Source of the DNA: Candidatus Raymondbacteria bacterium RIFOXYA2_FULL_49_16
Lineage (GTDB): Bacteria > Fibrobacterota > OXYB2-FULL-49-7 > XYB2-FULL-49-35
DNA: 40,268 nucleotides
Direction of reading: 5' to 3'
Assembly: GCA_001789205.1 (NCBI GenBank)
Contig: MFYT01000018.1
Location: 1-40,268 of the forward strand
Shown here in pieces: positions 1-40,268 of the stretch. Below the pieces are notes generated by a model. That model did no database searches, was not told the DNA's origin, and was given only the letters and a program-made list of their open reading frames with translations. The position numbers and the translations under genes were made by a program. Numbering within the stretch: the stretch's first letter is position 1; each line of letters starts with the position of its first letter.

Positions 1-95
1 CCAGGTGCAGAGTTCGGTTCAGGGGTGGTGGCTAACCTTTCCCCAGGCTGGATTTCCACCAGCTGGTCAGTATAAATTTCGCTCGGCGCGCTCAT
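1..95 (-). CDS. N-terminal part of an unidentified protein, cut by the window edge
   Basis: A minus-strand ATG at 95 is preceded by a strong GGGAGG ribosome-binding site five bases upstream, and the frame stays open to the window edge, giving 31 residues that begin MSAPSEIYTDQLVEI. The visible part has no signal peptide or membrane segment and I do not recognise it. A 7-bp palindrome lies about 45 bases upstream. The call rests on the start signal and the open frame only. Confidence 0.5.
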   Translation of the reverse strand, partial: MSAPSEIYTDQLVEIQPGERLATTPEPNSAP

Positions 96-139
96 AATTG
101 CCTCCCATCATAAATATAGATAATTGTGGGAAACAATGC

Positions 140-157
140 AAATGGGAATACCCATTT
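140..157. promoter_or_regulatory. 7-bp palindrome upstream of the partial gene
   Basis: AAATGGG and CCCATTT form a perfect inverted repeat around a 4-base centre. It sits between the stop of the 192-719 gene and the start of the gene at 95, both on the minus strand. It could be an operator or a weak hairpin. No T-run follows on the minus strand, so a standard terminator is unlikely. Confidence 0.25.
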
Positions 158-191
158 TTAACCGCACCTGCGCGGACGCGCGATAGACCCT

Positions 192-719
192 TTATTTTCT
201 TTCCATTAATTCTCTGAGGTCTTGATAAAACTTCTGGCGGACGATTTCCAAATCCTGTTGGGCGAGTGTTTTTTCAAAATTCGCGTAAATGTCGAAATAG
301 GCGATACGCTTCTTTTTCGCCTTGGCAAAGATGCGGTATCCGATGACCCCCTCCCCTTTGGCGCTAAAACTAACCTTGTACACCGCGCTGTCTGAAATGG
401 TTTGCTTGCTCCAATAGCCCGAATCCGCGGTGCAGAGAGAAACTTTGATGTAATCAGCGGATGTGAAAGCCGCGGGATTGATCGTTGTTACGTCTCCCCA
501 TTGATTGTGCATGTTTGAAAAAAAACCGGCCAGTATCAAGGAATCCTCGGAGTGGACCATCTTGGATTGTTTTGGCGGGTAATAAAACAGGGCGGTGAGT
601 TTTGCCATATCGCCATTATTAAAGCTGGTAATGAAATCCGTATGGATCTGCTGCAAGGATTGCGCGGGTAAAAAAGACGCCGAAAATGCAATGATCAGGA
701 ATAACGGTAATCGTAGCAT
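192..719 (-). CDS. Small exported protein of unknown function
   Basis: This 175-residue protein starts with a clear signal peptide (MLRLPLFLIIAFSASFLPA, likely cut after A19), so it is probably periplasmic or exported. The start is supported by an AGGG-type ribosome-binding site. The mature part opens with an amphipathic helix and the stretch FNNGDMAKLTALFYYPP, and alternates helix and strand. That pattern resembles small NTF2/SnoaL-like alpha+beta folds, but this is only a shape impression. No catalytic motif is visible. It stands alone: the next gene upstream ends 107 bases away. Function unknown. Confidence 0.7.
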   Translation of the reverse strand: MLRLPLFLIIAFSASFLPAQSLQQIHTDFITSFNNGDMAKLTALFYYPPKQSKMVHSEDSLILAGFFSNMHNQWGDVTTINPAAFTSADYIKVSLCTADSGYWSKQTISDSAVYKVSFSAKGEGVIGYRIFAKAKKKRIAYFDIYANFEKTLAQQDLEIVRQKFYQDLRELMERK

Positions 720-825
720 GCGCCCTCTCTGTAGTAAGATGATTTATCTCCTAGCGCAATTGCAAGAACGGCCTGCTTATTTTCTTTGGACAATGCCAAT
801 TGCCGAAATACAACGGTACAGTCCT

Positions 826-2241
826 TCAATCCGGGGTTCTGAGCGCTTTAAGGACCGATTCAGCGTCAATGGCTATGCAATCGTTCTGTGTTTTGAAAGA
901 GGTATCCAGCGCCGGAACAAAAATACAATGGGCAATATTCTTATATTGGCCCTGCAGTTTCCCTGGAACACCCCGGGATTTGAGTTCATTCGAGACTTTC
1001 ATTATCTCTTTCTGGTTGAAAGGCTTACGGCTCCATTTTGCCTCACCAAGCAATAAGGTCGAATCGTCCAAGGAAGCCGCAACAATATCCCATTCCGGTC
1101 CGCCAGTGGTCCAATACCTTAAAGCAGGACCGAACTCCGGACCGAGTGATCCTTTTTTCAGGAATGGGACCGCGTCTCGGCATAATTCTTCCCACGATTC
1201 CGCGCAAAGGGCCGGTTCAAACTTCCGAAACAGTGCAACCCGCATCTGTTGCGAGGAGTGCGACAAAAGCGACCGGTGCGGCCCAACGACTTTGAACCAA
1301 AAACGTAAAAAAGGATCCATAATCTTGTAGTGGGACTTTTTTCCACTCTTTTCAGATGCGGCAAACGGCACTTCCCGAGCGCATAAATCCATATCCATAA
1401 GACGGGCCAGGGAAGGCGTCAGAGCCGTGACCGGCGCGCCGATACGGCCCGCTATTTCCGAAACCCTATGCGCTCCCATTCCAATAACATCAAGCACTGG
1501 CCGTGCAAAGGAAGCAGAAGGCATTTCTTCCGCAAGTAGCCTTTCGGGTTCCGAATGCAGAACGCCAAGAGGCGAGAGTACCAGCGCATCCGCGGCTTCA
1601 ACCGTGTTTTTCAGCTGTGAGGTAAGGGCCAGTTCCCAGTAATAAGGCACGCCCCCAAACAGCGAATACCACGCTACCGCTTCCACGGGATTTTTAGTAA
1701 GTACATCCAGGAGATATCCCGCTTTCAGGGGCCTGATCCTGAGATTCTCACTGGCCCGGCCGAACAATGGTGCGTTGCGGTTCAGGACAATACCTTGCAT
1801 CATCCGCTGGCTCGATCCAGATATGGCAAACGTCAATCTGGCCTTCTTTGCATCGTGATCCACGATCCTTTGCAGTACAGAGGGAAGTTCCGGACTATGT
1901 TCCACAAGATAGGGCAGTTCATCCAATACCACAGGACCTTTGAAACCCCTCACCGCGGCATCCGCGACTAGGCGATTCAGAAAAGCGGCCCATGTGGGAT
2001 ACGCGGCCTCATTAAAGCCCGGCAGATAGGTAGACAAAGCATCGGCAAGATACCGCCTTTGGATATCAGGAGCGGATCGGTCCGCGACCAGATAGCATCC
2101 TTTATGCCAATCGACCCATTCGGTCAGGAGGCGTGTTTTTCCGGCACGGCGACGGCCCCAAATCACCGCAAGGCCGCCTTCGCCGCGTTTCACAAGGCCA
2201 TTGAGACGCGACAGTTCTTCTTTTCGGTCCAGAAATATCAT
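826..2241 (-). CDS. AAA ATPase with C-terminal DUF234 nuclease-like domain
   Basis: This 471-residue protein belongs to the ATPase_2/DUF234 family common in archaea and anaerobic bacteria. Walker A is GRRRAGKT at residues 29-36. Walker B is the VVLDELPYL stretch, followed by a sensor-like AISGSSQRMM. A winged-helix-like middle part (IAGRIGAPVTALTPSLARL) follows. Near the C-terminus, WDIVAA followed about 10 residues later by GEAKW fits the D...ExK core of PD-(D/E)XK folds, which is known for DUF234. The biological role of the family is unclear; DNA-related or defence roles have been suggested. It stands alone. There is no ribosome-binding site: the ATG directly follows a 9-bp AT palindrome, so initiation may be leaderless or the palindrome may be an operator. 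Confidence 0.85.
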   Translation of the reverse strand: MIFLDRKEELSRLNGLVKRGEGGLAVIWGRRRAGKTRLLTEWVDWHKGCYLVADRSAPDIQRRYLADALSTYLPGFNEAAYPTWAAFLNRLVADAAVRGFKGPVVLDELPYLVEHSPELPSVLQRIVDHDAKKARLTFAISGSSQRMMQGIVLNRNAPLFGRASENLRIRPLKAGYLLDVLTKNPVEAVAWYSLFGGVPYYWELALTSQLKNTVEAADALVLSPLGVLHSEPERLLAEEMPSASFARPVLDVIGMGAHRVSEIAGRIGAPVTALTPSLARLMDMDLCAREVPFAASEKSGKKSHYKIMDPFLRFWFKVVGPHRSLLSHSSQQMRVALFRKFEPALCAESWEELCRDAVPFLKKGSLGPEFGPALRYWTTGGPEWDIVAASLDDSTLLLGEAKWSRKPFNQKEIMKVSNELKSRGVPGKLQGQYKNIAHCIFVPALDTSFKTQNDCIAIDAESVLKALRTPD

Positions 2242-2263
2242 TATTATATTACAAAATATAATA
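2242..2263. promoter_or_regulatory. AT-rich 9-bp palindrome touching the ATPase start codon
   Basis: TATTATATT and AATATAATA form a perfect inverted repeat with a 4-base centre, ending one base before the ATG at 2241. Further TATAAT-like boxes lie just upstream, around 2271-2280. Such a site could serve as an operator over the promoter or start region, or as an mRNA hairpin. AT-rich sequence readily gives chance palindromes, so support is moderate at best. Confidence 0.35.
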
Positions 2264-2368
2264 TTTTAGGATATAATAATACAAGTATTCATTTCCAGCG
2301 GTGTTTTATGAAAGAAGGTGCCCTGAGGGCTTGCGCGCACGTGTTCACTGCCGTCCTCAAGGAAAAAT

Positions 2369-3169
2369 TTAATGCAAATCAACGAGGAATGAGTCTAGCC
2401 ATGCCACCGCAACCGGCCATATTTTCCGTGTCCAGGGATTTTTCGGATCGTAAATAAAGCCATGCCCGGCTCCCTGGGTGGGATGGAATTGCACAGGCCG
2501 GTCCTCCTTTTTCAGCGCATCCGCCATGATAGTTGTCTGGGCATAGGGAACAACGTTGTCGTCAGGGTCATGCGTCAGAAACATGGGCGCGGACCATTTA
2601 TTCACGTGCAGCGCGGGTGATGCCTGCTCCCAGACCCGGGGCTTTTCCAGCCATGTCCCGCCGATAAACATTTCATACATTGTTTTATGGGGGCTGTTTG
2701 CAAGCAGCGGTAAATGGTGAACGCCATGAATATCCACAACGCAATTGACCTGCGCTGAAAGAGCTCCGGAATGATTTTCACCATTGCATACGCCGAGGCA
2801 CGCCGCTAAATGACCTCCCGCGGAACTTCCAAAAACCCCAATCCGGTCAGGCCGTATGCCAAAACAGTCCGAATGGCCGCGAAGCCAGCGTACCGCGGAT
2901 TGGCAATCTTCAACCGCGGCCGGGAACCGGGCCGTCTGTGACAACCGATAATCAATGGTACAGGTAAAATAGCCTCGTAATGATAATTGATGGGCATGCC
3001 ATAAGAATTGTTGCCGGTTGCCTCCGGACCAACCACCCCCATGAATGAAGATCACGGCCGCCTTGTTCCGCATTTTTTCGCTTGGAGAAAAGAGATCCAT
3101 GAAGAGCTCGGGTACTCCAGGGGGATTGAAACGTTCTATTGCTGTCGGCGCTGGCAGGATCTCGTCCAT
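2369..3169 (-). CDS. Alpha/beta-hydrolase, esterase/lipase type
   Basis: This 266-residue cytoplasmic enzyme of the alpha/beta-hydrolase fold has no signal peptide. The oxyanion-hole motif HGGGW is at residues 43-47. The nucleophile elbow GSSAGGH (114-120) places the catalytic serine at 116. The probable acid and base are in THDPDDNVVP and GAGHGF near the C-terminus. This arrangement is typical of BD-FAE or hormone-sensitive-lipase-like carboxylesterases acting on short acyl or aryl esters; the true substrate cannot be read from sequence. An AAGG ribosome-binding site precedes the ATG. It is transcribed away from a duplicated comF-tail segment just upstream and has no obvious operon partner. 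Confidence 0.9.
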   Translation of the reverse strand: MDEILPAPTAIERFNPPGVPELFMDLFSPSEKMRNKAAVIFIHGGGWSGGNRQQFLWHAHQLSLRGYFTCTIDYRLSQTARFPAAVEDCQSAVRWLRGHSDCFGIRPDRIGVFGSSAGGHLAACLGVCNGENHSGALSAQVNCVVDIHGVHHLPLLANSPHKTMYEMFIGGTWLEKPRVWEQASPALHVNKWSAPMFLTHDPDDNVVPYAQTTIMADALKKEDRPVQFHPTQGAGHGFIYDPKNPWTRKIWPVAVAWLDSFLVDLH

Positions 3170-3228
3170 TACTGGCCTTGTTTATGAAAAGATGGTATTA
3201 TTTCAGAAAGATATTAAGGATATCTACT

Positions 3229-3350
3229 CCCGCCGTTCTTCTCTGCTTAAAGATAATCATCCGCTTGCATTTTTTCCATACATTTCACGACCAAGCCGCC
3301 CGCCTAGACTCGCTAGGCGAGTCCGGCAGTCAACACCCGCACCTTAACCA
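3229..3350. repeat. Duplicated comF 3' end and spacer, copy B
   Basis: Bases 3229-3289 match 6015-6075 at 56 of 61 positions in the same orientation. The match resumes after a 28-base insertion as CAGTCA/GCACCCGCACCT-type sequence, the end of comF in the other copy. This copy therefore carries the last codons of comF and its downstream spacer, without the rest of the gene. It abuts the stop codon of the aminotransferase (3344). Together the two copies bracket a 2.8-kb cassette. Confidence 0.8.
3299..3326. repeat. 28-base palindromic insertion inside the comF-tail copy
   Basis: Compared with copy A near 6080, this copy has 28 extra bases. They contain the perfect hairpin GACTCGC-TAG-GCGAGTC (3307-3323), and an overlapping alternative with CGCCTAG paired to CTAGGCG. 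The segment looks like a small palindromic element inserted after the duplication. No target-site duplication is evident. Confidence 0.5.
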
Positions 3351-5422
3351 GCGGCCATTGTGTGCAGGTAAACAAAACACAACCCGCTCCCTAGGTAATT
3401 CTCAACCCTCCGTACAACCTCGGCATGACGAAACCAGAGAGGGCCAGACTCCAGGAAGCGTTCCTCAATCAGCGCGGACAAGCACTGGAAACCATGGCTA
3501 ATCACGCGTTCACGCAGCCGATCAAGAAGGTGACACTCCATTTCTTCCCGGTTTTCCACCAAAGGGTGGACAGCCATAGCTAACAAATAAAAGGTACGGT
3601 TATCGCCATAGTGGGGGTCATCATGCACCCCTTCCTCATCATGATTCTCAAGTGGGCTGCCTGCGGCATAGGCGATAACGCGGCCGGAAAAGCAAAGGAC
3701 AAGCCCCACTGCACGCGGATTGGCCAGCACGGCCTCGATAGTCTCAACGGGGAACTGCAGGAGCGGACGCCGTCCTTCGCGCAGTACATCGGGCGGATAG
3801 TTCGACAAAGAACCGTATCGTTCGATCTCCACAGCCATGACGCCGGTCCGATGCTCTGCGAAATTGTGCGAATCCAGCTCGATGGTTTCGGTTCCATCCG
3901 GTGGCACAATCGCGGCGCCCATACGCAAAAGAGGCCCCATTGGCACGGTCGCCCCGTGCAATAAAATGTCTTCAACCGCAGCCGCCAGTATGCCGATTGC
4001 TTCCCGGATAGTCTCTTCCGGGGTGTCGTACCGGGGGTAAAAACGGAGCGCCCGTTCGCCGGCTGGCAAAAGAATCAGGCCGCGCCGGAAAGCCCTGTCA
4101 CGCAATGCGTCCCTCCAGTCGGTACGCGCAACGTCAAAGGCCAGCATGACTCCCAACCCCCTCACGTTCAGGATGATTTCAGGATAGCGGGTGTGGAGAC
4201 CCTCCAGCGCCGCCTGGGCAATTAAACCGGTCCGGCGCACCTGGTCCAGGTCCAGGCGATCCATTGATGCCATGAGACGCAGCATTCCCACGGAATCACC
4301 TTCCCAGGTTGTGTTAAATTTCTTTTCTTCCTGAAAAAAGACCGCCAGCGCCTCGCTGACGAAGAGTACGCCGTTCTGGGCCTTTTTGGCCCAGATAACC
4401 ACATCGGGCGGGGCGGGCAGATCAAAATGTTCATGGGCCCAGAGACGACCAGTGGCGCCGAAACCCGTCTGCACCTCGTCAAAAATGAGCGGCACGTTGA
4501 AAATCAATGTGAGCAGGCGTAAGCGCCGAAAATACCGGGGTGTGGCCATACGGACCCCGCCCTCTCCCTGAACTGGCTCGATGAGTACTGCTGCAACCCG
4601 TAGCGCCCGCTTGAGGGCCCCGGGCCCGATTCGTTCCCTTTCCGCAGCGACGAAAGAGGTCACGTCTCCATGTCCGGCTAAAAATGTATCCATTCGTGCC
4701 AGTTCCTCGGCAAATGCCTCGCGCAAGCCATGGCCCTGCAGTATCTCCCAGAGTTGCCGCAGGCTTTGCTCCTCGCGGCGCTGCGTGGCTGCGGGGGCAC
4801 ACGGATCCTCGATGGGGAAAATCACCTGGGGCCAGTCAAAGGTCGGGAAACCCAGCCGCGCTTTCTTGCGGTGAGTAACCGCAAGCGCCCCCAAGGTACG
4901 GCCGTGGAAGGCTCCTTCAAAAGAGACAATAACCCCGCCTTCCTTTTCGCCGGCGGTATGGGACCTCACCAGCAATGCTGCCTTGAGAGCGTTTTCCACC
5001 GCTTCCGCGCCCGTGTTCACGACAAAGTGACGCGGTGTCCCGGACGGCGCGATCCGGTCGAGGGCGGCTTTAAAACGGAGCGACAGGACCGTCTGGTATT
5101 CGCTGTGGGCGTATCGGTTCACCACTGAAGGCAGGTCCGCAAAGATGGCCTTGTTCAACCCAGGATCGTTCTCCCCGAACGCACGGGTGGCGATGAGCGC
5201 CCCCATATCAATAAACCGCCAGGGTTCCCCTGTCTCGTCGCGGTCCACGGTGGCCAAGTAACACCCTTCCCCCAGGGCAGGGTCAAAGGCCACGGGCAAG
5301 GAGTAGAAAAGGCTGCGGCGGGCCCCATCGAGTAAGGCATGCGAATCAGGGAAGCAGGCCGCAACACAGGCTTCGATGGGGCGGTCGAAGTCTAACAGAG
5401 CTTCAGGGGTATGGGCGCGCAT
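3344..5422 (-). CDS. Class-III aminotransferase fused to a GNAT acetyltransferase
   Basis: This 692-residue bifunctional protein has a fold-type I PLP aminotransferase at residues 1-490. Motifs include NTGAE (136-140), AFHGRT (171-176), FDEVQTGFG with the PLP-ring aspartate D315, and WAKKAQ with the Schiff-base lysine at 346 or 347. The blocks around FGATGRLWAHEHF and NTTWEGD recall L-lysine 6-aminotransferase (LAT). Residues ~500-692 look like a GNAT acetyltransferase (central AYAAGSPL, then YLLAMAVHP). Transamination followed by, or alternating with, N-acetylation of an amino acid such as a lysine derivative is a reasonable guess; the substrate is unknown. The start has a GGAG site. The gene lies downstream of hicBA with a 183-base gap. 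Its stop coincides with the comF-tail repeat. Confidence 0.85.
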   Translation of the reverse strand: MRAHTPEALLDFDRPIEACVAACFPDSHALLDGARRSLFYSLPVAFDPALGEGCYLATVDRDETGEPWRFIDMGALIATRAFGENDPGLNKAIFADLPSVVNRYAHSEYQTVLSLRFKAALDRIAPSGTPRHFVVNTGAEAVENALKAALLVRSHTAGEKEGGVIVSFEGAFHGRTLGALAVTHRKKARLGFPTFDWPQVIFPIEDPCAPAATQRREEQSLRQLWEILQGHGLREAFAEELARMDTFLAGHGDVTSFVAAERERIGPGALKRALRVAAVLIEPVQGEGGVRMATPRYFRRLRLLTLIFNVPLIFDEVQTGFGATGRLWAHEHFDLPAPPDVVIWAKKAQNGVLFVSEALAVFFQEEKKFNTTWEGDSVGMLRLMASMDRLDLDQVRRTGLIAQAALEGLHTRYPEIILNVRGLGVMLAFDVARTDWRDALRDRAFRRGLILLPAGERALRFYPRYDTPEETIREAIGILAAAVEDILLHGATVPMGPLLRMGAAIVPPDGTETIELDSHNFAEHRTGVMAVEIERYGSLSNYPPDVLREGRRPLLQFPVETIEAVLANPRAVGLVLCFSGRVIAYAAGSPLENHDEEGVHDDPHYGDNRTFYLLAMAVHPLVENREEMECHLLDRLRERVISHGFQCLSALIEERFLESGPLWFRHAEVVRRVENYLGSGLCFVYLHTMAAG

Positions 5423-5605
5423 AATGATCTCCGCGTCAAAGTGAGGACATTTCGGGCCTTCACGTTAAAATATAATAAGTGGCGTTCGCCATGCGGTTCC
5501 CTTATAGAGGATCGCACTGTGATACTAAATACACAATGCCGCTGGAAAATGGGGATCGTATCGTAGTATTACAGCGGGATCGTTGGGAATGGGGTGACGA
5601 TAAAA

Positions 5606-5794
5606 TCAGAGCGGGACTGGTATCTCAAGGTCTTTGCAGATTTTCTTGGCTAGGAAATCGTTGATTTCATTATGCCGCGGTACTGTTGAAGATTTCCGGG
5701 TCTGCAGATTTACGTACACCGTATGTTTGCCACCTTCACGTACGAATGCACATCCCGATATCTCAAGATGTTTGATCAGGTCTTTTCTTTTCAT
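5606..5794 (-). CDS. hicA: HicA-type mRNA interferase toxin
   Basis: This 62-residue protein has the HicA/YcfA signature: MKRKDLIKHLEISGC, then GGKHTVY with the catalytic histidine, then STVPRHNEI and a C-terminal ICKDLEI helix. HicA has a double-stranded-RNA-binding-like fold and cleaves mRNA when free of HicB. Its ATG overlaps the stop of hicB by one base (TGATG), so translation is probably coupled. The order hicB-hicA is the reverse of the classical hicAB operon but is common. Confidence 0.92.
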   Translation of the reverse strand: MKRKDLIKHLEISGCAFVREGGKHTVYVNLQTRKSSTVPRHNEINDFLAKKICKDLEIPVPL

Positions 5795-6009
5795 CAGAAG
5801 GATACGGCGAGTGATTCTTTGATGACTTTTTTTCCCGCAATATCGATTTCCGACAGGTGCTTGTTCGCTTCAAGAGTGAGTAAAACAGCTTCCTTGAGGT
5901 TCTCGCGGGTTTCTTCAAGGGTAGCTCCCTGAGTATTCGCGCCGGGGAGTTCCTCAACAAAGCCAATATACCCTTCAGCGACTTTTTGGAAAACTGCCGT
6001 AAATGACAT
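5794..6009 (-). CDS. hicB: HicB-type antitoxin
   Basis: This 71-residue antitoxin has the partial RNase-H-like HicB fold: FTAVFQKVAEGYIGFVEELP, then GANTQGATLEETRENLKEA, which is the characteristic motif. It is a short HicB with no visible C-terminal DNA-binding domain (HTH or RHH), so autoregulation may need another protein or may be absent. An AAAGG ribosome-binding site lies within the comF-derived repeat. It begins 62 bases after the comF stop, so read-through from the polA-comF operon could transcribe it. A +1-shifted frame here encodes nothing recognisable. Confidence 0.9.
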   Translation of the reverse strand: MSFTAVFQKVAEGYIGFVEELPGANTQGATLEETRENLKEAVLLTLEANKHLSEIDIAGKKVIKESLAVSF

Positions 6010-6014
6010 ATCAA

Positions 6015-6108
6015 CCCGCCTTTCTTCTTATCTTAAAGATAATCATCTGCTTGCATTTTTTCCATACATTTCACGCCCGCGCCGCAGTCAGCACCCGCAC
6101 CTCAGCCG
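6015..6108. repeat. comF 3' end and spacer, copy A (native copy)
   Basis: This is the partner of the repeat at 3229-3350. It covers the last ~12 codons of comF, the spacer and the ribosome-binding region of hicB. It includes a 7-bp palindrome (TTATCTT-A-AAGATAA) in the spacer, which the other copy has partly lost. Because it is continuous with the complete comF gene, it is the likely ancestral copy. Confidence 0.8.
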
Positions 6109-6736
6109 CTCCCGCTGCTTTGAGCGCCTGCGCACAGGCGTTCACGGTCGCGCCCGTGGTGAACACATCATCCACAAGCAGTACCTTTTTCCCCGAGAGG
6201 TCCTCCACTGCCATGAACGCGCCGAAAATATTCTTCCCCCGCTGCGCTTTTCCCAATTTTGTCTGCGTCCCTGTCTTGCGCAGCCGCTTGAGCGCGCGCG
6301 CGTGGAGCGCAATGCCTGAGCGCGTAGCAAGGGCTTGTGCAATGACCTCAGCCTGATTATACCCGCGTTCGCGTTTACGCGTATGATGTACCGGTACTGG
6401 CACAAGCAGGTCCATTCCTGAGAAATATTCAGGCAAAGTCCTGGCAAACATGATTTCCCCGATCCTGCGGCCAACAGCGTGCTTCTTATCGTATTTTAAA
6501 AGATGCGCAATGGTTTGAAATACCGGGGAGAATTTCCAGACAGCCCTGATCGAAGAAAAGGCAAAATCACCGGTCGAACAATCGGGGAACGGGCCAGCGT
6601 CTGTTTCAAGACCATCCCAGCATGTGGAACAGACCGGGGTTGAAGTATCGCTCAGATATCCTTTGCACGCGGTGCAGACCGGAGGAAAAACAAAATTGAG
6701 CGCAACTGAGAGAGGCGCTATTTTTTGGAAAGCCAT
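6071..6736 (-). CDS. comF: ComF family phosphoribosyltransferase-like protein
   Basis: This 221-residue protein has an N-terminal zinc finger with C21, C24, C36 and C39, and a C-terminal type-I phosphoribosyltransferase domain ending in the PRPP-binding loop LLVDDVFTTGAT. ComF proteins take part in DNA uptake and single-strand DNA handling during transformation (with PriA and DprA in some species); many homologues are uncharacterised. The start overlaps the end of the envC-like gene by 19 bases. It is the last gene of the operon that begins with polA. A second copy of its last codons lies at 3327-3346. Confidence 0.93.
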   Translation of the reverse strand: MAFQKIAPLSVALNFVFPPVCTACKGYLSDTSTPVCSTCWDGLETDAGPFPDCSTGDFAFSSIRAVWKFSPVFQTIAHLLKYDKKHAVGRRIGEIMFARTLPEYFSGMDLLVPVPVHHTRKRERGYNQAEVIAQALATRSGIALHARALKRLRKTGTQTKLGKAQRGKNIFGAFMAVEDLSGKKVLLVDDVFTTGATVNACAQALKAAGAAEVRVLTAARA

Positions 6737-7899
6737 TTTGTGGGATCCAGGACCTGGCGTTCCTTGCGCAGTTCAAAATGGAGTTTGGTGCCTTCAAACG
6801 AACCTGTGTCACCCGCAATGCCGATGGTCCCGCCCATGGTCACGGTATCACCCTTTTTGACCGCGATTGACGCAAGGTTCGCGTACAGGGAATAGTAACC
6901 GCCGCCATGGCCGACAATCAGGAAATTGCCAAAGCCGCCGATTTGGCCAATATACATGACCTCGCCCTCTGCCACAGTGGTCACCTGCTCGCCTTCAGAC
7001 GCTTTGATATCTATGCCATTGTTTATGGTCTTGGTCTTGTACACAGGATGCACATTGGTGCCGAATTTTTTGATGATCTTGCCTTCCACAGGCCAAGGCA
7101 ATCTGCCCTGAAGACCGGCAAGGTCTTTTCCCTTGGGCTGTCGTCTGGCCCGCGCCTCGTCGGCAAGCGCTTTTTTACGGGCAGCCTCGAGCACTTCGAT
7201 AATGCTGTTCATTTCGCGCTGTTTTTCCTCGAGCTCGCGCGCAAGTTCAATATAGGTCTGTTTTTTCCCTGTTACTTCTTTGAGCAGCGTTGTCCGCTTT
7301 TTTTTCTGGGAACTGAAAAGCTGCTGTTCCTTGCCCTTTTCCTCCTTGAGCGCATGGACCTCATTGAATCTGCGTTCAAGCTGCCGCTTTTTATCTTCGA
7401 TGCGACGCTTCTGGTCGAATATCCGGTCAATAAGAGCGCGGTCATTGTCCGCAATGCGCTTGAAAAAGCTGTTCCGCTTTAAGAACCCGGTAAAGGAGTT
7501 TGATCCCAGTACAATATCGAGGTGGTCGTACCGTCCCTTGATGTAAATATTGCGCACCCGTTGCCTGAGCATCTCCTTTTTATCAGCCAGACTCGTGGAA
7601 GTGGTTTTCAGGTCAGCCTTGATTGAATCTATGTCCAAAGACACCGCTTTCTCCGTCTCGGTGAGTTTTTTGATGTAATTGTTGACCAGGGTTATGTTCT
7701 CGTCAATGCGCTTGAGTTTGGTGACAAGGTTTGCCTCGCGGCTCGAAAGTTTCTTGACCTCTGAACGGTTCTTTTGCAGCCGCTGCTTGATCTCATTTAA
7801 TTCGAGCTGGTGCTGCTCGATTTCAGAGACATACTCTTTCACCGTGCCCGGATGGACCGCAAAAGGAAAAAACATGAAGGCAATGAAAAGCAGCCGCAT
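6718..7899 (-). CDS. envC: EnvC-like coiled-coil protein with degenerate LytM domain
   Basis: This 393-residue periplasmic protein starts at 7899: the ATG follows the ftsX stop by one base (TAGCATG) and gives the signal peptide MRLLFIAFMFFPFAVHP. An in-frame extension to 8253 only reads ftsX out of frame. Residues ~20-250 are long coiled coils; ~275-393 form an M23/LytM domain. The zinc ligands are mostly lost: the HxGxD motif is N293-x-G-I-D297, the YAH motif is YAN341, and the final HxH is K372-L-H374. In E. coli, EnvC has a similarly dead LytM domain that activates amidases under FtsEX control. The neighbouring ftsX supports the same role here: activating peptidoglycan amidases at division. 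Confidence 0.92.
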   Translation of the reverse strand: MRLLFIAFMFFPFAVHPGTVKEYVSEIEQHQLELNEIKQRLQKNRSEVKKLSSREANLVTKLKRIDENITLVNNYIKKLTETEKAVSLDIDSIKADLKTTSTSLADKKEMLRQRVRNIYIKGRYDHLDIVLGSNSFTGFLKRNSFFKRIADNDRALIDRIFDQKRRIEDKKRQLERRFNEVHALKEEKGKEQQLFSSQKKKRTTLLKEVTGKKQTYIELARELEEKQREMNSIIEVLEAARKKALADEARARRQPKGKDLAGLQGRLPWPVEGKIIKKFGTNVHPVYKTKTINNGIDIKASEGEQVTTVAEGEVMYIGQIGGFGNFLIVGHGGGYYSLYANLASIAVKKGDTVTMGGTIGIAGDTGSFEGTKLHFELRKERQVLDPTKWLSKK

Positions 7900-7900
7900 G

Positions 7901-8752
7901 CTACAGTTTGTCCGACACCCGGAGGTTCTGGACGCTGGCCACCAATCCCAGGAAGAGCCCCATGAAAACCTGGACCGCGAAGACCTGTTTGTACAAGGCT
8001 GCTTCGGGAAAAAACCGGTGCAGAAAGTGCATGACAAGCGCAAGAAAGACAAAGGAAAGCAGGCCCCCGAACAACCCCTTGAGCATGCCCTCGAGAATGA
8101 ACGGAATACGGATAAAATTGGGCGTTGCGCCCAGAAGCTCCATGATCTCAATAAGGTCGCGCCGGACAAGCAGAGTGATGCGCACTGTTGACGAGACCAT
8201 GAAATAGATGGCAAAACCGATGATGCAGATGGCGCCAAGCGAGACGCTGACAAAGATGTTCCTGGTGCGCTCGAGCTTGGGCACCCAGTCTTTGACAGAG
8301 CTCACCTCATCGACAAAGGGGATGCGTCTGAGGCTCTCGCGAATGGCCTCGACCTTTTCCGGGGTGCGAAAAGGCTGCAGTATCTTTATTTTGAACGAGG
8401 CGGGAAGCGGGTTGCCTTCGACCGCGGTGAGGATCTCCTCTCCTATTTCCTCCTTGAAGATGCGATACGCGTCCTTCTTGGAAACATACTCAGCATCCGC
8501 AACACCTTCTGTACTCATGATCTCGTTCTTAAGGACATGGATGTCGGCGGCGCCGTCTTCCAAAAAGACTTCAAGCTGGATTTTGTCTTCCGCGCTCTGT
8601 ATAAGGCGGTTTAAATTGAAAAAGACGGCGAAAAAGAGGCCCACGAAAAAGAGGGAAAGTGCGATGTTCATGATCACGATGAAGGAGAGCATTTTGCTCT
8701 GAAAAAACCCGCGCAGCGCCTCACGAAAGAGGAAAAGGGTTTTTGAGATCAT
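7901..8752 (-). CDS. ftsX: FtsX, cell-division ABC-transporter-like membrane subunit
   Basis: This 283-residue protein has the FtsX layout: a first transmembrane helix (~22-45), a periplasmic loop of ~110 residues (LEVFLEDGA to KLERTRN), then three helices in the FtsX permease domain with RRDLIEIMELLGAT as the coupling region. FtsX normally pairs with the ATPase FtsE to transmit conformational signals to amidase activators such as EnvC, the next gene. No ftsE lies in the window. The start overlaps the lipoprotein gene by ATGA. Confidence 0.93.
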   Translation of the reverse strand: MISKTLFLFREALRGFFQSKMLSFIVIMNIALSLFFVGLFFAVFFNLNRLIQSAEDKIQLEVFLEDGAADIHVLKNEIMSTEGVADAEYVSKKDAYRIFKEEIGEEILTAVEGNPLPASFKIKILQPFRTPEKVEAIRESLRRIPFVDEVSSVKDWVPKLERTRNIFVSVSLGAICIIGFAIYFMVSSTVRITLLVRRDLIEIMELLGATPNFIRIPFILEGMLKGLFGGLLSFVFLALVMHFLHRFFPEAALYKQVFAVQVFMGLFLGLVASVQNLRVSDKL

Positions 8753-8961
8753 GGGGCCTGTCTGTCCTCCAGGGACTTGAGCAGGGAATCAGCCTGCGCC
8801 CGGTACGGGGATGACGCTTCAATTTTCCCAAGACATTGTTTGGCGTTCGCAATGTTCCCCTGCTGCAACTCGAACTGGGCTGTCTCGTAGTAGGATTTGT
8901 TTGAATTGCACGCTACCAGCATGCAGAAGGACGCTAACGCGGACAAGATGAAAATTTTCAT
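8749..8961 (-). CDS. Small lipoprotein
   Basis: A 70-residue lipoprotein precursor: MKIFILSALASFCMLVAC gives a signal sequence with lipobox LVAC and C18 as lipidation site. The mature part resembles one TPR-like helical hairpin (YYETAQFELQQGNIANAKQ). I prefer the ATG at 8961, with GGTG upstream; a start at 8970 adds three residues (MVY) but lacks a binding site. It overlaps ftsX by ATGA, suggesting a cell-envelope partner of the FtsX/EnvC pair. Its exact function is unknown. Confidence 0.75.
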   Translation of the reverse strand: MKIFILSALASFCMLVACNSNKSYYETAQFELQQGNIANAKQCLGKIEASSPYRAQADSLLKSLEDRQAP

Positions 8962-9003
8962 GTACACCATGAAAATAATATACTATTTGAATTCTCCTCT
9001 GTG

Positions 9004-9585
9004 CTACCTGCTCTTTTTACTCTCGCTCCAGCCAACAATCTCATTGTTCTTTAAAATGACCGCCACCGGGCTTTGGGACTGGAAAAAATGGATGTTCACA
9101 TTGCCCAGACCCAGGATAAAGCCGCTGGTCTTCTGATAGGGTTGTTCCCACGAGACAGAAAGCTGCTCCTCGCTCATTTTAAGACAAATGGCGCCGTTTC
9201 TGACAACCCGCTGAATGCGGCGCGGCCAGTCAGGATGCTCCCGCAACGCCTTGAGCCGCCGCTTCCGGTCCTCTTCGTGTTCGTTCTGCATCTGGAGCAT
9301 GGACCCGCCCTTTTCCTCGTCGCCAAAGAATTCGACCGCTAAGGCTGGAACAAAGCCCTGGGTCTTGAGCGCCGGACAGAAGACCAGATACCATTGCGCC
9401 CCCAAGGAATCAGCGGCAGTACTCTTTATTTCAACCAAATCGGTCTTTTTCAGCATGCCCACGGTCTCGGCCAGGTTTGAGGGCATGTTCTTGAGCTCCG
9501 TGAGTCCCTTGGGCGCAAAAAGATCGGTCTGGCCCCAGACAGCGGACGCATATACGAGCGCAAATACGCAAAAAACTATCTTCAT
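9004..9585 (-). CDS. Exported SH3-like protein
   Basis: This 193-residue protein begins with a signal peptide (MKIVFCVFALVYASAVWGQ, cut near G18/Q19). Residues ~20-85 resemble a bacterial SH3 domain (VGMLKKTDLVEI, then GAQWYLVFCPALKTQGFVPA), which usually binds peptidoglycan or peptides. A charged helical linker (EHEEDRKRRLKALREHP) follows, then a beta-rich C-terminal part with CLKMSEEQLSVSWEQP. It overlaps xerD by four bases and precedes the lipoprotein-ftsX-envC genes, consistent with envelope work. The SH3 reading is by pattern only. Confidence 0.7.
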   Translation of the reverse strand: MKIVFCVFALVYASAVWGQTDLFAPKGLTELKNMPSNLAETVGMLKKTDLVEIKSTAADSLGAQWYLVFCPALKTQGFVPALAVEFFGDEEKGGSMLQMQNEHEEDRKRRLKALREHPDWPRRIQRVVRNGAICLKMSEEQLSVSWEQPYQKTSGFILGLGNVNIHFFQSQSPVAVILKNNEIVGWSESKKSR

Positions 9586-10514
9586 GGCTTCACCTCTTTG
9601 TTCCGGGGATGGTATGTCTGATGCACGTCCTTCAGGTATTCCCTGTTCACGTGCGTATATATCTGCGTGGTTGAAATGTCCGCGTGGCCCAGCATCTCCT
9701 GGACGCTCCGCAGATCAGCCCCGCCTTTGAGCAGGTGCGTGGCAAAAGTGTGGCGGAATGTATGGGGGCTTGCGTGCGTCTTGATACCCGCCTTGAACAA
9801 AAGCGCGTGTATGATTTTCCATAGTCCCATGCGGGAAAACGGACGCCCCCTGCGGTTAAGAAGCACAAAATCCTCTGAAGCCTCTGTGGCGAAAAGCGGG
9901 CGTTCTTCGGTGATATATTTCATGACCCATTCCAGCGCCTGACCCCCTATGGGAACCACCCGTTCCTTTGAGCCTTTGCCAAAAACGCGGATAAACCCGC
10001 CGTCTGCCTGGATATTCTGGATCCTGAGATTGATGAGCTCTGAAACGCGCATGCCGCACGCATAGAGCAGTTCGAGCATGGCGCGGTCGCGCAAGCCCCC
10101 TTTTTTCTTGGTGTCCGGAAGCGCGAGCAAGGCCTCCATGTCGTTGTATTCCAGGAATGTGGGGAGTTTTTTTCCCGCTTTGGGAAGCACCAGGTTCTGC
10201 GTGGGATCGGCAGCCACCCGTTTTTCACCTATGAGAAATTTATACAACCCCTTGATGGCTGATATTTTCCGCGAAATGGTGCGCGGTGCGCAGCCCTGGG
10301 CCGAGAGCGTCTGGATATGTCCCGAAAGGTCGTGCTTGTCCGCGGCCCCGACCTCTTTCCCTCTTCCGGAAAGATAGGAGACAAACCTATCAAGGTCGGT
10401 CCCATACGCGGCCACGCTGTTTTTCGCCAGTCCGCGTTCAATAATGAGAAAGTCCATGAAATCATTGACTTCACGTGACTCGACCGCGCCTTTCATTCCG
10501 GACAACTCCGCCAT
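9582..10514 (-). CDS. xerD: XerD-type tyrosine recombinase
   Basis: This 310-residue recombinase has the expected length and the full catalytic set: R156, K180, H251, R254, H277 and Y286 (HTFRHTFATHLL, GHADISTTQIYTHV). The N-terminal SAM-like core-binding domain begins at VNDFMDFLIIERGLAKNS, and the end VHQTYHPR is XerD-like. It should resolve chromosome dimers at dif together with XerC and FtsK. I start at 10514, where AAAGGGG lies a few bases upstream; the longer open frame to 10724 is out-of-frame nitrilase sequence. It begins 13 bases after the nitrilase stop. No dif site was recognised in the window. Confidence 0.93.
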   Translation of the reverse strand: MAELSGMKGAVESREVNDFMDFLIIERGLAKNSVAAYGTDLDRFVSYLSGRGKEVGAADKHDLSGHIQTLSAQGCAPRTISRKISAIKGLYKFLIGEKRVAADPTQNLVLPKAGKKLPTFLEYNDMEALLALPDTKKKGGLRDRAMLELLYACGMRVSELINLRIQNIQADGGFIRVFGKGSKERVVPIGGQALEWVMKYITEERPLFATEASEDFVLLNRRGRPFSRMGLWKIIHALLFKAGIKTHASPHTFRHTFATHLLKGGADLRSVQEMLGHADISTTQIYTHVNREYLKDVHQTYHPRNKEVKP

Positions 10515-10527
10515 ACAGCCCCTTTGC

Positions 10528-11334
10528 TCAATACGCCGCAGGACGCCGGTGCTTGAGCAGGGGCAGGCGTTCCCGCACATCAGCCACCCGCTGGCTATCC
10601 AAGGTACAGACAAAGACTTCTTCCCCGGTACCGCACTCGGCAATGATTTTTCCCCAGGGATCAACGGCCATTGAGTGGCCATACGCGTGGTAGAGGACGC
10701 TGGTGCGCGCGGGCGAGGCCGCAATCACGTAGACCTGATTGTCCACCGCACGCATGCGCATGAGCGGTTCCCAGTGGGCAACGCCGGTTTCAATGGAAAA
10801 AGCCGCGGGCACAATGACACCGCGTATCTTTTTCCTGAGCATGGCCCTGAAGAGTTCGGGAAAACGCGCATCGTAGCAAATGGCAAGGCCGAAGACGCCA
10901 AACGGCGTGGTAAAGACCGTGGGTAATGCACCAGGGGAAAAAACCGCTGACTCCCGCATGCGCACGGTCTTAAGGTTTACGTCGAACAGGTGGATCTTCC
11001 TGTGCACGGCTATGAGTTTGCCCCCGGGATTGAAGACTGGCGAGGAATTATATATTCTTTTGCCATGGCGTTCGGGAATCGACCCGCCCACAATGAAAGC
11101 CTTGAAGGTGCGCGCAAGGTCGGCAAGCATTTCGCACGCAGGCCCGCGCGGCACAGGTTCTGCAAATGTTTTAAAATAGCCGCGGTCATAGGGGCACGTG
11201 AACATTTCCGGCAGCACAATGAGTGAAGCGCCCCGGGCATGGGCCTGCGCAATGGCCCAGGCCGCATTCGCGATGTTCTTCTCCTTGTCCGCGCCCACGC
11301 GCACCTGGCATACGCCAACGGTAAGTGTATTCAT
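10528..11334 (-). CDS. Nit2-like omega-amidase (carbon-nitrogen hydrolase)
   Basis: This 268-residue nitrilase-superfamily enzyme has the catalytic triad E43, K113 and C153 (LPEMF, HRKIHLFD, ICYDARFPE). The spacing, the blocks GSIPER, AFSIETGVAHWE and RMRAVDNQVYV, and the C-terminal LLKHRRPAAY closely follow Nit2 omega-amidase, which hydrolyses alpha-ketoglutaramate and alpha-ketosuccinamate in transamination-linked repair or salvage. It is cytoplasmic with no signal peptide. Its ATG overlaps the coaE stop by four bases. Other members of the Nit branch cannot be fully ruled out. Confidence 0.9.
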   Translation of the reverse strand: MNTLTVGVCQVRVGADKEKNIANAAWAIAQAHARGASLIVLPEMFTCPYDRGYFKTFAEPVPRGPACEMLADLARTFKAFIVGGSIPERHGKRIYNSSPVFNPGGKLIAVHRKIHLFDVNLKTVRMRESAVFSPGALPTVFTTPFGVFGLAICYDARFPELFRAMLRKKIRGVIVPAAFSIETGVAHWEPLMRMRAVDNQVYVIAASPARTSVLYHAYGHSMAVDPWGKIIAECGTGEEVFVCTLDSQRVADVRERLPLLKHRRPAAY

Positions 11335-11939
11335 TCCGCCTCCCTGCGCGCAAATCCCAGATTCGCCATTGCAGCCTCGACCTGGACGCGCAATTCGTCG
11401 AGTGACCCTTCGTTCGTTATCACAATATTTGCGGCCTCGATTTTGAGGCTCTCGGGCGCCTGCGCTTCAATGCGCTCCACCGCCTCCTCTTTGAGCAACC
11501 TGCGCTGCTCCATGAGCCGTTGGAGCCGCACCAGGGGCGCGGCCGTAACCGTTATCAACGTATCAAGGTCTTTCTGCACACCCCACTCGACAATAAGCGC
11601 TGCGTCGAGAATGACCGTGGTGAAAACGCGCAATGCCTTGGTGATTTCGAGCCGCACTTCGTATACCAGGGGCTGATAAAAGATCTGGTTGAGGACCGTA
11701 AGGCGCTCAGGATCGGCAAAAACATACGCACCAAGCTGTTTCCTGCTGATACGGCCGGGTCCGTCGAGTATTTCAGGGCCAAAGGCGAGCTGTACCTGGC
11801 GCTGGATATCGGGATTTGTGGCAAGGAGGTGGTGGCCAATTTCATCAGCGTCAACAACTTTACCGCCGGTCTGTTCTTGGATAAGGCGGGCGACCGTGCT
11901 CTTTCCCGAACCCACGTTTCCGGTAATACCAATAACCAT
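11331..11939 (-). CDS. coaE: Dephospho-CoA kinase
   Basis: This 202-residue kinase carries out the last step of coenzyme A synthesis, ATP-dependent phosphorylation of the ribose 3'-OH of dephospho-CoA. The P-loop GITGNVGSGKST is at residues 4-15. VVDADEIGHHLL and the LIVEWGVQKDLDTLITVTA block fit the CoaE lid and core. Length is typical. The ATG directly follows the polA stop (TAAATG). The polA-coaE pairing is widespread in bacteria. Confidence 0.95.
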   Translation of the reverse strand: MVIGITGNVGSGKSTVARLIQEQTGGKVVDADEIGHHLLATNPDIQRQVQLAFGPEILDGPGRISRKQLGAYVFADPERLTVLNQIFYQPLVYEVRLEITKALRVFTTVILDAALIVEWGVQKDLDTLITVTAAPLVRLQRLMEQRRLLKEEAVERIEAQAPESLKIEAANIVITNEGSLDELRVQVEAAMANLGFARREAE

Positions 11940-14618
11940 TTAATGCGCCTCCAGCCAGTTTTTGCCCGCGCCAATATCAACTTTGAGGGGTATGGCGAGC
12001 GTTGCCGCCTTTTCCATCTGCTCGCGTACCACTGTTATCACCTGCGCCGCGTCCGCCTCGCGCGCCTCGAGAACAAGCTCATCGTGCACCTGGAGCAGAA
12101 GTTTGGCCGCAAGCGCTCCGCTATCTATGAGCGTCTGGACATTGATCATGGCTATTTTGATAAGGTCAGCGGCCGAACCCTGGATGGTGGTGTTGACCGC
12201 GGTCCTTTCGCTAAACTGCCGCACCTGCCGGTTGGCGCTGTTGATATCGGGAAGGTTGCGCCTGCGGCCAAAAAGGGTCTCGACATATCCTTTTTCCTGC
12301 GCAAAAGCCACGGTCCGGTCTATGTACCCCCTGATGCGCGGATAGCTGGCAAAATAATTATCAATGAACTCCTGCGCCTCTTTCTGTGAAATGCGCAGTT
12401 GCCGTGAGAGGCCAAAGGCGCTCTGCCCGTAGATGATGCCGAAATTGACCGCCTTTGCCATGGAACGCTGGGTGTCGGAAACCATGTCAGGAAAAATGCT
12501 GAAAACCAGGGCAGCGGTTTTCCTGTGGATGTCCTCGTTGTTCCTGAAGGCCTCGATGAGCGTCTCCTCGGACGAAACATGGGCCAATATCCGCAGTTCT
12601 ATCTGGGAATAGTCGCCTGAAATAAGCACGTTGTCAGGGCTGCGCGCTATAAAGGCCTTGCGCAATTCCCTGCCTGTTTCCGTACGGATGGGAATATTCT
12701 GAATATTGGGGTCTGAGCTCGAGAGCCTGCCTGTTGCCGTGATGCTCTGGTTGAACGAGGTATGCACAATGCCCTGCGCGCCGGCCTTTTCAGGCAGCGC
12801 ATCGACATAGGTTGACTTGAGTTTGGAGTATTCGCGATGTTCGATGATGAGCCGGGGCAGTTCGTGCTCGATTGCAAGCTGTTCCAAAACCTCTGAATCA
12901 GTGGAAAACCCTGTTTTCACCTTTTTTAATGGCGCAATCTTGAGTTCGTTAAAGAGTATCTCGGCCAGCTGCTTTGGCGAATTGATGTTGAATTCCCGCC
13001 CCGCTGACCTGATAATTTCGCGGTGCAGGGCGTCAAGTTTTTTCTCGTATTCGACCGAGAGTTCGGCCAGAAAGGCCCGGTCTATGGCAATGCCCTCACG
13101 CTCCATGGCAAGAAGCACGCTGACCAGAGGCATCTCAATGTTTTTGAAGAGACCGTCAAGGCCCTGGGCCGCAAGCTGCTCCTTATAGACAGCCATGAGC
13201 CTGTAGGTGAAGTCAGCGTCTTCGCAGGAATAAAAGGTTGCCGCATCTACCGGAACTTCTGAAAAGGGAATTTGGCCGGCCTTTTTTTCGCCAATAAGCG
13301 CGGTAATGGGCTGCATGGAATATGAAAAAACGCTGAAAGCGCATACATCGAGGCTGTATTGACGGGTGCCGGGATTGAGCAGATAGGCCGCGACCATGGT
13401 GTCAAAAAGCGGACCCGCAACCGGCATGGCGTGGCGCTGCAGAACGCCCATGTCGAACTTCAGATTGTGGCCTGCTTTGACAATCACAGGATCAGCAAAC
13501 AGGGGGGCGAGCATCTTCCGCACACCGTCAATTTGCGCGTTTGGCCCGGCCGTGTGCCCCAGGGGCACATAGAGCGCCTCTCCTTGCGCGCAGGAGAGGG
13601 AAATGCCCGTAAGATTCAGCGTCCGCATATTGAGGCTGTCAGTCTCAGTGTCCAGGGCAAACGAACCCAGGCTGCGCGCCCGCTGAACAAAGGCTTCAAG
13701 AGGGTCCATGGCAATGACGGTCCGGTAATCGTGGACAGCGATGGAGGCGGTCCCTTTCGACGCCACCGCCTCTTTAAGAAACTGGTTGAATTCGAGTTCG
13801 CGTAACAGGTCCGCATATTCCTGGCTGTCAAAAGGTCCGTAGGGAAATGTATCTGCGGCAATTGGTACATCGGTCTTGATGGTGACCAGTTGTTTGCTTA
13901 AAAAGGCGTTGTCCCGGTTGTCCACAAGGGTCTGGCGCAGTCCCTTTTTGCTGATTTTTTCGATATTGTCATACACGCCCTCGAGACTGCCATAGGCGGC
14001 AAGGAGTTCGACCGCTGTCTTGGGGCCCACCTTGGCCACACCAGGAATGTTGTCCGATGCGTCGCCCACAAGGGCGAGATAATCGACCATGCGCCCGGGC
14101 TCGACCCCGAACTTTTCCTTGACATCAGTGGACTCCATGAAGAGTTCTTTTTCCCCCTGCATTTTCGGGTCCATCATAATTATATTATCTGAGACCAGTT
14201 GTGCGAAGTCCTTGTCCTTTGAAACAATGACGGCGCGTTCTCCCGCGGCCGCAGCGCGCACCGCGATGGTGCCGATGATATCGTCGGCCTCAACGCCGGG
14301 AAGTTGCAGCACGGGAACGTGCATGGCCTTAAGCAGCCTGAGAATGAGCGGGATCTGCGACCGGAGGTCGTCGGGCATAGGCGGCCGGTGGGCCTTGTAG
14401 CCGGGAAAAAGCCGGTGCCTGAAGGTGTTCTTGTCGCTGTCGAACACCGCCACAATGCCGTTGGTTTTTTCGTCACGCGCAAGTTTGAGGAGCGCGGTAA
14501 GAAAGACGTGCAGGGCGCTGGTGTTCTGGCCGCGCGAATTGATAAGAGGCGTCCTGATGAGCGCGTAGTGGCCCCGGTAGGCCATCCCCATTCCGTCAAT
14601 AATATGGACGCTTCGCAT
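11940..14618 (-). CDS. polA: DNA polymerase I, three-domain
   Basis: This 892-residue enzyme fills Okazaki gaps and repairs DNA. Residues 1-~290 are the 5'-3' exonuclease (ADDIIGTIAV, SKDKDFAQL). About 310-490 is a proofreading 3'-5' exonuclease that keeps its acidic residues: DTETD near 322, HNLKFD, and YSCEDADFTY near 462. The polymerase spans ~500-892 with motif A SGDYSQIELR (~665), motif B SMAKAVNFGIIYGQ (~726) and motif C VHDELV (~846). All three activities therefore look intact. It is the first gene of the operon, diverging from the GT2 gene across a 50-base promoter region. Confidence 0.97.
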   Translation of the reverse strand: MRSVHIIDGMGMAYRGHYALIRTPLINSRGQNTSALHVFLTALLKLARDEKTNGIVAVFDSDKNTFRHRLFPGYKAHRPPMPDDLRSQIPLILRLLKAMHVPVLQLPGVEADDIIGTIAVRAAAAGERAVIVSKDKDFAQLVSDNIIMMDPKMQGEKELFMESTDVKEKFGVEPGRMVDYLALVGDASDNIPGVAKVGPKTAVELLAAYGSLEGVYDNIEKISKKGLRQTLVDNRDNAFLSKQLVTIKTDVPIAADTFPYGPFDSQEYADLLRELEFNQFLKEAVASKGTASIAVHDYRTVIAMDPLEAFVQRARSLGSFALDTETDSLNMRTLNLTGISLSCAQGEALYVPLGHTAGPNAQIDGVRKMLAPLFADPVIVKAGHNLKFDMGVLQRHAMPVAGPLFDTMVAAYLLNPGTRQYSLDVCAFSVFSYSMQPITALIGEKKAGQIPFSEVPVDAATFYSCEDADFTYRLMAVYKEQLAAQGLDGLFKNIEMPLVSVLLAMEREGIAIDRAFLAELSVEYEKKLDALHREIIRSAGREFNINSPKQLAEILFNELKIAPLKKVKTGFSTDSEVLEQLAIEHELPRLIIEHREYSKLKSTYVDALPEKAGAQGIVHTSFNQSITATGRLSSSDPNIQNIPIRTETGRELRKAFIARSPDNVLISGDYSQIELRILAHVSSEETLIEAFRNNEDIHRKTAALVFSIFPDMVSDTQRSMAKAVNFGIIYGQSAFGLSRQLRISQKEAQEFIDNYFASYPRIRGYIDRTVAFAQEKGYVETLFGRRRNLPDINSANRQVRQFSERTAVNTTIQGSAADLIKIAMINVQTLIDSGALAAKLLLQVHDELVLEAREADAAQVITVVREQMEKAATLAIPLKVDIGAGKNWLEAH

Positions 14619-14668
14619 GCAGGGTTAAAATCATTTATTTATTCGGACAAAGCAAGTGAAACGGCGCC

Positions 14669-15817
14669 ATGGATAGTTACACGTTAAAGGAAATCCTGTT
14701 CTTCACCTTTCTGTTCCTCATCGTCTATACGTATGCGGGATATCCGGTCGTCCTCTATCTCGCCGGGTTCTTTTTCACCCGCACCCGCAAGACCAGCACT
14801 GCCTGGTTTCCAGCGGTCTCCATCATTATTCCCGCGCACAATGAGGAGGCGTGCATTGAGCGCAAGATCAAAAACGCGCTGGAAATCGACTACCCGGCGG
14901 ACAAGCTTGAGGTCATTGTGGCCTCGGACGCGTCCACGGACCGCACTGTGGCCGTGGCGGAAAAATACCGCGGCCGCATCTCCCTCTTTGATTTCACGGA
15001 GCGGCGGGGAAAAATGGGCGCCATCAACCGCGTGGCCGGACAGGCGACGGGCGAGATCTTGGTGCTCACTGACAGCAACGCCATGTTCGCGGGTTATACG
15101 ATCAAGGAGATGGTGAAATACTTCTCCGACCCGCGCGTGGGCTGCGTCAGCGGCGCAAAAATAATCCAGAACATGCGGTCGGACACGGACACGGGTCTGG
15201 GCGAAAGCAACTACTGGAAATATGAATCGTTCCTCAAATACGGTGAAAGTCTCACGGGTTCGTGCGTTGGCGCTGACGGCTCGGTCTACGCGGTCCGAAA
15301 AAGCCTCTATCCATTTCCCGCCGACACCAGGATTGTGATGGATGACTTCGCGGTCTCACTCTCGGTCATTAAACAGGGGTACGAATGCGTGTTCGAACCC
15401 GCGGCGCGTGCGTTTGAGGAGAGTTCCAAGCGGTCGCACGACGAGTTTAGACGCAAAGGCCGCATTTTCGCGGGCGCCTTCTCGTTCCTGGTGTCAAATC
15501 CCTCGGTCATGGTGTCGCCCTTCTTTTTCAAGCTTTTCTCCCATAAAATCCTCAGATGGCTCACTGCGGCGTTCCAGATAGGCCTTTTTACCGTCTCGGC
15601 GCTCCTGTACAGCGAAGCCGCTTTCAGACCCGTCTTCGGTATCCAGATTGTGCTCTATTCGTGCGTAGTCATCGGGTTCCTCTGCTCGCGGTTCAATATC
15701 AAAATCAAGATTTTCCACGTGCCGTATTATTTCACCATGACAACGTTTGCGCAGATGTATGGTTTCTGGTATTACCTGCGGTACGGCAACAAGCCAATGT
15801 GGGACAAAATACGGTAA
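14669..15817 (+). CDS. Membrane GT2-family glycosyltransferase
   Basis: This 382-residue enzyme has one N-terminal transmembrane helix (~5-28), a cytoplasmic GT-A domain and about three C-terminal helices (~285-360). GT2 motifs include VSIIIPAHNEEACI, SDASTDRT, LVLTDSNAM and a late FRRKGRIFAG in the position of the Q/RxxRW-type motif. It resembles cellulose-synthase-like and hyaluronan-synthase-like processive enzymes; product and sugar are unknown. It converges with the sugar-phosphate transferase gene with four bases between stops, suggesting one surface-polysaccharide function. The ribosome-binding site is weak. Confidence 0.88.
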   Translation: MDSYTLKEILFFTFLFLIVYTYAGYPVVLYLAGFFFTRTRKTSTAWFPAVSIIIPAHNEEACIERKIKNALEIDYPADKLEVIVASDASTDRTVAVAEKYRGRISLFDFTERRGKMGAINRVAGQATGEILVLTDSNAMFAGYTIKEMVKYFSDPRVGCVSGAKIIQNMRSDTDTGLGESNYWKYESFLKYGESLTGSCVGADGSVYAVRKSLYPFPADTRIVMDDFAVSLSVIKQGYECVFEPAARAFEESSKRSHDEFRRKGRIFAGAFSFLVSNPSVMVSPFFFKLFSHKILRWLTAAFQIGLFTVSALLYSEAAFRPVFGIQIVLYSCVVIGFLCSRFNIKIKIFHVPYYFTMTTFAQMYGFWYYLRYGNKPMWDKIR

Positions 15818-15821
15818 TTAA

Positions 15822-16949
15822 TTAATGCGCGCCTTTGGAAAAAAGCACCGTTGGAATTGTTTCAATGAGAATCTTCAGGTCAAATAAAATAGACGCCTTT
15901 TCAATGTAATACATTTCCAGGTAAATGCGATCAGGATAATCAATATTGCTCCGGCCGGCAACCTGCCACCATCCCATGACCCCTGGTTTGACCGACAACA
16001 GCTTTTTCCGGTACTTGTCGTATTTTACCAACTCGTCGACCACGATGGGACGCGGGCCCACTAGCGACATATTGCCTAAAAACACGTTGAATATCTGCGG
16101 CACTTCGTCAAGACTCGTCTTGCGCAAAAACGAACCAATACGGGTAATACGGATGTCGGACTCGGGCGGCAGCTTGAAATTGTTCCTGATGTATTCCTCA
16201 TAGAGTTTCCGGTCCTGCTTGAGGATGTCCTCGGCGTTGTGCACCATGGTGCGGAACTTGAAAATACGGAAGACGCGCCCGTTTTTTCCCAGACGGTATT
16301 GTCTGAAAAAGACCGGCCCTCGGGGGTCGGTGATCTTGATGATGCATGCCAGAATAATGATTGTAGGCAGAAAGGCCAAAAAGGCGAGCGCGCCAAGCGC
16401 CAGATCCATGAGCCGCTTTAGTACACTATATACTATGGAATGGCGTACAAGGGAATAGTCAGTGCTGATCCCAAATTCGCGTTCAGTATATCCGGCACCC
16501 GTGATGGTGGGCTGCGCGTGTTTCCTTCCGCGTTTTACATCTATCCGGTCGTAAAGCGCGGTAATCAGAAACCTGGTCATATAGATAAACGTAAGGATCG
16601 CGGACGCGTAGATGAGAAGCAGCAGCCGTCCTGCCGCGGAATGGAAGATATCTCCCGAAGGGAGCGTTGCCAGAAAAAGGACGCCAATACCGGCAGCCAC
16701 AGCGAGCAGGACATTGGCGAATGAAAGACGCCAGCTGGTCTTGTAGAAGCCAAAGAGCAGGAAAATGACGACCCAGGGAATGGTAAGGATGCGATTGGCG
16801 TCGAGCATAAGTTCAACCACTTCACGCATGGCGCCCTTGGTATACCGCATGAAAAAAACGTAAATATACGCGGTAATAAAAAAAGACGCGTTGAGTATGA
16901 AAATGTCCGAGAGCAGGAAGACGATCCGCTGCGGCCGCGTTGCGGTCAT
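15822..16949 (-). CDS. Polyprenyl-phosphate hexose-1-phosphate transferase (WcaJ/PssY-like)
   Basis: This 375-residue initiating glycosyltransferase transfers a sugar-1-phosphate from a nucleotide sugar to undecaprenyl phosphate. The N-terminal ~130 residues hold four transmembrane helices. The C-terminal bacterial sugar-transferase domain begins at [17 protein letters not shown] (~170), with [24 protein letters not shown] and VGPRP motifs. At 375 residues it is shorter than full WcaJ-type proteins (~460): the CoA-binding-like domain between the two parts is nearly absent. It overlaps the radical SAM gene by ATGA, so the two are probably co-translated. Confidence 0.92.
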
Positions 16950-18430
16950 GACGTGTGCGCTGGCCCGCTCGCTGAACGGGGCCGCGCCCTCCCGAAGAGA
17001 TGCCTGAAAAAGGACCTGAAGGCGAGAAGGTTCCGCTTTGCCTCTGTGGGATGCACTATGGACTGCCGCATTTTGGCGAGAATATACCGGGGCCGCAGAT
17101 AGAACCGCCGCCGCGCCTCGTCGCAGAACGCGGTGAGTTCGGCATAGGTGAGCGCGGGGTTGGAGACAACGGAGTTGTGGAGGCCCGCATCAGTGACCCA
17201 CTGCGAGAAGTCCTCGGAGATGAGAAAACCCTGTTCCTTCACCCATTGGTAATCCGCGGTTCCAGGATAGACCATGATGGGGAAAAACTGGACCGTATCG
17301 GGGTTGAGTTCGAGCGCAAGGTCAAGTGTTTTCCGCAGCGTCGCGCGCGTTTCGCCCCGGTTGCCCACCATAAAGCACCCATGCACCAGAATGCCGGCTT
17401 GCCGTGCGTCGCGCGCAAAGGCGCGGATTTTAACAAGATCAGTGCCTTTTTTGATATTATCCAGTATTGTCTGGTCGCCGCTCTCAAAGCCCACGCAGAA
17501 GAGTCTGCAGCCCGCCTTTTTGAGCAGGGCCATGGTCTCGTAGTCCACATCAGCGCGTGAATTCGCGGACCACGGGATCCGGTTGAGTCCCCGGCGTATA
17601 AGCAGCATGGCCAGGTCCCTGCACCGCTGCCGGTTGACCGTGAAGGTGTCGTCCTCGATCATGATTTCGCGCACATCCGGGAACTGCCCGTAAATATACG
17701 CGAATTCGTCAGCCACTTTTTCCACGCTGCGCGACCGGAACCTGTTGCCGTGCATGGTTTGCGGGTAAACGCAGTAGGTGCATTTAAAGGGACAGCCGCG
17801 GCCAGTGACTATGGTGACAATGGGATGCTGTGAATGGCTGTAGAAATATCTGGTATGGTCGAGGTGCTTCTTATACACGCTGCTCACAAAGGGCAGCGCG
17901 TCAAGATCCGTAAGAAAAGTCCGGAGCGCGGTGAACACGGACGCCCCCTCTTTCTTATAGACAATGCCGGCCACACCCGCGATCTCTTTTCCCTGTTCGA
18001 TCGCCATGGCTAGATCGACCACGGTCTGGTCGAATTCGCCAATGGCAATAGCGTCTACAAAATCGCCATGTCCCAGAGTCTCGGCAGGCAGGGCGGATAC
18101 ATGCGGCCCTACAAAAACCACAAAGGCCGAAGCAAAGGCTTTTTTTATTTCACCGGCCATGGCAATGTCGTTGTATATGCTGGGGGTACTGGTATTCATG
18201 ATAACAAGACCAGGCGAGAAACCGCCCAGCCGGGCAAGCACCTCGTCCATGTGCAGGTTGAGCGCGGGCGCATCGATAAACCGGATTTCATGGCCTTGTT
18301 GTTCAAGGTATCCCACGGCATAGGCAAGCCACATGGGATAGTAGAGCGTACCGCTCTTGGTGACCGCAGGACTTCGCTGCTCACGGGAAAAACGGTGGTG
18401 AAAGGGCGGATTGAGCGCGAGGATTTTCAT
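16946..18430 (-). CDS. B12-binding domain radical SAM protein
   Basis: This 494-residue enzyme has an N-terminal cobalamin-binding-like Rossmann region (MKILALNPPF, LVIMNTSTPS, VVFVGPHVSA) and a radical SAM core whose 4Fe-4S cysteines are C213, C217 and C220 (CPFKCTYC). The segment RIPWSANSRADVDYETM to ESGDQTILDNIKKG resembles the HpnJ and PhpK families, which act on lipid or C-H substrates. The true substrate is unknown; coupling to the sugar-phosphate transferase (ATGA overlap) suggests a lipid-linked glycan or isoprenoid lipid. No ribosome-binding site is evident before the ATG at 18430. Confidence 0.88.
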   Translation of the reverse strand: MKILALNPPFHHRFSREQRSPAVTKSGTLYYPMWLAYAVGYLEQQGHEIRFIDAPALNLHMDEVLARLGGFSPGLVIMNTSTPSIYNDIAMAGEIKKAFASAFVVFVGPHVSALPAETLGHGDFVDAIAIGEFDQTVVDLAMAIEQGKEIAGVAGIVYKKEGASVFTALRTFLTDLDALPFVSSVYKKHLDHTRYFYSHSQHPIVTIVTGRGCPFKCTYCVYPQTMHGNRFRSRSVEKVADEFAYIYGQFPDVREIMIEDDTFTVNRQRCRDLAMLLIRRGLNRIPWSANSRADVDYETMALLKKAGCRLFCVGFESGDQTILDNIKKGTDLVKIRAFARDARQAGILVHGCFMVGNRGETRATLRKTLDLALELNPDTVQFFPIMVYPGTADYQWVKEQGFLISEDFSQWVTDAGLHNSVVSNPALTYAELTAFCDEARRRFYLRPRYILAKMRQSIVHPTEAKRNLLAFRSFFRHLFGRARPRSASGPAHTS

Positions 18431-18487
18431 GGGGTAAAAAAATAGCTATGACAGGGAAGATAAATCAATGATAGCAAGCAGCAGATA

Positions 18488-18549
18488 GCGGGCAGTGGGC
18501 AGCGGGTAGAAAAATACTGACTCTGTGCTACCCGCTGCCCACTGCCCGC
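18488..18549. repeat. Perfect 22-bp inverted repeat with 18-base loop
   Basis: Arms 18488-18509 and 18528-18549 are perfect complements. Each arm consists of about three heptamer-like units (GGGCAGT, GGGCAGC, GGGTAG). The hairpin begins four bases beyond the stop of the giant secreted-protein gene (18554) and precedes the radical SAM gene. No T-run follows on the minus strand, so it is not a textbook intrinsic terminator; a strong mRNA-end hairpin or a dispersed repeat are alternatives. A similarly built repeat follows the other giant gene. Confidence 0.85.
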
Positions 18550-18553
18550 CAGA

Positions 18554-21500
18554 TCAACGAACCAGGACCATCTTCCGGGTCTGGGTAAAATCGCCTGACA
18601 CAATCCGGTAGAAATAGACCCCTGACGCGCAATCAGCTGCGCGCCATACCACGTAGTGCAGGGCGCCAGCTTTAAAGGCCTGGTCCGCGAGCAGTGCAAT
18701 ACGCTGGCCCCGGACATCGTACACAGAGAGTTCCACCCTGCGCTTCGCGGCCAAGAGCGTTTTGCCATTGTCCCAAGTATAGGGAACAAAGAATGAAATC
18801 GCGGTTGTGGGATTGAACGGATTGGGTGTATTCTGCGCAAGCTCAAAGCCCCGGTTAAGATTGTCCATGAACTCAGGATCAGAGGTCGCAACAAGTGTGG
18901 CCCATTGCTTCCCGCCCTTGGTGCTCATGCGCACCACCGGATCTTTTTTCAGGTCCTGAAAGCCTGCTGACAAACTGCCGCAAAAAACAAACTGGGTTTC
19001 ACTGAAATTGGCAACACCGTCGACCAGCACTTCAATGTCGCCGGCCTTGCCAGCAGGATCGACAACCAGGGTCCACAGGACAGTGCCATTGCCTGGTTCG
19101 CGGAAGCTGCGCATGAGCCTGGGACCATATTGAGCGTTCTGGTCCTCAAAATAGACTGAAATACCCCCCAGGGGTTGCGGCGGTTCCGGATAATCGGCAA
19201 TAGGTCCGGCTGATGCGGGCCTGACTCCAGCCATATTGTCATTGTCCTGATATTTCCCCATGCGCGCGCTCACGGACAGATCCCAATCAAAGGCATTGCG
19301 GTAAAGCGCCTTACCCGCAACCTTTGCGGCAACAACACTAACCTGGGGAGCATATGCCATCCGGAGAGTATCGGCAGCAGCACTGTAGTACCAGCAGCCG
19401 GCAAGCGGCTTGAGCGCAGTGCCGGTCACATATCCGCCGCTCCCGGCAAGGTCGGCAAAATGAAGCAAGCCACTCCGGTTAATAGCCACGGGAAATGGGA
19501 AGGGCGAGGTTATCATGTTCCATCCCGCTGCAATTGGCAAAAGAAACGCCGCTGTGTCGGTGGAGGTATAGAAAATGGGGTTGACCGATATGGTGACTGG
19601 TGAAGACGTCAGGTTCCAGTAAGCACGGCCGCGGTTGAGTCGCATGGTGTCCGCGCCCGATCCTCCCATGTATTTGCCTTGGCCAATGTCCCATATATAA
19701 AGCGTTGAATCATTGAGGCCCGCAAGCCTGCTTGCGTTCTTCTGTATCTGGGATTGCGAATCAGCGTAGCCCACCATATACCAGGTCTCGGGAACAAGGG
19801 AGGATGTACCACCACCAATGGAAAAATCCGCTGTCTTGGTAAACGTCTTTGTGATGCCCGTTGCCGTATAGACCGCGCTGAAAATGGTTGAGTATGCGCC
19901 ATCGGGCAATGGATAGAGTTCGAGAAGGCCCTGGGTCGCACTGTTCCGCAGGTGGACTGGCGAATAGGCAACGCCGTTTTTTTTGACCGAAACCGTGGCC
20001 TGCGCCATGGTCCCTGACGCGTCAGGTTTAATCACCTTGTACGAGATCTTGCAATACCCGGCGTCAACCGCCTGCGAAACAATATTCACGCCTGGTTCGA
20101 GCAGGATATACTCGATTGCGCCGATGTCGATCCGGTTGTCGCCGCCCGCGGTACTAGTGCGTGGAAAACCGCGGAAATCGTATGCCGGCACCAATGTGCT
20201 GCTGTACAATCCCGCGTTTCTGGCAGGTCCAGTTGAGAGCGGCAAATAGGGAAAACTGCCTGTTTCAAAGAGCGATACCGTGGCGCTGATATTTGTGGCA
20301 GGCAGGGTATCGCGGAGAAACGTGAGGATCGAGCTGTTTTCACCGCCCAAAAGGACAATCACATTGCCAGAATCGCAGTCAGAGAAAAGATTGTTCTTAA
20401 CCGAGACAGTGAGCTTGTCAGTAGTCCCTTTTTTCGCTGTTCCATAACCGCCATTGGGCAGGTTGCTAAAAAGGTTGTTGATGATATAATTGGTGTCGCT
20501 AAGCGATACCAGGCCTCGCTGAATGCCAAATACAAGGCCGCCCCAAGAATTAACAAAGGTGTTGTTGGCAAACCGGCATTTCGAAGGCATCTCAATATAT
20601 ACGCCCAGGCCTTCGAGATTTTCGAAAATGCTATTGGTGACCGTGAAATTCTGGACCGGCATGGCCGTGCTCCAGCCCATTGAGTCGTGGCGCTCTTCGG
20701 ACATGGCGAAAAGTCCGAACAGCCCGCCAATAAACCTGCAGCGCGCCACCTGGACGTTAGAGCAGGTGTTGAAACCAGCGTTAAAAGCAGCGCCGTTCTT
20801 GAACGCAAGACCCGTGAGCGCAATGGACGCGCTGTTTTCAAAGACCATACAGGCGTCAAACCCCTCACCATTAATAACTGTCTTATCCGTGTCTGTTATC
20901 TGGCCGGTAATGGAAATGTTCGGCGCGTCCTTGTACATGATTGGCATGCCCGGATACGAAGGATCGAGGAACAGGGTCTTCTCCCCCGCCTTGAGCGCGT
21001 GCGTGACCGTTGCGTACGTTGCCCCGCTCTGGCCGCGCACTGTTTTGACACCAGCGGCAAGATGGTACAGTTTACCCGCTGGCCCTTCGACGCTGACGCC
21101 GAACAAGGGGTCCCAGGCCTTTACAGTAATGGACTTAATGCCAGTGACTGATCCAGTATTGTATGATATGCTGTCCCTCAGCTGCGCGGGAAGTTTCATG
21201 ACGGGCCTGCCGGTTGACCAGACAGAGATTGTGTCAAAATAGACATACTCGCGGACAAACCCCGTGTCAGAGGAGGTGTAACTGTTGGATTCAAAGGCCC
21301 GGCCGCCAATATCAAGGGCCGCCCGTCCATCGCCCGAATAAAAGCCGGAATCGGGCCTTATGCCCGCCTGCAGAAGCCCGCCGCTGAAAAACGGGTTGCC
21401 TATTGAAATCGCGAAATTCACGGCAACGCCATTGGCCATATAGGAAACGCGCACCTGTTCATCATTGACTGACCGTTTGTCCACTGTATACGCGTACAAT

Positions 21501-24500
21501 GTTCCGGTCACCACGCCCTTGCCAGCGTCAGCGGCAACCAGGCTGCTGACTGCTGGGGCGGCGGAAAGATGCAGTAGTTTTTTCGCAAAAAGGGAGATGT
21601 CGACCGTGAGTTTCTGCCCAAAAGTAACACGGAGCACATGGCCAAGGTCGAATTGATCGCATGAGGTGTCCACGCGGGCGCCAAAGCGCAAAATTGCCCG
21701 CACCTCATAGTGCCCGGCAACGGAATCTTGGGCGAGACGGTAGAGGTAGGCGCCGCGCATGCTGTCCGGATTGACAATGGTTTTGGTGAACACAGGCTGA
21801 CTGGGAAAGGCCGCTTGTTCAGTGTTCCTCAGGTACACGGAAAGCAGGGCGCTCTTGGTCGCCGAAAGATCGGCGAGGGAATCGGGGTGGAGAAAATAGT
21901 TGAAGACAATACCGGGTTTTCGCGTGTCAGACGTGTCGTGCGTCCAGGTTGAAAGATCGTAGAAATGGTTTGCCCAGACCATGTACCGGTCTTTGGCCAT
22001 TTCCCCGTTGTCAGGACCCGGTCCCGAGGGACTGTAGTCAGCGTAGATCATTGTCTCGCCGCCGTCTGAAAACGCGGCAATAAGCCGGTACTGATGATAG
22101 ACCGTAGGATTGGTACTGGAATCAAAGTGCGTTGAAATGGATGAAGTATAACGCGCAATTTCAATATCATCACGTTGCAGAATGTAGCTGGCCACCTTTG
22201 ATGTATCAAAATCACCCCATGTAATGCGGATGGCGTTGCCCGAATCCTGCCATGCGTGGATATACGGACGCCACCAGTATCTAAGGTTCGCGAACATGAC
22301 CAGATTTCCCCACGCGGTCCATTCGCTTATCCAGGGCTGGTCGCAGGCCATTTTATCGGGAGAGAGCGCGGCAAGGGTGTCTGTGCCCATGACAAGAGAA
22401 ATTATATGGCCCAGACCGCCAATGTCCCGTTCAGTCACCACGGGACCTGCCGCGGGATCGTATGGCACGACGTTGAGGCTGCCGCTGTCGCCATGCCAGG
22501 CCAATTGCCGTTTCTGGTCCAACGCCTGGGTAATAAGCGCGGGATCGCCGCAAAAAAGTCCTGGTTCTGAAAAGGGAGGATAATACATGGTTTGAAACGT
22601 GTCAGCACCCGTATAACCACTGTCGACATAGATGGCCACCAGTTGATAACTATGTGACATGTTGTAATTTGCACCCCAGTCAGTATACCGCATGCTCGAG
22701 GCAGGCGCATTGTTCACGGGTGAGTTGTCGCGAAGAATGAAATACTGAGAGACCATGTTGGTCTGATTGATGTTCCCCCATTCGACCTGGATGGCTTTTA
22801 CACCGGTATCGTACCAGGCCACGAAAAAGGGATTCGTATTGCCCACCCGCACACTGTAATACGTTTCGTATGGCATGACAGTCGTATCGCTTGAATAAAG
22901 CCGCGCCTTGATGCTGTAATTGCCTGGCTGAATGGTATCGCCAGCCTTGAAATAGTATCCCGCTTGCGGTACATTCCCGGTCAGCGCGGTATCAAGATGG
23001 TATTGGCTGCCTTCGAAAGAACTTGAAAACTCAAGACTCGCCGGATTGGGAAACCGGGTCATGTCAATATAATAGGACACATAGATGCCCGGAACACTGT
23101 CATACTGTGAAGTGCTTGTCATTGTGCCAAGGTTGTCCGTATATCCGCCTGAAAGGCTCATGGGCGGCTGCGAAGGCTGCCAGATTGAATCGTGGAGCGT
23201 CACATGGTCGCGGCCATACAGGTCCATATACACTGGTTGGGAAGGCAACGCAATAAGGCTATCGTAGAAAAGTTCCATGCTAAAACCACTGGGCAATGAG
23301 GCGGCAAGATCAATAGTATATATAATGGAAACCGATGAATGGGGAACTATTTGCTGGGCAGGGAAATAGATCCATAGAAGCGTATCGCCCATGAAACGGG
23401 GAACACCGCTGAAAATCTTGCGGTCGCCCGCGTCCCACCGGCCTAGGGACGTGCCGCTATCGATCCAGGCGCTGACTTGAACAATGGCGCTATGAAAACC
23501 AGCGGATCCATTGCAATGCGCCCACCAGCCTGGGGTGCTAATCGCTGTTTCGGTATTATTGTTTATCCGCATCGCAGAGGCTTCAACACGTGTCTCACTA
23601 GGCCGCACTACCCGGTCCTGTTGCAATGGATAGGGAATATCGACCACCACGGCGCCTTGCGTAGAGGAAGCATATGGCACGTAGCTGCCCCAGAACGAGG
23701 CGACAATAGTATCCATTTCGAACACTACGAATGAATAGCTTATTGTATCGAATTTTCCCGGCGCATTGTCGTAAAACCAATTGATGCCAATGGTGGCCAC
23801 ATGCGTTGCGCCATACCTGAAAATCTGAATGCTGTCGTATTGCGGCAAGTTGAAAAGTTCGAGGCGCACCGCATTGACCGAATCGTCGTACCAGGTATTG
23901 GCATTGGGCTGTGTCGATCCGCTGGTGTCGGTCTGCGACGGATAATAAGGAACAATCTGTGTATCAGCAACAGCAACCGCGTTCATGGCGCCGTATACGA
24001 TGATCTTGTACGAATAGGCGTTGTCTCTCTGACTGCCCTGATGCACAATACCGGTAAAACTCCCCTCTGCAGAGGTCGAGGCCAGATGCGTGGTAACCCA
24101 CGTGGCCGAATCCAAGAGGAAAAAGTCGACCAGGGTGACATCGAACGCCGGCAAGCAGGTGGCGCGTATACGAACACCCACATTGGCAGGGTCCCATTCC
24201 GCGTACGCGGTAAATGCGCCCTGGCAATAGGAGGATCCGGTCGATGACTGGAACTTCTCGACAACAACGCAGCTGTTGTACATCCACACCTTGTTGTTGT
24301 CCAGACCGTCACACATGACCACGAAAGAATCGCCGTTCGCGATAACGAGAAATCCAGTGCCTGTATTGGTACAGAGACACGCCGGGTTATAATAGCTGAA
24401 AGAAAAGGGAATGGTCAAGTTTTGCTGGGCCGCGTATGTTCCGATAAAAGCCACGGTATCGGTCCCCGGGACCTTCTCAATGATCGACCAGGCCACATTC

Positions 24501-25735
24501 GCCAGGGAACTCATCAGCAGTGTCTGCGGTCCCATATAGACAGGCGGTACGGTTGGCAGTGTTGTGTCAGCAGTCTCATAGTGTACGGGGAATCCCGTGG
24601 AAAACGCCACGGCATTGGAACCAAGGCTGTCCAGCGAAACAAAGGCCCCCTGGTCAAGGGCAATGGTGAGATTTGTGCTCACATTGGGCAACCCCTCAAG
24701 CTGTGCGGCCAGGGTATCGGAAAGAATGATATTCATCGTGTTGTTGTTAGCAGTCTCGGAAACCGAACAGGAACTATTGAGACGCACGATCATGGCCCCA
24801 TAGTCTGTTGAAAGCTGTATGGCGTTTTGATTTACTTGGTTGTATCTGACCACTACGTCGAAATTGAGCCGCAGCTGCTTGAGCGCGGTAGTGTATGACG
24901 CGTCCGTTAGTCGTGGATTTGTCGGCGAATCAGCCGCCTCGACCAACAGGTGCATGGTATTGCCGTCTTTTGTCCAGGGCTTGTCTGAACCAGGGACAGG
25001 CATCTGGCACTCTTCAGCGGCGTAACAGATTACTTTTCCAAGACTCCCCTGGCCCGGAGCGGTGAGAAACACAATGGCATATTCCCGGCCATCGGTCCTG
25101 CGGCTGATGACATAGTTGACCTGGTCACGTACGTCAATTTCAAAAAACCGGCCGTCGAGATACGACGGACCTGTTGCCGTGAGCCTGCCATGTTGCGCCT
25201 GGAATTGCACTGTCTTTACTGGACCTATGAGGGGAAGGCTGAAATCGAGACTTTTCCCTGGATTAAGGTCTCCCCATACAGCATCGTCCGGAAGCATGTC
25301 CGGACCGCCCCACATTGCGATCCCTTGGGATATATCGACAATACCGATCCTGATATTGATAACACCGAAGTTGCAAAACGCGTTGTCTACCCATCCATCA
25401 CGGTATTCACCCCGGACCACTGCTGACAAAACCGGCGTAGTGAGGTTCTTTAAATCTTTTACATAGACTGCCCCGCACCTACCCTCGCTGTCCGCGAGTC
25501 CGCAACCAATGGCAAAACCAGGACCGCTTGTTGCAGGGGAAACGCTCTGGGCGCAGGTGACGATTTTTCCCTGGTGAATCATTGCATTAGCGGGAATATT
25601 CGGACCATAGCCTGTTGTATCTGAAAGAGTATATCCGTTTGTATACGCATTGTACCAGAATACATGGGGAGTGGCCAGGACTGAAACCGAGAATAAAAAG
25701 ACGAAACTAAAACAGGATAACATCTGTTTTTCCAT
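18554..25735 (-). CDS. Giant secreted protein with beta-helix and sorting-type C-terminal domain
   Basis: This 2,393-residue protein starts at the ATG at 25735, which has a perfect AGGAGG five bases upstream; a longer frame to 25840 lacks one and would hide the signal peptide (MEKQMLSCFSFVFLFSVSVLA). The body is beta-rich, with repeated fibronectin-III or Ig-like segments. Around 1590-1800 is a right-handed parallel beta-helix (TVINGEGFDACM, VARCRFIGG, NNTFVNSWGG). At ~2298 NTPNPFNPTTAISF starts a C-terminal domain with LSVYDVRGQRI and a final KMVLVR, typical of type IX (Por) secretion signals and FlgD-Ig folds. It is probably a surface adhesin or polysaccharide-binding protein. No glycosidase active site was recognised. 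Confidence 0.88.
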   Translation of the reverse strand: MEKQMLSCFSFVFLFSVSVLATPHVFWYNAYTNGYTLSDTTGYGPNIPANAMIHQGKIVTCAQSVSPATSGPGFAIGCGLADSEGRCGAVYVKDLKNLTTPVLSAVVRGEYRDGWVDNAFCNFGVINIRIGIVDISQGIAMWGGPDMLPDDAVWGDLNPGKSLDFSLPLIGPVKTVQFQAQHGRLTATGPSYLDGRFFEIDVRDQVNYVISRRTDGREYAIVFLTAPGQGSLGKVICYAAEECQMPVPGSDKPWTKDGNTMHLLVEAADSPTNPRLTDASYTTALKQLRLNFDVVVRYNQVNQNAIQLSTDYGAMIVRLNSSCSVSETANNNTMNIILSDTLAAQLEGLPNVSTNLTIALDQGAFVSLDSLGSNAVAFSTGFPVHYETADTTLPTVPPVYMGPQTLLMSSLANVAWSIIEKVPGTDTVAFIGTYAAQQNLTIPFSFSYYNPACLCTNTGTGFLVIANGDSFVVMCDGLDNNKVWMYNSCVVVEKFQSSTGSSYCQGAFTAYAEWDPANVGVRIRATCLPAFDVTLVDFFLLDSATWVTTHLASTSAEGSFTGIVHQGSQRDNAYSYKIIVYGAMNAVAVADTQIVPYYPSQTDTSGSTQPNANTWYDDSVNAVRLELFNLPQYDSIQIFRYGATHVATIGINWFYDNAPGKFDTISYSFVVFEMDTIVASFWGSYVPYASSTQGAVVVDIPYPLQQDRVVRPSETRVEASAMRINNNTETAISTPGWWAHCNGSAGFHSAIVQVSAWIDSGTSLGRWDAGDRKIFSGVPRFMGDTLLWIYFPAQQIVPHSSVSIIYTIDLAASLPSGFSMELFYDSLIALPSQPVYMDLYGRDHVTLHDSIWQPSQPPMSLSGGYTDNLGTMTSTSQYDSVPGIYVSYYIDMTRFPNPASLEFSSSFEGSQYHLDTALTGNVPQAGYYFKAGDTIQPGNYSIKARLYSSDTTVMPYETYYSVRVGNTNPFFVAWYDTGVKAIQVEWGNINQTNMVSQYFILRDNSPVNNAPASSMRYTDWGANYNMSHSYQLVAIYVDSGYTGADTFQTMYYPPFSEPGLFCGDPALITQALDQKRQLAWHGDSGSLNVVPYDPAAGPVVTERDIGGLGHIISLVMGTDTLAALSPDKMACDQPWISEWTAWGNLVMFANLRYWWRPYIHAWQDSGNAIRITWGDFDTSKVASYILQRDDIEIARYTSSISTHFDSSTNPTVYHQYRLIAAFSDGGETMIYADYSPSGPGPDNGEMAKDRYMVWANHFYDLSTWTHDTSDTRKPGIVFNYFLHPDSLADLSATKSALLSVYLRNTEQAAFPSQPVFTKTIVNPDSMRGAYLYRLAQDSVAGHYEVRAILRFGARVDTSCDQFDLGHVLRVTFGQKLTVDISLFAKKLLHLSAAPAVSSLVAADAGKGVVTGTLYAYTVDKRSVNDEQVRVSYMANGVAVNFAISIGNPFFSGGLLQAGIRPDSGFYSGDGRAALDIGGRAFESNSYTSSDTGFVREYVYFDTISVWSTGRPVMKLPAQLRDSISYNTGSVTGIKSITVKAWDPLFGVSVEGPAGKLYHLAAGVKTVRGQSGATYATVTHALKAGEKTLFLDPSYPGMPIMYKDAPNISITGQITDTDKTVINGEGFDACMVFENSASIALTGLAFKNGAAFNAGFNTCSNVQVARCRFIGGLFGLFAMSEERHDSMGWSTAMPVQNFTVTNSIFENLEGLGVYIEMPSKCRFANNTFVNSWGGLVFGIQRGLVSLSDTNYIINNLFSNLPNGGYGTAKKGTTDKLTVSVKNNLFSDCDSGNVIVLLGGENSSILTFLRDTLPATNISATVSLFETGSFPYLPLSTGPARNAGLYSSTLVPAYDFRGFPRTSTAGGDNRIDIGAIEYILLEPGVNIVSQAVDAGYCKISYKVIKPDASGTMAQATVSVKKNGVAYSPVHLRNSATQGLLELYPLPDGAYSTIFSAVYTATGITKTFTKTADFSIGGGTSSLVPETWYMVGYADSQSQIQKNASRLAGLNDSTLYIWDIGQGKYMGGSGADTMRLNRGRAYWNLTSSPVTISVNPIFYTSTDTAAFLLPIAAGWNMITSPFPFPVAINRSGLLHFADLAGSGGYVTGTALKPLAGCWYYSAAADTLRMAYAPQVSVVAAKVAGKALYRNAFDWDLSVSARMGKYQDNDNMAGVRPASAGPIADYPEPPQPLGGISVYFEDQNAQYGPRLMRSFREPGNGTVLWTLVVDPAGKAGDIEVLVDGVANFSETQFVFCGSLSAGFQDLKKDPVVRMSTKGGKQWATLVATSDPEFMDNLNRGFELAQNTPNPFNPTTAISFFVPYTWDNGKTLLAAKRRVELSVYDVRGQRIALLADQAFKAGALHYVVWRAADCASGVYFYRIVSGDFTQTRKMVLVR

Positions 25736-25872
25736 AAACGCCTCCTGGAATCCCTCTATACCTGATAAATAATTATTTTCGGTGTGTAGTATGGTGTAAT
25801 CAGTATTATATATTAATTCATAATAATTTTCAAGTTCCATTAAGTAATATAGATTAAACCAATAATAAACTC

Positions 25873-25888
25873 TGTGACCTAGGTCACA
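25873..25888. promoter_or_regulatory. CRP/FNR-family palindrome
   Basis: TGTGACCTAGGTCACA is a perfect 16-bp palindrome with the exact TGTGA-N6-TCACA spacing of CRP sites. It lies in the 247-base AT-rich region between the divergent giant gene (start 25735) and the metal permease (start 25983), 94 bases before the latter. A TATAAT box lies at 25917-25922 downstream toward the permease. A regulator of the CRP/FNR family is inferred; none is encoded in the window. Confidence 0.6.
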
Positions 25889-25982
25889 TGGAATCTTTTT
25901 ATTAGCATAACCTGTTTATAATCAACGATATATGTTTACGCAATAGCTCGTTTAGTAATATGTAATTTCATATATTTTAACT

Positions 25983-27257
25983 ATGGGAATTCTTTTGGCG
26001 GTTAAAACCATGTTCATGGACATGGCGCCCTACATCCTTTTGGGGCTTGTCTTTGTAGGCATACTCCACGTCTTTTTCTCCAAAGATATGGTCGTCCGCC
26101 ATGTGGGCAAAAATTCCATCTGGTCTGTGATAAAATCAGCCCTGTTCGGCATCCCCCTCCCCCTCTGTTCGTGCGGCGTGATCCCTGCCGCGGTATACAT
26201 GAACCGGAACGGTGCATCAAAAGGCGCAACAGTCTCGTTCCTCATTTCCACTCCACAGACGGGTATTGACAGCATCGTGGCCACTTATGGCATGCTGGGC
26301 CCGCTCTTTGCCATATTCAGGCCTGTTGCCGCATTTATAATGGGAATAATTGGCGGTATCGCGGTGCTCGTTTCTGATAAAACCCCAAAGAGCGCCATGT
26401 CCCAGAACAGCATGGAACCGCTTCCTGAGCTTGCCGAAACAGCCGTTGCGAGCAGAACACTGCCCGCTATTTTTTCACATATGCGGGAGATGGGAAGATA
26501 CGCGTTTGTGGAATTCCTCGATGACATAGCCCTGCAGTTTACCGTGGGTATTATTATTTCAGGATTAATCGCCTGGCTTATTCCCGATGATTTTTTCGCT
26601 GCCACGCCCTTTCATAACGGCATGGCAGGCATGCTCCTTATGATTGTGATCGGCGTGCCCATGTATGTCTGCGCCACAGCCTCGATCCCTGTTGCCGTTG
26701 CACTCATGATGAAGGGTTTTTCACCAGGTGTGGCCTATGTGTTCCTGGTTGTGGGACCTGCCACAAACGCCGCATCACTCACTATTGTCATGAACGCGCT
26801 GGGTAAAAAGATGACCGCCCTGTACCTTGGGGTAATTATCGCCTGTGCAATCGGGTTTGGCTATGCGCTCGATCTCCTTGTGCCTGCGCTGGGGGGCATT
26901 TCCCTGGTCCATACACAGCACGTGCACAGCGACGCGCTGATACTCACCCCGGCCGTGAAAACGGTCCTATCAGTAATTTTCCTCGCCTTATTGGCACGGT
27001 CGCTGGTGTGGACGCGCGTGTTCGGAAAAAAAGATAGCACTGTCCAAAAAGCTGGGACACTGCAATTCTCCATTGCGGGTATGACATGCAGCCACTGCGT
27101 TGCGAACGTAACAAACGCCATTTCCTCGGTTGCGGGAGTGGAATCAACTGACGTATCCCTCGATAAAAAGACGGCGTTCGTCTCGGGCCCCTTTGATCCG
27201 CGCGTTGTGATCGCGGCAGTGGAAAAGGCCGGATACCGGGCGAAACAGCTTGCTTAA
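25983..27257 (+). CDS. SO_0444-type metal permease with C-terminal HMA domain
   Basis: This 424-residue inner-membrane transporter belongs to the PF03773 permease family (SO_0444-like Cu/Zn efflux, related to ArsP). Ten or so helices occupy ~1-340, with the signature PLPLCSCGVIP (C62, C64) and a matching PMYVCATASIP in the second half. A heavy-metal-associated domain, GMTCSHC with C369 and C372, closes the protein and probably delivers soft-metal ions. Expected role: efflux of copper, zinc or a metalloid. No ribosome-binding site precedes the ATG; a start at 26010 would shorten it by nine residues. The CRP-type palindrome lies upstream. Confidence 0.88.
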   Translation: MGILLAVKTMFMDMAPYILLGLVFVGILHVFFSKDMVVRHVGKNSIWSVIKSALFGIPLPLCSCGVIPAAVYMNRNGASKGATVSFLISTPQTGIDSIVATYGMLGPLFAIFRPVAAFIMGIIGGIAVLVSDKTPKSAMSQNSMEPLPELAETAVASRTLPAIFSHMREMGRYAFVEFLDDIALQFTVGIIISGLIAWLIPDDFFAATPFHNGMAGMLLMIVIGVPMYVCATASIPVAVALMMKGFSPGVAYVFLVVGPATNAASLTIVMNALGKKMTALYLGVIIACAIGFGYALDLLVPALGGISLVHTQHVHSDALILTPAVKTVLSVIFLALLARSLVWTRVFGKKDSTVQKAGTLQFSIAGMTCSHCVANVTNAISSVAGVESTDVSLDKKTAFVSGPFDPRVVIAAVEKAGYRAKQLA

Positions 27258-27322
27258 GCGAACCTCCACTTTTTGTAAATTTATATTGCGTGATACCCTT
27301 GTGAAATAGTACTTTATTTTTT

Positions 27323-27988
27323 ATGGGGGTCTGGAAAAACAAGAAACTGCGCATCTGCCTCGTGGACGACGACCAGGACGCGCTCGAAATAAGCGGAAAA
27401 ATGCTTAAGGCAAAAGGGGCCGCCGAGGTCATTTGCCTATCAAGCACCGAGAATGCGCTCAAGGTCCTGCCCCACGCAAATGTCACTGCCATCATTTCCG
27501 ACATTGAGATGGAAGGCATGTCCGGCCGCGACCTTTTTGCCACGGTGCGTAAAAATAAAGCATTGAATGCCGTCAGGTTCATTGTGATTTCCGGCGCCAT
27601 GCCGCCGCAGTCCTGGGTAAAGGAGACGGACGGCTTTTTCGAAAAACCCCTGGACCATGAAAAACTCCACGCGCAGCTCGTAAAATACCGCACTGAAGAT
27701 GACGATTCAGAAGAAAAACGGCTGTACCGGCGGCACAATGCCACCAGTGACGTAGTTGTTTCGAGTAATGATAAGGCAGTGCAGGACATCCGGAACGTCA
27801 GCCTGTCAGGGCTTTGTTTTGAAAGCAGCGTCGAATACCAGCATGGCGATACGCTCCAGTTTGAGGCGCATGCCTGGGATTCTGAAAAAGCTTCCTCAGT
27901 ATCAGGCGTTATTGTCTGGAAACAGCAAGAGAATGGCCACTTTGTCTACGGGGTCCATTTCAACGCCCCGTTGCTGCCCTCTGAATAG
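27323..27988 (+). CDS. Response regulator with receiver and PilZ domains
   Basis: This 221-residue cytoplasmic regulator has a receiver domain (~8-120) with acidic pocket D15-D17, phospho-acceptor D60, S90 (VISGA) and K108 (FEKPL). The C-terminal PilZ domain (~130-215) has RLYRRH (R133, R136, R137) and NVSLSG (158-163), the residues that bind cyclic di-GMP. It should combine a histidine-kinase signal with c-di-GMP, for example in motility or surface control, which fits a flagellated cell. No cognate kinase lies nearby. It follows the metal permease by 65 bases, so co-transcription is possible. No clear ribosome-binding site. Confidence 0.9.
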   Translation: MGVWKNKKLRICLVDDDQDALEISGKMLKAKGAAEVICLSSTENALKVLPHANVTAIISDIEMEGMSGRDLFATVRKNKALNAVRFIVISGAMPPQSWVKETDGFFEKPLDHEKLHAQLVKYRTEDDDSEEKRLYRRHNATSDVVVSSNDKAVQDIRNVSLSGLCFESSVEYQHGDTLQFEAHAWDSEKASSVSGVIVWKQQENGHFVYGVHFNAPLLPSE

Positions 27989-28073
27989 CTAAAAGAACCC
28001 CTGCCCCTGCGTTTCCCTGTATGCTTCTTGATTTGCCTGCGAATCCAAAACTATCTTTATTAATCAGATTTTC

Positions 28074-28199
<126 letters not shown>

Positions 28200-28230
28200 C
28201 TCCTGAAACGTCAATCGCCCTCCACGTTTT

Positions 28231-28350
28231 CTATGCAATGGCTTGCAAATCCTCATAGGTAACCAAAGGCAATTCCTTACTTTTCTTGCCAACTAAAACC
28301 ATCACATCGTCACCTTTGAGGTTCCATACCTTTCTTATAGGTGCCGCCAT
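28231..28350 (-). CDS. Possible 39-residue ORF, or frameshifted integrase tail
   Basis: An ATG at 28350 with GGGAGG nine bases upstream opens a 39-codon frame starting MAAPIRKVWNLKGDDVMVL and ending TYEDLQAIA. It overlaps the end of the integrase fragment in another frame. KGDDVMVLVGKKSKELPLV resembles the strand region of tyrosine recombinases (TK-G-R-x-VPL), so this may be a frameshifted piece of the same integrase instead of an independent gene. Confidence 0.35.
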   Translation of the reverse strand: MAAPIRKVWNLKGDDVMVLVGKKSKELPLVTYEDLQAIA

Positions 28351-28530
28351 TATTCTTGACCTCCCATTCAGCAGTCAGGAGTCTCTTAAACTCCTTATCC
28401 GTTAAAACTCGGTCGCGGGTATCCTGGACCTTGGGAAGGTCAACCTTGGCTACGGGATTGCTTTCAAGCTTGTCCGCTTTGATTTGCCGTTTAAGTACTG
28501 CGGACATCATAATCAATGCCCTTCTAACGG
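28310..28530 (-). pseudogene. Tyrosine integrase fragment
   Basis: The reading RRALIMMSAVLKRQIK, SNPVAKVDLP and RDRVLTDKEFKRLLTA corresponds to the end of the core-binding domain and the start of the catalytic domain of phage-type tyrosine integrases. Everything before it is missing: a stop lies upstream and sequence similarity ends near 28530. The catalytic R-K-H-R-H-Y part is also missing, because the frame ends at 28310. It lies next to the tRNA, where an integrase is expected. It cannot be functional. Confidence 0.75.
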
Positions 28531-29309
28531 AGAATTACAGCGTGGTCCAGAATTTCGAAGCGTTCAGCTTCTTTGACGCTGTAGTCGGCACAGGCGATGC
28601 CATCTATGAAACCGCAGGTTCTTTGTTTTGTGGGAAAAAAATTTTTATAACCGCCCAAATCCCTGGTGAAATCCGACTGACCAGCGAAGATACGATTCAG
28701 AAGTATCTGGTCCTTGTGAACCCACATGATGGCTCAGGAAGCCTGAAAATGTTCATGACCCCAATCCGCGTTGTGTGTTCAAACACTCTGAACGCTGCCA
28801 TCCGTGAAAAAGGGCGGGAATACTCTCTCTCACAGGGCATCTCAATCCGCCATGTTGGTGACGTTGAGAACAAGATACGGCAGGCCCAGGATGTCCTGGG
28901 TATCACCAGCCGCTTTTATAAATCATTCGAGGAGCTTGCCAATGCCCTCAGAATGAAGCTGGTGGACGGAGCCATGGTAGAAGCATTCCTTAAGCAGTGC
29001 TTTGAGCCTGATGAATTCGACAGCTACTCAACCCGAACGGTGAATAACATGAATCGGGTACGGTCCATTTTCACCGATGATCCCAAGAACAATCTTCCTG
29101 GCATAGGTGGAACGGCATGGAGCCTTTATAACGCCGCTGTCCAGTATGCAGACCATGAAGCGGTAGCCGTCAGGAAAAACGCTGATAAGCGTATGCAATC
29201 GATTCTCTGGGGTTCTGGTGAGGTCTTCAAGAGATCTACGTATTCTGCTCTAAAGTTACCTCTTGAAGCAACAATCGGTGGCAATCTTCTCTTCCGATGC
29301 ACCCCATGA
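28518..29309 (+). pseudogene. N-terminally truncated DUF932 phage/plasmid-like gene
   Basis: From TENYSVVQNFEAFSFFDAVV onward this frame matches the DUF932 (TIGR03299, phage/plasmid-related) pattern: GDAIYETAGSLF, TPIRVVCSNTLNAAI, IRHVGDVENKI and TAWSLYNAAVQYADH. The first ~80-100 residues normally present are gone; codons before 28518 read the integrase fragment antisense and are meaningless. The end (FKRSTYSALKLPL and beyond) also looks altered. DUF932 genes occur on phages and plasmids and their role is unknown. No credible start codon or ribosome-binding site remains. Confidence 0.75.
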
Positions 29310-29407
29310 TGAAATGCCGCAACATCAAAGGCATCTGTTACATGAAGATCAACCTTTCTCCCGAGGCTATTATTGCAGTAAACACACACCAACAATTCCG
29401 AACTTCT

Positions 29408-29478
29408 GCGGCCGCGCGGAGGCGGCCGCCTAATCTATGTTTTTGTTTCTATTGGAGCGAGGCCAGAGACGGCTTCGC
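29408..29478. repeat. REP-like hairpin doublet, left copy
   Basis: Hairpin 1 is GCGGCCGC-GCGGAG-GCGGCCGC (29408-29429). A 31-base spacer follows with CTAATC at its start and TATTG at positions 21-25. Hairpin 2 is GCGAGGCC-AGAGAC-GGCTTCGC (29457-29478), which lies within the last codons of the transposase. The same layout appears inverted on the other side of the gene. Confidence 0.75.
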
Positions 29479-29896
29479 CGGTCTTTCTCCACCCAATCTT
29501 TCCGTATGGGGGTTCAGCCCAATAGGGCCATTCCTTCCATATGGACACCAACCCGGCCCGCTCCGGATTCCATAAAACATATTCCATCACTTCAGATTCT
29601 CCCTTTTCGCTGTTTATTTCCTTCGGCAAATACCGCTCCTGCCAAAGCTTGCCCTTCCACCCGTGTTTCCAAGATTCATGCGTCGTAAACGATTTCCATC
29701 TGTCTACGACACTCTTGGTTTTTTCGAAAACTCCGTCAACGCACAAGTGCAGGTGGTTGGGCATAAGGCAAAACGCGTGGATGACAATTTTTTTCTCTGC
29801 GTGGCATTTCATAAGATTTTCACAGCACATTAATGCTAATGGTGTAATGAGGAACGGTTTTGTATTCTCGAACGAATGGATATTGTAATGTATCAT
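29435..29896 (-). CDS. REP-associated tyrosine transposase (RAYT)
   Basis: This 153-residue protein belongs to the IS200/IS605-related Y1 transposase group, RAYT branch. The HUH motif is AFCLMPNHLHLCV with H48 and H50; the nucleophile is probably Y106 in MEYVLWNPERAGLV, which matches the RAYT Y-x-x-NPVRAGLV block. RAYTs cut and join single-stranded hairpins of REP elements and are mostly single-copy and domesticated. The frame is intact with the usual length. A GGGA site lies upstream. Inverted hairpin doublets flank it, the arrangement expected for a RAYT with its own REP substrates. It sits inside the remains of the older tRNA-integrated element. Confidence 0.88.
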   Translation of the reverse strand: MIHYNIHSFENTKPFLITPLALMCCENLMKCHAEKKIVIHAFCLMPNHLHLCVDGVFEKTKSVVDRWKSFTTHESWKHGWKGKLWQERYLPKEINSEKGESEVMEYVLWNPERAGLVSIWKEWPYWAEPPYGKIGWRKTGEAVSGLAPIETKT

Positions 29897-29914
29897 CTAT
29901 TCTGTTCCCAACAA

Positions 29915-29987
29915 CCGGGCCGTCTCTGGCCCGGCTGAAACAATAAAACCAGTACCCACGATTAGTCGGCGGCCTCCGCGCCGCCGA
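29915..29987. repeat. REP-like hairpin doublet, right copy (inverted)
   Basis: Hairpin 2' is CCGGGCC-GTCTCT-GGCCCGG (29915-29934). A 31-base spacer with the complement of CTAATC and TATTG at the same positions as in the left copy leads to hairpin 1', TCGGCGG-8 bases-CCGCCGA (29966-29987). Stem bases differ from the left copy while pairing is kept, and the loops match (AGAGAC and GCGGAGGC read on the minus strand). Confidence 0.75.
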
Positions 29988-30410
29988 AACTCAATCGCGA
30001 AGGTACCATAGTTTTTGCACGGTCACACGGAGGCGGTCTCCTTACAGTCGGCTTACTTCTCCCCCTCCACAATCGTTGTGAATGGATAGCCATGTGCCCT
30101 CCTTAAAAACTTGATATCAAAACTAATATTGTTCGGATGTTATAGCAACCGATACGTAATCCTGGCTCCATGGGGAAAATATAGCGTCTTGCTATGCCCA
30201 TGCCAAGGCAAGGCTAATTGTGAAAGAGAACGGGAAGGTTTGAGACCGTACCTTGCTTTGTTGATTATATTCCCCCACGTTTTTTGTGCAACCCCCTGCA
30301 AAATGGTGCATAAATCAGCAAAATCATAAAGTCATAAAAACCCATATAAACACTTGATTCTGCAATAAGATGCAAAGGCTTGCTTTACAGTACGATATTT
30401 ACCTGGTTGA
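29988..30410. other. Gene-poor stretch inside the decayed element
   Basis: No credible gene is seen in these ~420 bases. A 72-codon plus-strand frame (30111-30329) has an unconvincing, cysteine-rich composition and no family signature. The segment is AT-rich and is probably decayed element sequence. Confidence 0.6.
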
Positions 30411-30525
30411 ACTCATAATCCGCTGGTCCAAGGCGGTACGTCCGCCTCGGGTGGATTCAAGTCCTTGCGGGCCCAGTTTATAGCCTTTTAATCCATAATG
30501 GGTTAGGAGGCTATATTTTTTAGGC
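30411..30525. repeat. attR-like partial tRNA copy with a 22-base insertion
   Basis: This copy begins at the anticodon loop (ACTCATAATCC) and runs through the tRNA 3' end and a diverged terminator. A 22-base insertion at 30434-30455 interrupts the region just before the T-loop. With the preceding GG it forms GGCGG-TACGT-CCGCC. The 5' half of the tRNA is absent, so it cannot make a tRNA. Confidence 0.8.
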
Positions 30526-30644
30526 CGTGTCGCATCAACTACCGTTTTGCCACACTTTACCCTGCAAACTCATGCAAAAACCTGCCATACTGACCATACA
30601 AGGCAGGCGGATGTTAGGATTGCCCCGAGTGTTCTTGCCGCCAT

Positions 30645-31040
30645 TCACTCGCCCTTGAAGCGGTCTTCAAGCGTTTCCAATGCTCTCCCGATCGCCGCCT
30701 TATAAAAAGAGACAATTCTACCATAGATCGCCTCGGCAATCTCTCTTTTATACACATGGGAGGCCAAATTCCGGTCTTCGAGCATGTCGAGATATAGGGC
30801 TTCCTCCCCTATCAATCCCAGCCTGAACGCCTCTTTCAAGCTTGCCCGTGGCGAGTCCGCTTGAATGCCCTGAAAATCCAGATACAGCTTATACGTCTTC
30901 CAAAGCAGTTCAAACGTGAACTCAAAACGCTGTATGACCCCGTCATGGTCAAGTTCGTCCATGGCAAGGCGTATCCCTTCTGAGAGCGCGGCATGCGCAG
31001 ACCTTAGACTTGTAATGGAATAAGCAATCTCATCCTTCAT
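30645..31040 (-). CDS. HEPN toxin of a HEPN-MNT pair (HI0074-like)
   Basis: This 131-residue all-alpha protein is of the HI0074 or TIGR01987 nucleotidyltransferase-substrate-binding type (RFEFTFELLWKTYKLYL). The HEPN RNase motif R-x4-H-x-Y is complete: R90, H95 and Y97 in EDRNLASHVYKRE. In studied pairs the HEPN protein cleaves RNA and is silenced when the MNT partner AMPylates the motif tyrosine. I start at the ATG at 31040, which overlaps the MNT stop by 11 bases; the longer frame to 31139 reads the MNT gene out of frame. It borders the decayed element. Confidence 0.88.
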   Translation of the reverse strand: MKDEIAYSITSLRSAHAALSEGIRLAMDELDHDGVIQRFEFTFELLWKTYKLYLDFQGIQADSPRASLKEAFRLGLIGEEALYLDMLEDRNLASHVYKREIAEAIYGRIVSFYKAAIGRALETLEDRFKGE

Positions 31041-31326
31041 ATACCACCCTGCCTGTGGAAAGCACCAGTTCGCGGAAACCTTTCTCAAGCGAGTCCATGA
31101 AAACCAGATCCACTGAATATAATCCGGAGAGCGACTCAATAGCGTCTTTCAGCTCCCTGCGTTCCCGAAAAGGCACACCGGGCTTGTCCACGGCAAGATC
31201 AAAATCCGCGCCCAGTCCAGCTGCCCCTTTAGCGCGCGATCCGAACAAGATGATCCTGGACGGATGCAGCCTTTCTCTGACCAACGAGACGATGGATTCA
31301 AGGACGAATGTTTCCCTTGGCGACAT
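31030..31326 (-). CDS. MNT-type minimal nucleotidyltransferase antitoxin
   Basis: This 98-residue protein has the exact GSX10DXD motif of MNT antitoxins: G29-S30, then D41 and D43, in FGSRAKG and ADFDLAV. A third acidic residue is likely in VDLVFMD near the C-terminus. It should bind ATP and AMPylate the HEPN partner encoded directly downstream. An AAGCGGG-type site precedes the ATG. Order MNT-HEPN with overlap is typical of the pair. Confidence 0.88.
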   Translation of the reverse strand: MSPRETFVLESIVSLVRERLHPSRIILFGSRAKGAAGLGADFDLAVDKPGVPFRERRELKDAIESLSGLYSVDLVFMDSLEKGFRELVLSTGRVVYEG

Positions 31327-31408
31327 ATAATACCCGCTTGTTTCTCATAATGAAAATAATATTCTCGACACCCGGTTTCAATTATTGTATGGCCTTTCCC
31401 CCGATAGG

Positions 31409-31555
31409 ATGGTGTCCGAAGGGAATTCATATAAATTATATTTGATGTATGCAATACCAACACGGCTGACCGTACTTACGCGCAATGACCAAGCCATTGA
31501 CGGCAGTATCCGCTTTGTTCCGCTCAAAGACTGGCTCAGGGATCAGAATACATGA
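31409..31555 (+). CDS. Possible 48-residue ORF overlapping the DTW gene start
   Basis: A plus-strand frame from ATG 31409 (alternative ATG 31445, 36 residues) ends at a TGA that overlaps the next gene's ATG by four bases (ATGA). The C-terminal half, LTVLTRNDQAIDGSIRF and KDWLRDQNT, reads like a genuine protein end, and the ATGA overlap is typical of coupled genes. No strong ribosome-binding site is seen. It may be a remnant of a longer upstream gene or a short coupling peptide. Confidence 0.35.
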   Translation: MVSEGNSYKLYLMYAIPTRLTVLTRNDQAIDGSIRFVPLKDWLRDQNT

Positions 31556-32220
31556 CTTCCCCTCAAAACAAGATCATCCGGCAGATAGCACCTGAAAAAC
31601 CCCAGCGCGACCGCTGCCTCCGCTGCAACCGCGGGCTTGCCACCTGCTTCTGCGGGTTTGCGCGGCCCTTTGACACGCATACGCGTTTTGTCCTGCTCAT
31701 GCATCCCAAGGAGTTCAAACGGCAGACAACAGGGACCGGACGCTTGACACATGTCGCTCTCAGGAATTCAGAGATCATCATGGGATGCGATTTCTCCGGC
31801 GATCTCCGGTTGTCCAGACTGCTGTCCGACCCGCGCTATTATCCGGTCCTTCTTTTTCCCGGCCCCGGAGCAATCAACCTCTCTGAGAACGAAGCACTCC
31901 CACTACCGTGCGCGAAAAAGCTGCTGGTTTTTCTGATCGACGGCACCTGGGCCACAGCAAAAAGGATCCTAAAACTGAACGAAAATCTGAGTGCCTTGCC
32001 GAAAATCCGGTTCTCCCCCGCGGCACCTTCCCGTTTTCGCTTCAAACGACAGCCAGCGGCCCATTGCGTCTCAACCATCGAGGCGGCCTACTACATTCTT
32101 TGCCTTTTGGAGTCGCAGGGGCTGGAGAAGTTGAACAACCAGCACGCAACGCTGATTGAGGCCCTTGATTCGCTTGTTGATTTTCAGGTCCGCTTCCTCG
32201 CCTCCGCCTCCAGGAAATAA
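31552..32220 (+). CDS. DTW-domain tRNA acp3U transferase (TapT/YfiP-like)
   Basis: This 222-residue protein has the DTW signature DGTW at 130-133 (LIDGTWATAKRIL) and a cysteine cluster C22, C25, C32 and C34 (CLRC, CFC) that probably binds zinc. DTW proteins such as TapT transfer the 3-amino-3-carboxypropyl group of SAM to uridine (position 47 in bacterial tRNA). FPGPGA and the RFRFKRQP-then-STIEAAYYIL segments also fit the family. It converges with the GNAT gene with ten bases between them. Confidence 0.9.
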   Translation: MTSPQNKIIRQIAPEKPQRDRCLRCNRGLATCFCGFARPFDTHTRFVLLMHPKEFKRQTTGTGRLTHVALRNSEIIMGCDFSGDLRLSRLLSDPRYYPVLLFPGPGAINLSENEALPLPCAKKLLVFLIDGTWATAKRILKLNENLSALPKIRFSPAAPSRFRFKRQPAAHCVSTIEAAYYILCLLESQGLEKLNNQHATLIEALDSLVDFQVRFLASASRK

Positions 32221-32230
32221 TTACGACGCC

Positions 32231-33082
32231 TTATCCCATGCCAAGGCCTGTGGAGACAAAAACCATTGGTCCTGCAAGGACCGGGACTTCCGCTGGTAAA
32301 AACATGCGGACATTGCGGCGCCGCATCTGGAGCCCTTTTTCCGCAAGCCATTGTTTGATTTCAGGATTATCAAGCACAGCCAGAGCAACGCCCTTGCCAG
32401 GGTCCATTCTCTGCCTGTCAGCGACCAATGCATTAATGATTTTTTTCGCGCTGGAAAAATCCCGGGCAACCACAGGGCCAATTGATCCGGCCATGCGGCC
32501 AGGCCGCGAGAGTCCAAACGCGACAATCTGGTTGTTTTCGAGAATAACACGGCCGCTTGCGCCTGGTTCGTTGCCAAGCCGTTGAAGCTGAAATCCCCGG
32601 TCAACGGCAGTGTGCTTAGCGTCAAAGGACAGTATGCCGGGCCAATGGCCAGGTTCAAGGCAAAGCGTTGAAGGGTCCTCATCGCCCACGCACATGCCAG
32701 ACCAGAGCTCATTTCCCTGGCGGGTCATGACAAAGCCGGATTTCTGGTATATGGGCCTGCCTGCGTCCGAGGAATCGATGGCCAGTGTGGCTATTTTTTC
32801 CTGGGCCGCTTTTTCGAGCAGCGCATTGAACATGGTTTTGCCATGTCCTTTGCCGCGAAGAGAATCAAGGACAAGAAAAGTGCCGATCCACCCCACAGGG
32901 CCAAACCTGATCAGCGTGCAGGTAGCGGCCAGCTCGTTTTTGACAAAACCGCCCAGGCAAAAAGCGGGATTGAATTCGAGGAGGCGCTCCCAGTCGGCAA
33001 CGCAATGGTTCCAATTGGCCTGCGTGCAGAGAGCGACCGCGGACTGGATGTGCGTTTTTTCGAGTTGACGGACTTCGAACAT
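32231..33082 (-). CDS. GNAT acetyltransferase with tandem C-terminal domain
   Basis: This 283-residue protein has an N-terminal GNAT domain with the acetyl-CoA loop DSLRGKGHGKTMF (consensus R/Q-x-x-G-x-G/A) and GRPIYQKSGF. A second GNAT-like half (~150-275; VAFGLSRPGRMAGSIGPVVA) resembles the Acetyltransf_18 domain seen in two-domain GNATs. Substrate unknown; it could be a small molecule or a protein amine. The ATG lies three bases after the stop of a 34-residue membrane peptide and has only a weak ribosome-binding site, so it may depend on coupling. Confidence 0.85.
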   Translation of the reverse strand: MFEVRQLEKTHIQSAVALCTQANWNHCVADWERLLEFNPAFCLGGFVKNELAATCTLIRFGPVGWIGTFLVLDSLRGKGHGKTMFNALLEKAAQEKIATLAIDSSDAGRPIYQKSGFVMTRQGNELWSGMCVGDEDPSTLCLEPGHWPGILSFDAKHTAVDRGFQLQRLGNEPGASGRVILENNQIVAFGLSRPGRMAGSIGPVVARDFSSAKKIINALVADRQRMDPGKGVALAVLDNPEIKQWLAEKGLQMRRRNVRMFLPAEVPVLAGPMVFVSTGLGMG

Positions 33083-33085
33083 TGT

Positions 33086-33190
33086 TTAGAAAATGCAGGT
33101 CCGCAAACTGAGATACACGCATATTGTTGAAAAAATGATTGTTGCTGCCAGATACTCGGCAATGTTTCTCACTGCTTTTAATAGTTCCAT
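33086..33190 (-). CDS. 34-residue single-helix membrane peptide
   Basis: An ATG at 33190 is preceded by GGCGGAGGTGC, a strong ribosome-binding site (GGAGG, about five-base spacer). The 34 residues are MELLKAVRNIAEYLAATIIF followed by STICVYLSLRTCIF. Residues ~11-28 make one hydrophobic helix, after a positively charged N-terminus. The stop lies three bases before the GNAT start. Possible roles are a membrane anchor or regulator for the neighbour, a leader peptide for coupling, or an unrelated small protein. The start signal is clearly better than that of the GNAT gene. Confidence 0.55.
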   Translation of the reverse strand: MELLKAVRNIAEYLAATIIFSTICVYLSLRTCIF

Positions 33191-33500
33191 GCACCTCCGC
33201 CTCTTTTAAATAAAACAATATATCCGGTAATAAAACAAGCAAAAAACAGACCCATGTTAAATATATTAACTTAAATAGCTGCTTTATTAAACTTATAACA
33301 CATTACTATTAATAATATTATACGATTTAATCATTGTAGTATAACATAATGACATTTTATTGGTTAATCGTTAAATCAGGAAAAATGCTTAAGAAAAAAA
33401 GGAAAAAATTTCATGAAACAGGCAAAACCAATCCGGAAATAAAATAAAAAAAAGTATTTGCACCATTTTACCATTCATTATTAATATTTTATTCTCTCTT
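33191..33500. other. AT-rich divergent promoter region
   Basis: This 310-base AT-rich gap separates the minus-strand peptide/GNAT genes from plus-strand trmB. It must hold promoters for both directions. I see several TATAAT-like boxes (e.g. around 33345) but no repeat, RNA gene or further ORF that I would support. Confidence 0.5.
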
Positions 33501-34166
33501 ATGAACCGCTATGCTAAAAAGGTGCGCCTCCAGGACGAGGCAAAACAATTCATTCTCCCTTCTGTTCGCGAAGATGTTTTTCCCTGGACACCTCCGGACC
33601 AGGAAGCTGTTGTCTTCGAGCCCTTCAATTTTCCTGCTTTGTTCGGCAACACAAATCCGGTAGAAATTGAGATTGGATTCGGCACGGGAAGGTTCATTGT
33701 CGAATACGCGCAGCACAACCCCATGCTCAACCTGCTTGGCGTTGAGATTACCAAAAAAATGGTGCATCACGTGGCAAACAAAATCCACGCGGCAAAGGCA
33801 TTCAATGCACGGCTTATGCATGGCGATGGCCTTCTGGTGCTGAAAAACAGGGTCCCTAGCTGCTCTGTTGAAAAAGTGCACGTCTATTTTCCCGATCCCT
33901 GGCCAAAGAAACGCCATATAAAGCGGCGGGTCGTTTCGCTCGATTTTTTAAACGAAACATACCGGGTGGTCAAAACGGGCGGCGCGTTCCACCTGTTTAC
34001 CGACCACAAAGATTATTTCGATTTTGCGATGGCAAACATACGGAAATTCGGAAAATTCGTTGACCAGGAACCAGTCTTGGATTATATTCCTTCAAGCTAT
34101 GAATTAAAGTGGAAAAAAGCGGGCCGCAGCATTTACCGGGCGGTGTTGAGCAAGGAGAAGCCATGA
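33501..34166 (+). CDS. trmB: tRNA (guanine-N7-)-methyltransferase
   Basis: This 221-residue SAM-dependent enzyme makes m7G46 in tRNA. Motif I is EIGFGTGRFI; the TrmB signature is VYFPDPWPKKRHIKRR, followed by LHGDG-like MHGDGLLVL upstream and FTDHKDYFD downstream. Length is normal. No strong ribosome-binding site precedes the ATG. The end overlaps hldD by four bases. Confidence 0.95.
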   Translation: MNRYAKKVRLQDEAKQFILPSVREDVFPWTPPDQEAVVFEPFNFPALFGNTNPVEIEIGFGTGRFIVEYAQHNPMLNLLGVEITKKMVHHVANKIHAAKAFNARLMHGDGLLVLKNRVPSCSVEKVHVYFPDPWPKKRHIKRRVVSLDFLNETYRVVKTGGAFHLFTDHKDYFDFAMANIRKFGKFVDQEPVLDYIPSSYELKWKKAGRSIYRAVLSKEKP

Positions 34167-35128
34167 TAATTATTACCGGAGGAGCGGGATTCATCGGCAG
34201 CGCCTTTGTCTGGCGCCTTAACAAAGAAGCATACACGGACATTATGGTGGTCGACGAAAAAGACGCTGAAGGCATAAAAACCAACCTGGCAAACAGACGG
34301 TTCAATGAGTATGTTGAGAAGGGCGAATTTCTGAACATGGCGCTATCGGGGAAAATGCCCGGCCATATCGACGCAATTATACACATGGGCGCGTGCTCAT
34401 CAACAACCATGCAGAACGCGGGTTATCTGAAGGCAAATAATTTTGAATACACCAAGGCGCTTGCCCACTACTGCATAGAGAAAAAAATACCCTTTATCTA
34501 CGCCTCGTCAGCGGCCACGTATGGGGACGGCGGCTTTGGCTACAGCGATGAGGACGCCAACACCCGCAGGTTAAACCCCCTGAATCTCTACGGCCATTCA
34601 AAGCAGGATTTTGACCTCTGGGCGCTGGACACCGGCGCGGTCAATACAATGACCGGCCTGAAATACTTCAATGTCTTTGGTCCCAATGAATACCATAAAG
34701 GGGACATGCGCAGCATAATCGCGAAGTCATACGACTACCTTATAGCCAACAGGAAAATGCGGCTCTTCAAATCGTATAAACCTGAATATAAGGACGGCGA
34801 ACAAAAGAGAGACTTCATTTACATAAAGGACGCCGTGGAAGCCACGTATTTTTTCCTGGAGCACCCGGACAAAACAGGCATTTTCAACATTGGCACTGGC
34901 AAAGCGCGCTCGTGGAACGCGCTGGCAAAAGGGATGTTCGCGGCGCTGAGCGTGACACCGGTCATTGAATATATGGACATGCCACCCGAACTTCGCGATA
35001 AATACCAGTATTTTACCGAAGCAGACACAAAAAAACTGCGCGCAGCAGGATATAACCGGAAATTCATGTCACTGGAAGACGCTACAAGGGATTATTGCGG
35101 GTATTTGAAGGATAAGAAGTGTCTATAG
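34163..35128 (+). CDS. hldD: ADP-L-glycero-D-manno-heptose 6-epimerase
   Basis: This 321-residue extended-SDR epimerase converts ADP-D-glycero- to ADP-L-glycero-D-manno-heptose, the last step in making the heptose of the LPS inner core. The NAD(P)-binding GGAGFIG is at 6-12; catalytic S116, Y143 and K147 (SSAATYG, YGHSK). HldD-specific blocks are NLANRRFNEYV, HMGACSSTT and YFNVFGPNEYHKGDM. I start at 34163 (MIIITGG), giving an ATGA overlap with trmB; the frame extending to 34109 is trmB out of frame. This is direct evidence for heptose-containing LPS. Confidence 0.96.
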   Translation: MIIITGGAGFIGSAFVWRLNKEAYTDIMVVDEKDAEGIKTNLANRRFNEYVEKGEFLNMALSGKMPGHIDAIIHMGACSSTTMQNAGYLKANNFEYTKALAHYCIEKKIPFIYASSAATYGDGGFGYSDEDANTRRLNPLNLYGHSKQDFDLWALDTGAVNTMTGLKYFNVFGPNEYHKGDMRSIIAKSYDYLIANRKMRLFKSYKPEYKDGEQKRDFIYIKDAVEATYFFLEHPDKTGIFNIGTGKARSWNALAKGMFAALSVTPVIEYMDMPPELRDKYQYFTEADTKKLRAAGYNRKFMSLEDATRDYCGYLKDKKCL

Positions 35129-35138
35129 ATAAGGGCAA

Positions 35139-35208
35139 AGGCACAAAGGGCCAGAGGGCCAAAGATGCTCTTCGAAACTAACCTTTGACCCTCTGACCTC
35201 TTGTGCCT
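35139..35208. repeat. Imperfect 26-bp inverted repeat with 18-base loop
   Basis: Arms 35139-35164 and 35183-35208 match at 22 of 26 positions. The left arm is built of octamer-like units (AAAGGCAC, AAAGGGCC, AGAGGGCC). It lies between the convergent hldD and giant secreted-protein genes, six bases after the latter's stop. It may be a bidirectional 3'-end hairpin; no T-run follows either arm. Layout and loop length mirror the repeat at 18488-18549. Confidence 0.8.
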
Positions 35209-35214
35209 CTCTGA

Positions 35215-38200
35215 CTATCTGATAACAATCAACTTCCCTTTTTTCAGCACATCATCGCCTGCATAGTCCGTGAATACAAAGAGATAGATCCCTGACCCAA
35301 CGTCCCGTCCCTTGGTATTGGTCGCGTTCCATTTCCATTGCGGATTTGAGCCAATGCCCGAGAAAAACCTGATGGGATCGTTCGCCTTTTTCGAGGAATA
35401 GACCAGGTCGCCCGCCACATCATAAATTCGCACCTGGAGTTTCCGGTCGCTCTGGTGTGCGACAAGACGGTGCAGGTTTTTAAAAACAATGCCTCCCTGG
35501 GCGCTGTGACGCGCATTCCTGGCAGGTTCATAGGGACAGGGGTAAAAATAGAAGCCAGCCTCTTCTATCATAAAGGAATAGGCATAATCGTCAGTATGGG
35601 AGGTAAACGACGCGGCCGCGGCATAGCTTCCATTGTCGGTAAAAGCAAAATCACCCCTGCCGTTGTGGTCGCCGTCGAGGCTGTTGCCGAAAGTGTCGCG
35701 CACACTTGCGGACACAGTGACAAGGACAGTGTCACCCGAGTAGAACAGTATGTCAGGAACCAGGGAAATGCCATTTCCCGAAGCGGAAAACGCCCGGAAG
35801 GGAATTGATACGCCCTGCGAAAAAGCCGAGGTGACATGCACGCTCTTGTTGTTGACAAGCACGGTATCAACGGACGAGGCGAGAAGACCGGTAGAGAAGG
35901 TAATGGTGATGGGCGCGTCCGTTGCAATGCCTGTCTGGCCGCTGTCAGGATCGAGATGCGCCACAACCAGCGAACCAGTGTCAACTGCCGCTGACAGGGT
36001 CCTGAACAGGCCGACCGCATCGGGCACATGGTCGCCATTCGCGTCAAAGGGGTTGCCCGCAAGGTCTGTGATATAATTCTTGATCCGGGCCCGAAGCGTG
36101 TCCGCGGGAATAAACAGGCTGTCGCGCGGACGCATGTGAAACGCCGGGCTGGTAAAGCCGCCTGAAGTATATGCGGGGACAAAAAAGAGCGTGTCGCGCC
36201 GTAAATTGTCGCGCGTTCCCCAGCTCAGAAAACCCGGAATTGGCCGCAAGGTTCCGGCAACATGCGAATCGCAGATACTGTAGACCATAAACGTTGAGTC
36301 AACGACCGTTGACCGGTCAATGAATTCACTGAACACCACGCCCAGATGCTTGTAATAGGAATTGACAGGTATGTAATCCGTCTTTTTGTTCCCTTTCTGA
36401 AGCGCCGGCTTTTCCCCGAAAAAATGGAGCGTATTGTCCGCCACAGAGGGCAATTCGCCGCAGACAATGCGTATGGGTATCGCGATTGTGTCGTGCAGCG
36501 CGTCGTTGGTGGCAAGCCGTAATGTGTCGTAGAACAGCGTGTCCACGGGCAGCGCGGCGCTGTCCTTTACCCATAGGTAAAAAGAGCCCCCGGGTCCCAC
36601 GCGTGCCGCGGTCCCTGTGGCGCTGGCGTACAAAACACCTGTCTGGCTGTTTGCCGCTGACCATCCCAGCCGCAGCCAGTGTGCGGCCCCTATCCAGGCT
36701 GAAAAGAGCCGAAGCGTATCAGTGCCGTTGTTTATGATTGTGATGGACCGGGCGTCCACATTCACGCCGGTGCGGGTGGCCGCCTCGCGGGTCACGTACA
36801 GCGTAATGCTGTCGGCAAAGTAAAGCGAATCACCAGAAAACGATGGTCCAAAAAAAAACGACGGGTATAAAAAGAACACTGTTATTGAGTCGGCCACACC
36901 TGATTGGTCGTGTATGATACAGAGCGCGCTGGTGTCATTCATCGAAGCATGGCGGATAAAACGGACCACAGAATCCTGAAGAGTGACCGTGGTATCGGCA
37001 ACCCCGTCAATGACCATAGTGAATGAAAGGGAATCATCGACCAGAATATCAGGATCACGTGCAAAAAAATCAAAGGTATCGGGAATGCCGTTCACAACAA
37101 GGACCCGCGCGGAATCGGCAAGGGGCAGGCCCTGGTTAACATAGGTGAGCCCGGTAACAAACGGCGCATGGTTTACTCGTACGAAAAAAGTGACGGTATC
37201 AGAAGAAAACGAATCGCTTACCGCGATCCGCACTGTGTCCACGCCATTGACTGAATCCGCGTACAGGGTATCTGAAAAAAGCAGGCCCTGGCCGCTTTTC
37301 ATTGGAACGCCATTGAACAGGAGCGTATGTCTGACATCGCTCTCATTGGAATCTGAAGCCGCCGCGCCTATCCTGATATAGGCTGAATCGAGAATAAAGA
37401 CAGTGTCGTTCGCGGCAATGGCCCGCGCCTGCACCTCAATATCAGTTGTGTTGTACGAGGCAAATCCAATGCTGTCGTGCGCGGGATCATTGTACGCGGC
37501 CACCCAGAAACTGATGGAATCAAACGTGTTGGGATCGTGGACCGAGATGGCATAGAGCGCTGTATCGTAAAACCCGGTTATACTATCGCGCAGGGAATCA
37601 TTGCCAAGCGCCGCCGCATGCGATACGGCATCAAGCCATGAACGGACATCAACGTTGTTGTTGTCGTTGGTATCAACAGACCAGGCGGCAATCGCCGTGC
37701 GCTGGCGTTTGAAAACATGCAGGGTCTCTCCCTGTGCGACTGCCGGTGTCCTGAATCCCCCTTCAAAATAGACCGTGTCCTTGAAGGAAAGTACCGGTGG
37801 CACATTGTATACCTCGATATGCTGACTGAAACTGTCTGAACCCCACCCTGTGGTATCGGTCATGGAAAATTTCAGGGTATAGACCGTGTCCCCGTGGTCT
37901 AGGGGAAGGCAGATGACCGTATCAGCGTATTGCATGGGTCCTGATTGCACGGCGATAATCGAGCGGTCCAGGTTGTATCCGGTAAAATACAGGGTGGCCG
38001 CCGAAGCATTGTCATAATCCCGCGCCGAGGCAAAAAGCCGCAGCGTATCCATGCGCGACCGTACTTTTACGGTATCGGGAGCAGGGCCAAACGCGCTGCT
38101 GTTCAGGGCAACACTGTCAATGCGCGCCCCAGCGGGCTTCACGTTGAAATCAAAGCTGATGGCCGCGACGCGCGGGTACAGCGTGGAATCACCGCGGAGA

Positions 38201-39846
38201 ATCGCGGAAAACTGATAATAGGGTCCGGGTACCGGTCCAATGACGCTGTTCGAATCCACGGTACTGAACAGCCCCGCGAGCACGGACGCAGGACCTTGCC
38301 TGAACCCGATGGACACGCTGCCGCCGCTGCCAATGCTGGCAAACCTGAAATTCGAATACATGATTGAGTCTGCGGCAAGACTCCCCCACCCTGTCTCATC
38401 AATGGAATCCGGACGCAGCTCAACGTAGGCTGAATCGACGAAATATCTGATCGATGACCAAGCAGACGCGTACACTTTATTGTCGGGCTTGATGTACAAG
38501 GTGACCAGGTTGCCCGCGCTATCAAGGGAAATTGACGACCTGAAATTCCCGGGCGGCGATAAATAGGATTCCGTGATAGTGGAGGAACTTGAAAGCGGTC
38601 CGTCGTAAAAGCAATCGCCCGGCATGCCCGCGACAATCTGGTAAATGCGGCCATAGATCTGCCCTGTGTTGGCGGTACCCGCGTTGGGGTCCTTGAGCCA
38701 GGCCACCGCAAGCAGGCCGTTGCACAGGGAAAACGAGGGAATAATACCAATGCCATGTTCGAGGGTGTCCACCCGCACACTCTGGATGTCGCCGGAAGAC
38801 GCGTCAACGATTTCCATGTATACGCCCGATGCGCCATTATTTCCCTTCCAGTACGCAATGGCAAAATGGTCGTTTCCCAGGGCAATAACGCGGATATTGC
38901 GCGCCTGGAGTTGAAACGGGTTGATAGTGGTCTGCAAGGAAGCGGTGTCGAGCAGCGTCAGCTCCGGGTTTGTCAGGCAGGCCAGCAGCGTAGTAGAACC
39001 TTTGAGACTGGTAATAAGGAATCTGCCGCTTGCTGGATCGCGGGCAATGCCCAGATCGTACAGGGAGGTTCCGTCACCCGCAAATACCGTGGTATTGCGG
39101 ACCCGTACCGAACTGTTCCGGCCGGCAAGCCGGATTGCAGCCGCCTTCACATTGGTGCTGTTGCTTAATGTATATGCCGCATACAGGGTATCGCCCGTAG
39201 CGTTGAGGCAATACCCCGGATAGATCTTGTTGAGGGCTGGCGTATAACTGTCGTCAGTCCGTACATAGAACGTATTAAGGGGGAATTCGGCAATGGTATC
39301 AATGATCGCCAGGGAATCAGTGGTGCCGCCGCTGGGCTGGCATATCCGGTATACCCTGTTGTTTTGGCCAATGATACTTTCCGTTGAATACCCGCCAATG
39401 ACCTGCATGGCGCCCGTTGATAGCATTATCGCTTTAGTTAGGTAGGTGCCCGTGGCATTATCGTGGCTGGTAACATTCTCGTACACGTCGTAGAGCGCAA
39501 GGGAATCTGTCTCTGGAAAAAGTTGCAGCCGGCGCTCCATATAATAATTGCCTTCCGTGTTGCCCACGCGCGTCTTAAAGACAATGTACGATATGATAAA
39601 CCTGCCGGTAGAAGGTGAAATGACCGTTTGCCAGGCGGGCTGGTGTCCCGATGTCCCCACGTAGGCGATTGAAGTGTCCGGACCAACGCGCGCGTATTTG
39701 ATGGTATCGATCTGGGGAACAAGGGCGCCGCCCGAAAGCGCGCAATTGCCGGTATTCACTGTGTCTGAAAGGTCAATGATCTGCACGTTGCTGGCGCTTG
39801 CAAGCGACAGCGCGCACAAGACCATGCTTGCGAGTCGTAGAGCCAT
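35215..39846 (-). CDS. Large secreted multi-domain Ig-like protein
   Basis: This 1,543-residue protein has a signal peptide (MALRLASMVLCALSLASAS). Residues ~30-480 suggest a beta-propeller-like repeat region; ~560-1150 hold several Ig or cadherin-like beta-sandwiches, including an ASPM/hydin-like segment (ITIINNGTDTLRLF). Two SbsA/Big_5-type Ig domains follow, the second at ~1296-1405, with Ca-loop-like DANGDHVPDA and DGDHNGRGDF. Residues ~1434-1543 are a C-terminal FlgD-Ig/sorting-type domain (VRIYDVAGDLVYS, GSGIYLFVF, KKGKLIVIR). It is probably a cell-surface or secreted structural protein. It starts only three bases after the fliJ stop, so it may belong to the flagellar operon. Confidence 0.85.
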   Translation of the reverse strand: MALRLASMVLCALSLASASNVQIIDLSDTVNTGNCALSGGALVPQIDTIKYARVGPDTSIAYVGTSGHQPAWQTVISPSTGRFIISYIVFKTRVGNTEGNYYMERRLQLFPETDSLALYDVYENVTSHDNATGTYLTKAIMLSTGAMQVIGGYSTESIIGQNNRVYRICQPSGGTTDSLAIIDTIAEFPLNTFYVRTDDSYTPALNKIYPGYCLNATGDTLYAAYTLSNSTNVKAAAIRLAGRNSSVRVRNTTVFAGDGTSLYDLGIARDPASGRFLITSLKGSTTLLACLTNPELTLLDTASLQTTINPFQLQARNIRVIALGNDHFAIAYWKGNNGASGVYMEIVDASSGDIQSVRVDTLEHGIGIIPSFSLCNGLLAVAWLKDPNAGTANTGQIYGRIYQIVAGMPGDCFYDGPLSSSSTITESYLSPPGNFRSSISLDSAGNLVTLYIKPDNKVYASAWSSIRYFVDSAYVELRPDSIDETGWGSLAADSIMYSNFRFASIGSGGSVSIGFRQGPASVLAGLFSTVDSNSVIGPVPGPYYQFSAILRGDSTLYPRVAAISFDFNVKPAGARIDSVALNSSAFGPAPDTVKVRSRMDTLRLFASARDYDNASAATLYFTGYNLDRSIIAVQSGPMQYADTVICLPLDHGDTVYTLKFSMTDTTGWGSDSFSQHIEVYNVPPVLSFKDTVYFEGGFRTPAVAQGETLHVFKRQRTAIAAWSVDTNDNNNVDVRSWLDAVSHAAALGNDSLRDSITGFYDTALYAISVHDPNTFDSISFWVAAYNDPAHDSIGFASYNTTDIEVQARAIAANDTVFILDSAYIRIGAAASDSNESDVRHTLLFNGVPMKSGQGLLFSDTLYADSVNGVDTVRIAVSDSFSSDTVTFFVRVNHAPFVTGLTYVNQGLPLADSARVLVVNGIPDTFDFFARDPDILVDDSLSFTMVIDGVADTTVTLQDSVVRFIRHASMNDTSALCIIHDQSGVADSITVFFLYPSFFFGPSFSGDSLYFADSITLYVTREAATRTGVNVDARSITIINNGTDTLRLFSAWIGAAHWLRLGWSAANSQTGVLYASATGTAARVGPGGSFYLWVKDSAALPVDTLFYDTLRLATNDALHDTIAIPIRIVCGELPSVADNTLHFFGEKPALQKGNKKTDYIPVNSYYKHLGVVFSEFIDRSTVVDSTFMVYSICDSHVAGTLRPIPGFLSWGTRDNLRRDTLFFVPAYTSGGFTSPAFHMRPRDSLFIPADTLRARIKNYITDLAGNPFDANGDHVPDAVGLFRTLSAAVDTGSLVVAHLDPDSGQTGIATDAPITITFSTGLLASSVDTVLVNNKSVHVTSAFSQGVSIPFRAFSASGNGISLVPDILFYSGDTVLVTVSASVRDTFGNSLDGDHNGRGDFAFTDNGSYAAAASFTSHTDDYAYSFMIEEAGFYFYPCPYEPARNARHSAQGGIVFKNLHRLVAHQSDRKLQVRIYDVAGDLVYSSKKANDPIRFFSGIGSNPQWKWNATNTKGRDVGSGIYLFVFTDYAGDDVLKKGKLIVIR

Positions 39847-39849
39847 GGG

Positions 39850-40268
39850 TCACGCGGCCGCGGGTGTGTGTTCCCGGATATGCATCTGCTGGCACACATC
39901 GTCGAGGAACTTCATCTCAAACCGTTGGCGCTCCTTCTTCCATTCCTGAAAACGTTTTTCCTTTATCCGTTCTATTGTTTTCCTCCGTTTGGTCGCTTCG
40001 ATGAGGCGTTTCCTGCATTGCTCGACAACGCGATACCGCTCAATCACGGTCCGTTTCTGCGACTCGATCCGGCGCTTGATGTCGAATATATACTGGGTAT
40101 ACAGGCGCATCTGAGCCACGCTTTCGTCAGCGGCGCGGCGTGCGAGTTCGATGTCCTGGTATCTGTCGTATTCAGTACCCAGGCGTTCCAGTTCGTCCTG
40201 CGCCTCCCGCAGCGCGCGACCAGCTATGCCAAACTCCTTTTTCCGGTTGTCCTCGTCAATGGTGTAGA
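39850..40268 (-). CDS. fliJ: FliJ-like flagellar export protein, 5' end beyond the window
   Basis: The frame is open to the right edge, giving 139 visible residues, nearly the full ~148 of FliJ. It is entirely a charged helical coiled coil; RLYTQYIFDIKRRIESQKRT, VVEQCRKRLIEATKRRKTIE and ERQRFEMKFLDDV follow the FliJ consensus, including the C-terminal EQKxxDE-type end. FliJ is the stalk-like partner of the FliI ATPase in the flagellar type III export gate. An internal GTG at 40119 is not the true start. A flagellar cluster (fliI etc.) is expected just outside the window. Confidence 0.85.
   Translation of the reverse strand, partial: YTIDEDNRKKEFGIAGRALREAQDELERLGTEYDRYQDIELARRAADESVAQMRLYTQYIFDIKRRIESQKRTVIERYRVVEQCRKRLIEATKRRKTIERIKEKRFQEWKKERQRFEMKFLDDVCQQMHIREHTPAAA

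Follow-up and report, generated by a model that had tools for sequence, protein, structure and literature searches.

The RAYT-like gene in the window (the whole stretch of 40,268 nt that was analysed, C18:1-40268 of the source genome G000 of 5.43 Mb in 112 contigs) is framed by inverted hairpins. The question was whether gene and hairpins form one unit, in which the transposase acts on its own substrates, and whether gene-less copies of these hairpins occur elsewhere in the genome. All feature coordinates are listed in Table 1.

The RAYT unit and its paralogue

Two hairpin doublets were located at 29408-29478 (+) and 29914-29987 (-), inverted around the ORF at 29435-29896 (-), as the sequence-only reading had proposed. 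Both copies consist of hairpin A (8-bp stem, loop GCGGAG), immediately followed by CTAATC, then TATTG at 20 nt from hairpin A, and finally hairpin B (loop AGAGAC). Both hairpins were formed in both copies upon single-strand DNA folding, and the inverted-repeat arms were 46 nt (76% complementary) and 18 nt (89% complementary) long. The two ends (29404-29495 and 29906-29994, reverse strand) were aligned end to end with a 3-nt gap required, the spacer between A and B measuring 27 nt at the left and 30 nt at the right end (8-bp stems counted at both hairpins). The earlier claim of an identical 31-base spacer is therefore wrong; the equal offsets of CTAATC and TATTG from hairpin A, the identical loops and the compensating paired changes in the stems were borne out by the alignment. 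The sequence GCCAGAGACGGC, with at most one mismatch, was found window-wide only at the two doublets (0.17 expected). A tRNA-Met gene (28074-28147) lies to the left of the unit at a distance of about 1.3 kb, and near it an ORF fragment ending in QGLEPWTSGL was seen on the other strand.

The product of the gene (RAYT 1) contains a Y1 domain with the HUH motif and the catalytic Tyr (NHLH, YVLWNP). It scored 28 bits against PF01797 (Y1_Tnp), above the cut-off, and 72 bits against NF047646 (NCBIfam REP_Tyr_transpos), which is below the equivalog cut-off of 80 and still the best NCBIfam model; the IS200 model gave only 14 bits. The top PDB match was TnpArep 4er8 (E 4e-6), and an AlphaFold prediction from a two-row alignment reached a pLDDT of 37, too low for use. 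Hairpin B of the left doublet does lie inside the transposase ORF, as had been noticed, but in the last codons of a C-terminal tail, past the conserved family match, which stops at aa 126; RAYT 2 has no such tail.

This paralogous RAYT 2 (C18:57296-57709, - strand; 51% aa identity over 137 aa) was found 28 kb off in the same genome, in a unit spanning C18:57220-57791 that likewise carries inverted doublets. Its upstream doublet reads TAGGCAGC-GCAGAG-GCTGCCTG-TTAATC...GCCGAGCC-AGAGAC-GGCTCGGC; downstream, hairpin A recurs with the loop GCAGAG, together with a hairpin B that has decayed. DNA similarity between the units is confined to the stretch from the outer border of one hairpin A to the other hairpin A, the flanks being unrelated (about 1 to 1.5 kb compared), in support of hairpin A as the boundary of the unit. 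For hairpin A to lie by chance no more than 60 bp from each of the four RAYT gene ends, a probability of about 2e-13 was calculated (30 copies in 5.43 Mb).

The motifs of RAYT 2 are altered (DHLH, WR, YVLFNS vs. NHLH, WQ, YVLWNP in RAYT 1), and RAYT 1 is thus the likelier of the two to be active. Identities of the two genes by codon position (64/75/40%) suggest past purifying selection on the paralogues; saturation of synonymous sites precluded a dN/dS estimate. In each of the two units, hairpin B closely precedes the start codon (window 29896-29935; L009 1878-1912), and in unit 2 it is directly followed by a ribosome-site-like AAGGA; it could therefore damp RAYT translation.

Table 1. Positions of the features described in the text. 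Plain numbers are window positions; positions headed by a C number refer to G000.
Feature	Position	Strand	Remark
Unit 1 in full (580 bp): inverted doublets around the RAYT gene, hairpin A at both borders	29408..29987	-	Alignment; homology to unit 2 (C18:57220-57791) confined to this stretch
Left hairpin A, stem GCGGCCGC/GCGGCCGC, loop GCGGAG	29408..29429	+	
CTAATC, conserved foot (other strand: GATTAG 5' of hairpin)	29430..29435	+	
RAYT-like Y1/HUH transposase ORF, 153 aa; motifs NHLH, LWQ, YVLWNP	29435..29896	-	PF01797, NF047646, PDB 4er8
Left hairpin B, loop AGAGAC	29457..29478	+	Overlaps ORF 3' end (non-conserved tail)
Right hairpin B, loop AGAGAC	29914..29935	-	About 17 bp upstream of ORF start
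CTAATC foot of right copy (GATTAG on +)	29960..29965	-	
Right hairpin A, stem TCGGCGGC/GCCGCCGA, loop GCGGAG	29966..29987	-	
Class 1 units	C9:77425-77582, C11:2238-2377, C49:27029-27165, C78:15484-15624, C6:61621-61739		
Class 2 units	C100:18134-18398, C9:33614-33879, C26:68127-68344, C11:13747-14005, C48:39103-39288		
Single halves	C71, C97, C98 (two), C101		
CTATCTATTACCCA at intron-like junctions	L073 (C11:2216), L075 (C34:6633), L076 (C39:36128), L077 (C71:114126), L080 (C48:47815)		

Dispersed copies, covariation and distribution

Statements on the whole genome are based on searches of G000 plus fetched stretches. A plain search with CCAGAGACGGC gave 6 matches vs. 4 for the reversed control; since single loop motifs were uninformative, structure-based models were used. 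The covariance model R1 of the doublet, built from three sequences, detected 29 doublet-like places at E<0.1, most of them as inverted pairs. R2, a model of hairpin A alone (21 sequences), detected 30 copies at E<0.02, the next score being E=2.8; 29 of them are firm and are distributed over 17 loci. The weakest R2 match, at C2, is doubtful, with a position inside a long ORF and a differing loop. Two CCAGAGACGGC matches without a hairpin (C21, C73) were discarded, and weak R1 matches at C69 and C110 were treated as chance. The further copies that had been set as a test of the sequence-only reading were thus found at modest scale, together with the likewise flanked second RAYT; about 30 hairpins at 17 loci is a low number for a REP family. 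Most copies of hairpin A form RAYT-less inverted pairs between long ORFs, and the units are intergenic, with ORFs touched only at their ends, by slight overlaps, or where the ORF is short and spurious (as judged from ORFs, not annotated genes).

Covariation was evaluated in alignments assembled by hand from R1 and hairpin-scan copies. With copies found by structure and related ones counted more than once, so that the counts lean towards structure, two-sided (compensatory) changes occurred in 8/8 stem pairs of hairpin A (97% of cells paired) and in 5/7 pairs of hairpin B, with conserved loops in both. The hairpin-A score was reached by no shuffle, and slid controls were at least 4.8-fold lower, which argues against hand assembly as the explanation of the hairpin-A covariation.

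Both halves were present at 10 gene-less loci, single halves at 5. Class 1 units follow the plan A-B-B'-A' with four hairpins in 119-158 bp, equivalent to the RAYT ends joined, and the unit at C6 is 14-16 bp away from each of its neighbours. Class 2 units (186-266 bp) contain A, a different inner palindrome in the place of hairpin B, and an inverted A at the far end. The conserved foot is GATTAG/GATTAA (GATTAR), not GT[AG]G. The combination of loop GCGGAG with CTAATC is shared by both ends of RAYT 1, C11a, C78 and C71, that of GCAGAG with TTAATC by both ends of RAYT 2 and C49. As the ends of each unit match in loop and foot and dispersed copies share the exact combinations, this descriptive pattern suggests cognate RAYT-REP subfamilies. 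The loop ACAGAG occurs mostly in class 2, and no living RAYT partner was seen for it.

No close relative of RAYT 1 was found in 168 phylum genomes (own genome included) at E<=1e-12, the subfamily being present in its own genome only, and R2, run with stricter filters, gave no hairpin A at E<=0.001 in 150 other phylum genomes. Within these sets, the RAYT subfamily and hairpin A occur in one and the same genome; as its order is represented by a single further genome, absence in near relatives is weakly tested. A RAYT of this subfamily without the doublets, the outcome set to refute the sequence-only reading, was not seen, with the one genome out of 168 offering hardly any test of it. Two scans of genome contigs and one viral scan yielded no RAYT 1 relative; plasmids contained distant relatives only, with identities of up to 40% over 57%.

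MITE envelopes

Several units are enclosed by one of three element types with unrelated terminal repeats, 14-21-bp TIRs and 9-10-bp target duplications. C11a and C78 lie within CTATCTATTACCCA inverted repeats with the 10-bp duplications CCCTCAGAAC and CATTGCCACC. C100 and C9b lie within GGGTGCAGGACAGGGTTTGCA-type repeats, with the duplication AACAACACA at C100 and none clear at C9b. Repeats of the CAGTAGTGTCCGGTTAAA type enclose C26 (duplication ATTCGTTTT) and C48 (AAAACTAAT), and C11b, C98 and C101 were assigned to this type by similarity. TIR and target-site duplication were thus both present at C11a, C78, C100, C26 and C48, where the REP cores form the interior of ordinary MITEs. Neither TIRs nor target duplications were found at RAYT 1, RAYT 2, C9a, C49 and C6. 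Inspection by eye revealed no DDE transposase ORF (parent IS) at C27, C28, C34, C39, C48 and C97. Since one REP core is common to three unrelated envelopes and is also present without an envelope, we infer that the cores may have preceded the MITEs and have been carried later by DDE transposases.

Two further observations were made on these elements. MITE ends of the GTGTCCGG type with a degenerate hairpin A (G000:C63:9628-9694, G000:C97:113664, G000:C28:11908) suggest an old element family. CTATCTATTACCCA repeatedly adjoins an apparent group II intron domain V/domain VI junction (domains assigned by eye), as if the element preferred this junction or travelled with the intron.

Interpretation and comparison with known systems

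TnpAREP binds single-stranded REPs, of which it reads the loop, the stem and a 5' tetranucleotide foot, and it cleaves and joins REP ssDNA, cutting at dinucleotides (PMC8266576). The unit described here would consist of a RAYT gene (IS200/IS605-related, Y1/HUH) between inverted cognate REP-like ends, each of them a doublet. Of the two hairpins of an end, the outer one (A, with the GATTAR foot) is probably what the enzyme recognises and cleaves; the inner one (B) would be accessory and may be regulatory. Most likely, hairpin A is bound as single-stranded DNA, e.g. in the lagging-strand template, with the foot guiding the choice of the cleavage site. Under the guide model for TnpAREP (PMC8266576), a TTAG foot would direct cleavage to CT and a TTAA foot to TT. 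The strand 5'-GATTAR-hairpin A is the probable substrate, as a conserved foot common to both RAYT units exists on this strand only. Cleaving its own hairpins in this way, the RAYT would mobilise, or would once have mobilised, the dispersed gene-less inverted-doublet units (REPIN-like, with four hairpins), some of which may have become cores of DDE-type MITEs and been copied on by hitch-hiking. The locus is probably a REPtron, similar to a TIRtron, with low-copy REPINs of its own that were spread in part on MITEs.

Evidence against this reading comes from the TIRs and duplications of several dispersed units, which point to DDE transposases for the last moves, and no empty site or close relative was seen that shows RAYT-driven movement. 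The foot other than GT[AG]G, the low copy number, the NCBIfam score below its cut-off and the different inner palindrome of class 2 units also count against it. The hairpin units could be interiors of TIR-bounded, DDE-spread MITEs, in which the RAYT genes landed or by which they were captured, with no action on the hairpins; at about ten loci one of the three TIR types is present, and at five of these the 9-10-bp duplications are clear. We consider this quite improbable in view of the loci without TIRs or duplications, both RAYT units among them, and of three unrelated envelopes around a single core whose exact edges bound both RAYT units. Furthermore, class 1 units repeat the A-B plan of the RAYT ends, and constant loops with compensating stems are the selection expected from a hairpin-reading enzyme. 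Another alternative is that the hairpins function in RNA, where they would insulate genes as terminators or as stem-loops that stabilise mRNA, and adjoin the RAYTs incidentally. Strong stems and the intergenic position of most copies near gene ends, best seen at C6, would fit such a role. It is nevertheless very improbable: hairpin A is not followed by a T-run, termination needs neither a conserved foot nor a conserved loop, and the inverted pairing and the association with both RAYTs would be left unexplained.

A somewhat unlikely alternative, which accepts the association of RAYT and REPs, is that the system was once active and is now a relic, with copies surviving by vertical descent and MITE hitch-hiking only. 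The low copy number, the 49% divergence of the paralogues, the changed motifs of RAYT 2 and the decay of hairpin B beside RAYT 2 and of the ends at C63, C97 and C28 are in favour of this. RAYT 1 argues for an enzyme that may still be active, with an intact frame and all motifs kept, and so do the codon-position identities.

The preferred reading as a REPtron was compared with published systems. RAYTs flanked by inverted REPs are known (Nunvar 2010, PMC2817692), and the unit resembles such REPtrons (PMC2817692; Quentin 2018, PMC6006769) in its Y1/HUH gene, the inverted REP-like hairpins at both ends, the dispersed intergenic copies and the apparent matching of REP and RAYT subfamilies. It differs by a GATTAR foot where GT[AG]G is canonical, by two different hairpins per end and by about 30 copies vs. 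more than 100. Within the TnpA-Y1 family, subclass 2.6 and class 3 have "atypical secondary structures" and no GT[AG]G (PMC6006769); they share the non-canonical foot and flanking hairpins copied in the genome, but the published hairpins are weaker than the strong 8-bp GC stems found here. The RAYT 1 motifs NHLH and WQ fit subclass 2.6, a match by motifs, whereas the Tyr motif is YVLWNP instead of YIH[QN]NP. IS200/IS605 (subclass 1.1) has ends that are not mutual inverted repeats and a Y---Q motif (PMC6006769), unlike the inverted-repeat ends and YVLWNP of the present unit.

TIRtrons (TIRYTs) are described as RAYT-like genes within long TIRs that are unrelated to GTAG REPs and in some cases double-palindromic (Di Nocera 2013, PMC3733652). 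By that description they are similar in the RAYT-like gene without GTAG REPs, the long double-palindrome inverted repeats and the dispersed copies, often dimers; dispersed copies inside DDE-type MITEs set the present unit apart from what is described there. REPINs (Bertels and Rainey 2011, PMC3116915), in which two inverted REPs are separated by a spacer and linked to a RAYT family, resemble the gene-less units in this plan and in the ability to form one long hairpin, in compensatory changes, and in pairs outnumbering single halves; the units found here differ by two local hairpins per half, four per unit, at the sizes given above for each class. Bacterial MITEs share the TIRs and target duplications of some units and differ in that the interior here is a RAYT-type REP unit and the RAYT loci have no TIRs. 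Because it lacks the GT[AG]G foot and its NCBIfam score lies below the cut-off, the unit was filed as a variant that works like a REPtron/TIRtron and not as a canonical member.

Other RAYT-like genes were noticed in G000. Canonical GTAG REPs of the "double-foot" kind (GTAGGGGCGGGTTTCAAACCCGCCCCTAC) flank one of them (L010, G000:C107:14791-17970), where the hairpins lie at 1361-1393 and 1847-1877, so that canonical and non-canonical REPtrons coexist in this genome. Near or inside another (L016, G000:C15:57701-60859), a palindrome GTAGGGGTTC...GAACCCCTAC at 1726-1763 recalls the in-gene REPs of subclass 2.4.

The locus adds a RAYT/REP pair from a lineage in which the subfamily was found in 0/167 other phylum genomes. 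With its non-GTAG foot, two-hairpin ends and two paralogues with matching ends, it offers a natural test of whether a RAYT reads the foot, the loop or the second hairpin. The MITE-embedded copies are a concrete case of low-copy REPINs possibly persisting and spreading without a RAYT of their own. It is possible, as a tentative proposal, that units of RAYT recognition hairpins were adopted as cores of three unrelated DDE MITE types, one palindrome being spread by both HUH (single-strand) and DDE (double-strand) enzymes; if true, such units would bridge REPINs and TIR MITEs in evolution.
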